Shown: in pieces, positions 1 to 64,000 of the stretch
Numbering within the stretch: position 1 is the first letter of the stretch
Layout of the letters: each line of letters starts with the position of its first letter
Origin: Bacteroidia bacterium
Lineage (GTDB): Bacteria; Bacteroidota; Bacteroidia; Cytophagales; Cyclobacteriaceae
NCBI GenBank assembly: GCA_030425425.1
Contig: JAUIAO010000024.1
Coordinates: 1 to 64,000 of the forward strand
DNA length: 64,000 bases
Direction of reading: 5' to 3'
Program-made: the position numbers and the translations under genes
The notes under the pieces: generated by a model
Database searches by the model: none
Seen by the model: only the letters and a program-made list of their open reading frames with translations
Told to the model about the DNA's origin: nothing

Positions 1-329
1 ACAAGCACCATATCCTATTGACCAAAAATGCTTCCCCCAATACCGCTTATGCAAATGAGGAAACTCTTCCATCAGCTTTTTAGAAGTTCTTCCCTTTATT
101 CGTCTCATTATCTCACTTACTGACAGCTTTGCAGGGTAACTGACATGTAAATGAACGTTACTACTCCCTTAATGATCTGAATATCCATCATATCACAAAC
201 CTGCCCTATTATATCTCTACATCTAACCTGAACTTCTCCTTTCAATACATGATATCGATATTTCGTGCTAAATACTAAATGAACTGTCAGTTCAAAAACT
301 GTATGTGATCCTTTTCTATTTGCTCCCAT
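1..329 (-). pseudogene. IS200/IS605-family TnpA transposase, frameshifted and cut by the window edge
   Basis: The minus strand from the ATG at 329 encodes the start of a Y1 (HUH) transposase, with the typical early segment VHLVFSTKYRYHVLKG. The frame breaks near 155-163. The first frame ends in a stop at about 117, while the family sequence resumes in another frame as VHLHVSYPAKLSVSEIMRRI and then RRIKGRTSKKLMEEFPHLHK and WGKHFWSIGYG to the window edge. Compared with the usual GVVSKDHVHLHV segment, about 10 bases are missing, which removes the start of the metal-binding HUH region. The transposase should therefore be inactive. It lies outside the integrative element, in the left chromosomal flank. 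The family is recognised from conserved segments; the size of the deletion is inferred. Confidence 0.85.
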
Positions 330-358
330 TAAGCAAAGGTAAGATTTGTAGAAGCTGA

Positions 359-384
359 AAGCCTTGCACTAAAGTGCATAGCTT
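359..384. repeat. Imperfect palindrome, probable IS200/IS605 left-end hairpin
   Basis: AAGC-CT-TGCACT-AA-AGTGCA-TA-GCTT folds into a two-part stem just upstream of the transposase start. IS200/IS605 elements carry subterminal hairpins that TnpA binds, so this is probably the left-end structure of the broken insertion sequence. The exact cleavage site was not determined. Confidence 0.5.
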
Positions 385-425
385 AAGCTAGCGGATTGTG
401 ACCAGTTAAGAATATTGATAGCCGG

Positions 426-542
426 ATGAATAAATCATTGGCAATTGTCTATCATCTAAAAGAATCTCCAGGCGAGCTTGATGGAAAAAGATTAAATGAA
501 CTTATCAAGTATTATAATCAGCAAAGTAAGTTTAATTCCTAA
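426..542 (+). other. Possible 38-residue ORF in the left flank, probably a gene remnant
   Basis: An ATG-started frame encodes a short charged peptide beginning MNKSLAIVYHLKESPGE and ends 16 bases before the terminator at 559. I recognise no family. It could be the stump of a gene destroyed by earlier insertions, or chance. The rest of 330-590 holds only the insertion-sequence hairpin and the terminator. Confidence 0.2.
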
Positions 543-558
543 AGCTCACATCAAACAA

Positions 559-589
559 AAAACCCGATCCATAAAATGAACCGGGTTTT
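559..589 (-). terminator. Original tRNA-Arg terminator, left behind at the left element end
   Basis: AAAACCCG and CGGGTTTT form a stem around a short loop. Read on the minus strand it is followed by a T-rich run. It lies directly beyond the displaced tRNA 3' half (591-636), where the terminator of an uninterrupted tRNA-Arg gene would be. It therefore probably served that gene before the element inserted. Confidence 0.65.
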
Positions 590-590
590 G

Positions 591-636
591 AATGTGATTC
601 CACCAGGACTCGAACCTGGAACCTACTGCTTAGAAG
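591..636. repeat. attL: 46-bp direct repeat, displaced 3' half of tRNA-Arg
   Basis: Identical to 28243-28288; identity stops on both sides (g versus c before, t versus g after). It contains the anticodon loop, the anticodon 3' strand, the variable loop, the T arm and the acceptor 3' strand, but no 5' half, so it cannot make a tRNA. This is the chromosomal tRNA end pushed away when the element integrated. Confidence 0.92.
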
Positions 637-680
637 TCTTTGTTAAGTGTCCCCATACGGCTTATGAGGCCATTTTTTAC

Positions 681-730
681 ATAACACCATTTACAAAACA
701 TAGCATATTATAACACCGGAGCATAACACT
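681..730 (+). repeat. Left-end integrase arm-type sites (ATAACACC x3)
   Basis: ATAACACC occurs at 681-688 and 710-717, with a variant ATAACACT at 723-730. The same octamer occurs twice at the other end (28177, 28190) in the same orientation. The 13-bp spacing of 710/723 equals that of 28177/28190. Such short repeats inside both att sites are expected for arm-binding by tyrosine recombinases. The binding itself is inferred. Confidence 0.7.
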
Positions 731-873
731 AAAAGACTCAACATTACGCATAATATAAATCCCTTAATTGTCATAAAATAACAGAACTATTTTTTATTCG
801 ATTGATACAGTATATTTTAATCAATTTTTGAAGATGTCCTAAATGTCAAGATTACTTCCAATTAAAAGCATTC

Positions 874-3800
874 CTAATGAAGATAGAATTTCAACTTTAT
901 TCCTAAATAATTAAGAATATAGACCCCTTTATTGAGATGATTTAAGTCTACTTTACTTCGGTGAGATTCTTCTTTTTTATAAACCAACTCTCCAGAAATT
1001 GAGTATACTTCTATCAATACTTTTCGATCTGGATCTGAGAGATTTACGTTTAGAATATTATTATACACGTAAACTCGATCATCTATTGCATTTGTTTCTA
1101 GAATAGATTCCTGGGTGATTAATTCAAATCGATCTAAAATGCCACCCTCTTCTGAAATGAAAGAATAAGATAAATTTCTAATGTCTGTGATTCTTGATTT
1201 TTCTTTGTCCCACAAATAAAGCTCACCATCAAATTCTGCTAAGTCAAATTGCAAATAATAGCTCCCTCTAGTTTCAATATTAATTCCAATTGGAATACGC
1301 TTCATGCTGGAAGTAACAGTTTGAATGGCAAGAGGAGAATTATTTTTAATTGTAAAAACAGAATATTCTGCTTTTGAATTAAATACAGGAGCATCGAAAA
1401 GCCTATTGATCTTTTCATCATTCACATCATCATTCCAAGCAATTAGTGTTTGTTTAAACAACCCATCATCTGATAATAGATTAACTCTTACTTTTTGAAG
1501 ACTCATATTTTTCCTAAAAAAATGATCATCCTCATTATTCCCAATGGCGCGCTGATCCTCTTCAAAAACCACATTAACATTACCAGAGCCGTCTAGCTGC
1601 ACAAAGAAGCCTTGGGATGACCCAATAGAACCATTATACCTACTTAGGTTGCCCATATTGCTATCTGTACTACCTGAAGCATTGATAACTATATAATCAC
1701 TATTACTTCCTCTACCTTGATCTGAACCATGATCATCCCAGATATATATCGCGCCAGTGTTGTTATTATTATCATTCATGAACTCGGTGAAAGAAATGGC
1801 AGCTGGAAAAGGATTAGCCACAAGGTTCCATCCTTCGTAGGAATCTTGTTCGTCTTGTGTGTATGTTCCTTTGTAAATGATGATACCATCATTTGGTTTA
1901 CCTGAAAAAACCAGCTCCTTCTGAAATGCCTGTGTGTATCCCTTACCAGGTATTAGTTGATCAGATAAGGCGTTTTCCCATCGCAAAAGACCATCACTAC
2001 CAAAGGGTGTAGTTTCATTGTATTTGTTAACATTAGATCCAAGAATATCTCCTGTTGCAGCCGTAGATTGTTCTACCGGTGATCCTACGAATGAATATCT
2101 GCCATTACTATATCTAGTACTTCGTTTGATGGTAATATTTCCAAGAAAATCATTCTCGTCAAAGGTTATTAAAGATGCTCCTGACTCTATCGTTAAGTTT
2201 CCTAATACCCCTAAATCTGAATTAACTATTAGAGTATTCCCAGATGTAACATTCATTTCTTGATTTTCATTAATGATAACAGCTTGTACTGACATATCAT
2301 TTTCCAAAGTATAATTCCCATCAATTAAAACATTATCAGTTTCTGTAGGGCCATTTCGGTTAGACCAGTTGGCTCCATCCCAAACGATAATACTTTTAGG
2401 TTGCACAGTAGCCTGATAAGTCAATCCTCCATCATTTGTTTCTAATAACACATCATACCTGTCATTCACAGGAGCTTCGAATAGGCTTCCGTTGATTTGC
2501 AAATCATTAAGATTTTCTCCAAAATTAAATCCGCTCCAATTGCTAACATTGAAACCATAAAAATCGCCATCATATAAAATAACTTCACCACTGAATGACC
2601 TTAAATTATTGTCATAATTCAATGGCTGATATGAACTTCCACTTTGAACCATCCAAATAGCACTCCCGTAATTCACGCTCCAAGTTTCTCCTTGATCATA
2701 AGTACCTATTTCAAAAAGATAAAAACCAGATGCACTTTCCATGACTTTCCATTTAGTCCCAAAATCCGAAATTTTACCCCCTGTAAAATCTGAATAAGTA
2801 ACGTTCTCAGGATTTAATTCTAAAAAATTCTGAGCACCATTAAATTTAAATTCTGAACCACCATCTATTGGAAAAACACCCCTCCAGACATATCCAAAAC
2901 CATTCGTTCCAACAAATTGAAGTCCTAGGTTCTTTTCTTCAGTTTGTTTGCTAGTGTTGATTTGCCAATCAAAAGCCTTAGGCTCAAAAATTATATCTGC
3001 CAAGTAGGCAGCAGACCACCCAGAACTTCTATTAGTTTCATCTGTTAAAAATTCAATGTAAATACTACCGCCAGTTGAAGTAACCGAACTTGGCAAACTA
3101 TTCCCTGTATATTGCCCCAATATGGATGATGTGTTATCATTACCATCAAAGACAATTAACCAATCATGATCTTGTTCAAGATCAAATTCATTGAAGGAAA
3201 TTGTAATACTTTTTGCATATGGTGGATCAATAAGCCATGAACAATTTGTTTTATTACCATAGTTTTTCACACCGCTTCCGTCATTAATTAATCCAGAATA
3301 AGCTGTTAAAGTATTTGTGCCTGAACAATATGAGGGATTTATAGATTGATATTCCAACTCCCACCCATCATGGTTGACAAACATATCTGAGTAGAACTTT
3401 ATAAAAATTGATCCTCCAGAACTTTGAATTGCTGGTGGTATATTGTTTCCAGTGAATGTTCCTAATAATGTCGAAGATTCTGAATCTCCATCATATATTT
3501 CAACAGCATCATAAATTGTTTTCCCATCTTCCTCCGGCAATTCGAGATCAAATTTTGTGAACCGAAGAATTATTGACTCGGCATCTGGGGGAGAAATCAA
3601 CCATGTACATTCCTGATTATTACAATAATTATCATCTCCACTCCCATCGGAAACCACACCAAAATCGGTATCAATTAATTCATTAGTGCTAGAACAAAGT
3701 GCTGCTCCATCACTAGTATAATTCGCCGTGAAACCAGAATAATTGATTGAATAATCTGATATGAACACAACAAGCATTTCACCTGTATTTGAAATGATTT

Positions 3801-6450
3801 CATCCGGAGGACTATTTCCAGTTAATACCGCTAGCTCATTCGAATCTGAAAACAAACCATCATAAATAATTACTCCATCATAACCTTCTTCCGTTTCAAA
3901 TTCACTAAATGAAAGCGTAACAGTTGAAGCACATGGAGGTGCTATATACCAATAGCAATTGTGATTATTCCCATAGTTTTCAGTACTCGAGCCATCTTCA
4001 AAAGTCCCATTAGATTCAGAAAACAATGACAAACCTTCGCAATAAGTAGATGTACCTATGCTGGTATAGTTTGCAAACCACCCACCTTCAGTATTGCTTC
4101 CATCAGACGAGAATCTAATTTTAATCGCACCAGAAGTTGAAACAACATCAGGAGGCAGAGTATTTCCCCACCAAACTAAAAGCAGATCATTATCCTCATA
4201 CGGACCATCATATACAAACACCGTATCATATTCAGCTTCTGTTTCAAATTCAGTAAAAGTCAAAGCAACCTGTTCTGCACCTGGTGGTGCTATTACCCAG
4301 GAACAGTTTAAGTTGTTGCTATAATTATCTGTACCACTTCCATCTGATAAAGTCCCAGAAGAAGCTGTCAAATGAGTAGTCCCATTACAAGTAAGATCTC
4401 CAGAAACACCGATACCTACAGCATACCAAGCATCTTTGACCGCTGTATATTCTGAGGATGGATTACCATACAAGTCTTCGGTTGATTGGAGAGAACCTAA
4501 GTAAGCATCATAATAGGTTGCATTGGATGGAAGATAATTGATCAAATTCCTATAGGCGATCTGTTGAGCCTTATCCATTCCAATCGGACTAACACTGAAT
4601 GCATTTCCTACGTCATTGGTTCCTGAGCCACCCTCCGAAAGTAGGTAAAACCAATAATTTTGGACACCACTATTTATGTGAACTCCACCATGATCATAGG
4701 ATATATTTTCAGGATTAATCCATCCTAACCCTTCATAGGTATCAGGTTGATTTTCAATATTTGGGTCAGCTAAACTTCTCATACTATTGGCACCAATTTT
4801 CAAACCTTCGCCAAGAAGCCAATCAGGTTCATATCCACTGTAAAACTCCACAGAAGTTCCCATGATATCTGCGAATGACTCATTCAAAGCTCCAGACTCA
4901 CCTTGATATGTCAACCCACCATTGCCATTGTTTCCAACAACCATGTGTGTAAACTCGTGGCCTTCAACATCTAACACAACCATAGGATTGTAATTTACCT
5001 TATCACCCATTCCATATGACATTACATTGTAAGGAGATGGAAAAGCCGATGCGTTATTAGGATACCCACTAATGTTTAATTTTTCTAAAATGATAGGATT
5101 TACAAACTGCCGAATTGGACTTCCATTTCCATCATAGCTGTCTCTACCAAATGTATTCCAATAGAAATCATACGTCACCTGCATTCCCCAATGAACATCT
5201 ACTGCAGGATGACCTGTAGCGCCATTTTCATAGCTACCACTATTTCCTGAATCGGCCCAAGAAATTGTTCCTGAGTCATTGGAAATTGAAATAGAACCAC
5301 CAAAATCATCTTCGTTCAAATTATCATAATCCCATATCTCAATGGAATATGGAGGATTGTTCAGATACATATTAACATCAAATGAGACAGGAGCAGATTT
5401 ATTGGATAAATGCTCCGAAACAAACACCACCTGATTACCCCCGTCAATTAACTTGATATAAAAATCTGGCAGATTGTCAGAAAAGAAATTATACCACCAA
5501 TCTTGATCAGCGTTGGTAATGGTAAAACTCGAAATATAAGGAACTCCCTCCCAGCTGTTATCTTCATTCACAAAATCAGAGTAATTATCAAACAAATATG
5601 GATTTGAATTATCAACTGTAGAATTAGTAGCATCATACGTTTCAATTCTTCTAGCATTATCTCTTAATCTATAGCCTCCTTCAAAGCTATCCGTTGTGAA
5701 AGTCTGGTTTCCGCTATAATAAGTATCGCCTGTTGCCTGCTCATCGGCGTGAGCAATTAAACTCACCTTATTCACTACTTCGCCTGATTTAGCATCAACA
5801 AACACATTATACATTTTCAATGGTTGAAGAGATTCAACCCTTACTTTATAGGCCAAATAGAATTGTTCACCAACTTGTGTAATAACCAATTCAACGGGGT
5901 TTTCTTTGATTTCACCTGTTACACCCATCTCCTTTTTGGCTGTAGAAAGTGCTTTCAATCTGGAGATTTTATGATTGACATCTATCGAAAGATCAGTCTC
6001 TAATTGACCATTGATTGATTCAACTATATCATTTTTGGAATGAATAAGCACCATGCTTTCATTCATCAGAACACCCTTATAGTATTGATAGAAACTTGAA
6101 TGAGAAAAACCCAACTGATCTTCGGTTTCATTCAAAAGTTTAAAAGTAAACTGATCTGAAAGTGAAAATTCGTTGGTTAAATAAGTCAGCCCATCATTTG
6201 TTTTTATCGGTGCGATGCGCTGATTTCCTCTTGAATCATTAGGTTTTAACAAGAACGATTTGGAATGTGATTTCACTTTTGATCCGTTCAGCTTCCTTGT
6301 AGGATTAGTAGTTGGTACTATTGGTGAAGAGGTACCATTTCCAATTTTCGATTTTAATGGATTTTGAAATCTCGTGAGATTTGGTACTGGTTTCTGAGCG
6401 AATAACTGAAATACCAGAAATATCAATATGGCAGTGGTTGTGTTTTTCAT
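874..6450 (-). CDS. Secreted M4 (thermolysin-like) metalloprotease with four CUB domains and a T9SS sorting tail
   Basis: This 1858-residue protein starts with a signal peptide (MKNTTTAILIFLVFQLFAQ). A fungalysin/thermolysin-type propeptide follows (about 80-235). The M4 catalytic domain carries zinc motif HEFTH near residue 500, the third ligand in NESFAD about 22 residues later, and the HINSGVQN segment with the catalytic histidine near 590. Four CUB-like repeats (about 687-1150) share the pattern SDGSG..NY.NN..C.W.I.PP. A long region without a recognised catalytic domain leads to a C-terminal tail typical of type A sorting domains (VYSISGELVYKK ... LNKGVYILN). It is thus probably exported by the type IX system and processed to an extracellular protease. 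It is the leftmost gene of the element and overlaps the end of the upstream lipoprotein gene by 4 bp, suggesting co-transcription. Its substrate is unknown. Confidence 0.93.
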   Translation of the reverse strand: MKNTTTAILIFLVFQLFAQKPVPNLTRFQNPLKSKIGNGTSSPIVPTTNPTRKLNGSKVKSHSKSFLLKPNDSRGNQRIAPIKTNDGLTYLTNEFSLSDQFTFKLLNETEDQLGFSHSSFYQYYKGVLMNESMVLIHSKNDIVESINGQLETDLSIDVNHKISRLKALSTAKKEMGVTGEIKENPVELVITQVGEQFYLAYKVRVESLQPLKMYNVFVDAKSGEVVNKVSLIAHADEQATGDTYYSGNQTFTTDSFEGGYRLRDNARRIETYDATNSTVDNSNPYLFDNYSDFVNEDNSWEGVPYISSFTITNADQDWWYNFFSDNLPDFYIKLIDGGNQVVFVSEHLSNKSAPVSFDVNMYLNNPPYSIEIWDYDNLNEDDFGGSISISNDSGTISWADSGNSGSYENGATGHPAVDVHWGMQVTYDFYWNTFGRDSYDGNGSPIRQFVNPIILEKLNISGYPNNASAFPSPYNVMSYGMGDKVNYNPMVVLDVEGHEFTHMVVGNNGNGGLTYQGESGALNESFADIMGTSVEFYSGYEPDWLLGEGLKIGANSMRSLADPNIENQPDTYEGLGWINPENISYDHGGVHINSGVQNYWFYLLSEGGSGTNDVGNAFSVSPIGMDKAQQIAYRNLINYLPSNATYYDAYLGSLQSTEDLYGNPSSEYTAVKDAWYAVGIGVSGDLTCNGTTHLTASSGTLSDGSGTDNYSNNLNCSWVIAPPGAEQVALTFTEFETEAEYDTVFVYDGPYEDNDLLLVWWGNTLPPDVVSTSGAIKIRFSSDGSNTEGGWFANYTSIGTSTYCEGLSLFSESNGTFEDGSSTENYGNNHNCYWYIAPPCASTVTLSFSEFETEEGYDGVIIYDGLFSDSNELAVLTGNSPPDEIISNTGEMLVVFISDYSINYSGFTANYTSDGAALCSSTNELIDTDFGVVSDGSGDDNYCNNQECTWLISPPDAESIILRFTKFDLELPEEDGKTIYDAVEIYDGDSESSTLLGTFTGNNIPPAIQSSGGSIFIKFYSDMFVNHDGWELEYQSINPSYCSGTNTLTAYSGLINDGSGVKNYGNKTNCSWLIDPPYAKSITISFNEFDLEQDHDWLIVFDGNDNTSSILGQYTGNSLPSSVTSTGGSIYIEFLTDETNRSSGWSAAYLADIIFEPKAFDWQINTSKQTEEKNLGLQFVGTNGFGYVWRGVFPIDGGSEFKFNGAQNFLELNPENVTYSDFTGGKISDFGTKWKVMESASGFYLFEIGTYDQGETWSVNYGSAIWMVQSGSSYQPLNYDNNLRSFSGEVILYDGDFYGFNVSNWSGFNFGENLNDLQINGSLFEAPVNDRYDVLLETNDGGLTYQATVQPKSIIVWDGANWSNRNGPTETDNVLIDGNYTLENDMSVQAVIINENQEMNVTSGNTLIVNSDLGVLGNLTIESGASLITFDENDFLGNITIKRSTRYSNGRYSFVGSPVEQSTAATGDILGSNVNKYNETTPFGSDGLLRWENALSDQLIPGKGYTQAFQKELVFSGKPNDGIIIYKGTYTQDEQDSYEGWNLVANPFPAAISFTEFMNDNNNNTGAIYIWDDHGSDQGRGSNSDYIVINASGSTDSNMGNLSRYNGSIGSSQGFFVQLDGSGNVNVVFEEDQRAIGNNEDDHFFRKNMSLQKVRVNLLSDDGLFKQTLIAWNDDVNDEKINRLFDAPVFNSKAEYSVFTIKNNSPLAIQTVTSSMKRIPIGINIETRGSYYLQFDLAEFDGELYLWDKEKSRITDIRNLSYSFISEEGGILDRFELITQESILETNAIDDRVYVYNNILNVNLSDPDRKVLIEVYSISGELVYKKEESHRSKVDLNHLNKGVYILNYLGIKLKFYLH

Positions 6451-6839
6451 TGCTTATTAATAAAAGTTAGGGAGTCTAATGAACTGTAGAGATTAAGCAC
6501 CTCAGGATTTAAGTCCTTTGCACCAAAACTCCAGACTATACGATTGGTATCTAGAGGCGTATTTAATTGTATGAATGAATAGGTATTGCCAGGTATAAAA
6601 TATTTGTAGTCGTTCAAATCCCCAGCAGTTGAGAACAATGTGAATACTATTTTTCTACTAATTTTTCGAACTACCTGACTATCTTTTGTAATAGTGCCGT
6701 CTTGGGTTAAATGAAAAGTACTAATCTCACCCGTGAATCCCCCTCCACTTCCAAAATCTATAGAACTAATTTGAAAGGCTTTTCTACATGAGGTACATGA
6801 AAGTATAAAAAATATCAAACTCAAGGATAAATATCTCAA
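6447..6839 (-). CDS. Small predicted lipoprotein of unknown function
   Basis: A 130-residue protein with an N-terminal hydrophobic stretch and a lipobox-like LSCTSC, so probably a lipoprotein. The remainder is beta-rich with no recognised catalytic motif. It lies upstream of the large metalloprotease, with its stop overlapping that gene's start (6447-6450), so the two are probably translated together. A chaperone or inhibitor role for the protease is conceivable but only inferred from position. Confidence 0.65.
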   Translation of the reverse strand: MRYLSLSLIFFILSCTSCRKAFQISSIDFGSGGGFTGEISTFHLTQDGTITKDSQVVRKISRKIVFTLFSTAGDLNDYKYFIPGNTYSFIQLNTPLDTNRIVWSFGAKDLNPEVLNLYSSLDSLTFINKQ

Positions 6840-7207
6840 AACGGCATTTTATCGTAATGTTCGAAATATATCAATAAAAAGCAAATGATATATATCAATG
6901 AACTGTATTACATTTTATAGAAAGTCAATTAGTGTAAAAAGCATCTCAGCACATAAATTGTACTATTTGAATAAATAAACCTTTTAAAGAACCTATTCGT
7001 TGGATGTACCCCTCATCTAAGCAACAATTATCTAAATCTAAGAATAATTCAATTTTCTCAAATCATCTAATTGGTTAATGTGTTGAACGATTGCCTTAAA
7101 AGATGGAGAAAAAACAATAATAGTAACCACAGTAAAAACTGATTGAGGACAAGTTAACAAAGTAAAAGAACCTCATAACTCAATTAACTTTGATGGCAAT
7201 CCACAAA

Positions 7208-7237
7208 GAAGAGAAGAGAAGAGAAGAGAAGAGAAAA
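7208..7237. repeat. Pentanucleotide microsatellite (GAAGA)n
   Basis: About six tandem GAAGA units, purine-only on the plus strand, lie in non-coding DNA just before a hairpin terminator. Copy number in such tracts can vary by slippage. No gene lies across it, so any effect would have to be on a transcript or DNA structure. Confidence 0.8.
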
Positions 7238-7251
7238 GTAAAGAAGAGGAA

Positions 7252-7276
7252 AGAAGGAGATGTCCATCCTTCTTTT
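7252..7276 (+). terminator. Hairpin with T tail in the intergenic region
   Basis: AGAAGGA (7252-7258) pairs with TCCTTCT (7267-7273), loop of 8, then TTT. It fits a plus-strand terminator, but no plus-strand gene precedes it. It may end an unannotated small RNA or be a remnant. Confidence 0.45.
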
Positions 7277-7706
7277 ATTTAAATTATATTTCACTCTCTT
7301 TTAACTCTTTTTCTTTTTTCAAAAAGCTAGAAAAATTCAATCGATTTAGAGCGCCTCTGGCGAAATAAAAATTTAATACATACATTGGGCTATTTTCAAT
7401 ACAAAACACATTCAGGACTGGTTAAAATGCGCGACAGAGGTATTTGGATTCGTTACCACGTCAGAAAGTGATAAGAAAATGAAAAGATTGACCAAACCCT
7501 AGTGTATAAACCCCTACAAAAAGCTCCTTTGCTTGATAATTCATGTGATATTAAATGTCGCCATAAAAATTTAACTTTTTCAAGAAAAGATTTTTAACAA
7601 ATGAATTTTTTGTAATATGAAATTTGTTAATTTGTTCAACCTTACAACTGAAGTCAGCATACATTCATGAATTTACAAATAAACAGCTACTGAAATAATT
7701 GGTTGC

Positions 7707-8390
7707 TTACACTTCAATAAACAGATTCCTGCATTTACTTTTCAACTCATAATTTCCAATTATCCCTAAGTGTTCATCCTGCTTTTCAATATTCACCAAC
7801 CAATCATCCTCAGATTTAACACTCTCCGAGGCCCCAGGCTTTTCATAGCCATTAATAAAGTAGATAAACAGCAACTTCGCTTTAATGCCTTGCTGATCAA
7901 GAAAATGTAGAAATGATATTCGATTAGCCTTTTGATAGTATTTCTTCTCCCAGTTCTTACATTCCACAATACCGAAGTGATTTTTTGTACTCTCAAAAGC
8001 CGATTTAATCATTCTTAAACTATTTGGGCTTGATGCTCCGCAGTTCGATTCCATTTCTCCTGCCCTAGCCTTTGCCTCTACCAAAATCCACTCATCACCA
8101 AACTTCCCAACTGCATCCCAGTTTTGTGCTGATCCTGATTGTGGCCAATAATTGCTCCAGGCCTCATGAATAGATAGGTCTTGATTTAAAAAATTGACCC
8201 CAACGAACTCTAAATCAACTCCACCCTTGGTGCCAAATGGAAAATCTAACCATTCGATTGGTTGATTCTGATCAAACCCATAAAGGTCTTTAATCTTACG
8301 GTCCAATTTATTTCTATGCCTTCCTAGAAATCTGAGTAAATGATATTCACTCCCATATCCTATTGCCATTTCACCCATGTTGATCAACAT
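7707..8390 (-). CDS. McrBC-linked protein with a PD-(D/E)XK-like motif
   Basis: From the ATG at 8390 this encodes about 227 residues. A start at 8378 is also possible; the longer frame to 8432 runs deep into mcrC and is less likely. It overlaps the end of mcrC by 20 bp, so it is the third gene of the mcrB-mcrC operon. The stretch WDAVGKFGDEWILVEAKAR has the acidic residue, beta strand and E-x-K spacing of PD-(D/E)XK nuclease-like folds. Charged and aromatic segments surround it. No family name is certain. Its position suggests a role with the McrBC restriction complex, as an extra nuclease or specificity factor, but this is inference from context and one motif. Confidence 0.7.
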   Translation of the reverse strand: MLINMGEMAIGYGSEYHLLRFLGRHRNKLDRKIKDLYGFDQNQPIEWLDFPFGTKGGVDLEFVGVNFLNQDLSIHEAWSNYWPQSGSAQNWDAVGKFGDEWILVEAKARAGEMESNCGASSPNSLRMIKSAFESTKNHFGIVECKNWEKKYYQKANRISFLHFLDQQGIKAKLLFIYFINGYEKPGASESVKSEDDWLVNIEKQDEHLGIIGNYELKSKCRNLFIEV

Positions 8391-9663
8391 TTTGTTTAAT
8401 AAACCCCAACTCTTCCAAAACCCTATGCCCAATGTCTTTATTCAAAAGACTCTTTTCATCTTCCGTTTTTTTGATCAAATCCGCAAACATCAACCCACAT
8501 GAAAGGTCACTTAAATGCTCAGCACTAATGTCCTGAAAATCACCGGCCTCTTTTCTCACACCTTCAATTACCTGATCTGGGTACAACAAATAGCCATCAG
8601 CAGACTCGAAGTAATGTAGATAAGCATAGAGCTGGCGTAAGTCATCAGGAGTCACCGCCTTTTGGTACTTCCATTTGGTATCAACAACCACTTTTCTGTC
8701 ATAGGACTCAATTACCAAATCAGGCCTGAGACGCATGCCCCATCCATTGTGTTTCTTCCAAAACAGTTTTGATCGCTGACCATAAACTTTCACCCCTCTA
8801 TTTACAGCGGCTCTTCTCAAACTCCAGTATATAAAACTCTCCCACAAGTAGTTCATATCAAACATGATGGCCAGTATGTCATTGGATCCGCCTTTGATAT
8901 CTGGATGGTAGTTGAGCAGGATGATTCGGGCAAGCTCTATAGCTCGTTTGTAGCTTTCTGTTTTGCGGTCATAAGGAAGTGCGGCAAACAGCTTTTCATT
9001 TACAGCGCGATGCTTGCACTCAGGAAAGAACAACAACAATGCATCTGCATTTCGGCGCACAGCGTCAGACCCAACACTAGCTACACATTCCAAACCAGCT
9101 CGTAGAATGAAATTGTAAACATTGTCCTGGTCATAGACCGAATGCGCAACATAAAAGCGCTCGGCATGCAGGGCGTTTTTCGTGATCTGCTGATGTACCA
9201 GGAGCTTGCCTTTAAGTGCTGGCTGGTTACTGACATGCGTACGGTATTTCTTGATCAGTCCCTGGTGAATGAGTTTCTCAGCTTCATCCAGAAACAGCTG
9301 CAAGTAGGTATCCAGCACACTGTGTTTCCGAATGTTGACATTAGCCAGTGTTGTCGTCTTAGCTTCTACTTGGAAGCTGATGAGTAGTATTTCTAAAAGC
9401 ACCTCTTGCCACTCTCCTTTTTTAAGCTCATGTTTGTCGGTTTTAGGCAACACTTCGATGGTGAGATCACCAACTTTGAGGACTCCTACAAATTCATTGA
9501 ACCGGACTTTGTTGTAATAGGTGCGAAAGAAGCTGGTTTGGGCTTGTTGCTCATAAATAGCCAAAGCATCCAAATGCTTTTGCTTAAACTTGACTTTATC
9601 AAGCTCCTGCCCTACGGTCAGCCAACCCCATTCATGCAGCAATATTTTATTGGAATCAGACAC
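8371..9663 (-). CDS. mcrC: McrC-type nuclease subunit of a modification-dependent restriction system
   Basis: This 430-residue protein has the McrC N-terminal segment (FNEFVGVLKVGDLTIEVLPK, about 55-74). Its C-terminal PD-(D/E)XK nuclease core is RPDLVIES..RKVVVDTKWK near 316-330, where the D and the D-x-K carry the catalytic residues. In the known systems McrC is the endonuclease that joins McrB rings to cut DNA carrying modified cytosines. The start is GTG at 9663, overlapping the mcrB stop by 8 bp, so translation is coupled. It also overlaps the downstream PD-(D/E)XK-like gene. Length and motifs look complete. Confidence 0.9.
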   Translation of the reverse strand: MSDSNKILLHEWGWLTVGQELDKVKFKQKHLDALAIYEQQAQTSFFRTYYNKVRFNEFVGVLKVGDLTIEVLPKTDKHELKKGEWQEVLLEILLISFQVEAKTTTLANVNIRKHSVLDTYLQLFLDEAEKLIHQGLIKKYRTHVSNQPALKGKLLVHQQITKNALHAERFYVAHSVYDQDNVYNFILRAGLECVASVGSDAVRRNADALLLFFPECKHRAVNEKLFAALPYDRKTESYKRAIELARIILLNYHPDIKGGSNDILAIMFDMNYLWESFIYWSLRRAAVNRGVKVYGQRSKLFWKKHNGWGMRLRPDLVIESYDRKVVVDTKWKYQKAVTPDDLRQLYAYLHYFESADGYLLYPDQVIEGVRKEAGDFQDISAEHLSDLSCGLMFADLIKKTEDEKSLLNKDIGHRVLEELGFIKQNVDQHG

Positions 9664-11695
9664 CCAATGTCAGTTTCAGCTTTTCAGCTATGTTTTCGGC
9701 TGTAATTTCCTGGAGTTGATATCTCATACTACCTATGAAATCATTCTGGTCTTCTACTGCCATCTTAGGAGCTTCTTCTACCTGCGTAAAAAACCCATCC
9801 CCAAGCACCAATCGAATTTTTCCATAATCATTGTAGAAATACTCTTTGAGCAATGGAATGATGTTTTTGTTAAAGGTCTCTGCTAACTCCAGCTTGCTAA
9901 AAACATTCATTAGATAACTATGACCTATCTGATGATCCTCATCCTTTAGATACTTGATTCTTCCATTAATTACCTCAAGCAATTCTTTAAAATTGATCCC
10001 ACCTTCGAATTGGACCAACGTTCTCATGGTTTCTTTAAAAGTATCAAAGCTAGCCTCAGATCCCAGACTATCCCCAAAACCAACATAAGCTTGCTCATTT
10101 ACAATGGTAAGCCCCAACATCTCCCACAAATCAATTTCATGTTTTCTATAACTATCAATGCTGCCACCATATTTTCCATACATCTTAATCCAGTAGAAAT
10201 ACAAGACGCGTAAGGGTTCTACTAAATCTGGATTAGGCATCATCTCTTGAAAGTGAAACCTACGTCTTAGAGCTACATCTAAAGCCTCAACACTACGATC
10301 AGCTGTGTTCATCGTGCCGATTATATACAAGTTAGATGGTACGCTGAATGGATCGCCACTATATGGCAAGGTGATTTCAATGGTTTCCTTCATTCCTGCC
10401 CTCTTATCAACTTCAATCAAAGTAATCAATTCACCAAAAATTTGGGAAACATTACCTCTATTGATTTCATCAATAATCAATACATGAGGTTTAATAGTGT
10501 TTTCTATATCATTCGGATTATATTCATAGTTCTTCTCCAAATAGCGATATATTCCTTTGAATGGTTTTGCCCATTTACCACCGAATTTATTTTTCTGACT
10601 GGCAATGTAAGCAAGACTTTTTCGCCTGATTGTGCTTAAATCAACTTCACCAGCAACATCTAAGTCTTCACCGTTTTGAAGAAGAGTGATATTAAATGAC
10701 TTGCCCCCTTCCAAATCAATTTCAATTGTTGTTTTATCCTTCAGGTCTGAAACTAGCTTTTCATAGGCTTCTGAAAAAGACCTGTTCTTTTTGGAACTAG
10801 CAACTTTGCACAACTCCTTGAAAATACCATCCTTAATTTCATATGTGATAGTTCCTGATTTTGTTTCTGGCTTTAACCCCTCAATAAAATCCTCATAACT
10901 CAAACTCTGATGAAAAGTAGTAAAGACTATCTGGCCATTTTTTAAATATTCATCAAACCGCTTTTTTAGGTCAGATCTATTTTCTGTTTGCAATTCAGCT
11001 TCAGATTTGCCTTCAATAATAGCCAAGGCTTTGTTAATTGTATGATATGTCTTCCCTGTACCAGGAGGGCCATAAAGGATTTGATTTAGAGAATTTGTAT
11101 TTACCATAACATTAGAAATATTGGACAGATCATCAGAATTATTGCTCATTTTTGCTTTTATTCCCTTGATCTTTTCCAGGGACTTATTCATTAATTCATC
11201 GGTCAGCTCTAGTTGATCCTTCAGCCCATGATCAAGCATCACTTCATCCATTTTAGGCTTATAGTCGCTATAAAATTGATCTATTATAGCAAATACGTCT
11301 TGATCCTTTGGAAAATCTCTTTTGAATTTTGTTTCTTCTTGCTTCTCAAAACCGCCAATTTTTTCAATGAAGTCTTTATAAAATTCAATAATATCTTTAT
11401 TCTTTTCACCTTTCCAGACTACTTCGATATAACTCCTTGCTTGGCCATCGTTATCAATCCAAACAACCAAACCAACACTTCTCGTTTTATTTACTCCACC
11501 ACTTCTATTATAAATTCCAATAAATATATATCCTTCATTTCCTTGAAACCATTGACCCGAACTTAGCCTGTTCTTATTATCTCTTTGGCGTACCCAAAAT
11601 CTCACATTAGAATCAGTTTTTCGCTTTTCAATCAAATAATTTAGAATGCGATCTGACCATACTTTAATGTCACCATTAGGACTTGTATCTTTCAT
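9656..11695 (-). CDS. mcrB: McrB-type AAA+ GTPase with an N-terminal recognition region
   Basis: 679 residues. The N-terminal 190 or so residues form a variable region that in this family reads the modified DNA; it resembles a DUF3578-like (MrcB-type) domain, though I am less sure of that. The AAA+ motor follows: Walker A GPPGTGKT near 208, the segment TFHQSLSYEDFIEG, Walker B LIIDEINR near 402, and the McrB signature GTMNTADRS near 460, followed by the arginine-rich ALRRRF. GTP-driven translocation is known for the family. It is the first gene of mcrB-mcrC-nuclease on the minus strand, about 75 bp downstream of the reverse transcriptase gene. All motifs look intact. Confidence 0.92.
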   Translation of the reverse strand: MKDTSPNGDIKVWSDRILNYLIEKRKTDSNVRFWVRQRDNKNRLSSGQWFQGNEGYIFIGIYNRSGGVNKTRSVGLVVWIDNDGQARSYIEVVWKGEKNKDIIEFYKDFIEKIGGFEKQEETKFKRDFPKDQDVFAIIDQFYSDYKPKMDEVMLDHGLKDQLELTDELMNKSLEKIKGIKAKMSNNSDDLSNISNVMVNTNSLNQILYGPPGTGKTYHTINKALAIIEGKSEAELQTENRSDLKKRFDEYLKNGQIVFTTFHQSLSYEDFIEGLKPETKSGTITYEIKDGIFKELCKVASSKKNRSFSEAYEKLVSDLKDKTTIEIDLEGGKSFNITLLQNGEDLDVAGEVDLSTIRRKSLAYIASQKNKFGGKWAKPFKGIYRYLEKNYEYNPNDIENTIKPHVLIIDEINRGNVSQIFGELITLIEVDKRAGMKETIEITLPYSGDPFSVPSNLYIIGTMNTADRSVEALDVALRRRFHFQEMMPNPDLVEPLRVLYFYWIKMYGKYGGSIDSYRKHEIDLWEMLGLTIVNEQAYVGFGDSLGSEASFDTFKETMRTLVQFEGGINFKELLEVINGRIKYLKDEDHQIGHSYLMNVFSKLELAETFNKNIIPLLKEYFYNDYGKIRLVLGDGFFTQVEEAPKMAVEDQNDFIGSMRYQLQEITAENIAEKLKLTLGV

Positions 11696-11770
11696 ATTGG
11701 ATTGGGTTTTAAAACACAGGATTATTTTGATGGCAGATGATTTGTATAGATTTTTCCATTGCTGCTTGTT

Positions 11771-13327
11771 TTAGCTTTTCAATAAACCATTCAGTTTCTT
11801 CCAGTGCTGCTTCGTCTGAGAATTGATCCTATTCTTTCTCATTGTTCCAGCCGCTTTAGTAGTATATGCAAGGAAATTCCCCCAATCATATCGATCTGTT
11901 TTCACAAAACCATTTTTTGATTTATCATGAATCCATATGCGTTTTCTATTAGCTCCTTTGTAGGAATATTTATTCAGGATTCTCCTCTTAAACAGCTCTC
12001 CATGATTAGGCCCAGACATAGCTGCATATCGTTTTGATCTTGCCACAGTCTTCTTCATCTTTCGATAATAACTAGACAAACTACCTGGTTTCAACCTACT
12101 TATAACTCCATCGAACTCAAACCCCAGATATACAAGTTTCTTATTTGAATTGATGAAACCACTTTCAAATTCTTGTTCACAGGATAATAGCTCTGCTTGT
12201 TTCTTAAAATGAAATATCTGTGTTTTTGATTTTTGGATTCTTAGGTTAACCTTATCAATTTCATCATGAAATAGTTCGATAATTCTATCTTTTTCTTGAA
12301 ATGGGCAGATTACTATCATATCATCTGAATACCGACGATATATACCTCCCACATCATTTAAAGCATTATTTATGGATTTATCAAAATCTAACAAATATGC
12401 ATTGGCCAGTACAGCGCTTATCGGTGTTCCTTGTGGAATACCATAGTTTCGAATCTTTTTGTTACCATCTTTATCCAACAGAATTTCACTTTTCTCATTT
12501 CTTGCATATTTCGCATGTTTGACCAGTTTATTCTTATTTCTAAGAAACTCCTCTTTCGTACAGAAGGCCACTACTTCTTCTTTTTTAAGGTACTTTATTT
12601 TTGAAACTCTCTTTTTCCGAGGATCTTTTAGTTTCCCAATAGAATCTCTCTGTTGAACAATTAGCTGATTCTGAAAGAGCTTAAAAATATCGATAAGATC
12701 AATGTATGAAAATCTGGAAAGGCTTTTATAGACATTAAAATGATCCTTAGGCAATCTATCTTCAGAATCAACCAATTGAGACCAGGAAGCAAGGAGTTTG
12801 TTATGGTCTAATTCATCGAAGAAACTCTTTATATCAAAAGTGATTACTAAGAAATGTTCTTTGGGATAATTTCTAATGTATTCAAAAACTTCATTGGCAA
12901 AATCAATATTACACTTATTTTGACCATTAGGGATATTGGGGTTAATTGGGATGGCTCTATATGCCAGAACCACGTCTCCCAAATTTTCAATTTTTAGTTT
13001 CTTTTCATACTCCTTATTTAGCTTTTCCGCATAGTAGCTATAAACCAGAGAATCTAAATGACCTGCGTAGTATAAATCTCGCGTTTTGGAATCTGACTTC
13101 CTTAATACTTTATCATTGGTTTTAATTGAGTGACCAGTTTTTTCATCATAAGTCTTTCTAAATTTCCTAACCTTCTTGACTTTATGAATAAATGGCAGAA
13201 ATGCATGTTTGGCTACCTTATCTGGATTGGAAACATATTTCTCTATCCACATTTGTCTTTCCTTAGGTAAAATCCTTCTATCAATGTGTGGATATTTTTT
13301 AAGCCGAAACCAGTCCTTTTTTTTCAT
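11771..13327 (-). CDS. drt2: DRT2-like antiviral reverse transcriptase (unknown-group class)
   Basis: 518 residues from the ATG at 13327; an upstream in-frame TTG at 13363 falls inside the RNA helix described below and is rejected. Reverse transcriptase motifs are in order: FDIKSFFDELDH (about 161-172), GIPQGTPISAVLANAYLL (about 295-313) and the catalytic YSDD near 333, then a basic thumb-like region. The N-terminal pattern (W-F-x-x-K-x-Y-P-H, then HAFLPFI, then YYAGHLDSLVYSYYAEKL) is what I recall for DRT2/UG2 enzymes. No maturase, HNH or integrase domain is present, and no retron VTG motif was seen. In known DRT2 systems the enzyme copies an upstream non-coding RNA by rolling circle, and the product gene arrests growth on phage infection. 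A matching RNA lies directly upstream. The subtype is recognition plus context, not a search result. Confidence 0.8.
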   Translation of the reverse strand: MKKKDWFRLKKYPHIDRRILPKERQMWIEKYVSNPDKVAKHAFLPFIHKVKKVRKFRKTYDEKTGHSIKTNDKVLRKSDSKTRDLYYAGHLDSLVYSYYAEKLNKEYEKKLKIENLGDVVLAYRAIPINPNIPNGQNKCNIDFANEVFEYIRNYPKEHFLVITFDIKSFFDELDHNKLLASWSQLVDSEDRLPKDHFNVYKSLSRFSYIDLIDIFKLFQNQLIVQQRDSIGKLKDPRKKRVSKIKYLKKEEVVAFCTKEEFLRNKNKLVKHAKYARNEKSEILLDKDGNKKIRNYGIPQGTPISAVLANAYLLDFDKSINNALNDVGGIYRRYSDDMIVICPFQEKDRIIELFHDEIDKVNLRIQKSKTQIFHFKKQAELLSCEQEFESGFINSNKKLVYLGFEFDGVISRLKPGSLSSYYRKMKKTVARSKRYAAMSGPNHGELFKRRILNKYSYKGANRKRIWIHDKSKNGFVKTDRYDWGNFLAYTTKAAGTMRKNRINSQTKQHWKKLNGLLKS

Positions 13328-13345
13328 TATTATAAGTCCAAAAAA

Positions 13346-13668
13346 GAATGAATGAGGAGCCAACTACGAGGCATTGCTTTTATTCCATAAGGAATGAAGT
13401 ATGCATGCAACTTTGATGTTCCTGAGAACATCGCCCCAATTCAAGTCGGGTAAATAGTTGTACTATATTTAAACCATAATCTAAAGACCATGATATATAC
13501 AGTAGTAGAGTCCATTGCCTTGCTTCTTATAAGCAAATTGGCATTATATTGGCAATCAGAAGAAATAATTCAACTGATAGCTTGGATAATTGAAATGACT
13601 CTTCCCTAATAGTTTTTCATATTAGGCAAATCCATAAAACGCTATACTTCGGCTCTCCTCATTCATCC
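13346..13668 (-). ncRNA. Candidate DRT2-type template RNA upstream of the reverse transcriptase
   Basis: On the minus strand the 5' arm (13668-13651) and 3' arm (13361-13346, GGCTCCTCATTCATTC) pair over 16 bp with one 2-nt bulge and one G-U pair, closing an RNA of about 323 nt. Inside are further stems: GATGTTC/GAACATC with a 4-nt loop (13415-13432), ATTCC/GGAAT (13382-13395), TTGCTT/AAGCAA (13520-13536) and ATTGCC/GGCAAT (13514-13556). The 3' arm ends 18 bp before the reverse transcriptase ATG. Position, length and closed ends match the template RNA of DRT2 systems. Stop-free frames in its centre are listed as findings. Transcription has not been shown. Confidence 0.72.
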
Positions 13669-13672
13669 AAGA

Positions 13673-13680
13673 CTAATATA
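13673..13680 (-). promoter_or_regulatory. Possible -7 box for the non-coding RNA
   Basis: TATATTAG on the minus strand resembles the Bacteroidota -7 consensus TAnnTTTG with one mismatch. It sits about 5 bp before the predicted RNA 5' end at 13668. No clear -33 TTG is visible at the right distance, so this is a weak call. Confidence 0.35.
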
Positions 13681-13775
13681 AGATGTTTTTCCGCTTTATA
13701 CTAATTTAAATTTATATCACTTATAATTAGTTAAATTTTAAAGCTAAGCTGGCACATAAACAGCAACTTTTTCAT

Positions 13776-13945
13776 TCACAAATCCACTCTCACTTCCCCT
13801 TTACTTGCAAAAATGATTTTCTTGCCATCTCGAAATTCAAATTCATCACGTCTTTCATTATGCTTCGTGAAACTCCTTCCGAAGATTGACCTGGTTTTGA
13901 CCTAACTCTATCACCTGATTTAATTACATATTTTTTAATTTTCAA
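13776..13945 (-). pseudogene. Small frameshifted gene directly after hsdS
   Basis: Three bases after the hsdS stop a TTG begins the frame LKIKKYVIKSGDRVRSKPGQ, then SSEGV. The sensible continuation is in another frame (TKHNERRDEFEFRDGKKIIF, then ASKGEVRVDL and a stop at 13776). Joining them would give a protein of about 56 residues, probably a small beta-barrel-like protein. One base seems to be missing near 13860-13870. No ATG is present. It would be the last gene of the hsd operon. The alternative is that the first frame is real and ends in a short basic tail (stop near 13797). Confidence 0.5.
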
Positions 13946-13948
13946 AAG

Positions 13949-15520
13949 CTAGGAAGTTTTAGTTTCCTTCTTTTGAACAACTTTAGACTTACGCTTCTTC
14001 GGTTTACCTTTCACCTTCTTCTCCCGAGCTTCCCTCTCCTCCTTTATCCTCTCCAACAACACCTCTGCTGGCTCATCCTCAGGATCCTGCTCCACCAGCT
14101 CCCCACGGAAGGCCTTCGCCAGGATGGCTTGGGGGAGTTTATCTACTTTTTCTTTGAGAGATGTGTACTGCGCTTCTACCCGATCAGCGATAGCAAAAAG
14201 CTCCTCCACCCGACGAACAATTTCTTGTTGTTCTACTAATGAAGGAATGGGAATTGGAAAAGATTTGAACATTGTCAAATCAATTCTTAAGCGGGTCATT
14301 CCAAAAGAAATTTCCGAAATAATTTCCTTGCATGCTCTTGAATTAAAATAATAGGCAGCAAACTCTGGAAGTATAAAATGCTCATTATAATCAGCTTTCA
14401 TTACATCAGGAGTTACCATTGATACTCCTGCATCCTTCGGATAAATAGCAGCATCACCTGGAGGATCACCTAACTTAGTAATCAACATTTCTCCTCCATA
14501 AATAGAATACACTTGATGTAATTCTTTCCAAACAGTCGGCTCCATGTAATTAGGCTTCTCCTGATTGAAATTAAAAGGTTTTACATGCCTTAAGAATATG
14601 ATTGGAACTCCTGAATCTCTAAAGTCTTTAGCTTTAAATATTGTTCCAAAGGGACCTGCACAAATTGCATTCCCGCCATCTTTTACCAAGTAGTAATTTG
14701 GAATCCATTTCCAATAATCCGGAACTTCAAATAGGACTTCATTTGAAATTCCCTTCTGTCCTCGAACTTTGACAGGTTTTTTCTTACTTAAATGAAACTT
14801 CTCTAATTCTTGGTAAAACTTCCTAAACTCTTCAATGTCTTTTGTCTTCCGCCACTCCTCAGTCAACTTCCCTGTCACGGCCTGGGTGAGGACTTGCTGG
14901 CGGAAGTTTTTCAATAGCTCGGGGATGCGATGGAGCTTGTCTTTGATCACGTCCAGACTAGCAAAAAGCGCATCCAGCTTCTCCACAATCCGCTCCTGTT
15001 CCGCTAATGGGGGAAGAGGGATTGATATTTTAGAGTATTCTTTAAATTTTAAATTTCGTAGGTTATTACTACCGCCTTGATAATTAATCACTTCTCCTGA
15101 CAAATAAAATTGCCTTAGATATTGATTAATAAATGCTTTATTAACCTCATTGGAAAGTCTTACCAGCCTGAAAAAGTTAGTACAAACTTTAGGTACGTCT
15201 GGCTCTTGGGCTAATACATCTTGGTCAATAATGAGGGTTCTTCCGACTGGTTGATCAGGTCCTCCACCCGATATTTCAACAAGGATATCTCCAATCATAA
15301 GAGTTCTTTTTTCAAGACTACTATTCTTAATCAGTCTTTTTGCAGCTGTCTTCCCCTTTTCTTTAGTCCAGTTCTTTATCTCACTCCCTCGAATACAGAA
15401 TGCTTCTGCGTAATCTGGATCATTAAAACTTTTAGGATCCTTACCCCAATCACCTCCGATTACGAAATTGAACAACTCGTCAAACTCTACCAATATCCAC
15501 CCTTTTGGTAATTCTCTCAT
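13949..15520 (-). CDS. hsdS: Type I restriction-modification specificity subunit HsdS
   Basis: 523 residues with the two-target-recognition-domain plan of HsdS. The first recognition domain is about 1-160, followed by conserved region ISIPLPPLAEQERIVEKLDA (about 164-185) and a helical spacer. The second recognition domain is about 260-420, followed by the repeat of the conserved region (IPIPSLVEQQEIVRRVEELF). A lysine-rich tail ends the protein. In the complex each recognition domain reads one half of a split DNA site while the helices set its spacing. The start ATG overlaps the hsdM stop by 4 bp (ATGA). Its stop is followed at once by a frameshifted small gene. Confidence 0.92.
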   Translation of the reverse strand: MRELPKGWILVEFDELFNFVIGGDWGKDPKSFNDPDYAEAFCIRGSEIKNWTKEKGKTAAKRLIKNSSLEKRTLMIGDILVEISGGGPDQPVGRTLIIDQDVLAQEPDVPKVCTNFFRLVRLSNEVNKAFINQYLRQFYLSGEVINYQGGSNNLRNLKFKEYSKISIPLPPLAEQERIVEKLDALFASLDVIKDKLHRIPELLKNFRQQVLTQAVTGKLTEEWRKTKDIEEFRKFYQELEKFHLSKKKPVKVRGQKGISNEVLFEVPDYWKWIPNYYLVKDGGNAICAGPFGTIFKAKDFRDSGVPIIFLRHVKPFNFNQEKPNYMEPTVWKELHQVYSIYGGEMLITKLGDPPGDAAIYPKDAGVSMVTPDVMKADYNEHFILPEFAAYYFNSRACKEIISEISFGMTRLRIDLTMFKSFPIPIPSLVEQQEIVRRVEELFAIADRVEAQYTSLKEKVDKLPQAILAKAFRGELVEQDPEDEPAEVLLERIKEEREAREKKVKGKPKKRKSKVVQKKETKTS

Positions 15521-16974
15521 ACCAGCAGCTTCATCATGTTGTCCAGCTCCGCTTGGATGGCTTTGAGCTCTTTAGCCGCTTCTTTTACCAGATCCACTGG
15601 TTCGCCCAGGTCTTCTTCTTTGCTATTGTTGCTTTCTGTCAGCAGTCCAAGATCAAGTGAATCGTTCTTAGCAGCGATCTCTTCTCTAGTATAGCGCTTA
15701 AAGCGCATATCCCCGACTGCTGATCGTAGTTCATCATTAATTTCTCCATCATACTTTTGCTTTACTTCATCTATGGAGATTCCTCCGGTATAGGCTTTCA
15801 CAAAGTCGGTAAAAGCAGCCCTTGTAAACGGAGTACGCTTGCCCCAGCTCGGCACATCCGTCCGCATATCATAGATCCACACGCGCTGCGTGTTTTGCGT
15901 TTCTGTTTTGCCACGGGAGAAGAATAGTACGTTGGTTTTCACTCCGGCGGCATAGAAAATACCTGTAGGCAGTCGCAGGATGGTGTGCAGGTCGCATTTG
16001 TCCATCAGGTCACGGCGAATTTTCTGACCATCCCCATCTTCAAACAACACATTATCAGGCAACACCACGGCTGCCCTGGCTCCTCCTCGTTTGTGTAGGG
16101 AACGATAGATATGTTGTAGAAAATTAAGTTGTTTGTTACTGCTCAGAAAGGTCAAATCATCTCTGGTCGGTCGCTCCCCTCCTTTCTTCGTCCCGAAAGG
16201 TGGATTGGCCAATACACCATCGAAGTTCTTGAAACTCTTTCCTTCCTCTGAGAGGGTATCTGCCAGCCGGATGTCACTATCCAGGCCGTGGAGCTTGGCA
16301 TTCATGAGGGCCAGTCGGTGGGCATCTTGTACCAGTTCACAACCACTGAGTGCTTTCTTCCGTTGGAAGTCCACATCTACTTCCGGCGCAAAATAGTCGT
16401 CATGCTTTGCCCGCAAATACGCATCTATGGCAATCATGAACCCGAACGTACCCGCAGCGGGATCGTTCCATCGCTCACCCAGTCGCGGCACCATCAAGTC
16501 CACCATCACATTAATCAACGGACGTGGCGTGAAGTACTGACCGGCACCACTCTTTTTCTCACCGGCATTTTTCTCCAGCAATTCCTCATAGATCGTCGCA
16601 ATCTTATCCTGCTCCACTTCGTCGTACCAGTCAATCGCATCTAGGCTGGTCACAAGTGTTTTCAAGTTCACAGGCTTGCGCAAGGTGGAACTGGCATTGG
16701 TATAGATCTCTACAATGGTCGGGTTCTTGGCTTTGGTCGCAATGTTGGCCAGTAAATCCCGATAAGTATCAAAAAGTTCTTTGTTGTCGGGGATGGCTTT
16801 GAGCTTGCTCCACTGGTATTCTTCGGGTATTTCACTCTCAAAATCCTTCACCTCAGACAATCTAAGGAAGAGCAGGTAAGTAAGCTCATTGAGGTACTGG
16901 TGATAGGTCACTCCATCGTCGCGAAGGACGTTACAGAGGTTCCACAGTTTATTGGCTATTTCTTCAGCGCTCAT
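15517..16974 (-). CDS. hsdM: Type I restriction-modification DNA methyltransferase HsdM
   Basis: 485 residues. After the helical HsdM N-terminal domain comes the adenine methyltransferase fold, with S-adenosylmethionine-binding motif DPAAGTFGFM near 170 and catalytic NPPFG near 255. A C-terminal coiled-coil region contacts HsdS. It methylates adenine in the host copy of the target site and forms the core of the restriction complex. Translation of hsdS is coupled to it. Upstream lies the lipoprotein gene that separates it from hsdR, with a gap of about 54 bp. All key motifs are present. Confidence 0.94.
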   Translation of the reverse strand: MSAEEIANKLWNLCNVLRDDGVTYHQYLNELTYLLFLRLSEVKDFESEIPEEYQWSKLKAIPDNKELFDTYRDLLANIATKAKNPTIVEIYTNASSTLRKPVNLKTLVTSLDAIDWYDEVEQDKIATIYEELLEKNAGEKKSGAGQYFTPRPLINVMVDLMVPRLGERWNDPAAGTFGFMIAIDAYLRAKHDDYFAPEVDVDFQRKKALSGCELVQDAHRLALMNAKLHGLDSDIRLADTLSEEGKSFKNFDGVLANPPFGTKKGGERPTRDDLTFLSSNKQLNFLQHIYRSLHKRGGARAAVVLPDNVLFEDGDGQKIRRDLMDKCDLHTILRLPTGIFYAAGVKTNVLFFSRGKTETQNTQRVWIYDMRTDVPSWGKRTPFTRAAFTDFVKAYTGGISIDEVKQKYDGEINDELRSAVGDMRFKRYTREEIAAKNDSLDLGLLTESNNSKEEDLGEPVDLVKEAAKELKAIQAELDNMMKLLV

Positions 16975-17028
16975 TTTTGTTTCTAATTATCTTCTTCGTT
17001 CTGATTTTCCTGATCACCTTCTTCAGGC

Positions 17029-18420
17029 TCATCTTCTTTTTCTCCCAAAAATTATTCTAATAACAGTTTCTTCTACCTCCTCGTCATCAGTGCTGTCTGT
17101 ATCATCAGCCGCATCATCTATCGCTTTCTTTTTTGCTTTATAGGCAATCAAGGAGTCAATTGCGGCAGCTGTGCCTTCTATTTCTGCTTCTTCAATCGGG
17201 TCATTAGAGTATTTGATACTTTTTATTGCACCAATATCTTCATAAAAGACAAACTCGGCACCATTGAAATCTGCGGGAAGGACTCCAACTGGCCCGAGCT
17301 GCGGAAAATACATTGAAAAGGAATTGCTTCCATCCTTATCTTTCAAATCCTTAAAGGATTTTAGCTTTTTACCATCATATTCTAACTCAATGCTGTATTT
17401 AGGAGGAATCGTATATCGAAGGAACCCCTTTTCTTTTTTAGGTTGGGTAATGGCTTCCTCTACAGCATGTGAAATGATTTGATTTGATATTATTTTTAAT
17501 GATTTAGATTTATTCGAATCAAAATCTTTAGTTAACTGTGTATCAATTCCTTGATTATCTACTAATGGTACGTTAATTCCGTTTTCTGGATCTATTTGCA
17601 TTAATTCTGCATTCGGCAAAGTGGGCACATATTCAAAGGCTATCCAGTGTGTTGTTTTTTTCACAGATCCTAGAATGGCCTTTTTAATCTCTTCCATTCG
17701 ATTTTCAATGCTTACAACTCTATATTCAAGAGCATCTTTGGATACGTTTGGTTCAACATTCGATAGCATATCCAGCTTACCTTGAGACAACTTATTCAAT
17801 TCATCTAGAAGTACAATAATTCTTTTCGCTTCAATTGACACTGAGGGCTTATCATATCCCATTTCCTTTTGAAAGTCTTCGAATTTTGATTTCGCAGTGC
17901 CTAAAAGCGGATATAGATTAGATGCTAGATTGGCACCCATTTCTACACCTTTCGATACGATATCAATCGTTTTGTCTTTTTGTGCAAATTCTCCAGATGA
18001 AATAATCCCATCTTTACTAAATGATAATTTGAGGACCTGGGAGTAGAATTTCAGATTTTTGTAGGCAATGATATAGTGGCGGTCAGGGTCCGGAAGTGTA
18101 ATTGGCTCCATGATGATTCTATCCCCAAGTGAAAACTTGTCCTTTACACTAACTGGAGTCCAACCATAATTGACCTGTATCAATTGGAGTATTTCTGATT
18201 GTTCGGTTTCTGGAAGTTTATGAATCAACCCTTCCTTCAAAGTATTTACCGTGATCGGAACTCTTACTTTAAGTATAGATTTAGGTAGATAATAACTGAT
18301 CATTTCGCTATACTGCACCTCATCAGGTATTTCCTGATCAGCATCATAAGCAATCATTGTTGTCTTGCACGCAATTCCAATGAATAACACCATTGAAATT
18401 GCTAAGTAATTTGTTTTCAT
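17029..18420 (-). CDS. Predicted lipoprotein encoded between hsdR and hsdM, function unknown
   Basis: 463 residues starting with a signal peptide ending in a lipobox (LFIGIAC), so predicted to be membrane-anchored by lipid, probably in the periplasm. The body has alternating beta-rich and helical segments, with a helical stretch around 150-240. A long acidic segment (DDAADDTDSTDDEEVEE) precedes a basic tail (IIFGRKRR). No nuclease, methylase or known anti-phage motif was seen, and I cannot name a family. It lies 15 bp after hsdR and 54 bp before hsdM on the same strand, so it must share their transcript. Type I systems act in the cytoplasm, so a cell-envelope partner in the operon is unexpected. 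It could be a separate defence gene inserted into the operon. Confidence 0.75.
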   Translation of the reverse strand: MKTNYLAISMVLFIGIACKTTMIAYDADQEIPDEVQYSEMISYYLPKSILKVRVPITVNTLKEGLIHKLPETEQSEILQLIQVNYGWTPVSVKDKFSLGDRIIMEPITLPDPDRHYIIAYKNLKFYSQVLKLSFSKDGIISSGEFAQKDKTIDIVSKGVEMGANLASNLYPLLGTAKSKFEDFQKEMGYDKPSVSIEAKRIIVLLDELNKLSQGKLDMLSNVEPNVSKDALEYRVVSIENRMEEIKKAILGSVKKTTHWIAFEYVPTLPNAELMQIDPENGINVPLVDNQGIDTQLTKDFDSNKSKSLKIISNQIISHAVEEAITQPKKEKGFLRYTIPPKYSIELEYDGKKLKSFKDLKDKDGSNSFSMYFPQLGPVGVLPADFNGAEFVFYEDIGAIKSIKYSNDPIEEAEIEGTAAAIDSLIAYKAKKKAIDDAADDTDSTDDEEVEETVIRIIFGRKRR

Positions 18421-18435
18421 AATCGGTGACTTTTT

Positions 18436-21400
18436 TTAGGCAGTTTCATCATATAACCCATTATTGATTTGAACAATCAAATCCTTCAACTCATTATCAA
18501 ATATCTTATTTAAGCGTTTAAACCCTCCGGCATCTGCAAAAAGTGAATCATCCAGATCCTCTACCTGTAAGACAGACTCTTTGATCAGTTGCATTTCTAT
18601 CCGGTCTATCCATTTTTGCTGGATTCGATTCCAACTCTTCATTGATCGAATCTTGTTAACAGCACCTTTGATACGATCTTCATGACTGACCAGTGAAGAT
18701 CCTATTGCCAGCGTACGGATGAAAGAAATGATATCAGCTGCTATATCCTCATTTTTGATTTCCTTCCATGCAGCGTTCAAAGCAGTCTCATTATATCCTT
18801 CCTGGTCCAGCGCAATCATGAGCTCTTTTAATGATTTTCTATCCAGCTCTTTTGGTCGCGTGCACACAATGTTCAGGGCCATGATTTTATTCTGATTATC
18901 TCTTATGAACCGCTCAAAGCTCTTGAGATAATCTTTAGGTTTTACACCTTTACCATATCCACGCTCGGTACTTCGATATTCATCTTCATGATCCGAAACT
19001 AAGGTAGCACTTCGCTTCAGCTTCAACTTATCCAGAAACGACCACAACCCCGTCATTTCGGTGATCTCTTTTAGGCTTTCCAATGGAGGCTGGTCCCTTA
19101 GCATTCCGATGAATGATTCTGGATCTTTGTCTCCTGAATTAAACCTAAATATATCTTCATCACTTTCATTCATTTGGTGCCGCTTCCGCTGAATCTTGGC
19201 AATGATCTGTTCTACCTGACGCTTAGCTCGCTCCTCATTATCTATGTGCTTAACCTCTCCAATCAAATCCATAAATGTTAAAGTAGGATTAGACACAACA
19301 GGTCGCATTTGTGTGTAGTCTTCCAGTGCTTCATAAATGCGCACCGCATCATAAATCCTAAAGGTTTCCTTCCCTATTTCATCACACCTTCTAGTCGCTC
19401 GACCAAGCATTTGTTCATAAAGAATCCTTGATTTGATCCTTCGCATAAACACCAGATTACAAATCGCCGGCACATCAATCCCAGTTGTCAACAAATCGAC
19501 AGTTACTGCTATGGTAGGATATTTTTCATTCTTGTAGCGCTTCACATAACCCTCCGGATCATACGCTTTACCTGTAATTTTGAGAATGGCATTATCCTCC
19601 AGATCTACACCAATGGCTTTAAACTCTTCCTTGAAAATGCGAACCACATCGTCTGCATGATCATCAGTAGCGGCAAACACCAACGTTTTTTCCTCTCCTT
19701 CAGGATCTATTTCATTGACCAAATATTGGATAACAGTACGATTGAAACTTTCGGTAAGCACTGCTTTATTAAAGGATGCAATATCTAAGGACAATTCATC
19801 CTCTAGTTCATCTAGTTCTATGACCTCATTCTTTTCCTGATCGTAGGCTTTAGGTTTCTCTCCCTTTTCCCATTTAATCCCTTCTTCACTCAACTTGGTA
19901 TTGATCAGATACGGTGGCTCATGATCAATCAAATATCCATCAATTACCGCTTCTCTGTAAGAATAGGTATAGACTGGCTTCCCAAATATCTCAGAGGTGT
20001 GCAGCGCGGGAGTAGCCGTTAACCCTACAGCGAACACATCAAAGTAATCCAGCACCATACGGTATTTACTCACATAATCTCGCTGGTCTTTGAAGTGCAA
20101 ATCTTCTTCCTCTATTTCACGGTCCAGCAAATACCCACGATGTGCCTCATCAATGATGATGCAGTCGTATTGATCCACAGAGGGCTTGTTCTCATCGTCA
20201 TTGTAAAACAACCGTTTCACCATCCCTTGAACCGTCGCAAAATGCAAACGGGTATCAATGTCTGGCTGGATTTCCTTCAGGCCTTTTACATCGTAGATCT
20301 CTGAGAAAGTGTGTAGATCCGCTACTTTGTTATCGGTGAAGGCATCAAACGCCTGAGTTCCCAATAAAGTCCGATCAATCAGAAAGAGTATGCGCTTGAA
20401 GCGGTTGGTCTGGATCAGTCTGTATGCCAAACCAATGACCGTTCGTGTTTTACCAGTTCCGGTAGCCATGGCCAGGAGTGCTCTATTTTGATCCTTTTCT
20501 TCAATCAATAATTCCTCCACAGCCTTAATGGCCTCCATTTGATAAGACCTTAGGTTCAACCCTGCCGCTTCTCGCAAGAAATCAGAGGACTCTTTGAGTT
20601 TCTTATTTGCTTCAGTTAAATCGCGGGTGAACAACCCCTTTAGTCCTTGCGGAGAGTACCAACCCTGTAATGCTCTAGCATTGTTTCTTTGCTTGCGAAC
20701 ATCCAAAAACCAAATGCCACTTTTGGTTTTGATCTGCTCAAGATAAGGTCTGCCATTGGTGGAAAAGAGAAATGGTACTTTGTAGCCAAACCACTCTCCC
20801 AAAAGTTTTGCCTCATGCTTTGCTTCTACTTTTTCAGCATAGACTTTGGACTGTCCCAGATCTGTAGATATATCGTGTGCATATTTTTTGGCTTCCACAA
20901 TGGCGTACATATCAGTGCCAATAAACAAAGCATAATCGGCCCACTTACCACCACATGGCCATTCGGCAATCGCCAGGTTTCTCCCCCTTTCCGGTGTGGT
21001 TTTGTTTGTTTTATAGTTGAATGTTTGTGTGTCTACTTCCCAACCCGCAGCTTTCAGCTCCGCATCGATCAAAACGCGTGTTTCCGCTTCATTCATTTCG
21101 AGCTTACTGGCAGCTTGCTCAGAGCGTTCATTGATTTCAGCTTTTTGTCTTTGATCCAGGCCTGAGGTGTCACGCTCAGTTAAAAGTTTGTTGAATTTAA
21201 CTTCTAGCTCCTGGTATTGCTGTTCCAGCTCATGTAAGGCGTGCCTGGTGTCTAGTTTGTGTGGTGTTTTGAATTTAACATTACTGATGTCTTTTCTTTC
21301 CCCTGAATAGGTGCCGTAATACCATTTAGCCACTTTAAAGCAAGAAAAGAGTGTTCCTGTGGCATCTTCCACCGTACCCACCATTTGGTGTGTGGCAAGA

Positions 21401-21675
21401 TTGCCTTTGTGTTTGATTGTATGAAACAAGTCATTGATCATGTGTGGCAACACACCACCAAACTTCAACTCCCTAAGTCTATTATTGAAAGTGTTATCGT
21501 ATGGAAACTCCAGGCAATGTTCTTCAAAGAGAAGTTCTGTCAATCGCTCCGCATACTGGCGCTGCTTCATCAGTGAAGTTACCGGGTCATCATGCAGCAG
21601 ATATTCAGCACCCTGTATCAGATTAAAAAGTATGGGGTATTCCTGTTCAAGGAAATGAAAGTTGGTATCAGACAA
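18436..21675 (-). CDS. hsdR: Type I restriction endonuclease subunit HsdR
   Basis: 1079 residues. An N-terminal DUF4145-like domain is followed by the nuclease core, in which WADYALFIG...IVEAKKYA near 245-262 supplies the PD-(D/E)XK residues. The superfamily 2 translocase follows (Walker A ATGTGKT near 402, DEAH near 505, GLTATPA, and the QMLGRATRR motif). The C-terminal part resembles the EcoEI HsdR domain. It drives DNA translocation and cleavage when HsdS/HsdM find unmethylated sites. The start is TTG at 21675, with no better start upstream. It is the first gene of the operon; the divergent gap to 21957 should hold its promoter. Motifs look intact. Confidence 0.93.
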   Translation of the reverse strand: MSDTNFHFLEQEYPILFNLIQGAEYLLHDDPVTSLMKQRQYAERLTELLFEEHCLEFPYDNTFNNRLRELKFGGVLPHMINDLFHTIKHKGNLATHQMVGTVEDATGTLFSCFKVAKWYYGTYSGERKDISNVKFKTPHKLDTRHALHELEQQYQELEVKFNKLLTERDTSGLDQRQKAEINERSEQAASKLEMNEAETRVLIDAELKAAGWEVDTQTFNYKTNKTTPERGRNLAIAEWPCGGKWADYALFIGTDMYAIVEAKKYAHDISTDLGQSKVYAEKVEAKHEAKLLGEWFGYKVPFLFSTNGRPYLEQIKTKSGIWFLDVRKQRNNARALQGWYSPQGLKGLFTRDLTEANKKLKESSDFLREAAGLNLRSYQMEAIKAVEELLIEEKDQNRALLAMATGTGKTRTVIGLAYRLIQTNRFKRILFLIDRTLLGTQAFDAFTDNKVADLHTFSEIYDVKGLKEIQPDIDTRLHFATVQGMVKRLFYNDDENKPSVDQYDCIIIDEAHRGYLLDREIEEEDLHFKDQRDYVSKYRMVLDYFDVFAVGLTATPALHTSEIFGKPVYTYSYREAVIDGYLIDHEPPYLINTKLSEEGIKWEKGEKPKAYDQEKNEVIELDELEDELSLDIASFNKAVLTESFNRTVIQYLVNEIDPEGEEKTLVFAATDDHADDVVRIFKEEFKAIGVDLEDNAILKITGKAYDPEGYVKRYKNEKYPTIAVTVDLLTTGIDVPAICNLVFMRRIKSRILYEQMLGRATRRCDEIGKETFRIYDAVRIYEALEDYTQMRPVVSNPTLTFMDLIGEVKHIDNEERAKRQVEQIIAKIQRKRHQMNESDEDIFRFNSGDKDPESFIGMLRDQPPLESLKEITEMTGLWSFLDKLKLKRSATLVSDHEDEYRSTERGYGKGVKPKDYLKSFERFIRDNQNKIMALNIVCTRPKELDRKSLKELMIALDQEGYNETALNAAWKEIKNEDIAADIISFIRTLAIGSSLVSHEDRIKGAVNKIRSMKSWNRIQQKWIDRIEMQLIKESVLQVEDLDDSLFADAGGFKRLNKIFDNELKDLIVQINNGLYDETA

Positions 21676-21956
21676 TTTTTAATCGGCTAGGTTCGGATGA
21701 TTAAATGTAATACAACTTTTTGTGTTCTGTTATGTGGAGACGAAATAAAGTCTATTTTTCCACTTAAAACCTCAGAAAAGTATTTTTTGCATATACTCTA
21801 ATTGTCTTTGTGGAATGTTTTGTGTGTTTGTTTCAATTTGTTTGTGGTGAATTTCTTGCTGATTTTTGAAATTTCACTTACTAAATAGAAGTGGCTTGTA
21901 TTTTAACCATTGCATTACTTTTATAATAAATTGAATGATCGTTTGATATCAACCTC

Positions 21957-22649
21957 ATGGCAAAAGAAAAAAAACTGGGTATATCCCATTTTATAAACAC
22001 CCAGCTGAAACCAATAAATGGTTATCATCCACTCTACATGAGGTTAACTTATAACAGAGACAGTTTAAAAATAAAAAGCCCAACATATTCCATTTTAGAA
22101 GAATTAGGAAAACTGGATGATTATAATCAGGAAAGAATAAAAGATAACGATATAAGAATAGTTCATTCTATTCATAAGAATGTTCAGGATAAACTGATTG
22201 GATATTCCGTTAAAACTTTCAAAGATGAATTAATTAGTCAGTTATATAGAGACTTAGGGGTGGTTCATTACGAAAGGCTGTACCATGCTCTAATTGATTT
22301 TCTGGAAACTAATAGTAATGAAGGAACTGCATTCTTCCTTGATCATTACACAACTGGGAGTTTAGACGAGATTGTAAATAGCTTTCTAGATACAATTGAG
22401 GAACTGAACCCAGAACTATTTATCAAATTTGAAACTGAATATCAAACACATTTTGTTCTAGATGAAGTTTTAAAAAAACATTCCTTAGAACAGAATTGGG
22501 TATATGTTTCAGTTGCTGATGTTTTGTTTAATAAAGATTTATTGAATCAAATCAACCAAAAACACAAGCATTTACGAAAACCGTTTTTAGATCTCCAAAA
22601 GTTGTTAAATCCTTTTTCTCAAAATAGCTCAATGAAAGAGTTTATATAA
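21957..22649 (+). CDS. Protein with an integrase arm-domain-like N terminus, function unknown
   Basis: 230 residues. The opening ISHFINTQLKPINGYHPLYM followed by RLTYNRDSLKIKS resembles the arm DNA-binding domain at the N terminus of Bacteroidota tyrosine recombinases. No catalytic domain follows: the rest is helical with no R...H-x-x-R...Y pattern. It could be a free-standing DNA-binding protein, such as a recombination directionality or regulatory factor of the element. It is divergent from hsdR with about 280 bp between them, and begins the plus-strand half of the element. The arm-domain similarity is by eye and moderate. Confidence 0.6.
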   Translation: MAKEKKLGISHFINTQLKPINGYHPLYMRLTYNRDSLKIKSPTYSILEELGKLDDYNQERIKDNDIRIVHSIHKNVQDKLIGYSVKTFKDELISQLYRDLGVVHYERLYHALIDFLETNSNEGTAFFLDHYTTGSLDEIVNSFLDTIEELNPELFIKFETEYQTHFVLDEVLKKHSLEQNWVYVSVADVLFNKDLLNQINQKHKHLRKPFLDLQKLLNPFSQNSSMKEFI

Positions 22650-22650
22650 T

Positions 22651-22683
22651 GTTGCCTTAACGTATTTATTTATGGCAACTTTC
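22651..22683 (+). terminator. Possible terminator after the arm-domain-like gene
   Basis: GTTGCC (22651-22656) and GGCAAC (22674-22679) can pair, followed by TTTC. The loop is long (17 nt) and the T tail short, so this is only a possible terminator. It starts right at the end of the preceding gene. Confidence 0.35.
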
Positions 22684-22715
22684 ATTAAATTGCATAGAAG
22701 TCAAATGCAACTAAA

Positions 22716-23209
22716 ATGAATAGTTATCTTGAGATCATCGCAAAATTGAATCAAATTGACACTGAGATCCAGTCTATTAAATCCGTAATTTCCATACTAC
22801 ATAACGAATGGATACCAAGACTAAAATTTATTGATCTGTGTGGAATAGGGCCTTCACTATACAACCAATGGAAAAATGATGGGAAGCTACAAAGGAATCT
22901 TCATAATAATAAAACGGAGGAAGGGATACCTCCTCCCTTCCTGAGGTTGTTAATTATTTTTTGTCAAATGGATTTCAAAGAGCAGTTGTTATCAAGTTTT
23001 TTGAAATGTCAGATTCCGCAAACTGGCACGATACAAAAGGGAATGTTATTAAAAACTGGAAGATGAAAGCGCAAAAAGTGTGGTTTACTGATGACCATAA
23101 TATCACCGCACCTGAAAGGCAGCGAGATCCTACTATTCAGCCAAAATCAAAATACCCGAAACTCTCTGACGGACACCTACCGCCGAATGTAATGCCAGGA
23201 AAATTTTAA
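22716..23209 (+). pseudogene. Replication/regulation-module gene broken by a frameshift
   Basis: The first frame, ATG at 22716, encodes a helical N terminus with an HTH-like segment (IPRLKFIDLCGIGPSLYNQW, then KNDGKL). Between 22913 and 22943 the coding sense moves to another frame, which reads SSLPEVVNYFLSNGFQR, then ANWHDTKGNVIKNWKMKAQK and VWF, ending at 23209. That second part is the small domain commonly found at the C terminus of Bacteroidota phage and island replication proteins; a related copy ends the gene at 23542-24283. One indel joining them would give a single protein. Alternatively two overlapping genes exist, the second starting at TTG 22961. Confidence 0.6.
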
Positions 23210-23236
23210 GAAGAATTGATTAATCATAAAAAACAT

Positions 23237-23434
23237 ATGCCAGTAAAAAAGAACACTACCACAAAAGCCATTACAAAGAAAGAACTGATTAAGGCCTATG
23301 GCATCAGCGACAAAACGTTTAGAGGTTGGTGTAAACGCGCAAATATTCATTTAGAAAGAAATAGTGCTCCTTTAACACCGAAGCAAGTAAGGGAAGTATT
23401 TGAAGCGTTTGATCCACCAGAAAATTTCATCTAA
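23237..23434 (+). CDS. Small helix-turn-helix-like protein
   Basis: 65 residues from the ATG at 23237; an upstream in-frame start at 23216 is a weaker choice. The core AITKKELIKAYGISDKTFRG plus WCKRANI looks like a small HTH DNA-binding domain of the excisionase/MerR-like type, with a basic N terminus. It ends DPPENFI. It lies in the module between the integrase and the defence block, so a role in excision or transcription control of the element is plausible. No closer family is claimed. Confidence 0.6.
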   Translation: MPVKKNTTTKAITKKELIKAYGISDKTFRGWCKRANIHLERNSAPLTPKQVREVFEAFDPPENFI

Positions 23435-23439
23435 TCTAC

Positions 23440-23505
23440 CCTTTTCTTCCCAATCATACTCTTGCATTTTCCAATACAGGCAGGCATGAGTATGACGGAT
23501 CATGA
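23440..23505 (+). repeat. Leader repeat A upstream of the Lin1244-like gene
   Basis: CCTTTTCTTCCC, then a spacer, then CATT..CCAATA.AGG..GGCATGA.TATGA. A similar segment occurs at 24642-24703. Each copy lies after the stop of one gene and about 35-40 bp before the start of the next. It looks like a duplicated promoter/operator or leader, perhaps bound by one of the element's HTH proteins. Confidence 0.5.
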
Positions 23506-23541
23506 CGATTACGAGGCTGATATATCATAAACAGATACTAC

Positions 23542-24283
23542 ATGGCTAGACCCGTTAAAATTAATGCTTATGCTTTTCTTCATAAGTACAACCATGGCAA
23601 GCGAATGAGATACCTTTAAAAAAAATGGTAATGATGGATATGCTACAAGGTTTAAAATATTAGAACGCTTAGCGCATAACAACTACCACTTCCATGATTT
23701 ATACAAACAACTGGACCTACTCCTTTTTGCCGATTACTGGATTCCTGATTTTCCACCTTATCGCAAAGAACAATTTGGAAGTAAAATAAAGATGTTCGAA
23801 CGGATCGTTTCTGACATGATAGACTTGGATATATTCCACCGCGAACTATGGGAAAAGTATAAAATATTGTGGTGTCCAGAGCTACTGGAAATTATTTCAC
23901 CTATTTATGAGATCAGAGAAAACAATCTAACGTTTTTACAAGATATATTCAGAATTAAAAAGTTAATTCTATCCGATAACCACGTTTCAGTGTCGGAAAC
24001 TATGATTAATGACAAGATTAATCTTCCTACTATAGATACTTTAGGTACTAATAATACTGTAAGTAAGAAGGATGCTTCGCCTTCTCTTGAAGATGTTATT
24101 GATTATTTTATTCAAAATGGGTATTCTGAGCAAGCAGCTATAGGAGCATTTGACAGCTATGATAAAAGGGGGTGGAAAGCCAAAGGCGGTAAGCTCATCT
24201 CCTGTTTGCAGAAAATGGTACGTCTTGAAATTATCGATGACTTTTGTGGAAACATAGGATCATTTGGAGTCAGGAATTGGTAG
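23542..24283 (+). pseudogene. Lin1244/Lin1753-like replication protein, frameshifted
   Basis: The ATG at 23542 starts MARPVKINAYAFLHKYNHGK, typical of the Lin1244/Lin1753-like (DUF4373) N-terminal domain, but reaches a stop at 23617 inside an A-rich run. The remainder continues in another frame from about 23615 (FKKNGNDGYATRFKILERLA) without a break to 24283, ending in a PSLEDVIDYFIQNGYSEQAA domain. One base change in the homopolymer TTTAAAAAAAATGG would restore about 247 residues. The family is found in phage and island replication modules of Bacteroidota and Firmicutes. Either the gene is inactive, or slippage at the A run allows some expression. Confidence 0.65.
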
Positions 24284-24303
24284 ATTCATTGTCTCATGTT
24301 TGA

Positions 24304-24630
24304 CAAAAGCGAGAAAATTCAACCCCTACAATTTCTCAAATCCGCAGCATTTTTAAAATTTCCGATACGAATATAATTATTTCCGATTCGGCAAAGGGCT
24401 TTGATGGTGTCAAAAAGACCACAAGAAAGAAAGAAAGAAAGGAAAGTAAGGCGGATTTTGTAAAAATCCTGTCTGAGTATGTTCCTACTTATGGAAAAGA
24501 GAAGGTAAGAGAATTCTTTGAATACTAGCCAGAACACAACACCAATGTATATAAAATGAGATTTGAAAAAGCAAAGGATTTTTGATGTAGCTAGAAGATT
24601 AAAAACAAGGCACTTAAAAATTTGACTTAA
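24304..24630 (+). pseudogene. Degraded C-terminal remnant of a replication-module protein
   Basis: An open frame without a start (24304-24528) ends in a KVREFFEY segment. An in-frame TAG at 24526 replaces the tryptophan expected in the common REFFEYW motif. Reading through gives PEHNTNVYKMRFEKAKDF, then a one-base shift restores DVARRLKT and a stop at 24628. The pattern Y-W...K-M-R-F-E...F-D-x-x-R-R-L is a familiar ending of helicase-loader-like proteins in Bacteroidota elements. The gene has one nonsense change and one frameshift and is surely dead, unless this is a sequencing artefact. Confidence 0.6.
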
Positions 24631-24641
24631 CCTTTCCTTTT

Positions 24642-24703
24642 CTTCCCCTTAATACCTATTTCATTCCAATATAGGAAAGGATGAATATGATGCGTATTAG
24701 CTT
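24642..24703 (+). repeat. Leader repeat B upstream of the HTH gene
   Basis: Matches repeat A at 23440-23505 in order: CCTTTTCTTCCC, CATT.CCAATA.AGG, GGATGA.TATGA. It lies about 35 bp before the start at 24737. Overall identity is roughly 70 percent by eye. Confidence 0.5.
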
Positions 24704-24736
24704 CACAGGATAATCAAACGAGATATAAAACCCTCT

Positions 24737-25684
24737 ATGAAAAAGAAATTATTTGAATTAGCCATTGAATTACACAATGAAGGATATTCTCCAGAGGAAA
24801 TTGCTGAAGAACTTGAAATAAGCAGGGCTACGGCTTACCGCTGGGTTGAACAACATACAACATCGATCGCATTGGCTGGTATTGAAGAGAAAAAAGAAGT
24901 TGAATACAATGATGAGGAAGACTTTGAAGGTGACATTGATGAAGAAGTTGAAATAACGGATTCCAGCAGTGATCACCTGGTTGAAGTACTAGAACGAGAC
25001 CACCGCGTAAAAACTACTAAGCTCAAAAGGCAAGCCATGAAGGAATTTCTTCGATTGATAGAGGGGCTTATAGAACATACTGACGGCAGCCAATGGACGG
25101 GTGATGAGTTAAGAAAAGTATTGCATGAGGTTTCTGACATCATTGAGGTAATAGAGGAAGCCTGTGATTTCGAAGAAGAAACTTTTTCTGACCTGTCAGT
25201 CTATGAAATAGCACAGATTATCAAAGGGTTGTTTAAAACCTACACCAATCTTTTTCCTAACGGAGTTGAAATAAGTTGGGACGATCTCAAAAAAGATATG
25301 GTCCAAAAAGCACTAAGAATAGAAAGTTTTGAAGAAGTCTCTTTTGACACGGAGGACTTTTACAGACAGCAAGCAAGGCAGAAATTTATAAAGTTCACTG
25401 AACAGATAGATGATGTAAATCTCACCACTCTGGATGAAGAAGAAGTTGAGGCTTTACAAGGAGAGCTACAAACTGTGGTAGAAGCTATCAGCGAGGATCT
25501 TCCGGAGGCTTTACAAATCAGGGATGAGTTTGATTCAGAGTTAGAAGTTTTAGGGGAACTCAAGGAATATCTAAAAGAGTACCAGGTAATTACTGCCAAG
25601 GCATTTTTTGGAGCGAAGTTAAGGATACCAGATACTATCATTAAGAAGATAGAAGATGTTATAACCAGTGAGAAGAATGCCTGA
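24737..25684 (+). CDS. HTH protein with an acidic helical body, function unknown
   Basis: 315 residues. The N terminus (LAIELHNEGYSPEEIAEELE, then ISRATAYRWVEQ) is a clear helix-turn-helix of the resolvase/transposase type, likely DNA-binding. A very acidic linker (about 52-78) and long helical, partly coiled-coil segments follow. No catalytic motif is visible. It starts an operon: the next gene overlaps it by 8 bp, and three more small genes follow with overlaps of a few bases. It might be the regulator or DNA-binding partner for the small membrane proteins downstream. No family name is known to me. Confidence 0.65.
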   Translation: MKKKLFELAIELHNEGYSPEEIAEELEISRATAYRWVEQHTTSIALAGIEEKKEVEYNDEEDFEGDIDEEVEITDSSSDHLVEVLERDHRVKTTKLKRQAMKEFLRLIEGLIEHTDGSQWTGDELRKVLHEVSDIIEVIEEACDFEEETFSDLSVYEIAQIIKGLFKTYTNLFPNGVEISWDDLKKDMVQKALRIESFEEVSFDTEDFYRQQARQKFIKFTEQIDDVNLTTLDEEEVEALQGELQTVVEAISEDLPEALQIRDEFDSELEVLGELKEYLKEYQVITAKAFFGAKLRIPDTIIKKIEDVITSEKNA

Positions 25685-25985
25685 TTTCAACGCCTACACG
25701 AATAATTATTTTGATGATTTAGGAAATGATGCCGAATCATGGGATTGGACAAATATTGAATCCCAGAGTGATAAAATATTTGATTTTCTAACAAAAGGGC
25801 TGTCGATATTTAATGACACAAGAAATACGATCGATAATCTCAAAAACTCTGGAGATGGAATCAACGAAACCAATTTGGTAAATAATAATGAAGCAGGGTT
25901 TAGTGGAAAGGTTATTATCACCATAGGAATTGGAATCTTAGCAGCTTTAGCTATGAGAGACTACACTAAAAAACCAAAACAATGA
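25677..25985 (+). CDS. Small protein with a C-terminal membrane helix (1 of 3-4)
   Basis: 102 residues from the ATG at 25677; a GTG at 25668 would add three. A soluble polar N-terminal part is followed by one transmembrane helix (VIITIGIGILAALAM) and a short basic tail (RDYTKKPKQ). It overlaps the preceding HTH gene by 8 bp, and its stop overlaps the next start (ATGA at 25982). Tail-anchored topology is predicted. The same plan recurs at 26190 and 26576. Function unknown. Virion membrane proteins of tailless phages look like this, but so do many other small proteins. Confidence 0.55.
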   Translation: MPDFNAYTNNYFDDLGNDAESWDWTNIESQSDKIFDFLTKGLSIFNDTRNTIDNLKNSGDGINETNLVNNNEAGFSGKVIITIGIGILAALAMRDYTKKPKQ

Positions 25986-26193
25986 TTATTATAGTCTTAT
26001 CTATTCTATCGTTGCGTTTCAGTACGCTACTGCATTTATATTTCTTCTTTACTTCATTCTCAACCTCAACGATCAGAAGGTTAGATCTACTTATCAATCT
26101 GTACTATCTCTGGCTAGAGTTATGGCAATTCCTTTGGTAGGTGTTACGGGTGTTTTGTATTTGTTTTTCAATCTAGTCATTAGAAAAAAATGA
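25982..26193 (+). pseudogene. Small membrane protein gene with a probable frameshift
   Basis: The ATG at 25982 overlaps the upstream stop in the usual ATGA form. After about six codons (MIIIVL) the membrane-protein reading moves to another frame: YSIVAFQYATAFIFLLYFIL, then a polar loop, then a second hydrophobic segment (MAIPLVGVTGVLYLFFNLVI) and RKK with a stop at 26191. That stop again overlaps the next start by ATGA, which argues that this second frame is the true gene. One base appears to be missing near 25997-26001. Restored, it is a two-helix protein of about 69 residues. Confidence 0.5.
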
Positions 26194-26573
26194 ATGAACT
26201 AAATACCCTTGAAGGATTTAGTTTTATGAAGTTTGCACGAAAGTTATATTCGGGAATGACAGCTGCACCTAGGTTGGTCAACTCAATAATCACCTGGGAA
26301 GAATTTGAGATTTTTGATGATCAATCTATCAAAGACTCACTAAAGGATTCATTCACAGGACAGACAGCAGTAGCTAGCCTCATATTAGGCTCATATGGAC
26401 TCGATAATTTATCTCTTGGCTCGAATGAGGCTACTACCCCTGCACAAACTCTGACACTAAAGGATAATACAGCTACCATTAATCCATTAATACTCACTGT
26501 TGCAGCTGTTACATTTTCAGGTATCTTATTTGCTGGTAGAGATAAAACAGTAAACCTTCAAAAAACTAACTAA
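26190..26573 (+). CDS. Small protein with a C-terminal membrane helix (3 of 4)
   Basis: 127 residues. The N-terminal two thirds are soluble with no recognised motif. A hydrophobic stretch (NPLILTVAAVTFSGILF) near 98-114 is followed by a short polar tail containing RDK. A second mildly hydrophobic segment lies near 55-70. It starts by an ATGA overlap with the preceding membrane protein and is followed 2 bp later by the next gene. It shares its layout with the genes at 25677 and 26576 but no obvious sequence identity. Confidence 0.55.
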   Translation: MNELNTLEGFSFMKFARKLYSGMTAAPRLVNSIITWEEFEIFDDQSIKDSLKDSFTGQTAVASLILGSYGLDNLSLGSNEATTPAQTLTLKDNTATINPLILTVAAVTFSGILFAGRDKTVNLQKTN

Positions 26574-26575
26574 AC

Positions 26576-26824
26576 ATGAACAACAATATAGATTTTAACA
26601 ATGTACTCGACTTTATTGGAGACCTCAGTAATAGTGGATTGTTTCAGAAGAACAATCAGTCAGATTATGAAAAACAATACTATCAGCTCTTACAACAGCA
26701 AAACCAACAGGCAGGTATTGATTCCAGTACCCTTATGAATGTTGGGGTTGTGTTGCTAGGAGTATTTGTCGCAAAAGAGATATTTGGACGTAGAGGCAGC
26801 TCCAGCACTCCGCAGGTCAACTAA
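26576..26824 (+). CDS. Small protein with a C-terminal membrane helix (4 of 4)
   Basis: 82 residues. A polar N terminus with a glutamine-rich stretch (YYQLLQQQNQQ) is followed by one membrane helix (LMNVGVVLLGVFVAKEI) and a basic tail (FGRRGSSSTPQVN). It is the last gene of the operon that begins at 24737, and a strong terminator follows at 26859. No family recognised. Confidence 0.55.
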   Translation: MNNNIDFNNVLDFIGDLSNSGLFQKNNQSDYEKQYYQLLQQQNQQAGIDSSTLMNVGVVLLGVFVAKEIFGRRGSSSTPQVN

Positions 26825-26858
26825 TCCCCGCGAGAATTACAAGTGATGTAAAAAAGGA

Positions 26859-26881
26859 AGCTCCGAGAGGAGCTATTTTTT
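26859..26881 (+). terminator. Rho-independent terminator of the small membrane-protein operon
   Basis: AGCTCC and GGAGCT form a 6-bp stem with a GAGA tetraloop, followed by ATTTTTT. It separates the operon from the integrase gene, which therefore needs its own promoter. Confidence 0.85.
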
Positions 26882-26915
26882 AAAAACTAAGTGTTTAGAA
26901 TTGATAGAATCTCAC

Positions 26916-28193
26916 ATGTTCATGAGAAAATTATACTTACCTATAAAGTTTCGAAATCACGGATTACACATCTATTGCACTCACAAATCTTGCAAAAAGG
27001 TAGTCACAAAAGCTGTCTGTAAGCATGTGGAAAATCAGCGATTTCAAAGCCGTATCTACAACCCACACACTAAACGACAGGACTGTATAAAATCATATGA
27101 TACCAAAGATGCCAGTGAAGCATTCGCCAAGCATTTAGAGTATAAAGAGTATCTCGTTAAGTGTAATTTTCAGAAGGAAGTGAAAAATCCGGTAACTGTC
27201 CGGTATCAGTTTATCAAAGAATGCACGATCAATTATCTTAATTTTCTCAAAGACATTGATGTTCCAAAGTATGAGCGTAAGAACAGATCCCGACAATACA
27301 TTACGGATGAAGAAAGGTATTTGTACCGTTTTTTGAAGCTCATTCAATCCATAGAAGGGCAGGTAAGTAAGTTTCCAGTGACGGCTATATCTCCAAAGCA
27401 CGTAGAAGCGTGGGATGAGTATGTAGTGTCGCTGGAGCTATCTAACAGGTCGTACAACGCACATATCAAGTCAGTAAGGTATTTGTTTGATCACATCATC
27501 AAACGTCTGGAAATCAATATTAAAAATCCATTTGAGCGGGTATCTATCCGATCTATCAACTACGACCCTGAGATTATTACAGTTGATGAGTTTGAAAAGT
27601 TGCTTTCTTTGATAACACATGAAAACGGGAAAGCTACGAAAGGGAAAAATGAAAAGCCAATAAACTACTACCGTCCTTGGTTGGCGAAGGTGTTTGTTTT
27701 TTCGCTATTGGTTGGGGAGCGTAGGGATAGAATTGTCTTGCTCCGATGGTCCGACATTAAGGACAATTACATTGGCATACCAAACTGGAAAGTGAATCGA
27801 AGTGCTAAAACTACTAAACAGTATATCAGCTACACTCCTATCACAAAGGATTTGGCCGAGATATTGACCCAATTTGACGTAGCAGCGAACGAAAATGAAT
27901 TTATAGTAGCACCAGAAATGACCAACCGAAATACGCTAAAGCAATTACTAACCAACGCATTTAGTCATTACTGGAAACAAACTGGCAGTAAAAAGAAGGT
28001 GACTTTTAAGAACCTTCGAAAAACATATATTACCAGAATTACAGACCTGATCGGGGAAAAAGCGATGTTTATAAAGCATGGCAATGATAAGACTTCAATC
28101 AAGCATTATCTGGATAAAAAGGAGCTTATTTCTGAGACAAGAAACTTAAAACTTTATGATATTTCTAACTGGCTACATAACACCAACACATAA
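26916..28193 (+). CDS. Tyrosine recombinase (integrase) of the element
   Basis: 425 residues from the ATG at 26916; a TTG at 26901 would add five. The N-terminal part has a Cys-rich segment (IYCTHKSCKKVVTKAVCKH) that may bind metal, then an SAM-like core-binding domain (about 100-215). In the catalytic domain the first arginine lies in LVGERRDRIVLLRWSDI near 267. The H-x-x-R box reads FKNLRKTY near 365, with asparagine where histidine is usual. HGNDKTSIKHYLDK supplies the last histidine and the nucleophile tyrosine near 397. It ends about 50 bp from the att core and carries two arm sites at its 3' end. It presumably integrates and excises the element at tRNA-Arg. Confidence 0.9.
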   Translation: MFMRKLYLPIKFRNHGLHIYCTHKSCKKVVTKAVCKHVENQRFQSRIYNPHTKRQDCIKSYDTKDASEAFAKHLEYKEYLVKCNFQKEVKNPVTVRYQFIKECTINYLNFLKDIDVPKYERKNRSRQYITDEERYLYRFLKLIQSIEGQVSKFPVTAISPKHVEAWDEYVVSLELSNRSYNAHIKSVRYLFDHIIKRLEINIKNPFERVSIRSINYDPEIITVDEFEKLLSLITHENGKATKGKNEKPINYYRPWLAKVFVFSLLVGERRDRIVLLRWSDIKDNYIGIPNWKVNRSAKTTKQYISYTPITKDLAEILTQFDVAANENEFIVAPEMTNRNTLKQLLTNAFSHYWKQTGSKKKVTFKNLRKTYITRITDLIGEKAMFIKHGNDKTSIKHYLDKKELISETRNLKLYDISNWLHNTNT

Positions 28194-28197
28194 CACC
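28177..28197 (+). repeat. Right-end integrase arm-type sites (ATAACACC x2)
   Basis: ATAACACC at 28177-28184 and 28190-28197, 13 bp apart, overlapping the last codons and stop of the integrase gene. They match the octamers at the left end in sequence, orientation and spacing. Confidence 0.7.
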
Positions 28198-28205
28198 AAA
28201 GAAAA

Positions 28206-28235
28206 AGGGAGTCAAGTATTAAAACTTAACTCCCT
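28206..28235 (-). terminator. Element-borne terminator now used by tRNA-Arg
   Basis: AGGGAGT and ACTCCCT pair, extended by AAGT/ACTT, and on the minus strand the stem is followed by TTTTTC. It lies just past the 3' end of tRNA-Arg. Its sequence differs from the terminator at 559-589, so the element brought its own copy of this function. Confidence 0.75.
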
Positions 28236-28242
28236 GACTTTC

Positions 28243-28288
28243 AATGTGATTCCACCAGGACTCGAACCTGGAACCTACTGCTTAGAAG
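28243..28288. repeat. attR: 46-bp direct repeat inside tRNA-Arg
   Basis: Identical to 591-636. It covers the tRNA from the anticodon loop to the 3' end plus 4 bp beyond, so insertion rebuilt an intact tRNA gene from element-supplied sequence. Confidence 0.92.
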
Positions 28289-28320
28289 GCAGTTGCTCTA
28301 TCCAGTTGAGCTATGGAACC
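28247..28320 (-). tRNA. tRNA-Arg (anticodon UCU)
   Basis: Minus strand: the acceptor stem GGTTCCA pairs with TGGAATC, the D arm is GCTC/GAGC, and the anticodon stem ACTGC/GCAGT holds the loop CTTCTAA. The T arm is CCAGG/CCTGG with TTCGAGT. CCA is not encoded. It is the integration site of the element; its 3' half is the attR copy. Confidence 0.95.
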
Positions 28321-28354
28321 ATCAACCAGATTAATAAAATTTTATTCAGAAAAC

Positions 28355-28443
<89 letters not shown>

Positions 28444-28512
28444 GTGTGTAATTTGCTGTGCAAAATTTCTGAATTTCAACAAGACTTTTCTTGCTGCCTC
28501 CGAAAAGGACTG

Positions 28513-28520
28513 CAAATATA
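28513..28520 (-). promoter_or_regulatory. -7 promoter box of the tRNA-Ser/tRNA-Arg transcript
   Basis: TATATTTG on the minus strand is an exact match to the Bacteroidota consensus TAnnTTTG, 70 bp before tRNA-Ser. A -33 TTG at ideal spacing was not seen. Confidence 0.5.
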
Positions 28521-28647
28521 GTATTTCACTTTTAAAATGCTAATCTTGACCAACTAAAAATATTATCAAATTGAATCCTAAATTTCGTTAAATGATTCAC
28601 CGCGCTGTTGGGCTATGTAAAAGGCTTTCTTATTTTTACGCCCGCTT

Positions 28648-29616
28648 ATGAATTGGGCCTACTCTATAGACATATTCGAATATATCGTAATAGCTGTTTT
28701 CGCGCTAGCTTACTTGCTATACGCAATAAGAATGTACCGAATTGGCAGAGGCATGAAAACTTCTGTGAATAAATGGATATTTAAATTTTTCTTAAGAACC
28801 ATCTATTTTGTTTTAATCATCATAGCCATATTAGGTCCTTCTTTTGGAGAAACTTCCAGAGAGATAAAATCTGTAGGGAAAGACATTTTCTTGTGCGTGG
28901 ACCTTTCTGAATCCATGAATGCCTTTGATATCCAACCGACAAGACTGGAAAAGGTAAAATTCGAACTCAAAAACATCGTCGAAGCATTCAACTCGGATAG
29001 GATCGGATTAATCATGTTTTCTAGTGAAGCTTTCATGCAATGCCCGCTTACCTATGATAAGAATGCTCTGGGGCTTTTTATTCAGGCGATGAACACCTCA
29101 CTAGTCCCAAGCACGGGAACAGATTTTGGCCCACCGCTCAAAATGGCACTCAAAAAATTGGAAAGTGAAGAGTCGTCGGTAGCTCAACAAAAATCCAAGA
29201 TTATTGTATTAATAAGTGATGGAGAAGATTTTGGAGAAGAGTCTAGCCAGGTGGCGCAAGATATCGAAAGTTCAGGTATCAAGCTTTACACATTGGGTAT
29301 CGGCACAATTAGAGGAAGCAAAATCATGACCAATAGAGGTTATAAAAGAAATAGACAGGGAGAAGAAGTAGTGAGTCGAATTAATCCAAAAGCCTTGAAA
29401 CAATACGCAGCAGAGACTGGAGGAAAATACTTTGAAATCAATGAAAGTCAGAATGATGTGGAGAGATTGATCAACGCTATCAATGATGTGGAGGGAGAAT
29501 TAAGGGACAGTAAACAAGTGGACACTAAAGCTAACAAATACTACTACTTTCTATTCGCAGCCCTCGTTTTAATGATGTTTGATGCCTTAATAAGGGTAAA
29601 AGTGATCAGAATATGA
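28648..29616 (+). CDS. batB: BatB-like von Willebrand factor A membrane protein
   Basis: 322 residues. Two membrane helices at the N terminus (about 10-25 and 48-66) and one at the C terminus flank a von Willebrand A domain. The metal-site motif is DLSESMNA near 88, with supporting TGTDF and SDGED. Bat proteins are linked to stress tolerance in Bacteroidota; their exact role is not settled. The stop overlaps the start of batC by 4 bp. The usual neighbours MoxR, DUF58 protein and BatA are not in the window, because tRNAs and the integrated element lie upstream. BatD and BatE do not follow either. Confidence 0.85.
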   Translation: MNWAYSIDIFEYIVIAVFALAYLLYAIRMYRIGRGMKTSVNKWIFKFFLRTIYFVLIIIAILGPSFGETSREIKSVGKDIFLCVDLSESMNAFDIQPTRLEKVKFELKNIVEAFNSDRIGLIMFSSEAFMQCPLTYDKNALGLFIQAMNTSLVPSTGTDFGPPLKMALKKLESEESSVAQQKSKIIVLISDGEDFGEESSQVAQDIESSGIKLYTLGIGTIRGSKIMTNRGYKRNRQGEEVVSRINPKALKQYAAETGGKYFEINESQNDVERLINAINDVEGELRDSKQVDTKANKYYYFLFAALVLMMFDALIRVKVIRI

Positions 29617-30497
29617 AATGGGTACTGACCATATTGTTTTTGAGTACGCTCAGCACGAACCCAACTGAGATAGCCAGAAACAATCAACTGAAAAATAAGG
29701 CTGCAGAAGCTTTTTCTGATGGAAAATATGAGTTAGCTGCTCAGAACTATAGCATTCTTTATGACACCCTAGGCGTGAATGATCCCGCTATTGGGTTGAA
29801 TCTGGCTCATAGTTATTATGCGCTTGGTGATACCTCCAATGCCAAACTAATGTATCAGAACATTGCGGCCTCAAACAATAATGAGCTAAAGTCCATAGCA
29901 TATCAGCAGCTAGGTGTTATGAGTAAAACCCCTCAGACTTTGAATGAATCATTACAATATTTAAAATCTGCCTTAAAGGCTAATCCGCTGAATGAGGAAG
30001 CCAGGTATGATTACGAGGTGGTGAAAAAACTCATCGAGCAGCAGAAGGAAAATCAACAAAACCAAGATCAAGATAATCAGGATCAAAACAAGGAAAACCA
30101 GGACAATCAGGATCAGAAAAACCAGGATCAACAGAACGAGCAAGATCAGGAACAAGAAAATAAGGAACAAGAAAACCAAGAACAGCAACAGGATCAGGAA
30201 AACAAAGAGGGAGAAGAAGGCGAAGAGGAACAGCAAGAGCAGAAAGAACAAAAAGACGGTGAAGAGCAGGGCGAGGAAGAACAAAAGCAACCTCAGGAAG
30301 GAGAAGAAGAGCAAGAAGGAGAAGAACAAAAAGAACAATCTCAGCCAAGTACAGAGCAGAAATTAGAAGAGATGAATATCTCAGAAGAAAAAGCACGAAT
30401 GATTCTGGAGGCTATGAGAAACAATGAAATCCAGTATATTCAGCAACAAAAACGAAAAGCAACCAAACCCCATGATTCTGGTAAACCGGATTGGTAA
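29613..30497 (+). CDS. batC: BatC-like TPR protein with an extreme Gln/Glu-rich region
   Basis: 294 residues. A short hydrophobic N terminus that may act as a signal peptide is followed by TPR-like helices (about 25-135). Then come roughly 110 residues made almost only of Q, E, D, N, K and G (about 145-255), encoded at about 30045-30360, and a short conserved tail (LEEMNISEEKARMILEAMRN) ending KPHDSGKPDW. This tail and layout are typical of the BatC partner of BatB. The low-complexity tract suggests a flexible charged linker; its length may vary between strains. Confidence 0.82.
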   Translation: MKWVLTILFLSTLSTNPTEIARNNQLKNKAAEAFSDGKYELAAQNYSILYDTLGVNDPAIGLNLAHSYYALGDTSNAKLMYQNIAASNNNELKSIAYQQLGVMSKTPQTLNESLQYLKSALKANPLNEEARYDYEVVKKLIEQQKENQQNQDQDNQDQNKENQDNQDQKNQDQQNEQDQEQENKEQENQEQQQDQENKEGEEGEEEQQEQKEQKDGEEQGEEEQKQPQEGEEEQEGEEQKEQSQPSTEQKLEEMNISEEKARMILEAMRNNEIQYIQQQKRKATKPHDSGKPDW

Positions 30498-30569
30498 ATT
30501 TGTAATTGGGTTTTTGGGTTTTTGGGTTATTGGGTTGTCAGGATTAAAACATAAACAACAAAAACAAAA

Positions 30570-31748
30570 ATGGAAGAAGTATTTATCGTCTCAGCTGTCC
30601 GCACCCCTATTGGCAGTTTCGGAGGCAAACTCGCACAGTTTACAGCTACTCAGCTGGGGAGTATTGCGATAAAAGGCGCATTATCCAAAGCAAAAGTTGA
30701 TCCTTCTCATGTCAACGAGGTTTTCATGGGGAATGTAGTATCTGCAGGATTAGGACAAGCGCCTGCACGGCAAGCTGCTATTGGAGCGGGATTGAGCAGC
30801 AATGTTCCATGTACCACAGTCAATAAAGTCTGTGCTTCAGGAATGAAATCTGTAATGTTCGGAGCACAATCAGTCATGCTTGGGATCAACGATGTGGTGG
30901 TTGCAGGAGGAATGGAAAGCATGTCCAACATTCCTTATTATATCCCAAAAGCACGATTCGGCTACAAATTTGGCAATGGCGAAATGCTTGATGGATTGAT
31001 GCATGACGGACTTTGGGAAGTTTATAATGGTTTCCCAATGGGCAGCTGTGCTGATAATACAGCCAAAGAGATGAACATCTCTCGCGAAGAACAAGATGCG
31101 TTTGCGATCAATTCATATCAAAAAGTAGCAGCAGCCACTGAAGCTGGTAAATTCAAAGATGAGATTGTTCCTGTAGAAATTCCACAGCGCAAAGGAGATC
31201 CTATCGTAATGGATACTGATGAGGAATTTACAAACGTAAACTTTGACAAAATACCGGGATTGAGACCTGTATTCAATAAAGACGGATCAGTTACAGCAGC
31301 TAATGCGTCAACTATCAATGACGGTGCTTCTGCACTTATTCTGGTCAGTAAAAAGAAAATGGAAGAGCTAGGCTTGAAACCAATTGCCAAAATCATAGGG
31401 TTTGCCGATGCAGCACAGGATCCGATTTGGTTTACTACTGCCCCTTCCCTGGCAATACCAAAAGCGATTGCTCATGCAGGAATTAAGCCTGAGGAAGTAG
31501 ATTTTTATGAAATCAATGAGGCCTTTTCTGTAGTGGCTATTGCCAATAATAAAGAATTGAACCTTGATCCTGAAAAAGTAAATGTGAATGGTGGAGCTGT
31601 GGCGCTGGGCCACCCACTGGGCACCTCAGGAGCCAGAATTATTACTACGTTGAATTCGGTACTTCATCAAAACGATGGTAAAATTGGCGTAGCTGGAATC
31701 TGCAATGGTGGTGGAGGTGCATCTGCCATTGTGATCGAGAAAGTTTAA
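30570..31748 (+). CDS. Acetyl-CoA C-acetyltransferase (thiolase)
   Basis: 392 residues, full length for a biosynthetic or degradative thiolase. The acyl-accepting cysteine lies in VNKVCASGMKS near 88. The C-terminal motifs NEAFSVVA, NVNGGAVALGHPLGTSGARI and the final CNGGGGASAIVIEKV provide the catalytic histidine and second cysteine. The reaction is reversible condensation of two acetyl-CoA to acetoacetyl-CoA. It stands alone between batC and a MORN-like gene, with its own terminator at 31771. The specific physiological direction cannot be read from sequence. Confidence 0.93.
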   Translation: MEEVFIVSAVRTPIGSFGGKLAQFTATQLGSIAIKGALSKAKVDPSHVNEVFMGNVVSAGLGQAPARQAAIGAGLSSNVPCTTVNKVCASGMKSVMFGAQSVMLGINDVVVAGGMESMSNIPYYIPKARFGYKFGNGEMLDGLMHDGLWEVYNGFPMGSCADNTAKEMNISREEQDAFAINSYQKVAAATEAGKFKDEIVPVEIPQRKGDPIVMDTDEEFTNVNFDKIPGLRPVFNKDGSVTAANASTINDGASALILVSKKKMEELGLKPIAKIIGFADAAQDPIWFTTAPSLAIPKAIAHAGIKPEEVDFYEINEAFSVVAIANNKELNLDPEKVNVNGGAVALGHPLGTSGARIITTLNSVLHQNDGKIGVAGICNGGGGASAIVIEKV

Positions 31749-31770
31749 ATGAAGTATTAAATAAAAATAG

Positions 31771-31805
31771 AAGCCTTGCGTTTGTGAAATCGTAAGGCTT
31801 TTTTA
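31771..31805 (+). terminator. Terminator after the thiolase gene
   Basis: AAGCCTTGCG pairs with CGTAAGGCTT (one G-U), loop of 10, followed by TTTTTTA. Confidence 0.85.
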
Positions 31806-31810
31806 GTGTT

Positions 31811-33130
31811 ATGAAAAATTTCCTTCTTTTCTGGGGACTAGCCACCAGTACGATCAGTATCGTAAATGGCCAAGACAGAGTAGTTACCTACTACCCTCAC
31901 CTGCCGAATGCCATTAAAGAAGTTTATTATATCCTGAACGAAGACTCAACCAATATCAATGGTCAATATAAAATGTATAGCCCGTCAGGTAAGGTGATTG
32001 CCCTTGGCGAATTTATAGAGGGAAAAAAAGAAGGCATTTTTACCAATTATTATGAGGACGGGAAAGTACAGCGAACCACCAATTTTGAAAACAACCTGAG
32101 ACAGGGGTTAACACAAGTATTTGATACCGCTGGTAATGTAGTCCAGGAAGCCGTTTTTAAAAATGACACACTCATTGGTCAATTAAAGCTGTACGACAAT
32201 GAAGGAAATCTTTTAGGTGAAACAACATTTAATAAAGGCAAACCAGAAGGTCTTGTCAAAGCATTTTACCCGAATGGTGCAATCAAAGAAGAAGTTTATT
32301 ACCAAGACGGCAAACCTAATGGCACCACCAGACATTTTTACGAAAATGGAAATCTCAAGCTCAAAGCTGATTATGTAAATGGATTATTGGATGGCAACTA
32401 CTCAACATACTATCCATCTGGCGCCCTTGAAATGGAAGCATTAAACGATCGGGGAAAACGAGCAGGATTTATCAAATACTATCATGAAAATGGTCAAATC
32501 AAATCAGAAGGTAAGTATGTAAATGGTGAATTATCAGGAGAATTTGTCGCGTTTTACAATGATGGTAGCCAGCATAAGACTTTCAAATACAACAACGGAT
32601 ATCGAACAGGCAAAAACCTGGAATATCATCAAAATGGCAAGATCAAGTATGAAGGTAATTTCTCTAACAAAGGAATGAATGCCCGAATCAAAGAGTACAA
32701 TGAAAGAGGAAACCTGATTGTAGAAAAGCAATTACTCAATGAGTTACCGAATGGTGAATGGATCTTTTTTGATGATCGGGGAAGAATATTGCTTTCAGAA
32801 ACTTACCAAAACGGCAAATTACATGGAGCCAGGAAGATCTATGAAAAAGGAGAATTAGTCGCAGAAGAGAACTACGGATTCGGGCATAAGCAAGGAGTTG
32901 CGAAAACCTACTATTCAAATGAAAAAATAAAAACCATTGAAACCTGGAAGTTGGATAGACTTGAGGGACCCTTTACCAGTTTTCATAAAAATGGAGAAAA
33001 AGAATACGAAGGAAAATATGTCCGTAACAAAAGACATGGAGAGTGGCTGTTTTATGATAAAAAAGGAAATATAACTTCAAAAGAACAGTATAAAGCCGGT
33101 ATCATTCAGACGAAAATAGAGGACAATTAA
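31811..33130 (+). CDS. Secreted MORN/YwqK-like repeat protein
   Basis: 439 residues with a signal peptide (MKNFLLFWGLATSTISIVNG). The whole mature part is built of about a dozen repeats of some 23 residues with the core Y.NG..K.E..Y..G...G....Y (for example NGAIKEEVYYQDGKPNGTTR). This is the pattern of MORN-like or YwqK-type proteins. Such repeats form an extended beta scaffold; a ligand is not known. Many relatives are labelled as toxin-antitoxin proteins by database habit, which the sequence does not support here. It lies between the thiolase terminator and purC. Confidence 0.78.
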   Translation: MKNFLLFWGLATSTISIVNGQDRVVTYYPHLPNAIKEVYYILNEDSTNINGQYKMYSPSGKVIALGEFIEGKKEGIFTNYYEDGKVQRTTNFENNLRQGLTQVFDTAGNVVQEAVFKNDTLIGQLKLYDNEGNLLGETTFNKGKPEGLVKAFYPNGAIKEEVYYQDGKPNGTTRHFYENGNLKLKADYVNGLLDGNYSTYYPSGALEMEALNDRGKRAGFIKYYHENGQIKSEGKYVNGELSGEFVAFYNDGSQHKTFKYNNGYRTGKNLEYHQNGKIKYEGNFSNKGMNARIKEYNERGNLIVEKQLLNELPNGEWIFFDDRGRILLSETYQNGKLHGARKIYEKGELVAEENYGFGHKQGVAKTYYSNEKIKTIETWKLDRLEGPFTSFHKNGEKEYEGKYVRNKRHGEWLFYDKKGNITSKEQYKAGIIQTKIEDN

Positions 33131-33205
33131 TGGGTTTTCCACACTTCCTGAATAAGGCAAACATTGGATATCCAAAATCATTTTTGGTTACTATCTTTGC
33201 CCACC

Positions 33206-34150
33206 ATGTCTCAAGGTATCAAATACACTAATTTTGAATTTCCCGGACAAACCGATAAGTACGTTGGTAAGGTTAGGGATGTATACTCCATCGGCGACAA
33301 GTTGGTGATGGTTGCTTCAGATAGAATCTCTGCATTTGATGTGGTACTGCCTGAACCTATTCCTTTCAAAGGTCAGGTTCTTAATCAAATCGCAGAAATC
33401 ATGTTGGAAAGCACGAGTGATATTGTACCAAACTGGGTACTTCAGGTTCCGGACCCTAATGTAACAGTCGGTAAAAAGTGTGAAGCATTTCCTGTAGAAA
33501 TGGTCATTAGGGGTTATTTGACCGGGCATGCCTGGAGAGAATATAGAGATGGTAAAAGAGAACTCTGCGGAGTGCCGCTTCCCGAGGGTTTAAAGGAGCA
33601 TGACAAACTTCCCTCGCCTATCATCACACCAACCACCAAAGCTCACGAAGGTCATGATGAAGATATTTCTCGTGAGGAAATATTGAAACAAGGATTAGTC
33701 TCTGAAGAGGATTATAAGAAGTTAGAAGAATACACTTTCAAACTTTTTGAGAGAGGTACCAAGCTGGCTTTAGATCAGGGATTGATTTTGGTAGATACCA
33801 AATATGAATTTGGAAAATACAAAGGTGTAATCACTTTGATAGATGAGGTTCATACACCTGACTCTTCCCGATATTTCTATGCGGATGGTTATGAAGAACG
33901 CCAGTCAAAAGGTGAGCAACAAAAACAGTTATCTAAAGAATTTGTCAGACAATGGCTGATTAGCAACGGCTTTCAGGGTAAAGATGGTCAGAAGATTCCT
34001 GAAATGACGCTTGAGTTCGTTGAGTCAGTCTCTGCACGATACATAGAATTATTTGAACAGATTACGGGAAAGTACTTTGTAAAAGATACGCTCGATCACA
34101 TTTTGAATAGAATAGAAACAAACATTAACAAGACCCTTTCATCATTATGA
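33206..34150 (+). CDS. purC: SAICAR synthase, purine biosynthesis
   Basis: 314 residues from the ATG at 33206; an upstream in-frame start at 33164 adds an unconserved leader. Motifs include [20 protein letters not shown] (nucleotide binding), [33 protein letters not shown] and [14 protein letters not shown]. The enzyme joins CAIR and aspartate with ATP to give SAICAR. The size matches the longer, yeast-like form of PurC. Its stop overlaps the start of the STAS gene by 4 bp. Confidence 0.93.
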
Positions 34151-34524
34151 AATTTTCAATAGACAGACAAGATCAATATACAATCATCAAAATCGACGAA
34201 GAGAAGTTGGATTCGACGCTTTCTCCGGAAGTGAAATCCGAATTTGTAACCTTGCAAAAAGAAGGTGTGAAGAATGTAATTGTCAATATGGATCCTGTGA
34301 AATACTCTGATTCTTCTGGATTGAGCGCACTACTGGTAGGTGAGCGTTTGTTCAAAGAAAATGGCTCTTTCATACTCTGCAAGATCAATGAGCATGTTAT
34401 GAAGCTAATAAAAATTAGCATGCTGGATAAAGTACTTGAAATTCTTCCTACTGAAGAAGAAGCAATTGATGCTGTAATGTTCAATGATATTGAACGAGGT
34501 TTGAGAGAAGCGGGAGCAGAATAA
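34147..34524 (+). CDS. STAS-domain anti-sigma factor antagonist-like protein
   Basis: 125 residues forming a single STAS domain. The conserved serine loop reads [19 protein letters not shown] near 50-68, where a serine is the expected phosphorylation site in SpoIIAA-like proteins. It probably binds a partner kinase or transporter in a phosphorylation-controlled way. No kinase or phosphatase gene lies next to it. It overlaps purC by 4 bp and precedes RNase Z by 8 bp, an arrangement I would expect in related genomes. Confidence 0.85.
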
Positions 34525-34532
34525 CGTAGGGA

Positions 34533-35450
34533 TTGGCCATAGAATTACAAATATTAGGATCTAATTCTGCTGCATTTGCACATAATAGACACCATACTTC
34601 ACAGCTTCTAAGAGTACAGGATAAGTACTTTATGATTGATTGTGGAGAAGGTACTCAGCTGCAAATCAAAAAATACAAAATCAAGTTATCCAGAATAAAC
34701 CATATCATGATCTCCCATTTGCATGGAGATCATTATTATGGTCTAATGGGTTTGATTAGTACACTGCACCTTTATGGTCGTAAGACAGACCTCCATATTT
34801 ACGGACCCCCGGGATTATCAGAAATCATTTCATTACAATTGAAATGCTCGGCAACTAGACTTTATTATGATATTAAATTTCATGAATGGACACCCAACCA
34901 GCCGGAGGTTATTTATGATGATGAAAAGTTGACTGTAACGACCATCCCACTGGATCACAGGATTCATTGTTCGGGTTTTTTGTTCAAAGAAAAACCAAAG
35001 AAACGCGGTATAAATAAGTTTGTAGTGACAAAATCGCTTTCGCCGGCTCAAGTAAATAAATTGAGGAATGGCGAAGACTTGTATGATGTAGAAGGTAATT
35101 TGCTGTACAAAAATGAGGAGGCAACCATCCCTCCAAAATTACCTTATACCTATGCATACTGTTCAGACACTAGGTTGATCCCGGACTTAATTGAAACGCT
35201 CAAAGGTGCTGACATGGTTTATCATGAGTCCACTTTCATGGATGATATGAAAGATAGAGCGCGAGACACTTATCACACTACCGCCAAACAAGCGGCACAG
35301 CTGGCTAAAGATGCCAATATTGGGAAATTACTTCTGGGGCATTTTTCCACACGTTACAGGGACTTAAACCCAATGCTAAGAGAAGCACAATCAATTTTCA
35401 AAGAATCATACTTGGCCATCGAAGGAGAAAAATTTGTCATCAATACCTGA
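34533..35450 (+). CDS. rnz: Ribonuclease Z, tRNA 3' processing
   Basis: 305 residues of the metallo-beta-lactamase fold. The zinc motif HLHGDH is near 63, with AYCSDTR and YHESTF for further ligands and LLGHFSTRY near the C terminus. RNase Z trims the 3' ends of tRNA precursors, which matters here because the tRNA genes in this window do not encode CCA. The start is TTG at 34533 (MAIELQILGSNSA); no ATG fits this conserved N terminus. Confidence 0.93.
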   Translation: MAIELQILGSNSAAFAHNRHHTSQLLRVQDKYFMIDCGEGTQLQIKKYKIKLSRINHIMISHLHGDHYYGLMGLISTLHLYGRKTDLHIYGPPGLSEIISLQLKCSATRLYYDIKFHEWTPNQPEVIYDDEKLTVTTIPLDHRIHCSGFLFKEKPKKRGINKFVVTKSLSPAQVNKLRNGEDLYDVEGNLLYKNEEATIPPKLPYTYAYCSDTRLIPDLIETLKGADMVYHESTFMDDMKDRARDTYHTTAKQAAQLAKDANIGKLLLGHFSTRYRDLNPMLREAQSIFKESYLAIEGEKFVINT

Positions 35451-35506
35451 CTTGGAAATTGACTGCCATTTAAAAAACTAAATCTAACATCCATTAAACA
35501 CACTCT

Positions 35507-36301
35507 GTGAGTTCCAAACGTCAATTTCTGTTTATCATACTTGCAAGCATTTTCCTGACTAATGCGATTCTTGCAGAAATGATTGGAGTGAAGATATTCT
35601 CCGCAGAGTCCTTGCTCGGAGTAGAACCTGCCAATATAAAATTATTTGGTGACCTGGTTTTGGATTTTAACCTTACCGCGGGGGTGATACTCTGGCCCGT
35701 GGTATTCATCACCACGGATGTCATCAACGAATACTTTGGCAAAAAGGGTGTGCGCTTGATTAGCTACATCGCTGCAGGTTGTATATCATTTGCATTTTTA
35801 GCCATTTACATCATTACGATCCTCCCTCCAGCTCAGTTTTGGCTGGATGTAAATTCTCTGGACCCGGAAGGCAATCCATTCAATGTCAATTATGCTTTTA
35901 AAGTGATTTTTCGGCAAGGATTGGGCATTATCGTTGGGTCTTTAGTTGCCTTTCTGATTGGTCAATTATTAGACGTATTTGTATTCCAAAAACTTAGAAA
36001 AATCACCGGATCAAAGATGATTTGGCTTAGGGCCACGGGTTCCACATTGGTCTCACAGTTTATTGACAGTTTTGTTGTGTTGGGTATCGCTTTTTACCTT
36101 TTAGCTCCTGAGGGAAACAGATGGCCTTTTCACATGGTCATTTCCGTGGGGATTATCAATTACATCTACAAATTTACAGTGGCGATCTTATTAACACCAC
36201 TGATATATCTGGCTCACAATATTATTGACAAGTATCTTGGAAAAGAACTCTCCGAACAATTGCAGAAAGAGGCCGCTCAGAGTAGTGAAGGTTTTTTCTA
36301 A
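35507..36301 (+). CDS. Queuosine precursor transporter (YhhQ/VUT family)
   Basis: 264 residues with about six membrane helices and the family signature FITTDVINEYFGKKGVR near 66-82. The family (DUF165) takes up queuosine precursors such as preQ0/preQ1 for tRNA wobble modification. The start is GTG at 35507, where the conserved N terminus begins. It lies downstream of rnz, so two tRNA-related genes are adjacent, though a shared transcript is not proven. Confidence 0.88.
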   Translation: MSSKRQFLFIILASIFLTNAILAEMIGVKIFSAESLLGVEPANIKLFGDLVLDFNLTAGVILWPVVFITTDVINEYFGKKGVRLISYIAAGCISFAFLAIYIITILPPAQFWLDVNSLDPEGNPFNVNYAFKVIFRQGLGIIVGSLVAFLIGQLLDVFVFQKLRKITGSKMIWLRATGSTLVSQFIDSFVVLGIAFYLLAPEGNRWPFHMVISVGIINYIYKFTVAILLTPLIYLAHNIIDKYLGKELSEQLQKEAAQSSEGFF

Positions 36302-36379
36302 TCAGATTCAGATTTCTTGATCTGACGTTATTTTGAATTTCATTTTTTTACGATCTTGCTTTTGCTATCCACTTAATCT

Positions 36380-37264
36380 ATGGCGTCAGGCAATTCATCC
36401 AAATCCAGAAAAAAGCGCAAAATTGATGTCTTAGTGCTATCAGACGTCCATCTGGGCACTTACGGATCCAAAGCAAAAGAACTTATAAAATACCTCCGAA
36501 GCATCCAGCCAAAAAGAGTCATTCTCAATGGTGACATTATTGACATCTGGCAGTTTAGCAAAAACTATTGGCCAAAAAGTCACATGAAAGTACTAAACCA
36601 TTTGATGAAATGGATCAGTGCAGGTGTAGAGACCACATATATAACAGGAAACCATGATGAAATGCTCAGAAAATTTGAAGGGTTCAAAGTGGGAAATTTT
36701 GACATACAGAATAAGCTGATTCTCGAGGTAAAGTCCAAAAAAGCATGGATTTTCCATGGTGATGTATTTGATGTGACGATGAAGCATTCCCGGTGGCTGG
36801 CCAAACTCGGAGCCTATGGATATGGATCATTGATTTTGCTCAATCGATCTGTGAACTTCTTTACAAAACTCTTCGGTAAAGGGAGAATTTCTCTCTCCAA
36901 GAGCATAAAAGATGGTGTGAAAGGCTCTTCAAAATCACTGATTGAATTTGAAGCCACAGCTACAAGTATTGCTGCTGAGAATGAATATGACTATGTGCTT
37001 TGCGGACACATCCATAAACCTAAAATTCAGGAATATCTCATCGGTGATAGAAAGGTAGTTTATCTAAATTCTGGTGATTGGGTAGAGAATATGACCGCTT
37101 TAGAGTTCAAAAAAGGAAAGTGGAAATTGTATTCATATAAAGAAGATGAATTTTTGGATGTTGAGGATGAAGAAGACATCATAGAGCTTGAAAACAATCT
37201 CACAGACAAGTCGGCTAAGGAGCTTTTCAGCAAAATGTTTAATGAAATCCTCAACAGAAATTAA
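36380..37264 (+). CDS. LpxH-like metallophosphoesterase (UDP-2,3-diacylglucosamine diphosphatase family)
   Basis: 294 residues of the calcineurin-like fold: LSDVHLGTYGSK near 16, LNGDIIDIWQF near 48, TGNHDEML near 91, WIFHGDVFD near 123 and CGHIHKPKI near 213 give all metal ligands. It is probably the enzyme that removes UMP from UDP-diacylglucosamine in lipid A synthesis, or a close homologue of unknown substrate. The acidic C-terminal tail (VEDEEDIIELEN) is not part of the catalytic core. Confidence 0.83.
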   Translation: MASGNSSKSRKKRKIDVLVLSDVHLGTYGSKAKELIKYLRSIQPKRVILNGDIIDIWQFSKNYWPKSHMKVLNHLMKWISAGVETTYITGNHDEMLRKFEGFKVGNFDIQNKLILEVKSKKAWIFHGDVFDVTMKHSRWLAKLGAYGYGSLILLNRSVNFFTKLFGKGRISLSKSIKDGVKGSSKSLIEFEATATSIAAENEYDYVLCGHIHKPKIQEYLIGDRKVVYLNSGDWVENMTALEFKKGKWKLYSYKEDEFLDVEDEEDIIELENNLTDKSAKELFSKMFNEILNRN

Positions 37265-37380
37265 GATTCTGAATCCTAAACGGGATAGCTTTTTGAATCC
37301 AAGATCTTAATTACCATTTAACAAATGCGGCATTGCTGATTTCTTCCTGTAAAGTCTTTCAATCAAACCAAAAAAAGCTT

Positions 37381-38433
37381 TTACGAACGCTCCAGACCTA
37401 ACTGAAGTCTTTCGTTGACATAACCCACTTCTTCTCTTGTTAGTTTACTAGATCGCTTTTTAATCGTGGTATTTACCTTGGCTAAATCTTCGAAATGAAA
37501 TGCTTCAAAACCATATTCTTCTGTCTTCAACACATAGTCATATGGACCTCTTGGAGAAAATAACTTCACAAATATTGGGGAAGTTTCTACTACTAAAAAC
37601 AACAGCATGATAAACAAATGAGCCATATTAATCGCAGAACTTTTTTTTGTTAGTCGATCCAGTGCTTCTATTCTAGAGGCAAGTCCTGTCAGCTGACTGA
37701 ATTCAAGTGCGGAAATCTCTGCCATCTCCTGATTATTGAGTTCACTCAATTCCATTTCTTTTTTCGCTATGATTGGGGCATTTACCGAAATCAGTTCTTG
37801 CAATTCTGCTTCTACCCTATCTGCATCCGCCTTTTTAATTCGATAGATTTGCCCTGCATTTCTTTGTCCGGTGCCACCTGTGTCGTCAGCTTCTTCTCTG
37901 GCTATTTGGCGTAACTCATTCCGGTAGTTAGTCTTTTCTGCGATTTCAGATTTGATCTGAGTCAATTCACTGTTAATCCTTTTTCGGGAATCGCTAAATC
38001 GGTTCTTTATTATCAATTCTTTTAGAGTAATATCCTCCTGGATCATTGAGGCAATCTCACTGTTGACTTCTTTCTCAAAAACTTTCAATTCCAATGGCTT
38101 GGCTACCACAATGGAAATCACAATCGCTAAAATCAACCTAGGCAAGATCTGAAAAAATTCTTGTTGAGAATCTCCATTTTTACGAATGCTCGAAACAATG
38201 TATCGATCCAGATTAAAAATCATCAGTCCCCATACTATACCGAATAGTGTAGCTGACCAGTAATTATCGAAAACAGTATAAAGAGCATAGTCTCCTGCAA
38301 AAGCAGCAAAAACTCCGGTAAAAAACACAGTGGCTCCTATTCCGACATATTTGCTTGATTCAGATGGACAATTCTTCAGAATGTCTTGATTGGCACCAGA
38401 ACAGGCCCAAAAGAAGGTTTTAAGTCGATTCAT
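37381..38433 (-). CDS. DUF4407 membrane protein
   Basis: 350 residues. Membrane helices near 30-50, 58-75 and 95-112 precede a long coiled-coil region (about 115-265), with a further helix near 275-290. The opening FFWACSGANQDILKNCPSES and NLDRYIVSSIRK segments match the DUF4407 family. The family occurs widely in Bacteroidota with no proven function. It is transcribed alone on the minus strand. Confidence 0.85.
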   Translation of the reverse strand: MNRLKTFFWACSGANQDILKNCPSESSKYVGIGATVFFTGVFAAFAGDYALYTVFDNYWSATLFGIVWGLMIFNLDRYIVSSIRKNGDSQQEFFQILPRLILAIVISIVVAKPLELKVFEKEVNSEIASMIQEDITLKELIIKNRFSDSRKRINSELTQIKSEIAEKTNYRNELRQIAREEADDTGGTGQRNAGQIYRIKKADADRVEAELQELISVNAPIIAKKEMELSELNNQEMAEISALEFSQLTGLASRIEALDRLTKKSSAINMAHLFIMLLFLVVETSPIFVKLFSPRGPYDYVLKTEEYGFEAFHFEDLAKVNTTIKKRSSKLTREEVGYVNERLQLGLERS

Positions 38434-38631
38434 GTTCCATAGAACGATGAGACATGAAAGATGTTATGACAGCTTGTGATGACACGGATATTTGAATCGC
38501 TGTATTGAGTCATTGATAAGAGTCCATTTAAATAAGGCTCACCGCTCATCTGTCTTGGAAAATCCATTCATTTCCAAACAAATTTCTCAAACAAAATGCT
38601 TACATAAGTGTTCAAAAATTCATCCAGATCA

Positions 38632-38913
38632 ATGAAAAGCATATTGAAAGAAGTAGAAAAAGATAGAATCATAGAAATGGCATGGGAAGATCGTACTCCA
38701 TTCGAGGCAATTGATTTTCAGTTTGGGCTTTCGGAGAAACAGGTGATACAATTGATGAGAAAGCAGCTAAAATCAAGTAGCTTCAAACTATGGCGAAAGC
38801 GAGTAAATAGCGGCGTAAGCAAGAAGCATTTGAAACGACGATCTAATAAAATCCAGAGATTCAAATGTACCCGTCAGCGATCTATCTCCATGAATAAAAT
38901 CGCTAAGAGATGA
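38632..38913 (+). CDS. TIGR03643 family small protein
   Basis: 93 residues from the ATG at 38632; a GTG at 38608 would add eight. The core IIEMAWEDRTPFEAIDFQFG, then LSEKQVIQLMRKQLKSSSFK, then LWRKRV is the TIGR03643 signature. Members usually lie next to photolyase/cryptochrome genes, as here. The family has an HTH-like look and a basic C terminus, so nucleic-acid binding is plausible. It overlaps the next gene by 4 bp. Confidence 0.85.
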   Translation: MKSILKEVEKDRIIEMAWEDRTPFEAIDFQFGLSEKQVIQLMRKQLKSSSFKLWRKRVNSGVSKKHLKRRSNKIQRFKCTRQRSISMNKIAKR

Positions 38914-40016
38914 CTTTTTCTACTAATCCAGAGGATATCCAGGGTTTAATCAACTTGATTGACCCAGAGGCTTACGGTAAAACCAGAAACTTCATTGATG
39001 GTTCAGTTACACACCTCTCCCCATACATAAGTCGCGGTGTTATCTCTACAAGGACGGTGATGAATCATATTCTGAGTCTTGAATTACCTTTTTACAAGAT
39101 TGAGAAATTAATTCAGGAACTAGCATGGCGAGATTACTGGCAACAAGTTTGGATTGCAAAAGGAGGTGCAATCAACGATGATCTTAAAAACGAACAGGAA
39201 AAGGTCACTAATCATTCTATTCCCAAAGCCATAATTAATAAAGAAACCGGAATTGAAGCGATTGATAAAGCTATCGACACACTCTACCTCGATGGGTACA
39301 TGCATAATCACCTGAGGATGTATACAGCTTCTTTGGCATGTAATGTTGCGGGAAGTCACTGGCTACAACCGGCCAAGTGGATGTATTATCATCTTCTGGA
39401 CGGTGACTGGGCAAGTAATGCGCTTAGCTGGCAATGGGTAGCTGGAAGCAATGCCAACAAGAAGTACTTGGCTAATCAGGACAACATCAATAAATATTGT
39501 TACACGAACCAGCAAAAAACCTTTCTTGATATTCCATACCATCATTTTGACAAACTGGAAATACCAGAGCACCTATCTGAAACAGAATCACCAAAGTTTC
39601 ATACCACCTTTCCTAAGAGTGATCAATTGCGAATTGATTCTAGCAACCCCACTTTAATCTATAATTATTACAATCTAGATTCTGAATGGAGAAAAGGAGA
39701 AGATGCCAATAGAATATTCCTATTAGAACCTTCTGTATTCGAACAATATCCCATAGGTCAAAACCCAATGGCTTTTGCGTTAGGATTGTCAGATAATATT
39801 CCAGACATTCAAGTTTTTGTTGGGGAATTCGATGAGTTAAGATCTCATTTACAAGACAGTCAAATCATCTTCAAAGAACATCCGCTAAACACCTACGAAG
39901 GTATTGAGGATCAAAGAGACTGGATGTTTAATGTTACTGGCTACTACCCTTCTTTTTTTGCATTCTGGAAGAAATGTAAGCGAGAGATTAAATCAAGCTT
40001 CAATTTTAATGAGTAA
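38910..40016 (+). CDS. Photolyase-like FAD-binding protein lacking the antenna domain
   Basis: 368 residues. It corresponds to the helical FAD-binding half of photolyases/cryptochromes (SVTHLSPYISRGVISTRTV near 31, LAWRDYWQQVW, DGYMHNHLRMYTASLACN, DWASNALSWQWVAGSNANKK) without the usual N-terminal alpha/beta domain. Such truncated proteins occur beside TIGR03643 genes and full photolyases. Whether it repairs DNA or senses light is unknown. It overlaps the TIGR03643 gene by 4 bp, and its end overlaps the convergent kinase gene by 11 bp. Confidence 0.85.
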   Translation: MTFSTNPEDIQGLINLIDPEAYGKTRNFIDGSVTHLSPYISRGVISTRTVMNHILSLELPFYKIEKLIQELAWRDYWQQVWIAKGGAINDDLKNEQEKVTNHSIPKAIINKETGIEAIDKAIDTLYLDGYMHNHLRMYTASLACNVAGSHWLQPAKWMYYHLLDGDWASNALSWQWVAGSNANKKYLANQDNINKYCYTNQQKTFLDIPYHHFDKLEIPEHLSETESPKFHTTFPKSDQLRIDSSNPTLIYNYYNLDSEWRKGEDANRIFLLEPSVFEQYPIGQNPMAFALGLSDNIPDIQVFVGEFDELRSHLQDSQIIFKEHPLNTYEGIEDQRDWMFNVTGYYPSFFAFWKKCKREIKSSFNFNE

Positions 40017-42207
40017 TACTGGAAGAAACAATCTGGTTAGATTTCATCACCAGATAGAAAGAAGTACCCTTATTCAGTTCGCTTTCTACAGTGATTTTAC
40101 CTCCATTTTTTTCAACAAATTCCTTACAAATCATCAATCCAAGGCCCGTTCCTTTTTCATTTTCGGTACCCCGTAGAGAAATTGACTCTTCCATTTTGAA
40201 AATCTTACTTAACACATCTTCAGACATACCTAATCCATTATCCATTATCGCCACCTGAACCTGATTACCGTCCAACTCCTCGGCTTCAATCTTTATTCTT
40301 CCATTTCTATGTGTGAATTTCAAGGCATTGGATACTAAATTCCTAACAACAGTGATAAATGAATCTCGATCTACAAATACGGTAATTGAATCATCTATAC
40401 TCAGTTCAACCTCAATCTCCTTATCGTTTCTGATAAGTTCCAGACTACCGAGCACATTCTCAACAAGAAACTTCAATGGCTGATCTTTAGGATGATATTT
40501 AAACCCTCCAAGCTGGGTTTTGGACCAGGTTAATAAATTATCAAGCAGTGCATAATTGTTAGTCAGAGTATCACTGGCAATAGAAATAAATCGCCTGATT
40601 TCGGTTCCATCAAAACTGTCTAATTCCTTGTTTAGAACCTGCATTAAACCCATGGAAGAACTGATTGGACCTTTCAAATCATGAGCAATAATCGAAAATA
40701 ATTTATCCTTCGATAAATTAGACACTCTAAGTTCTTCATTGATTAGCTCCAGTTTTGATGACTGTTCTTCAATTTCAAGGTTCTGCTTGTTGAGTAAAGC
40801 ATTATCGTGTCTTTTTCGTCTTACAGTTCTGAACGCCAATACTGTCAGAGTCACAAAAATCACAAAACCAATCACGAATATATTTCGCAAAAACCGCTGA
40901 AACTTTATCTCAGAGGCCTGCTGAGCATGTTGTCTTATGCGTTCACCTTCTATTAAATCTATCGCCTTTTCATATTTGAATTGATTTTCTAACTCAGCTA
41001 TCCTGGTTACATTGTTTCGTGTAAGAATACTATCATTCAGCTCATGATTCATAGTCATATAATCAAATGCATCCTGATAGTTTCCAAGAGTTTTGTAAAT
41101 CTGAGCCAATGCACCTGTACTCTGCTCCAGCAAGTCCAGATTTGTAAGATCAACAGCTGACTCATAGGCTAAAGTAGCATATTCTAACGCCTTGTTATAA
41201 TCACCGGTTTTGCAAGCAAGGTTTGAATACCCAAGCATCAACTGAATATAACTTTTACTTCCGAGCTTTAATTTTTCAACTTCCTTAAATTTAAGAAGTG
41301 CCTCTGCAGACCGACCTAAATGACATAATGATTTGGCGATATTCAATTTATTTTGAACTTTCATGTACGGATTATCGTCAAAAGCATTAATTGCATATGC
41401 TTTTTGATAATAATACAATGCGCTATCATAATTACCTTGTTTTTGATGAATAGCGCCTAGATTATGGATCATTGTAGAAATATAGAGCGTATCATCTAAT
41501 TGCCTACTGATGACAATCGCTTGTTCAACATGCCAACGCGCTTTTTCCAAACTACCAATCCAATAATAGACATTCCCAATGTTATTCATCATTTTGGACT
41601 GATTTTCTATATCATTTTGGGACGTGTATATGTCTAGTGCCTTGGTCCTGAAGTAAAGTGATCGATAATAATTTCCATTTGCACCAAAGAAGTTTCCGAT
41701 ACGAGAATAACTATCTGCAATTTTGATTAGCTCACCTTGCTTTTCCCAAATTATAATGGCTTCATTGATTGATTTTATGGCCTCATCTACGCTATCCAGT
41801 CGATTATAAACTCTACCAAGATTGAAATTGACTGTGGCAATTTTTCCTGAATCTTGTAGTAGTTCAAATTGTTTTCTGGCAATCAAATAGTGATCCATGG
41901 CCTTGGAAAACTGACGGCCCTTTAAATAAACGTCACCAAACAACTCAGCTACTCTTGCTTTGCCTCTAGTAAATCCAATACTATCGGAAATTGATGATGC
42001 CTGATCCAGATATTTAATGGCTAGATTTTGGCTAGAATCAACGTAGGATTCGGTCAATTCTAATAGGGTATTGACTCTCAAAGAGTCAAACATAACATGA
42101 TTATCCAATTGATCCTGTAAGCTATCAAAACGGCTATCTACAGCACGGGAATTGGCCTGGAAGAAAAATGAAAAAGTTGCAAATAATAGCAAAAATACTC
42201 TTCTCAC
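40006..42207 (-). CDS. TPR-containing sensor histidine kinase
   Basis: 733 residues. A signal peptide leads into about seven or eight TPR repeats (about 60-390) predicted to be outside the inner membrane, then a transmembrane helix near 438-462 and a coiled coil. The kinase core follows: HisKA box SIIAHDLKGPISSSMG near 505, N box DSFITVVRNLVSNALKFTHR, and G boxes DNGLGMSEDVL and GTGLGLMICKEF. No receiver domain or adjacent regulator is present, so its partner is elsewhere. Its position among light-related genes may be coincidental. The convergent end overlaps the neighbour by 11 bp. Confidence 0.9.
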   Translation of the reverse strand: MRRVFLLLFATFSFFFQANSRAVDSRFDSLQDQLDNHVMFDSLRVNTLLELTESYVDSSQNLAIKYLDQASSISDSIGFTRGKARVAELFGDVYLKGRQFSKAMDHYLIARKQFELLQDSGKIATVNFNLGRVYNRLDSVDEAIKSINEAIIIWEKQGELIKIADSYSRIGNFFGANGNYYRSLYFRTKALDIYTSQNDIENQSKMMNNIGNVYYWIGSLEKARWHVEQAIVISRQLDDTLYISTMIHNLGAIHQKQGNYDSALYYYQKAYAINAFDDNPYMKVQNKLNIAKSLCHLGRSAEALLKFKEVEKLKLGSKSYIQLMLGYSNLACKTGDYNKALEYATLAYESAVDLTNLDLLEQSTGALAQIYKTLGNYQDAFDYMTMNHELNDSILTRNNVTRIAELENQFKYEKAIDLIEGERIRQHAQQASEIKFQRFLRNIFVIGFVIFVTLTVLAFRTVRRKRHDNALLNKQNLEIEEQSSKLELINEELRVSNLSKDKLFSIIAHDLKGPISSSMGLMQVLNKELDSFDGTEIRRFISIASDTLTNNYALLDNLLTWSKTQLGGFKYHPKDQPLKFLVENVLGSLELIRNDKEIEVELSIDDSITVFVDRDSFITVVRNLVSNALKFTHRNGRIKIEAEELDGNQVQVAIMDNGLGMSEDVLSKIFKMEESISLRGTENEKGTGLGLMICKEFVEKNGGKITVESELNKGTSFYLVMKSNQIVSSSITH

Positions 42208-42440
42208 AAAATATGAATTTTTGCCGCTAACTCACGGTAAACGAGTCAACGAACGTTCTATCTTATTCAACACTTAATTCAAGCCGATTGGGTTGAATGA
42301 ATAACCTCTACCAATAAAGAAGAGATATTTTCAATTTGTGTTATATGATATTTTCTATCAAAATACCTGAATATGGTATCGAAGATAAGGATTCTATAAT
42401 CCAACTGCTTGTGCCACATAAACAATTTAGATAAACACGT

Positions 42441-42457
42441 GTTCAATCGTGTTGAAC
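42441..42457. promoter_or_regulatory. Inverted repeat in the photolyase promoter region
   Basis: GTTCAA-tcgtg-TTGAAC is a perfect inverted repeat 26 bp before the photolyase start. Related half sites (ATTCAAC at 42265, GTTGAAT at 42292) lie elsewhere in the 275-bp divergent gap shared with the kinase gene. It may be an operator. The regulator is unknown. Confidence 0.4.
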
Positions 42458-42482
42458 GAATTTTCTTAACCGATTAAGCTTC

Positions 42483-43952
42483 ATGAGTAACGTGACTCAG
42501 GTAATTTCAAATATCGTTTGGCTCAAAAGAGACTTAAGACTTCAAAATCATGTTCCTTTTCATGTCGCTGAACAAAGTTCTAAACCTTATCGGATCATTT
42601 ACATTTTCGATCCAGAGTTGATCTCTCACCCTGATAGCTCTATCAGACATTTACAATTCATATATCATTCTATTAAACACTTGAACGATAAGCTTTCTAG
42701 GTATAATCGCGAAGTAGAAATGTTTTATGGAAAGTCTCATGACGTATTCCAATTCCTATTGGATTCACAGTCAATATCGACGGTTTATTCATACGAGGAA
42801 TCAGGAACCAAAATTACCTGGGATAGAGATAAGAAAATCAAAAGATTAATACATTCGAAAAATGCGAAATGGATCGAATATCCATCCAATGGCGTAATCA
42901 GAGGAATTAAAAACAGAGACGGCTGGGATAAGAAATGGTATCAGACCATGAGCCAAAAATTGATCAACAATCAATATTCAAAAAATCAACTGGCTGTACC
43001 AAAGCACAAATTTCAACTACCCGAAGATTTTATAGAAACACTCAACAATTACTCTAAGGATTTCCAACCAGCAGGTGAGCACTATGCGTGGAAATATTTA
43101 AAGTCATTTACAGATGGAAGAGGTTTTGGATATCATCGCTTGATTTCAAAGCCGCTGGAAAGCAGGACTTCTTGTTCCAGAATTTCACCATATCTGGCAT
43201 GGGGAAATATTACAATCCAGCAAGCGTATCAGTTCTTGAAAGACCATCATAATTATGCTCAAAACAAAAGAGCATTTAATGGATTACTCACTCGACTAAA
43301 ATGGCACTGTCATTTCATCCAAAAGTTTGAAGTAGAATGTGAATATGAAACTCATTGTATCAACCGAGGATATGAATCTCTGGAACATGATAATGATCCC
43401 AATCATCTGGAAGCCTGGAAAAACGGACAAACAGGATTTCCATTAGTCGATGCATGTATGAGAGCTTTGCACAAAACCGGATGGATCAACTTTCGGATGA
43501 GAGCGATGCTGGTTTCATTTCTTTGTCATCACCTGGATCAGGATTGGAGAATTGGTGTTTATCATCTAGCCAGATTGTTTCTTGATTATGAGCCAGGCAT
43601 CCATTACCCGCAATTTCAAATGCAAGCTGGAACAACGGGTATCAATACGGTGAGAATGTACAATCCTGTGAAACAATCTCAAGATCATGATCCTGAAGGT
43701 GTTTTCATCAAGCTGTGGGTTCCTGAATTGAAGAATGTGGATGCTGCTCATATTCATGAACCGTGGAAAATGACTGAATTAGAGCAGCAGTTCTGTGGAG
43801 TAATCATCGGAAAGGACTATCCAAAACCAATTGTTGATTTGACCGAAAGTGGTAAAAAAGCCCGAAACAAAATCTGGGGTCATAGAAAAGATCCGGCTGT
43901 AAAAAGCGAAAAAGAAAGAATCCTAAAAGTCCACACCAGAAGGAATAGGTAA
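42483..43952 (+). CDS. Deoxyribodipyrimidine photolyase / cryptochrome family protein
   Basis: 489 residues with both photolyase halves. The N-terminal antenna-binding alpha/beta domain ([20 protein letters not shown]) is followed by the FAD-binding domain ([73 protein letters not shown]). It should repair UV-induced pyrimidine dimers using light, though a cryptochrome role cannot be excluded. It is followed after 1 bp by the DUF2256 gene. Confidence 0.88.
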
Positions 43953-43953
43953 A

Positions 43954-44082
43954 ATGAAAAAGCAACACCTACCTACGAAAACTTGTGTAGTCTGTGGCAG
44001 ACCATTCACTTGGCGCAAAAAATGGGAAAAGGTGTGGGAAGAAGTTAAATATTGCAGTGAAAAATGTCGGAGAAATAAATGA
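43954..44082 (+). CDS. DUF2256 zinc-ribbon-like small protein
   Basis: 42 residues, easily missed because of size. The sequence LPTKTCVVCGRPFTWRKKWE followed by VWEEVKYCSEKCRR matches the DUF2256 family, with two C-x-x-C / C-x-x-x-C pairs suited to bind zinc. The family is often encoded next to photolyase and TIGR03643 genes, as here. It starts 1 bp after the photolyase stop and is probably co-translated. Function unknown. Confidence 0.88.
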   Translation: MKKQHLPTKTCVVCGRPFTWRKKWEKVWEEVKYCSEKCRRNK

Positions 44083-44090
44083 CTGAGTTT

Positions 44091-45296
44091 CTAAAAAGAC
44101 AGTTGGAAAAGCACGCCACCTGCCAGTGAATTTTGAAGTTTTGGATCTGAATTAGGATTAATAATGTATTGAATGTCTGGCTGAATGGTCAGCCAGGTTC
44201 TGATTGGTGTAGAAAATGTCAATTCAATAGCAGTTTCTGATGCTTCCAAAGATGTATTTTCATCCATATAAGTTGATCCATTGATGGCTTTCGTAAATCC
44301 AAGACCAATATAATCCGTTTTGCCACTGGCGGAACCTGCTGAAAGAATGCCCGCAGAAATGGCCGTACCTATTCTGTTATACTGATCAGCAGCCCAACCA
44401 ATTCTCCCAAAAAACGCCAGATAGCGATCGTCATATTTAGAATAAAACCAATATTTCTGTGCTCCAATATATGCTCCCCAATTACCGAGAGAATTATCAC
44501 CGGTTTTCAAATCTATAAACTCAGAAGTATAATACCAACCACCAATATTCAGCTTATCATCTGTTGGGATTTCATGTTCTCTTCCTACTTTTTTCCTTCT
44601 GGTTACAAATCCTCTGTTCAATTGCATACCGGTAGCTCTGGTGAATAATGAAGTCTCGAAAGCGATTAACGCACCGTCTTCAAGTTTGATATTGTTTCGC
44701 GTGGGATCTGATGGATCACCGGGAACTGCATCCAGCATAGCAAGTTTCAGTTTGATATATTTATTAATTGAAGCAGATAATCTCACTCCCAATGAAGAAA
44801 CTGGAAAAATAGAGGGTCCGTTAAGACCTGTTTGTGCGTATTCTGCACCTATCCCGAAAGAACTATTGATAAACACCGTGGCAGGAGTCAATACATCAAA
44901 TTCAGAGTTCAGGTCATAAAGACCAGTCAGAACTGAAAAATGGTCATTCAGGAAATTTTGTTGTAACCATACTTCAAAAATCCTGTAAGACTGAGGTGCT
45001 TCGATGTTTGCTGCCACCTGAAAATCCCCCATCAATTCAGTGGCTTTTCCCCCATTATTACCTAGTCCATATATAAAGAGACTTAGGGATTCATTCCATT
45101 CCATTAGTTGATCCAAATGAACAGTGGCTGTGACATCAATATTATCAATGTAAACGAAACCCTGATCTACTCCCCCTTCAAAATTATATAATGGTACTGC
45201 CGAATAGACAAGTTCAAACTCCATCAACTTTTGATCCGATTGAGTAAATCCCGGAACCGAAAGAAGAATTAAATAAAAGTATAGCAGTGACCTCAA
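44091..45296 (-). CDS. OprB-type carbohydrate porin
   Basis: 401 residues. A signal peptide (MRSLLYFYLILLSVPGFTQ) is followed by a beta-barrel protein ending in phenylalanine (GGVLFQLSF), as outer-membrane proteins do. Segments such as NFLNDHFSVLTGLYDLNSEF and TTIGTAISAGIL-like strands fit the OprB carbohydrate-selective porin family. It should allow sugars or similar solutes through the outer membrane. It is transcribed alone, convergent with DUF2256. Confidence 0.8.
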   Translation of the reverse strand: MRSLLYFYLILLSVPGFTQSDQKLMEFELVYSAVPLYNFEGGVDQGFVYIDNIDVTATVHLDQLMEWNESLSLFIYGLGNNGGKATELMGDFQVAANIEAPQSYRIFEVWLQQNFLNDHFSVLTGLYDLNSEFDVLTPATVFINSSFGIGAEYAQTGLNGPSIFPVSSLGVRLSASINKYIKLKLAMLDAVPGDPSDPTRNNIKLEDGALIAFETSLFTRATGMQLNRGFVTRRKKVGREHEIPTDDKLNIGGWYYTSEFIDLKTGDNSLGNWGAYIGAQKYWFYSKYDDRYLAFFGRIGWAADQYNRIGTAISAGILSAGSASGKTDYIGLGFTKAINGSTYMDENTSLEASETAIELTFSTPIRTWLTIQPDIQYIINPNSDPKLQNSLAGGVLFQLSF

Positions 45297-45357
45297 AGCT
45301 TATCGAATAAACATAAAAATAACTCATTCGACTAACCCCAAACAATTGTTGAAGGCA

Positions 45358-46020
45358 CTATCTTTTCAATCCACCATCTTCCAGCTCAATAATTCTGGAA
45401 CCATATTCAGCAAATTTCTCATTATGAGTCACCTGAATGATCGTCATACCTTCATCATTCAGCTGTTTGAGTAGCTGCATTACCTCTTCACCCTGAGAGG
45501 AATGTAAATTACCTGTTGGCTCATCAGCTAGAAGAATTTTTGGCTTCCCTACAATTGCCCGGGCTACACCGACTAACTGCTGCTGACCACCAGAAAGTTG
45601 CTCGGGAAATAAGTCCTTTTTCGCTACCATGTTGAATCGATCCAGCATTTCTGCAACCATGCTGGCACGCTCCTTTCTACCTACTTTTCTGTAAAGCAGA
45701 GGTGTCTCTATATTTTCATAAACCGTCAATTCATCAATGAGATGATATGCCTGAAATATAAAACCGATATATTCCTTATGCATTTTTGAGGTATGACGCT
45801 CTTTCATCGTATGCACAGGCTGATCCATAAAATAATAGGCTCCTTGAGAAGGCTTATCCAGCATACCAATGATGTTCATGAGCGTAGATTTGCCTGAGCC
45901 ACTTGGCCCCATTATACTCACAAATTCACCTTCGTCAATCTCAAGATTGATACTTTTCAAAATGAATGTTCGCTGATATCTCGATTCTACGAATTTATCG
46001 ACATCTTCTAGTCTGATCAT
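45358..46020 (-). CDS. ABC transporter ATPase (LolD/MacB-like)
   Basis: 220 residues: Walker A GPSGSGKST near 39, Q loop GFIFQAYHLIDELT, signature LSGGQQQLVGVARAI near 140 and Walker B ILLADEPTGNL. The small single-domain form resembles ATPases that pair with MacB/LolCE-type permeases to move lipoproteins or antimicrobial compounds across the periplasm. No permease gene is adjacent in the window, so its partner must be elsewhere. Confidence 0.9.
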   Translation of the reverse strand: MIRLEDVDKFVESRYQRTFILKSINLEIDEGEFVSIMGPSGSGKSTLMNIIGMLDKPSQGAYYFMDQPVHTMKERHTSKMHKEYIGFIFQAYHLIDELTVYENIETPLLYRKVGRKERASMVAEMLDRFNMVAKKDLFPEQLSGGQQQLVGVARAIVGKPKILLADEPTGNLHSSQGEEVMQLLKQLNDEGMTIIQVTHNEKFAEYGSRIIELEDGGLKR

Positions 46021-46161
46021 ATGCTGTAATTTAAGTTAGACGCTTACAAAAGAAGTACCAATAATGTAACTCCCTGATAACCTAATATTTATAAAGACTC
46101 AATTTACTCACATTGGTCAATTTAGAAACAATTAATGCTCGATAATGAACACTTATACTCC

Positions 46162-46800
46162 TTATAGATGGGCAATCAAGTCAGGTATTATTTCGTGTTT
46201 ACCATCGAATGATAAAACATCAGCTTCAATATGCATTGCTTGAAAAACTCTCTCCAATTGTTCTTCTTTCATTCCTGGTTTAAAAAATGGATCATCGGTA
46301 CCCGTATAATAGCTTACCCTTTCATTGCCTTTAATAAAATCAAAGTCCTTATTAGAGAGGTCGGGAGGAAAAGTACCGGCCCATAAAACCATTTTCCTAA
46401 ATGGAATCTTAGCATGTGCAGCATATCGACACATGGTAGCTACACCTTGTGAAAATCCAAAATAATTCAGATGAACCTGACTCCAATCAAATTTGAATTG
46501 ATCAAGAACGGAATCAATATATCGGTATTGGTTTTCAATCTCAGTCAAACGATCATCTTTGGTCATCCAGCTCGCTCCAACCCGACCTGTGAATCCTTCC
46601 AGATAAAACTTTGAAAGTCCCTGAGGTGCAATCAGAAAATTCAATTCTGGATTAAGGCTATGAAATTTTCGCAAAAAATACTCACTGAGCTGACCATACC
46701 CATGAAATAACAACCATATATTTTCGGTCTTATCAGTAAGTTCGTTTTGGGTATAAAAAGATGCCTTTAGCGAAACGTCTAAATGATTGAGTTGGCTCAT
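46162..46800 (-). CDS. Alpha/beta hydrolase (carboxylesterase/phospholipase-like)
   Basis: 212 residues. The nucleophile elbow is NYFGFSQGVATM near 114 (G-x-S-x-G), the acid probably lies in YYTGTDDPFFKPG near 165, and the histidine is in FDGKHEIIPD near the end. This is the layout of small carboxylesterase/phospholipase family enzymes. Substrate unknown. Its start overlaps the end of the DUF819 gene by 4 bp, so both are translated together. Confidence 0.85.
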   Translation of the reverse strand: MSQLNHLDVSLKASFYTQNELTDKTENIWLLFHGYGQLSEYFLRKFHSLNPELNFLIAPQGLSKFYLEGFTGRVGASWMTKDDRLTEIENQYRYIDSVLDQFKFDWSQVHLNYFGFSQGVATMCRYAAHAKIPFRKMVLWAGTFPPDLSNKDFDFIKGNERVSYYTGTDDPFFKPGMKEEQLERVFQAMHIEADVLSFDGKHEIIPDLIAHL

Positions 46801-48041
46801 GGGGTGGCCATTTCCATTAAAACACCACTGATCCAGGCTCCATAAGTGCCGAGCACATAACCCAACACCGCCAATAATACTCCCACTGGTGCGAGTGCCG
46901 GATGAAATGCTGCAGCTACTACTGGAGCAGATGCAGCACCGCCAATATTGGCTTTACTGCCAACCGCCAAGAAGAAATATGGTGCACGAATGATCTTAGC
47001 TACAATAACCAAAAGCAGTACATGAATCGCCATCCAGGTCAAACCAATAAGAAACAAATGCCAATCCTCGAAAATTGCTCCAATATCCATGTGCGTACCG
47101 ATAGTGGCTACCAGAATATAAATAAATACACTTCCTACTTTAGAAGCTCCAGCTCCTTCCAGTTCCTTAGCCTTGGTAAATGACAAAATCACACCCATGG
47201 CAGTTGCTATCACTACAATCCAAAAGAATCCGGAGGTAAGGCTATAACGCTCCAGTCCCGGATAATTCTCAGCGATATAAGGAGCCACCAGGTCACTTAC
47301 AAAATGTGCCAGTCCTGTACTCATGAACCCAACCATACCAATCACAATTAAATCTTTAAGAGTTGGAATCTTGGCCGTTCGGTTTTGAAACTCGGTCATT
47401 TTATTTTTCAATTCTTCAATGGCAGAAGCATCCGCCTTCAATTTCGAATCTATTTTCTTATTAAAACCAATCCCTGTAAGCAAAACCGCCATCCATACAT
47501 TTGCAACAATTATATCCACAGCCACCATTTTTGAAAATAATTCTCCCTGTACCTCAAAAACTTCTTTCATCGCTGCCTGATTAGCTCCACCTCCTATCCA
47601 AGATCCAGCTATAGTTGACATTCCACGCCACAATTCATTCGGAGCAGGTGCATGTACCCACTCCGGAGCAACATACGAGAAAATCATAATGGCAATTGGT
47701 CCTCCTAGTACAATTCCGATAGTCGCCGTAAAAAACATAATCAAAGCCTTCGGGCCCAACTTGATAATTTCTTTCAGGTCAACACTGATTGTTAATAGCA
47801 CCAAACTAGTAGGAAGTAAATATCTGGAAGCTACGAAGTACAACTTAGATTCATGACTGTCGATAATACCGAAGGTGCTCAATAAAGATGGCAGGAAATA
47901 GCACATTAGAAGCGCCGGAATAACATTGTAGAATTTTTTCCAAAATTTGCTCTCGCTCGATGAGGTTATGAAAACGAATCCAAGGATGGTCATTAAAAGT
48001 CCGAAGATTACTGCATCATTGGTGATAAGGGGTGTGCTCAT
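46797..48041 (-). CDS. DUF819 family membrane protein
   Basis: 414 residues with about ten to twelve membrane helices and glycine-rich segments (MSTIAGSWIGGGANQAAMKE, KANIGGAASAPVVAAAFHPA) typical of DUF819 proteins, which look like solute carriers of unknown substrate. It is coupled to the downstream hydrolase gene through a 4-bp overlap. A transporter plus hydrolase for the same compound is possible but unproven. Confidence 0.85.
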   Translation of the reverse strand: MSTPLITNDAVIFGLLMTILGFVFITSSSESKFWKKFYNVIPALLMCYFLPSLLSTFGIIDSHESKLYFVASRYLLPTSLVLLTISVDLKEIIKLGPKALIMFFTATIGIVLGGPIAIMIFSYVAPEWVHAPAPNELWRGMSTIAGSWIGGGANQAAMKEVFEVQGELFSKMVAVDIIVANVWMAVLLTGIGFNKKIDSKLKADASAIEELKNKMTEFQNRTAKIPTLKDLIVIGMVGFMSTGLAHFVSDLVAPYIAENYPGLERYSLTSGFFWIVVIATAMGVILSFTKAKELEGAGASKVGSVFIYILVATIGTHMDIGAIFEDWHLFLIGLTWMAIHVLLLVIVAKIIRAPYFFLAVGSKANIGGAASAPVVAAAFHPALAPVGVLLAVLGYVLGTYGAWISGVLMEMATP

Positions 48042-48121
48042 ATAGGAAAATTCAATTTCTGATCAAATAAACCCCAATATTAAACCATTCCAATGAGGAT
48101 TGCAGGCCAATCACCAGCTCG

Positions 48122-48754
48122 TTAAGCCTCTTGAAGAATATGTCTCAATTCATTCAGCATCATGGCTGTTGCACCCCAAACGACCTTTTCGCCAAGATGA
48201 AAATATGGTGATTGTAATTGATAGCCATATGTGGTAGTTATCTGTTTAGCTTTCAGCTTGTTTACATCCAATAACTCATCTAGAGATGCCAATATTACCT
48301 CTTCGACTTCTGTTGGGTCAGGAACGAACTTTGGCTCCTGATCGCAAAAGCCAACTACAGGCAAAACTTTATGATTGCTAGCCGCAACAAAAAACTCACT
48401 GAGTTGCCCAAGGACTTCAACATCTTTGGGTTCTACTCCAATTTCTTCATGTGTTTCTCGTAGAGCAGTGGTAATAAGATCGGGATCTGACGGCTCAAAC
48501 CTACCTCCCGGTAAGGCCATCTGCCCACTATGAACTCCTTCATATTTAGGTCGCTGAATCAGAGGAAAATACCATTGATCATTTTTTTTGAAGAACAAGA
48601 TCATCACAGCTCCCAATCTCGGATTATCTGAATGTCTAAATCTCAAACGATTTCCTGTTTTGCTCTTTGGAGCCATCTGTACATGAGCAGCCTCACCCGG
48701 CAATCTTTCTTTCAATCGCTTTTCTAAAAAACTCCTCACCTGCTCCATGTCCAC
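48122..48754 (-). CDS. Nudix hydrolase, CoA pyrophosphatase-like
   Basis: 210 residues. The Nudix box is GGRFEPSDPDLITTALRETH followed by EEIGV near 80-105, preceded by LIQRPKYEGVHSGQMALPGG, a sequence typical of the CoA pyrophosphatase (NudL-like) group. These enzymes cleave coenzyme A or its derivatives to phosphopantetheine and ADP. Transcribed alone. Confidence 0.88.
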   Translation of the reverse strand: MDMEQVRSFLEKRLKERLPGEAAHVQMAPKSKTGNRLRFRHSDNPRLGAVMILFFKKNDQWYFPLIQRPKYEGVHSGQMALPGGRFEPSDPDLITTALRETHEEIGVEPKDVEVLGQLSEFFVAASNHKVLPVVGFCDQEPKFVPDPTEVEEVILASLDELLDVNKLKAKQITTTYGYQLQSPYFHLGEKVVWGATAMMLNELRHILQEA

Positions 48755-48969
48755 AAAAATATTGAACTAAAATCACTGACCAACATTATGTATTTCTCTA
48801 GATGAAAATTGATGTAATTATCAGCCTAACACGATAAATTTCATTGATCCCAATACCCTTTATGACAACTTAATTCTTAGTATCTCACTCAAAAACTGTC
48901 ATTTTGATAAAATCAAATTCCGAAATTGATGATAATTTATAAATTGCTCAATATCCACAATAATCAGGC

Positions 48970-49680
48970 ATGAATGATCTTCCTTCCTATATAAGTTTCA
49001 CATTTGCTACTTGTGTCATCGCTACTTTTGGTTTTATTTATTATGCCATACACCAAGCTGGGGGCTCAAAAAGTCGAGTAGTTTTGATTAGCACTTCGGT
49101 TCTGGTCATTTGGATTGCTTTAGTATCGCTGATTACAACGCAAGGTTTTTTTAGAGATTATGAAGTGTTTCCGCCAAGACTGATGGTGGGTGTTGCTTTG
49201 ATGGCTTTGACGATCATCACACTTTTTATCATTCCAGGAACAAGAAACTTTCTTGCTCAAATGCCCATCTCCACCCTCACATATATACATATTATTAGAG
49301 TTCCTGTAGAAATTGTACTATGGTGGTTGTTTGTTTTTGGCACAGTGGACGTAGCTATGACCTTCAAAGGATATAACTATGATATACTCTCTGGTATTTC
49401 TGCGCCGTTCGCAGGGTTGTTTTTTGTGGGTTTAAAAAGTAAGAATTACCTATCTGCAATAATCTGGAACATCATTACACTGGGACTCTTGATAAACATC
49501 GTAAGAACAGCCATTTTGGCCACACCATATTTCTTTGAGCATAGTGGCTTAGAACAGCAAAACACGGCTGTATTCTACTTTCCTTTCATATTGCTCCCAC
49601 TGTTTATAGTTCCGGCAGTTTTCTTTAGCCACCTGGTTTCGTTATACCAATTGCTTTTCGTCAAGAAAATGGATACTTAA
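48970..49680 (+). CDS. Multi-pass membrane protein of unknown function
   Basis: 236 residues with about six or seven hydrophobic helices (YISFTFATCVIATFGFIYYA, VLISTSVLVIWIALVSLI, LMVGVALMALTIITLFII and others). No catalytic or transport signature was recognised. Similar proteins occur in Bacteroidota without a name. It converges with the TPR lipoprotein gene, overlapping by 4 bp at 49677-49680. Confidence 0.75.
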   Translation: MNDLPSYISFTFATCVIATFGFIYYAIHQAGGSKSRVVLISTSVLVIWIALVSLITTQGFFRDYEVFPPRLMVGVALMALTIITLFIIPGTRNFLAQMPISTLTYIHIIRVPVEIVLWWLFVFGTVDVAMTFKGYNYDILSGISAPFAGLFFVGLKSKNYLSAIIWNIITLGLLINIVRTAILATPYFFEHSGLEQQNTAVFYFPFILLPLFIVPAVFFSHLVSLYQLLFVKKMDT

Positions 49681-50708
49681 TCATTTTCACAATACTGAAG
49701 AAGGTATTGAGTACTGCGCAACTCATTATTTTCAGCTCCATTTTTCCAAGCCTCACAAGCCTGCTCTTTCATAGATTTTGCCAGGTATGCCTCGCCGAGA
49801 TAGCTATATACTTCATCGACAAAATCCGGTTCTTCACTAATTTTCTTCAGTAATCTTATAGCTTGATCAGGATCCCCTTTCATGAGATAATAAATTCCCT
49901 TGTTTCTATATGCCCAATTATTATCCGGTGCTATTCTGATACTTTTGTTGATGTCTTCATTGGCCAACCTAAGGGAATCCATACTTAAAAAAACCTGACC
50001 CCTGTTATTTAAAAAGTATGGATCATTTGGCTGAAGTCGAATCGCTTCATTTATTGTAATTAAAGCATTTTGATGATCCTCTCGTGCTAAATACACCTGA
50101 CTGAGCGTGTTGAGTGCCGTAGCTTCCTGTGGTGATTTTCTTAGAATTTGTTTTAACTGTTTTTCTGCAGTATCAAGCTTATTTTGAAAATAAAACAAAG
50201 TGGCGATATTGATCTGAGTTTCAATATTTTGTGGGTCGAGTGCTAGTGCCTTCCGAAAGCTACCCATTGCTTGTTCATAGACTCTCAATTTAGTCTCGAG
50301 TAATCCACGATAAAAATAAACGAAAGAGGAATCAGGAAACACCTTTGTGACTGTTTCTACATCTTCCAGTGCCTGATCGTAATTCCCCACTTGTTCGTAA
50401 GCATATGCCCTATTGAAAATGGCATCATAATAATCAGGTTTGAGATTAATAGCCATGTTATAATCCTGAATGGCTTCATAAGGATGATCATCTTCGATAA
50501 ATGCCACGCCTCTGTTGTTGTATGCCCTTTCAAATTTATCATCCAGCTTGATCGCATTAGAAAAATAATTCACGGCTTTATCGTACTCCCGCATTTTCAG
50601 CGCTTCATTGCCCTGAATAAAAAAACGGTCACGTTTGGTTTCTTCCGTATCACAGGAACTCAAAAAAACAACAACTGAAACAAGTAAAATTGGGATATGC
50701 CTTTTCAT
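49677..50708 (-). CDS. TPR-repeat lipoprotein
   Basis: 343 residues. A lipobox (VVVFLSSC) shows a lipid anchor. About eight TPR units follow (for example YDKAVNYFSNAIKLDDKFER and AYNNRGVAFIEDDHPYEAIQ), making a helical protein-protein interaction scaffold, probably on the periplasmic side of a membrane. Its partner is unknown. Confidence 0.85.
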   Translation of the reverse strand: MKRHIPILLVSVVVFLSSCDTEETKRDRFFIQGNEALKMREYDKAVNYFSNAIKLDDKFERAYNNRGVAFIEDDHPYEAIQDYNMAINLKPDYYDAIFNRAYAYEQVGNYDQALEDVETVTKVFPDSSFVYFYRGLLETKLRVYEQAMGSFRKALALDPQNIETQINIATLFYFQNKLDTAEKQLKQILRKSPQEATALNTLSQVYLAREDHQNALITINEAIRLQPNDPYFLNNRGQVFLSMDSLRLANEDINKSIRIAPDNNWAYRNKGIYYLMKGDPDQAIRLLKKISEEPDFVDEVYSYLGEAYLAKSMKEQACEAWKNGAENNELRSTQYLLQYCEND

Positions 50709-50742
50709 TCTGCAAATATGGTCAACGTCAATTGATAGACAT

Positions 50743-50773
50743 AAAAAAAGGCAATTCCTATTGAGAAATTGCC
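50743..50773 (-). terminator. Terminator downstream of the GIN-domain gene
   Basis: GGCAATT (50750-50756) pairs with AATTGCC (50767-50773). On the minus strand the stem is followed by a run of seven T. It ends transcription from the gene at 50794-51525. Confidence 0.85.
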
Positions 50774-50793
50774 CTAAAATAATCTTTAGACTT

Positions 50794-51525
50794 TTATGAT
50801 TGTTTCACTGAGCCACCGCTACTACTGTTACTGTCTCTATATTTAGGTGAGCCTTTGTACCTGATATCAGCACCACTGCTGGCTCTGGCTTCAAGTTCCT
50901 CGGTGACAGTAATCCTGATAGAGGCGCCACTACTTGCTCTTAGCTCTGCTTCTTCCGCTACTAAGTCATATCCATCTACATCCCCTGAACTGCTGGCATT
51001 AATTTCAGCCTCTTTCACAGAACCTGAAATATCTACATCTCCGGCACTAGAAACCTGAATATCTACCGAATTTGCTTTAACATTTACATTGGCATCTGCA
51101 GCACTTGAAACTTCTATTTCTACTTCATCTGCAGTCACATCTACGTCTATATTTCCTGCACTGCTGCAATCAATATCAAAATCTCCCGAAGTATTGACAG
51201 CATCTTCTACTATTATGGAGGAAGCAGATGAAGATCGAAGGCCGGTTAATTCCACATAAGTCACATAAACTTTCACATCGATATTCCTGTGATTGTTCCC
51301 TTCCAGATGAATTTTCAAGGTGCCACCGCTCACTTCAGTGAGTACTTCATCCTCATCAATTCCTCTGGCATCTATCTCTGCAGTTTCTTCTGAGCCTTTC
51401 TTCAGAAAAACATCTATACCTTCCTGTGCTGAGACCTTGGTAAAGGATGAAAGATTTCTGGTAGACTGAGCCCATAGCAATGAGCTGAATAAAAGTGTCA
51501 ATGATAATAGAGCAATTTTTTTCAT
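50794..51525 (-). CDS. Secreted GIN-domain (DUF2807) protein
   Basis: 243 residues with signal peptide MKKIALLSLTLLFSSLLWAQ. The mature protein is a serine- and alanine-rich beta helix with regular strands (VEIEVSSAADANVNVKANSV and similar), the feature of head GIN/DUF2807 domains. Members are common in Bacteroidota envelopes with no settled function. Confidence 0.85.
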   Translation of the reverse strand: MKKIALLSLTLLFSSLLWAQSTRNLSSFTKVSAQEGIDVFLKKGSEETAEIDARGIDEDEVLTEVSGGTLKIHLEGNNHRNIDVKVYVTYVELTGLRSSSASSIIVEDAVNTSGDFDIDCSSAGNIDVDVTADEVEIEVSSAADANVNVKANSVDIQVSSAGDVDISGSVKEAEINASSSGDVDGYDLVAEEAELRASSGASIRITVTEELEARASSGADIRYKGSPKYRDSNSSSGGSVKQS

Positions 51526-51561
51526 TTCAAATTTATTTTTTGCTCTAAAGACTCTTCAATT

Positions 51562-52089
51562 TTAGTTGAGTTGCAAATTCGCCGGACTTTTATAAGATTT
51601 TTGAAAATTATCCCAACTAGTGTCTTTGAATTTGTTACCCCCTATGTATTTCAAAATTGGATCCATGGCTTTCGCGTCCATATAACCAGGTAGTGGCTGG
51701 ATAATTCTGAATTCTTCGTCCATAAAAACTGTAGTCGGATAACTAGGCTTATTGTTTGTCAATGCCAAAGCCAATTCATGCACACCTCGCTTACCATTGG
51801 GTAAAAATTTGAAAGTGTGGTCACTGAAATCAATAGAAGCCGTTTGTTCTGCATTGAATTTTACAGCGTAAAAATTCTTATTGATATAGTCGATTATAAC
51901 TGGGTTTTCATAGGTCGCCTTATCCATTTTCTTACACCATCCACACCAGTCGGTATAAATATCAATGAGGAGTTTTCTTGGTGCGTTTTCCGATTTGGCC
52001 ACAGCCTCTTCGAATGTCATCCATTCTATCTCCTGTGCATTAGATAGGAATACTGAAAATATGAATAATGTGAATAGTAACTTTCGCAT
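51562..52089 (-). CDS. Secreted thioredoxin-fold protein
   Basis: 175 residues from the ATG at 52089; a start at 52110 would put seven extra residues before the signal peptide MRKLLFTLFIFSVFLSNAQ. The thioredoxin motif is IYTDWCGWCKKMDKATY near 44-60, with the cis-proline segment SYPTTVFMDE. The C-G-W-C site and export suggest a periplasmic disulphide reductase or isomerase role. Confidence 0.87.
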   Translation of the reverse strand: MRKLLFTLFIFSVFLSNAQEIEWMTFEEAVAKSENAPRKLLIDIYTDWCGWCKKMDKATYENPVIIDYINKNFYAVKFNAEQTASIDFSDHTFKFLPNGKRGVHELALALTNNKPSYPTTVFMDEEFRIIQPLPGYMDAKAMDPILKYIGGNKFKDTSWDNFQKSYKSPANLQLN

Positions 52090-52210
52090 GATAATAACTT
52101 TATACTTCAAAACTAGATATTTAAACCGAAGGACTCAACGATTAGTTCTGTTAGCGATCAGACAAACAGGTGAAATATATCATGAATATAACGCATCATT
52201 TGTCATTCGC

Positions 52211-52242
52211 AAAAACAAAAAGGAAGCCTGATGGACTCCCTT
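52211..52242 (-). terminator. Terminator of the gldA-gldF-gldG-DUF4340 operon
   Basis: AAGGGAG and CTTCCTT (minus strand) form a 7-bp stem with one G-U, loop of 9, then TTTTTG. It lies 29 bp past the DUF4340 stop. Confidence 0.7.
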
Positions 52243-52270
52243 CTTGTTCAATCTAGTTCTATTTCATGCA

Positions 52271-53161
52271 TTACTGCTCTGAAAGTGGAACAAAATATGA
52301 TGGACCTTTAAATACCTTCTTCGCAGCGGCAGGATCCTGCCATTGTTCATTTTCATTAGTTGAACTGGAGATTTGATCATAACCGTAATTGCTCACAATC
52401 ACTTGTTCACCGTTCTTTAAATTGAACGTTGCATCAAATTGTGCTGGCGTATTGATTTCATCAATGAATTTTCTGCTATTAACAAACTTCAACCCCTGGA
52501 AATATTTAGCAACAGCTGCTGAATCGGCAATCATACCTCCTGCTTCCCAGCCAGAGACACCTTCTTCCAGTACAAAAGCAGAATCAGGATAGCTAAAGCT
52601 GACACTTTGCACAGAGTCTTTGTCAACTCTTAATACATCATCATCACGATAGGCTTCTGAACCTTGACTGATACTCATTTTCATAAAATCCTTCGCCACA
52701 TAAGTATCATTATCTTCTGCCAATCGCACATAAGATGAATAAGAACGCTGGCCTTCCATCTGGAACCTACCAAGTATGATATCTGTAGCTTTATCTCCAC
52801 CCTCATAAACGACGACTCTTAGCCCCGCATCATCTACCTGATAGTCTTTCCAGGAATCTTCTTTTCTCGAAGCGATTCTACTTGGCTTAATCCTCTTGAG
52901 GTTTTCTAGCATAGCAGTAACGCTACTTTTATCTGCAAAATATTTACCATCTACTTTCCACTGGCTTTCCTCCTTGGTTAAGACAGTGGTGTCTGTAATA
53001 GAAAGCAGTTCTATCTTGGAAACATTTTCGGCATCAAACTCTACCAACTCAGAGCGAAAGGACTTACTCCGTCCCTTGTTACCAGTGAATTTCACCACCA
53101 AAAACACTCCAACCAATACGGCTAAGAGAATCAGTAGTCTGCTTAATTTTTTACCATTCAT
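52271..53161 (-). CDS. DUF4340 protein of the gliding ABC transporter operon
   Basis: 296 residues. An N-terminal membrane anchor (LLILLAVLVGVFLVVKF) precedes a soluble domain with two DUF4340-like repeats (the pattern I-x-x-x-K-x-x-S-x-W-x-x-D-x-x-x-A-D). DUF4340 proteins are regularly encoded next to GldG-type genes and are probably periplasmic partners of the ABC complex. It follows gldG by 23 bp and ends at a terminator. Confidence 0.85.
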   Translation of the reverse strand: MNGKKLSRLLILLAVLVGVFLVVKFTGNKGRSKSFRSELVEFDAENVSKIELLSITDTTVLTKEESQWKVDGKYFADKSSVTAMLENLKRIKPSRIASRKEDSWKDYQVDDAGLRVVVYEGGDKATDIILGRFQMEGQRSYSSYVRLAEDNDTYVAKDFMKMSISQGSEAYRDDDVLRVDKDSVQSVSFSYPDSAFVLEEGVSGWEAGGMIADSAAVAKYFQGLKFVNSRKFIDEINTPAQFDATFNLKNGEQVIVSNYGYDQISSSTNENEQWQDPAAAKKVFKGPSYFVPLSEQ

Positions 53162-53184
53162 TATCTTCTAATTTTTGGTTTCAA

Positions 53185-54690
53185 TTATTCATAATTTCCC
53201 TGCATCCATCTCTGACGCTTGCGTTGAAGTCTTTGCTTTCTTACGAATGCATAAATTAGGATTAGCAAAATCGGCGCAAATACATTTCCATATTTCAGCA
53301 TCAGCTTAGTGCTGTCTTCAGTCTCTTCCAGAGGCCGGCTCGTAATCCCTTTCGTTCTCAGGTTGATTAATCCAGTATCATCAGCAATCCAATCGATCGA
53401 ATTGGACGCGAGGTTGATATTATCAGCACTTTGCTGCTGTGGGCGCTGACCTTCTCCATTCACACAAAAAGCGCCATTCATAGCAACCACGATTTTCGAA
53501 TTCATTTTCTCCAAAGCCGCGGCAACAATCTGCTGTCCTGCCGGGAAATCAGCGTTCGTCCACTTTTTCTGAATGTCAATGTAAGTTGGCGCACCAACCA
53601 GACCAGTTCTCTCCGATGTGTAGACCAATGGTGTTTGGGACCATGAAGTGTCCTGATTGTTAAAGCTAATCGGGCTTGTAAAAGGAAATAACACTCCTTC
53701 AATTCCTTGTGTGATTGGATGATCTTCAAAGTTGTTCAACTGTGGAAAATATGGAAACTCTACCTGTGAATTGATGGTAAAGAAACCTTTTCGCTGCTGC
53801 ACATTGACTGAAGCACACTGAGCATCGATCACAAACTGATCCTGAAGGTTCATTCCTTTACCCGCAAACCAACTCTTCAATCCTACATCTGTGGTGTTAG
53901 ACAGTAATCCTTGCTGCAGATCACCTTCCACATTACTATGAGCTACAAATAGACCTCCACCATTATTCAGATATCGATCGATTTTAGCAAACTCCGCAGG
54001 ATTCACTGAGTCCTTTGGGTTGATCCAAATCAAAGAACGGTAATAAGATGGTACGCTCATCGTATCCGCTATTCTGAAAGGCTCCACATCATAAAGCACT
54101 GATAACTGCTCCATCAATTGCGGGATAGCTTGAATGTTTGGTTCTCCGTATCCCTGAATCAATCCAAGTTTTGGTTTATCAGCTATTGAAACCTTTTTAA
54201 TGGCTGTCGTGATGGCATATTCCATTGCTGCACCCGGCTGAATCAATGGAATCACCTCTGTTCGGTCTTCCATTTTCAAGGTCGCTCCCATGTAAGCTCT
54301 TAGCTGCTGCACCTGATCGCGCTCAGTGACATTAATCATTACCGGACTAATCCCATTCTGCTGAGCTTCACGCTCTTTCTCCTCACTTTCGTTTGGATTT
54401 ACAAACTCAAAAATGATATTTCCACCAGATCGGTTTTCGTACTCCACCAATTGATCTTCAAAATCTTGCTTGTTGCTCAGCAACTGTGGTGGAAGATCTT
54501 CTGAAAAGTATGCCGTAATTGTGATCACACCATCTATTTCTTCGATTACATCCTTAGTGGCCTCACTAAAGGTATATTGGTTCTCTTCAGTAAAATCAAG
54601 TCTAAAGTACAGTTCGTTGGAAATCAAATTGGCTACCACGATGATCGCCAACACTATTCCTATTTGTATGAATATGTTTTTTCGGTTCAT
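53185..54690 (-). CDS. gldG: Gliding-motility-associated ABC transporter substrate-binding protein GldG
   Basis: 501 residues. An N-terminal membrane helix (IFIQIGIVLAIIVVANLI) is followed by the GldG-type domain (RLDFTEENQYTFSEATKDVI), which is largely periplasmic, and a C-terminal membrane helix (NVFAPILLILIYAFVRKQ). In the known system GldA, GldF and GldG form an ABC transporter needed for gliding in some Flavobacteria. It lies 12 bp after gldF. Confidence 0.9.
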   Translation of the reverse strand: MNRKNIFIQIGIVLAIIVVANLISNELYFRLDFTEENQYTFSEATKDVIEEIDGVITITAYFSEDLPPQLLSNKQDFEDQLVEYENRSGGNIIFEFVNPNESEEKEREAQQNGISPVMINVTERDQVQQLRAYMGATLKMEDRTEVIPLIQPGAAMEYAITTAIKKVSIADKPKLGLIQGYGEPNIQAIPQLMEQLSVLYDVEPFRIADTMSVPSYYRSLIWINPKDSVNPAEFAKIDRYLNNGGGLFVAHSNVEGDLQQGLLSNTTDVGLKSWFAGKGMNLQDQFVIDAQCASVNVQQRKGFFTINSQVEFPYFPQLNNFEDHPITQGIEGVLFPFTSPISFNNQDTSWSQTPLVYTSERTGLVGAPTYIDIQKKWTNADFPAGQQIVAAALEKMNSKIVVAMNGAFCVNGEGQRPQQQSADNINLASNSIDWIADDTGLINLRTKGITSRPLEETEDSTKLMLKYGNVFAPILLILIYAFVRKQRLQRKRQRWMQGNYE

Positions 54691-54702
54691 CTTAATGTCT
54701 TT

Positions 54703-55428
54703 TTATGATTGCCAATTTCTTTTTGAAAGCATGATTTGCGACAGCATCAGCCCCAGTGCGATGATCGATCCGAAATAGATCAGATCTCTACTGTCTATTA
54801 CGCCACGGCTCATAGATTCAAAATGTGAACTCATGCTGAGATAGTTGAAAAGTTCACCAAAGAAACCTCTTACAGTCTCTGCGATTACATCGAATAGCAT
54901 GTGGAAGAAGATACCGATGAAAATTGCCATTAGGAATGCGACGATTTGGTTTTCTGTCACACTACTTGCAAACAGTCCAATGCTGATGTAGCTCGCTGAA
55001 AGCATCATCAAAGCTAAATATCCACCGATCACTGCACCATCATCTATATTTCCCAATTGGGAAATGGTGATGTAATATGGGAGCGTACAGGCCAAAGCGA
55101 TCAACACCAATAGAAAGCTCGCAAGGAATTTACCCCATACGATTTGAGAATCTGATACAGCCTTGGTTATCAGCAGCTCAATTGTTCCAGCTCTATTTTC
55201 TTCGGCAATCATTCTCATCGTAATGGCCGGAATGAAAAAGAATAGTGACCAAAAGGCAATTCCGAAGAATACCTGCATGCTTGCCTGACCTCTCAGGAAT
55301 ACATTCGTGCCTACCAGCCATGTGAAGGTGCCGCTCAGTCCGAGAAACAAAATGATCATCACATAGGCGATCAACGAATCGAAGAATGACGCCAACTCAC
55401 GTCTTGTTATTATCCAGATCTTGTTCAT
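54703..55428 (-). CDS. gldF: Gliding-motility-associated ABC transporter permease GldF
   Basis: 241 residues with six membrane helices of the ABC-2 permease type (AYVMIILFLGLSGTFTWLVG at the start; MRMIAEENRAGTIELLITKA as the typical cytosolic loop). It forms the membrane channel for GldA. It follows gldA by 1 bp. Confidence 0.9.
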   Translation of the reverse strand: MNKIWIITRRELASFFDSLIAYVMIILFLGLSGTFTWLVGTNVFLRGQASMQVFFGIAFWSLFFFIPAITMRMIAEENRAGTIELLITKAVSDSQIVWGKFLASFLLVLIALACTLPYYITISQLGNIDDGAVIGGYLALMMLSASYISIGLFASSVTENQIVAFLMAIFIGIFFHMLFDVIAETVRGFFGELFNYLSMSSHFESMSRGVIDSRDLIYFGSIIALGLMLSQIMLSKRNWQS

Positions 55429-55429
55429 G

Positions 55430-56353
55430 TTATTTCGTCAGTTTTTGGAATACATCTTCCAGTCTTGTTTCCAGACCAGTCATTTCCATGAGATACCATT
55501 TGTTTTTCACACAGAGATCAAAAATCTCTTTTCGAGAGGATGAATCAGGCTTGCTCTGCACATTGAACCATCCTTCTTTGCCATCAACTGCTGAAATTTT
55601 TTCTACAGTTGCCAATCCTCTTACCGCTGCTTCTACTGCATCAGGTGCCGCTTCAATGTTGATTTTTAGGAGCTCCTGCCCTTGTGCCTGACTTCTGAGT
55701 GTATCAGAAGTACCATCTGCTACAATACGTCCACGGTTGATGATCAGAATGCGATCACAAGTCGCCTCTACTTCCGAAAGAATGTGACTACTCAGGATCA
55801 CCGTCTTTTCTTTGCCCAAATCTTTGATCAGCTTTCTGATCTCTACGATCTGGTTTGGGTCGAGACCTGTGGTTGGCTCATCCAAAACCAACACTTCGGG
55901 ATCGTGGATCATGGCTTGTGCCAATCCTACCCTCTGACGATAACCCTTGGAAAGTTCATTGATATTTTTGTGCTTTTCACGATCCAACCCACAGCGATCT
56001 ATCATGTCACTGATTCTGCCAGGAATCAGGTTTTTCGGAACACCCTGCACTTCTGCCGTAAACCTTAGATATTCCACAATCGGCATATCCAGGTACAGAG
56101 GATTGTTTTCTGGAAGATATCCGATTTTCTTTTTGATTTCTTCGGGGTGCGTGTGGATAGATTCATTGTCGAGACGCACATCACCTGAGGTAGGAGCCAT
56201 GAAGCAAGTAATAATTTTCATGGTTGTCGATTTTCCTGCACCATTTGGCCCCAGGAATCCGACTACTTCTCCGGTTTTGATCTCAAATGATATGTCGTTG
56301 ACAGCTTTCTGCTCACCATATTTCTTGGTGAGATTCTCTACTACAATTGACAT
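55430..56353 (-). CDS. gldA: Gliding-motility-associated ABC transporter ATPase GldA
   Basis: 307 residues: Walker A GPNGAGKST near 35, signature LSKGYRQRVGLAQAMIHDP near 132 and Walker B VLVLDEPTTGLD. The C-terminal domain is typical for GldA. It powers the GldF/GldG transporter and begins this four-gene operon. The 377-bp gap upstream should hold the promoter. Confidence 0.92.
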   Translation of the reverse strand: MSIVVENLTKKYGEQKAVNDISFEIKTGEVVGFLGPNGAGKSTTMKIITCFMAPTSGDVRLDNESIHTHPEEIKKKIGYLPENNPLYLDMPIVEYLRFTAEVQGVPKNLIPGRISDMIDRCGLDREKHKNINELSKGYRQRVGLAQAMIHDPEVLVLDEPTTGLDPNQIVEIRKLIKDLGKEKTVILSSHILSEVEATCDRILIINRGRIVADGTSDTLRSQAQGQELLKINIEAAPDAVEAAVRGLATVEKISAVDGKEGWFNVQSKPDSSSRKEIFDLCVKNKWYLMEMTGLETRLEDVFQKLTK

Positions 56354-56730
56354 GGCTCATTCAGTTTTAACATTGAAATGGAATAGATGTAACAAACCTG
56401 CCTGATATACATTGTCTGCTTCTTCTATTTTTCATTTTAACATTTTGTTTTAACAAAAAATACTGGAATTCATGCTAGAATTTAGCGATTGCAAGTATAC
56501 TAGGATTGCCAAAGGATGTCAAGATGAGCGGGATGTTAAAAAGTGTTAAGGGGAATGGTTATTTAAAACAAAAAACCCGATTAGATTAAATCTAATCGGG
56601 TAAAATCAGCGATAAATTGAGGGCTTTGTATGGAAGTCATTCCATCCACTCTCAAAGATCAAATATCATTAATCCACTCCTTTCAAGTCAAATATCTGGG
56701 ACAAACAACCGATTATAGGTACCAACAACA
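56354..56730. other. 377-bp gap between gldA and the LytTR regulator
   Basis: Contains the terminator at 56576-56600 and presumably the gldA promoter at the low-coordinate side. No gene was seen; the rest is AT-rich without clear motifs. Confidence 0.5.
56576..56600 (-). terminator. Strong terminator after the two-component operon
   Basis: CCCGATTAGA and TCTAATCGGG form a perfect 10-bp stem with a TTAAA loop. On the minus strand it is followed by TTTTT. It lies about 130 bp past the regulator gene and could work in both directions. Confidence 0.85.
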
Positions 56731-57375
56731 TCACAAGTCGTCTTTGTACTTCCGACCCACAGGAAGTTCGATGTGATTGGTCAGTACACAAGCTTTTGAT
56801 GAAAGAGACTTCAAATGCTTTTTATTGATGCAGTAGGATTTATGAATCCTGACAAAGTAATTCGGCAAGAAAGACTCAAGCTCTTGAAATGTCATTCGGG
56901 CTTTTAGGATGTTTTTATTCGCAAGATGAAAATTCACATAATTACGATAAGACTCTATATAAACCACTTCAAGAGGGTCTAACTCTACCTCACCTGAAGC
57001 AGTGGACAACTCAATTGTAGTGGCTTCAGATTTCATTGCTGTGAGCTGAAGCCTGGCTCTCAGCTGCTCTTTACCAAATGGCTTGATAATATAATCTTCT
57101 GGCTGTAATAAACCTGCCTGAGAGATGGTCTCCTCATCACTATAAGCAGTGATAAAAATTGTTTTAAAACTTAAGCCTGAGGCTCGTTGAATAATCTCAA
57201 TACCGTTCTCTTCACCAAGGTTAATATCCATCAGAACGAGATTAGCCTGAGCGATGTTCTTTTCAAAACCATCAGCGCTATGAACTACAGCCACCACCTC
57301 ATGGCCAAATTCCTCACAATAATCAGCAATCATTTGAGCATATAGCGCTTCGTCTTCACAAATCAGAATTTTCAT
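56731..57375 (-). CDS. LytTR-type response regulator
   Basis: 214 residues. The receiver domain (ILICEDEALYAQMIADYCEE, phosphorylation site in LVLMDINLGEENG near 54) is followed by a LytTR DNA-binding domain (VVYIESYRNYVNFHLANKNI, FVRIHKSYCINKKHLKSL). It is phosphorylated by a kinase, most likely the one encoded upstream, whose stop it overlaps by 4 bp. Targets are unknown; LytTR proteins bind direct repeats in promoters. Confidence 0.92.
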   Translation of the reverse strand: MKILICEDEALYAQMIADYCEEFGHEVVAVVHSADGFEKNIAQANLVLMDINLGEENGIEIIQRASGLSFKTIFITAYSDEETISQAGLLQPEDYIIKPFGKEQLRARLQLTAMKSEATTIELSTASGEVELDPLEVVYIESYRNYVNFHLANKNILKARMTFQELESFLPNYFVRIHKSYCINKKHLKSLSSKACVLTNHIELPVGRKYKDDL

Positions 57376-59258
57376 GATTTATTGAATTTCAACTCAAAGA
57401 TATTTTCCTCAACCGAATAGCTTTGCTTGGCATAAAGCTGATTCGAAAGCATATTCACAATTGTCGTCCCGGTAGAATCCTCATGTTTCTCTGATAATAT
57501 ACCCGACCCGGAATCTTGATATTTAACCAGAATCTTCTCATCAACTTCATTGATTTGTATTTTCAACCAATTAGCCGCCCCCAATCGGTATGCATGCTTT
57601 AATGTATTGGTTATCAACTCATTTAGGATCAAAGTCAGCGAAATGGCTTTTTTGGCACTAAGTGTAAGCTGTTCATTATTTACCTCAAAACTGATCTCAA
57701 ACCCTTGATTGTCAGATAAATTAAAATAATGTTTTAAAGAATTAAGTAGTGGTTCTAATTTCACTTTGGTCTGATCAGAATAATCTATTAATTGCTTATG
57801 CACTAGAGATAGGGCCTCTAATCGCTCTCTGATTTTTTCAAACGCCTCCTTTGCCTCTTCGCCTTTGGCATGCTTTTTCTGGAAGTGAACAAGAGCCGTG
57901 AGCATCGCGATGTTGTTTTTCACGCGGTGATGCACGTCTTTCAATAAGGTTTTTCGTTCATCCAGTGCATTTTCTACTTTGGATTTAGCAACGGATATTT
58001 CCTCATTTTTACGTCTGAGAAAATAAAGACCAATTCCAATCAATACAGTGATGATTAGCAATAGGATGGCAACAATAGACACAATCAATCTTTGCTGTCT
58101 TTCTCTTTGGTTTTTGACCTTCTCCAGATCCAATTCCAATTGGATCCGGCCTAATGCAAACTGTGCTTGCTGCACCGCAAGCTCCTTATTGATCTGAGTC
58201 TGAATATCTGCTCGCATAGACCTAATGGATTCATTGGAATAAAAAAAAGCTTTTTCAGGATTTCCTAATTCAAATTCAATAAGGGCCAGTAAATCATAAT
58301 ATGTAACCAAAATTGCATCCCATTCCTTTTCCTGACTTAATTCAAGACCTTTCAAGATCCAATTTTTAGCATTTTCATACTCTTTATCCAGCATACTTAG
58401 CCGGGCCAGATGTGTCACTGCATTGGTCCAATACCTTGGTTTGTTTGTATCAACCCAAAGTTCATAGGCCTTCAAGTAATGCTCCTCCGCCTTCTCCATA
58501 TCTCCATGTTTTTCAAGCAGATTTCCCAGTTCGTTATGGCATGATGCCTGCATATCCAGATTTTCGTTCTTGATGGATAAATCGAGGGCTTGGTAAGTAT
58601 AGAATAAGCTACTATCAAGAAGATTCATTTCGTTAAAAACGGCAGCTTTTCTATTGTAGAGATATAATATAAGATCAGGTGACAGATTAAAATTATCACT
58701 AAGCAATTGTGCCTGCTGGAGTGCTATTTTTGCTAATTCATACTGACCTAAAGATCGGTATGTCTCTCCTCTATTTACTAATTCCACAACCTGTCCTACA
58801 GTATCTTTTAATTGCTGAAATTCCTCTGACGCTAATTTGAGTTGATTAAGTGCTTTGTCATATTGATTGAGATATCGATAAGCTCTGGAAGTAATGATTT
58901 TAAAATCTCCAAATAGTACACCCTCAGAAGGCAACTGTTGGTTAATTTTATTGATCAACTGGATCTCTTTGCCATATTCGGATAGCCCTTCGAGGCTTTT
59001 TAGTTTCCACAAATAACTTAACGATAATAGCTGCCTGGGACCTTTCTGAATCAGGCTATCAGCAAATGAAAGGGCTTCTGATGGCGAGGTGGTAATCAAT
59101 TCCCCAAAATGCTCAACCAGAGATTCCACCTCGATACAATCTTCGCAAAGATTATAAAGGCGAGTAATCTCTTTTGCCGTACGGTATTGATATGATGCGA
59201 ATAAACTGGTGCCAGATAACCATGTCAAAACAAAAGATATAAACCAGCCTCGCTTCAT
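57372..59258 (-). CDS. TPR sensor histidine kinase, partner of the LytTR regulator
   Basis: 628 residues. A signal-like N terminus is followed by TPR repeats (about 100-350), a membrane helix near 390-412 and a HisKA_2-type kinase. The phosphoacceptor is in LLKDVHHRVKNNIAMLTALV near 441, with N box SLTLILNELITNTLKHAY. ATPase motifs are reduced to short forms, as usual in this class. The stop overlaps the regulator start by 4 bp, so the pair is translationally coupled. Confidence 0.9.
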   Translation of the reverse strand: MKRGWFISFVLTWLSGTSLFASYQYRTAKEITRLYNLCEDCIEVESLVEHFGELITTSPSEALSFADSLIQKGPRQLLSLSYLWKLKSLEGLSEYGKEIQLINKINQQLPSEGVLFGDFKIITSRAYRYLNQYDKALNQLKLASEEFQQLKDTVGQVVELVNRGETYRSLGQYELAKIALQQAQLLSDNFNLSPDLILYLYNRKAAVFNEMNLLDSSLFYTYQALDLSIKNENLDMQASCHNELGNLLEKHGDMEKAEEHYLKAYELWVDTNKPRYWTNAVTHLARLSMLDKEYENAKNWILKGLELSQEKEWDAILVTYYDLLALIEFELGNPEKAFFYSNESIRSMRADIQTQINKELAVQQAQFALGRIQLELDLEKVKNQRERQQRLIVSIVAILLLIITVLIGIGLYFLRRKNEEISVAKSKVENALDERKTLLKDVHHRVKNNIAMLTALVHFQKKHAKGEEAKEAFEKIRERLEALSLVHKQLIDYSDQTKVKLEPLLNSLKHYFNLSDNQGFEISFEVNNEQLTLSAKKAISLTLILNELITNTLKHAYRLGAANWLKIQINEVDEKILVKYQDSGSGILSEKHEDSTGTTIVNMLSNQLYAKQSYSVEENIFELKFNKS

Positions 59259-59270
59259 TCCCTCAAATGC

Positions 59271-60290
59271 TTAGCTAATGATATTTACTTCAGGGTCTAT
59301 CTCGACCCCAAACTTTTTATAGACAGATTCCTGAATCCTCTGTGACAACATGAGGATTTCCTGACCTTGCCCTTTCCCGTGATTTACCAGGACAAGTGCC
59401 TGTTTATCATGAACACCAATATCTCCATCACGATATCCTTTCCAACCACATTGATCAATCAACCAAGCTGCCGGAACCTTAGTGAATTTCCCATCCAATC
59501 GATATCCCGGGATATCTTCAAATGCAGCTCGCAATGCATCGAAATATTCGTTTTCAATTATTGGATTTTTGAAGAAGCTTCCGGCATTCCCAATAACCAT
59601 AGGGTCCGGCAGCTTAGACTGTCTGATATTCATTACTGCCTGACTAATTACCTGTGGAGAGAGCTCCTCTACCCCCATTTGCTCCAGAGTAGATTTGATG
59701 TTGCCATAAGTAATGTTATACTCGGGTTTTTTTGACAATTTCAGGTTGACCTTAGTAATAACATATTTGTTTTTGTGAGAGCTTTTGAAGACCGAATAAC
59801 GATAACCAAACTTACAGTCCTCGTGATAAAACTTCACCACTTCTCCTGTTTCGATTTCATAAGCTTCCAGACTATGAAAGACATCTTTGATTTCCACACC
59901 ATAAGCTCCAATATTTTGCATTGGAGCCGCTCCAATAGTTCCAGGTATTAGTGCCAGGTTTTCGATTCCTCCTAATCCTTGATTTACTGCCCACAACACA
60001 CTCTGATGCCAGTTTTCACCTGCACCAAAAGACACGATCATACTTTGATCATCTTCCTTTACAACTTCAATTCCGGAAATCTCCATTCTAAGAATCATCC
60101 CTAAAAAATTTCTTGTAAATAAAACATTGGAGCCACCACCTAATATCAGCTTCTTTAGTGACTGATATCTTGCAGATTGGTAAACCTCATTCAAAGCTTC
60201 AATCTCAGTGATCCTGGTCATCATCTGAGTGCGTACTTCCATTCTAAAGGTATGGTAATTCTTTAGGGAAAAATTATCTTCAATCAGCAC
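59271..60290 (-). CDS. murB: UDP-N-acetylmuramate dehydrogenase MurB
   Basis: 339 residues, type I MurB (E. coli-like length). FAD-binding segments include LKKLILGGGSNVLFTRNFLG near 45 and NLALIPGTIGAAPMQNIGAY near 110. The catalytic region has GNAGSFFKNPII near 230, with the serine proton donor, and PAAWLIDQCGWKGYRDGDIG. It reduces the enolpyruvyl group to make UDP-N-acetylmuramic acid for peptidoglycan. It lies 12 bp upstream of the kinase gene, probably by chance of genome layout. Confidence 0.94.
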   Translation of the reverse strand: MLIEDNFSLKNYHTFRMEVRTQMMTRITEIEALNEVYQSARYQSLKKLILGGGSNVLFTRNFLGMILRMEISGIEVVKEDDQSMIVSFGAGENWHQSVLWAVNQGLGGIENLALIPGTIGAAPMQNIGAYGVEIKDVFHSLEAYEIETGEVVKFYHEDCKFGYRYSVFKSSHKNKYVITKVNLKLSKKPEYNITYGNIKSTLEQMGVEELSPQVISQAVMNIRQSKLPDPMVIGNAGSFFKNPIIENEYFDALRAAFEDIPGYRLDGKFTKVPAAWLIDQCGWKGYRDGDIGVHDKQALVLVNHGKGQGQEILMLSQRIQESVYKKFGVEIDPEVNIIS

Positions 60291-60343
60291 AATCGTTCTT
60301 TTATGATCTGTAGCAAACGTACTAGATAAACCACAATAAAAGG

Positions 60344-62056
60344 TTATTTGGTTTTTACGAAATTTGGATTTTCAAATACAGATTTACCCCCAATAATCGT
60401 TTTAACCACTTTTGTTTCTAATATTTCAGACTCTGAAATAGTCATAATATCCTTATTCAAAACTGTAAAATCAGCATATTTCCCCGGCTCAATGCTTCCC
60501 ACTTTGTCCTCCATAAACGCTCCATAGGCTGGCCATATCGTGTAAGATTTCAGCGCCTCTTCTCTTGTCATTTTTTGCGATGGTTCAAAACCGTTTTCGG
60601 GTGTTCCTTTCAGTGTTTTTCTACTTACACTTGCATAAAATGACGCTAAAGGATTAACCGGTTCTACCGGAGCGTCCGTTCCGTTGACAATCTTACTGCC
60701 TTGATCAATGAGTTCGCGCCACATATACGCTCCATTTTCTATTCTTTCTTTTCCCAGTCGATCAATTGCCCATGGACGATCTGATGACATATGAATTGCC
60801 TGCATGGCAGGATAAACGCCCAATTGACTGAACCTTGGAATATCCTGCGGATCAATATGCTGAGCATGCTCAATTCTATATCGATGATCACTCATAATAG
60901 AATCACCCAATACTTCTTCATAAATATTTAAGACCTCTCTATTTGCCCGATCTCCTATTGCATGAGTGCAAACCTGAAAATCATATGAATACGCTTTTTT
61001 TACCAGAGTTTTGATTTCATTGATTGGAGTAACGTTGTGGCCGTGAACACCAGGAGAATCTTCATATTCATCAAGAAGCCAGGCACCACGAGAACCCAAA
61101 GCCCCATCCGCATAAAGTTTGATCGCCTGAATATTCAAATGGTCTCCATACAGACCAGTTCTTGGGCCTGCTTCAAATTGCTGCTGAATCGTAACGCTAT
61201 CGTATCCCGCAATCATCAAATGCATCCTCAATTTCAACAGATCATTTTTGGCAAAATCTTCAATCAAATTAATATCCGCAATTATAGATCCGGCCTGATG
61301 AAACCCTGTCAGTCCATTTTTTAAACACTCCTCTATTGCCAGAGATAGTGCCTTTTTCTTTTCTTCCGGGTTCTCCTGATCAAATGCACTTGCCACTAAT
61401 TGTTGAGCTGTCTCGTTTAAGATACCAGTCGGATTTCCCGAAATATCCTTAAAAATTTCACCACCTTCAGGATTCCCGTTTTTTTTATCTATCCCAAGAA
61501 TTTCCATTGCTTTGGCATTAATCAAAGATGCATGGCCACTTGCATGAGACAACACAACCGGATGATCAGGAATTGCTTCACTAAGCTGGTGATGTGTTGG
61601 AAACCCTTGAAACATACTCTCAGGTTGACTGATCCATTTATCTTGATGCCAGCCTCTCCCTACAATCCACTCGCCCTTTGGAGTGACTTTTGCCCTTTCT
61701 TTTACTTTCTCCACTACTTGCTTGTAGCTTTCTAAACCCATTAGATTCACATTCAAAATATTATTTCCAATACCAAAAATGTGTCCATGCCCCTCGATGA
61801 AGCCAGGGTACACAAATAAGCCATTCAAATCCACTAACTCTGTCTGATCATCAGCCATTTTTTTAAGCTCATCAAACGCTCCAGTTTCGACAATCTTTCC
61901 ATTTTCAACAGCTATTGCCTTTACAATTGGAGAAGATTCATTGAGCGTGTAAATGATTCCATTATGTAAAATTTGATCAACACCATTGTTAGATTGATTA
62001 CACCCAATAAAAAGTGATAAAACACTGATTAACAGGAGAAATTTGAATTTAGACAT
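60344..62056 (-). CDS. Predicted secreted amidohydrolase (YtcJ-like), lipoprotein
   Basis: 570 residues. A lipobox (LFIGCNQ) suggests lipid anchoring. The amidohydrolase fold is visible from GFIEGHGHIFGIG (metal ligands H-x-H near 90), VLSHASGHASLIN, VCTHAIGDRANREV, YRIEHAQHIDP and NGTDAPVEPVNPL. This matches the YtcJ-like group of metal-dependent hydrolases with unknown natural substrate. It is transcribed away from rpsA. Confidence 0.87.
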   Translation of the reverse strand: MSKFKFLLLISVLSLFIGCNQSNNGVDQILHNGIIYTLNESSPIVKAIAVENGKIVETGAFDELKKMADDQTELVDLNGLFVYPGFIEGHGHIFGIGNNILNVNLMGLESYKQVVEKVKERAKVTPKGEWIVGRGWHQDKWISQPESMFQGFPTHHQLSEAIPDHPVVLSHASGHASLINAKAMEILGIDKKNGNPEGGEIFKDISGNPTGILNETAQQLVASAFDQENPEEKKKALSLAIEECLKNGLTGFHQAGSIIADINLIEDFAKNDLLKLRMHLMIAGYDSVTIQQQFEAGPRTGLYGDHLNIQAIKLYADGALGSRGAWLLDEYEDSPGVHGHNVTPINEIKTLVKKAYSYDFQVCTHAIGDRANREVLNIYEEVLGDSIMSDHRYRIEHAQHIDPQDIPRFSQLGVYPAMQAIHMSSDRPWAIDRLGKERIENGAYMWRELIDQGSKIVNGTDAPVEPVNPLASFYASVSRKTLKGTPENGFEPSQKMTREEALKSYTIWPAYGAFMEDKVGSIEPGKYADFTVLNKDIMTISESEILETKVVKTIIGGKSVFENPNFVKTK

Positions 62057-62074
62057 ATATGTATGTTTCTGTTA

Positions 62075-62103
62075 TTGAATTGGTTATTAATTAATTAACT
62101 TTG
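62075..62103 (+). promoter_or_regulatory. Promoter of rpsA
   Basis: A -33 TTG at 62075-62077 and a -7 box TAACTTTG at 62096-62103, separated by 18 bp, match the Bacteroidota consensus TTG / TAnnTTTG. Transcription would start near 62109, giving a leader of about 107 nt. Confidence 0.6.
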
Positions 62104-62160
62104 CGCCTCCATTCGAGTGGATGGTCTTTTCGTAACACGGGAAGAATATTGAAAACTAAA

Positions 62161-62203
62161 CCCTTCATATCTCCGACCCTAAGTGTGAAGGTAATCAAAG
62201 GGT
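62161..62203 (+). promoter_or_regulatory. Structured leader of rpsA with alternative stems
   Basis: CCTTCA (62162-62167) can pair with TGAAGG (62186-62191), or CCCTT (62161-62165) can pair with AAGGG (62198-62202). The two pairings exclude each other. Ribosomal protein S1 controls its own synthesis in other bacteria, so a switch in this leader is plausible but untested. Confidence 0.35.
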
Positions 62204-62215
62204 CATTATTTTATT

Positions 62216-64000
62216 ATGGCAGAAGAACAAAAAGACGGACTTCAGGAAAACCAAAACGAAGAAGTTCAATCAACTGAAAGCAAAGACGCTCCGGTTGAAG
62301 AAGCCAAAACTGAAGAAGTTGCTGTAGAGGAAGCTAAAAGTGAAGAAACCACAGAGGCACCTGCAGAAGAAACTAGCGCTCCAGCTGTAGCTGAGCCAAT
62401 CGCAGAGCCTGTATCTGATGATGTATGGGATACGGCACAAGACGATGGATTCGGTGAAGAATACTCCGATGAAGATCGCAAAAAAATGGAAGCTTTGTAC
62501 GAAGCTACACTTAATCAAATCTCTGAAAAGGAAGTAATGTCAGGTACTGTTGTTGGCGTTACGAACAGAGATGTAATTGTAAACATCGGCTTCAAATCGG
62601 ATGGTTTGGTATCTCGCTCTGAATTCAGAGACATTGAAGATCTCAAGCCAGGTGATACTGTGGAAGTTTATGTAGAAGAGCAAGAAAACGCAAATGGCCA
62701 ATTAGTCCTCTCTAGAAGAAAAGCCAAAATCGTTAAAGCATGGGAAAATATTCAGGGAGCACTGGATGGAGACCTTGTTATAGACGGAATGGTAAAGAGA
62801 AGAACTAAAGGTGGTTTGATCGTAGATATTTATGGTGTAGAAGCTTTCCTTCCAGGTTCACAAATTGACGTGAAGCCAATCAGAGACTTTGATGTTTTCG
62901 TAGGCAAGAAAATGGAAGTGAAAGTAGTGAAAATCAACTACGCTAATGATAACGTAGTAGTTTCTCACAAAGTACTTATCGAAAAAGATATCGAGAAGCA
63001 AAAAGCTGTTATACTCGAAAATCTGGAAAAAGGTCAGGTATTGGAAGGTGTGATCAAGAACATGACCAACTTCGGTGTATTCATCGACCTTGGTGGAGTA
63101 GACGGATTGCTACACATTACCGACATCTCTTGGGGACGTATCAATCACCCAGAAGAGGTGCTTTCACTTGACGAAAAAGTTAATGTGGTGGTACTTGATT
63201 TTGATGATGACAAGAAGAGAATTTCTCTTGGCATGAAGCAATTGACAGCTCACCCTTGGGATTCTTTAGATGCAGGCATCGATGTTGGATCTAAAGTGAA
63301 AGGTAAGATTGTTAATGTTGCGGATTACGGTGCATTCCTTGAAATCATCCCTGGCGTAGAAGGATTGATCCACGTTTCAGAAATGTCTTGGTCTCAGCAC
63401 TTGAGAAATCCACAAGACTTTATCAGTGTTGGAGATGAATTAGAAGCTGTTGTATTGACAATCGACAGAGACGAAAGAAAAATGTCTCTAGGCATCAAGC
63501 AATTGACTGAAGATCCATGGACTAAGCAAGATGTATTGACTAACTACGCTGTGGGCACTAAGCATACAGGTGTAGTAAGAAACTTGACAAACTTTGGATT
63601 ATTCATCGAGCTTGAAGAAGGAATCGACGGATTGGTTCACGTTTCTGACCTTAGCTGGACTAAGAAAATCAAGCATCCATCAGAATTCGTTAAAGTTGGT
63701 GATGATCTAGAGGTAGTGGTAATGGAGTTGGATGTTGATAACAGAAGACTTGCATTGAGCCATAAGCACCTGGAAGAGAATCCATGGGATACATTCGAAA
63801 CTGTATTCACAAGAGGATCGGTTCACAAGTGTACCATCATTTCTAAGAATGACAGAGGCGCGATTCTTGAACTTCCTTACGGTCTTGAAGGTCAAGTAAG
63901 CACTAAAAACCTTCAAAAGGAAGATGGTTCAAACGCAAACGAAGGTGAGTCATTAGACTTCAAAGTAATGGAGTTTTCTAAGGAAGATAAGAAGATCATC
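62216..64000 (+). CDS. rpsA: 30S ribosomal protein S1, 3' end beyond the window
   Basis: 595 codons are visible in frame to the last base. An acidic, alanine/glutamate-rich N-terminal extension (about 1-95) is typical of Bacteroidota S1. S1 RNA-binding repeats follow: VMSGTVVGVTNRDVIVNIGF near 105, GLIVDIYGVEAFLPGSQ, then GVIKNMTNFGVFIDLGGVDG, GKIVNVADYGAFLEIIPGVE, GVVRNLTNFGLFIELEEGID and a further partial repeat. S1 holds mRNA on the ribosome; in Bacteroidota, which rarely use Shine-Dalgarno pairing, its role in start selection is of special interest. The ATG at 62216 has no Shine-Dalgarno sequence. Confidence 0.95.
   Translation, partial: MAEEQKDGLQENQNEEVQSTESKDAPVEEAKTEEVAVEEAKSEETTEAPAEETSAPAVAEPIAEPVSDDVWDTAQDDGFGEEYSDEDRKKMEALYEATLNQISEKEVMSGTVVGVTNRDVIVNIGFKSDGLVSRSEFRDIEDLKPGDTVEVYVEEQENANGQLVLSRRKAKIVKAWENIQGALDGDLVIDGMVKRRTKGGLIVDIYGVEAFLPGSQIDVKPIRDFDVFVGKKMEVKVVKINYANDNVVVSHKVLIEKDIEKQKAVILENLEKGQVLEGVIKNMTNFGVFIDLGGVDGLLHITDISWGRINHPEEVLSLDEKVNVVVLDFDDDKKRISLGMKQLTAHPWDSLDAGIDVGSKVKGKIVNVADYGAFLEIIPGVEGLIHVSEMSWSQHLRNPQDFISVGDELEAVVLTIDRDERKMSLGIKQLTEDPWTKQDVLTNYAVGTKHTGVVRNLTNFGLFIELEEGIDGLVHVSDLSWTKKIKHPSEFVKVGDDLEVVVMELDVDNRRLALSHKHLEENPWDTFETVFTRGSVHKCTIISKNDRGAILELPYGLEGQVSTKNLQKEDGSNANEGESLDFKVMEFSKEDKKII

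Follow-up and report, generated by a model that had tools for sequence, protein, structure and literature searches.

The window, as the 64,000-nucleotide stretch of DNA analysed here is called, carries a DRT2-like reverse transcriptase (RT) behind a putative structured RNA, and raises the question of whether and where a divergent DRT2 system hides a Neo gene. The preprint that named Neo reported that its annotation is harder in more divergent DRT2 clades, hinting at possible alternative mechanisms (PMC11100668), and nothing on Neo or a DRT2 RNA in Bacteroidota was found in the open-access literature searched (titles and abstract starts only, without supplementary material such as fig. S6 of the preprint or a later journal publication). 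The answer reached below is that the RNA of this divergent DRT2 retains the architecture and logic of the Klebsiella system and differs in its words and in a phylum-type promoter. Copying, phage trigger, translation and toxicity are inferences drawn from the Klebsiella studies.

A divergent DRT2 reverse transcriptase

The RT gene (11771-13327, minus strand) encodes a protein of 518 aa, and the codons of its catalytic YSDD motif were read from the sequence at 12320-12331 (minus strand). The protein matched PADLOC Drt2 at 1.9e-137 with 457 bits, against 70 bits for the next other family and 50 bits for PADLOC Drt9. NCBIfam Drt2 was the best model at 357.4 bits, below its equivalog cut-off of 390 bits, as expected for a divergent Drt2 member. 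The best PDB match was the Klebsiella DRT2 structure 9c0i (1.1e-44), to which RT residues ~215-294 remained unaligned. The protein was filed as DRT2 despite the NCBIfam cut-off because the PADLOC, PDB and RNA tests concur. An earlier sequence-only reading had named both the YSDD motif and a DRT2-type system at this site; the former held at its position, and the latter held by PADLOC, by the best NCBIfam model, by the PDB match and by alignment to 9c0i.

Relatives of the RT were retrieved from 65 of 295 family genomes at E <= 1e-3 (many of them other RTs), from 24 of 390 order genomes at 1e-25, from 8 of 395 phylum genomes and 7 of 395 class genomes at 1e-40, and from 8 of 179 genomes around genome G642 at 1e-60. 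Two scans of viral contigs gave no RT relative, phage records gave three RT matches at ~30% identity, and 27 plasmid records bore an RT match, with three regions examined. Loci with an E-value weaker than 1e-20 or a match starting past RT residue 40 were excluded, which removed L012 (broken), L048 and L024-L032 (other RTs), and the duplicates L001 and L052 were removed as well. In an unrooted tree of 53 RTs, built without L013, L020, L022 and L050, a branch (95/93) separated the window's kin, on one side, from three gamma-proteobacterial DRT2s and from a second Bacteroidota clade; this phylogenetic check places the kin within a Bacteroidota DRT2 clade.

Several other DRT2-like genes were seen along the way. 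L064, on the Marivirga plasmid NZ_CP129969.1, is a broken DRT2-like gene in four match pieces that is annotated only as a short hypothetical gene. L051 (G000:C119:204022-205467) is a second DRT2-like RT in the window's own genome; it is 40% identical and falls in the RT tree with the other Bacteroidota side. L016, L017, L018, L019, L021, L023, L044, L045 and L049 make up one more Bacteroidota clade of DRT2s, which in the unrooted tree clusters with those of gamma-proteobacteria.

A predicted covarying RNA upstream of the reverse transcriptase

The predicted non-coding RNA, taken from one arm of its closing helix P1 to the other, occupies 13346-13668 (minus strand) and is supported by a fold z of -6.0 and by conserved blocks in 17 aligned loci, while its true transcript ends are undetermined. 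The minimum free energy (MFE) of the 323-nt RNA is -101.3 kcal/mol versus -70.5 +/- 5.1 kcal/mol for 100 dinucleotide shuffles, none of which was as low, and the fold includes several inner stems. P1 is formed by a 5' arm, GGATGAATGAGGAGAGCC (13651-13668, minus strand), and a 3' arm, GGCTCCTCATTCATTC (13346-13361, minus strand), which pair over 13 plus 3 bp to give a 16-bp helix around a 2-nt bulge; a T-rich stretch and then the RT start come after the 3' arm, 18 nt separating the end of the arm from the ATG at 13327. At gathering scores no Rfam family matched the RNA, the sole matches in the window being two tRNAs.

P1 was judged by an alignment-free duplex test and excluded from the column count because MAFFT columns shift within it. 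Across 24 loci, the duplex energy of each 5' region with the 3' region of its own locus averaged -26.9 kcal/mol versus -17.4 kcal/mol with 3' regions from other loci, and none of 5000 permutations reached the own-partner mean. The own partner ranked first in 15 loci and within the top three in 21, the others being L067 (rank 4), L009 (rank 12) and L056 (rank 24). In L056 the RNA lies far from the RT start assigned in the analysis, and in L003, L006, L056 and L065 the 5' window was anchored on ACGTTT by a fallback or at an off-site match. It is thereby shown by sequence comparison that the P1 arms covary among homologues. RNAalifold, run on the joined and very divergent RNA ends, returned no structure.

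An alignment of the regions upstream of the RT in the window and 16 relatives (17 loci) is held together by fixed blocks, which run 5' to 3' as the 5' arm, ACGTTTTATG, an ATTTCA-like word and then GCAAA, a variable middle, GTAAAGATAC and then ATTT, GGGGCG, GCATGTA and the 3' arm. One of the conserved blocks reads GCGTTTTATGG in the window (13632-13642, minus strand) and ACGTTTTA in most relatives.

Three inner helices on the minus strand were subjected to the column count in the nine nearest loci. P2 pairs GAAGTAT (13644-13650) with ATACTTC (13396-13402), with 100% of cells paired and changes on both sides in four of seven pairs. A stem directly 5' of the template (13605-13626), formed by CCTAAT (13621-13626) and ATTAGG (13605-13610), has 94.4% of cells paired and five of six pairs changed on both sides. 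The third helix, GGGGC (13433-13437) with GCCTC (13368-13372), crosses P2 and is therefore a pseudoknot, resembling the 5-bp pseudoknot of the Klebsiella DRT2 RNA (PMC12596737); all of its cells are paired (100%), yet three of its five pairs are invariant and only one is changed on both sides. Taken together, the three helices had 98.1% of cells paired versus 80.6% in shuffles, changes on both sides in 10 of 18 pairs, a level reached by 2 of 500 shuffles, and a covariation score of 0.631 versus 0.257 in shuffles and at most 0.179 with the partners slid. One of the five measures, that of further pair types, was not outstanding (104 of 500 shuffles as high), and the helices were chosen by viewing the very alignment that was tested, so that selection favours them. 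The MFE structure also holds a hairpin, GATGTTC/GAACATC (13415-13432, minus strand), between the pseudoknot strand and P2.

The sequence-only reading had described paired arms of 16 bp with a 2-nt bulge, 18 nt from the RT ATG and enclosing further stems, had inferred a divergent RNA partner, and had suggested a search for covariation of the arms. The described features held in sequence and fold, the covariation was found by the duplex test in the 24 loci, and the divergent RNA partner held, with the inner helices covarying in nine loci.

Predicted template edges, putative jump words and an open frame

The sequence-only reading had described the whole as a template RNA with closed ends. This was corrected: the paired ends are an outer clamp, and the template is inferred to lie inside, at 13456-13596. 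Copies of ATTT at 13596 and 13455 are 141 nt apart. Word 1, ATTTCA (13591-13596, minus strand), marks the 5' edge of the template, where the cDNA repeat would end, and word 2, ATTTAC (13450-13455, minus strand), is the predicted re-annealing site of the cDNA end. The predicted 141-nt template between them (13456-13596, minus strand) is of 3n length, and its joined complement has a single stop-free frame. Read in the coding sense, one cDNA repeat (13456-13596, plus strand) gives MIYTVVESIALLLISKLALYWQSEEIIQLIAWIIEI-VVLYLNHNLKT, a hydrophobic repeat of 47 residues that begins at a predicted ATG (13490-13492, plus strand) and re-enters from M without a stop. The repeat is the predicted Neo protein, inferred from sequence alone, and its translation is likewise an inference.

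The same rule, in which a pair of ATTT-like words bounds the template at set distances from the blocks on either side, was applied to the relatives. With hand-set sites, a 3n repeat with a stop-free frame on the joined complement was obtained in 13 of 17 loci, and in 14 of 17 after the anchor of L011 was shifted by one base to the aligned block, a shift made after the first result had been viewed. Frame-blind scoring models recovered all 17 hand sites in leave-one-out runs. When seven held-out loci were tried, five were placed confidently, and all five were 3n and open in the expected frame. The models gave no confident site for the other two, L070 and L071, which by eye have repeats of 144 and 153 nt with an open frame; they were excluded from the test counts, as was L042 (180 nt), whose site came from a rule that already demands an open frame. 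In total, 19 of the 22 loci with placed edges have a 3n repeat (108-162 nt) that is open in the frame which the promoter box fixes. In shuffled middles of these 19 loci that frame was open at a rate of 2-28%, with the 1-in-3 chance of 3n length still to be applied; no joint probability is given because the loci are kin. No template site was found in two members of the window's clade, L043 and L047.

The two words of a locus match each other better than those of different loci. Word 1 and word 2 of the same locus agreed at 87 of 110 positions versus 67.0 by permutation, and in 13 representatives at 52 of 65 versus 42.9 (p 0.0002), which fits a need for the end of the cDNA to re-anneal to word 2.

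The open frame spans 36-60 codons per repeat, hydropathy of the predicted Neo was above the shuffle mean in 21 of 21 cases (z 0.9 to 4.1), and the gaps between Neo sequences of close pairs, in those examined, were of 3 nt. No amino-acid selection on Neo was visible in the main clade, where 40 of 154 single-change codons were silent with ~25% expected (ten dependent pairs).

Looser searches were also run elsewhere. A free scan of 25 other loci for any shared word of at least 5 nt with an open 3n frame gave many chance solutions, and no claim is drawn from it. Under a stricter rule that also required the promoter boxes, solutions were obtained for 3 of 32 other loci, namely L042 (in frame), L070 (two solutions) and L018; the last is in a different frame and is probably due to chance.

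A predicted promoter across the joint

On the plus strand of the joined repeats, a -33 box, CTTG (13581-13584), at the end of the previous repeat is followed by a -7 box, TATATTTA (13464-13471), at the start of the next one, and only once joined do they stand 20 nt apart. In joined DNA, 21 of 22 loci have a TTG 20 nt upstream of TAnnTT, whereas on the unjoined strand TTG is at the -33 place in 0 of 22; a TAHHTT box is present in all 22. The Bacteroidota -33/-7 consensus is TTTG/TANNTTTG, the latter revised to TAHHTTTG, and the -33 element is far less evident in Flavobacterium johnsoniae (PMC6847099). The usual gap between the two boxes is ~19-20 nt. The fit to the consensus is incomplete, as the window's own -33 box is CTTG rather than TTTG and the last base of the -7 box is the consensus G in 7 of 22 loci and A in 13. 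The constant spacing is in part a product of the method, since both promoter boxes belong to the blocks from which the edges were placed. What the method does not impose is that blocks from opposite ends of the template, once joined, resemble the promoter of the phylum. Judged by motif only, the joint would form a Bacteroidota-type promoter.

Loci outside the rule and a second clade

In three loci that form a sister clade of the window's branch, L004, L005 and L006, the repeats are 148 nt long and lack a stop-free frame. From the ATG their frame meets or crosses the joint and then stops, giving 46, 39 and 47 aa, respectively, and they retain the words and the promoter geometry. In their codons, 16 of 37 single changes were silent with ~25% expected (three dependent pairs). 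Either the jump slips by one base in these loci or the gene is finite. A bolder reading is possible, though less likely than not: with 148 nt per repeat the reading frame would change at each joint, and joining may write a promoter for a finite gene of 39-47 aa in L004-L006. On this view DRT2 could be a switch of general use that builds a missing promoter out of RNA, of which the endless ORF is one form only, with jump word and promoter rewritten per host phylum. The frame shared by the three loci reads KKHTSHKVY... and ends at or shortly past the joint.

A second Bacteroidota DRT2 clade is represented by L014, L015, L022, L040 and L041, with 192, 198, 195, 189 and 189 nt between ATTG-like words. 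Like the window, these loci have a 3n repeat and one common open frame (5 of 5, shuffles being open in 1-4%); the five are close relatives, and their sites were picked by eye. They differ in the longer repeat (189-198 nt), in a joint of GGAAC-N18-GTTA instead of the TTG/TAnnTT of the window's clade, and in the RT, which falls in another clade (four treed rows; L022 is absent from the tree). GGAAC recalls the -35 boxes of ECF sigma factors. The site could not be placed in L038, a sixth member of this group, and the template was not resolved in the L016 clade or in L034 to L059 with L051.

Comparison with known systems

The window shares with the DRT2 (UG2) system of Klebsiella pneumoniae (PMC11100668, PMC12039810) the RT family, an upstream RNA with a 5-bp pseudoknot, a central template between copies of a short word, a stop-free 3n repeat and, as predicted for the window, a promoter created across the repeat joint and a hydrophobic Neo. 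The Klebsiella RT has 425 aa versus 518 aa in the window. The Klebsiella word is ACA, with a proposed re-annealing role for ACA-1 and ACA-2 (PMC11100668), whereas that of the window is ATTT and those of its relatives are ATT- (e.g., ATTT/ATTC), ATAC- or TTC-like. The Klebsiella promoter has TATAAT and the window's clade has Bacteroidota -33/-7 boxes, and the repeat is 120 nt in Klebsiella and 111-129 nt in its near orthologues versus 141 nt in the window and 108-162 nt in the fitting loci. As a control, the published ACA rule gave an open 3n repeat in L002 (129 nt) and L062 (105 nt) and none in L063.

DRT9 and DRT10 are likewise phage-defence systems with RNA-guided synthesis of homopolymer or tandem-repeat DNA, but are described as protein-primed (published abstracts); DRT9 is further set apart by the 50 bits of the window's RT with PADLOC Drt9 versus 457 with Drt2.

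Proposed mechanism and rival explanations

The window locus is likely a DRT2 phage-defence system of a Bacteroidota host, with another jump word, another promoter and an endless Neo frame, for which there are no expression, cDNA or phage data. Sequence comparison shows the RT family, the covarying RNA structure, the template edges, the 3n length, the open frame, the promoter geometry and the matching words. Jumping, phage trigger, second-strand synthesis, translation and toxicity are inferred by analogy from the Klebsiella experiments (PMC12039810, PMC11100668), and the repeated copying by template jumping that the earlier reading had assumed likewise still rests on the Klebsiella work.

In the proposed mechanism, the RT would bind the pseudoknotted RNA at 13346-13668 through its P1 clamp, P2 and pseudoknot, and would start copying just inside 13455, heading to 13596. 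Once ATTT at 13596 had been copied, the cDNA end AAAT would melt off and re-anneal to ATTT at 13455 for the next round, so that 141-nt repeats would accumulate over repeated rounds. In double-stranded DNA, every joint would present a Bacteroidota sigma-A-type promoter (CTTG, 20 nt, TATATTTA) that is absent from the linear genome. The ATG and the stop-free frame after it would give a hydrophobic Neo of 47 aa per repeat, which would halt growth of the infected cell.

Three rivals were weighed. The first holds that tandem cDNA is made and acts as DNA or RNA without being translated. In its favour, L004-L006 retain the words and promoter geometry without an endless frame, and no amino-acid selection on Neo was seen; against it, the frame is open over 36-60 codons per repeat with hydrophobic products in 21 of 21, and defence in Klebsiella is abolished by stop mutations (PMC11100668), which leaves it very improbable.

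The second holds that the RNA is only a structured cofactor or a leader of the RT, the middle being a spacer that is open by chance. P1, P2 and the pseudoknot would be conserved in a cofactor too, and the lack of amino-acid selection also suits it. Against it stand the 19 of 22 loci that are 3n and open in one set register (2-28% in shuffles for the frame alone), the 3-nt gaps between the close pairs examined and the matching of edge words within loci, and there is very little room left for this view.

The third, an ordinary small plus-strand gene without DNA synthesis, draws on the linear frame from ATG 13490, which meets a stop soon past the template, and on the finite frame of L004-L006, but is hardly tenable given that the -33 TTG is in place in 0 of 22 unjoined versus 21 of 22 joined loci, that amino-acid conservation is lacking, that the codons from the joint to the ATG are open as well, and that the locus adjoins a Drt2, a known relative of which does produce a joint of this kind.

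With the translated tandem repeat as the preferred reading, one rule predicts how long the repeat is, which word is used for jumping, the promoter and the sequence of Neo in a Bacteroidota clade, and the open question on Neo in divergent DRT2 clades becomes testable at the bench with exact predictions. A known defence trick would thereby be extended to a branch where the Neo gene was hard to find, and it is suggested that a promoter concealed within a non-coding RNA is matched to the RNA polymerase of the phylum to which the host belongs.

Genomic setting

The sequence-only reading had located the system on an integrative element, and this held. A 46-bp direct repeat in the 3' part of a tRNA-Arg gene (28243-28288, strand not given) has its copy at the far end of the element (591-636, strand not given), and an integrase-like gene (26901-28193, plus strand) adjoins the tRNA-Arg; its Phage_integrase match (2.4e-4, 21.4 bits) is below the Pfam cut-off of 27.1. 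The repeats and the integrase-like gene bound an element of 27.7 kb (591-28288), which also carries McrBC-like restriction genes (McrB- and McrC-like) and genes of type I restriction (HsdM- and HsdS-like). A gene of 463 aa (17029-18420, minus strand), flanked by the HsdM-like gene and the next large gene, has only a sub-threshold DUF4831 match, and at the far end of the element a large thermolysin-like protease with CUB domains is encoded at 874-6450.
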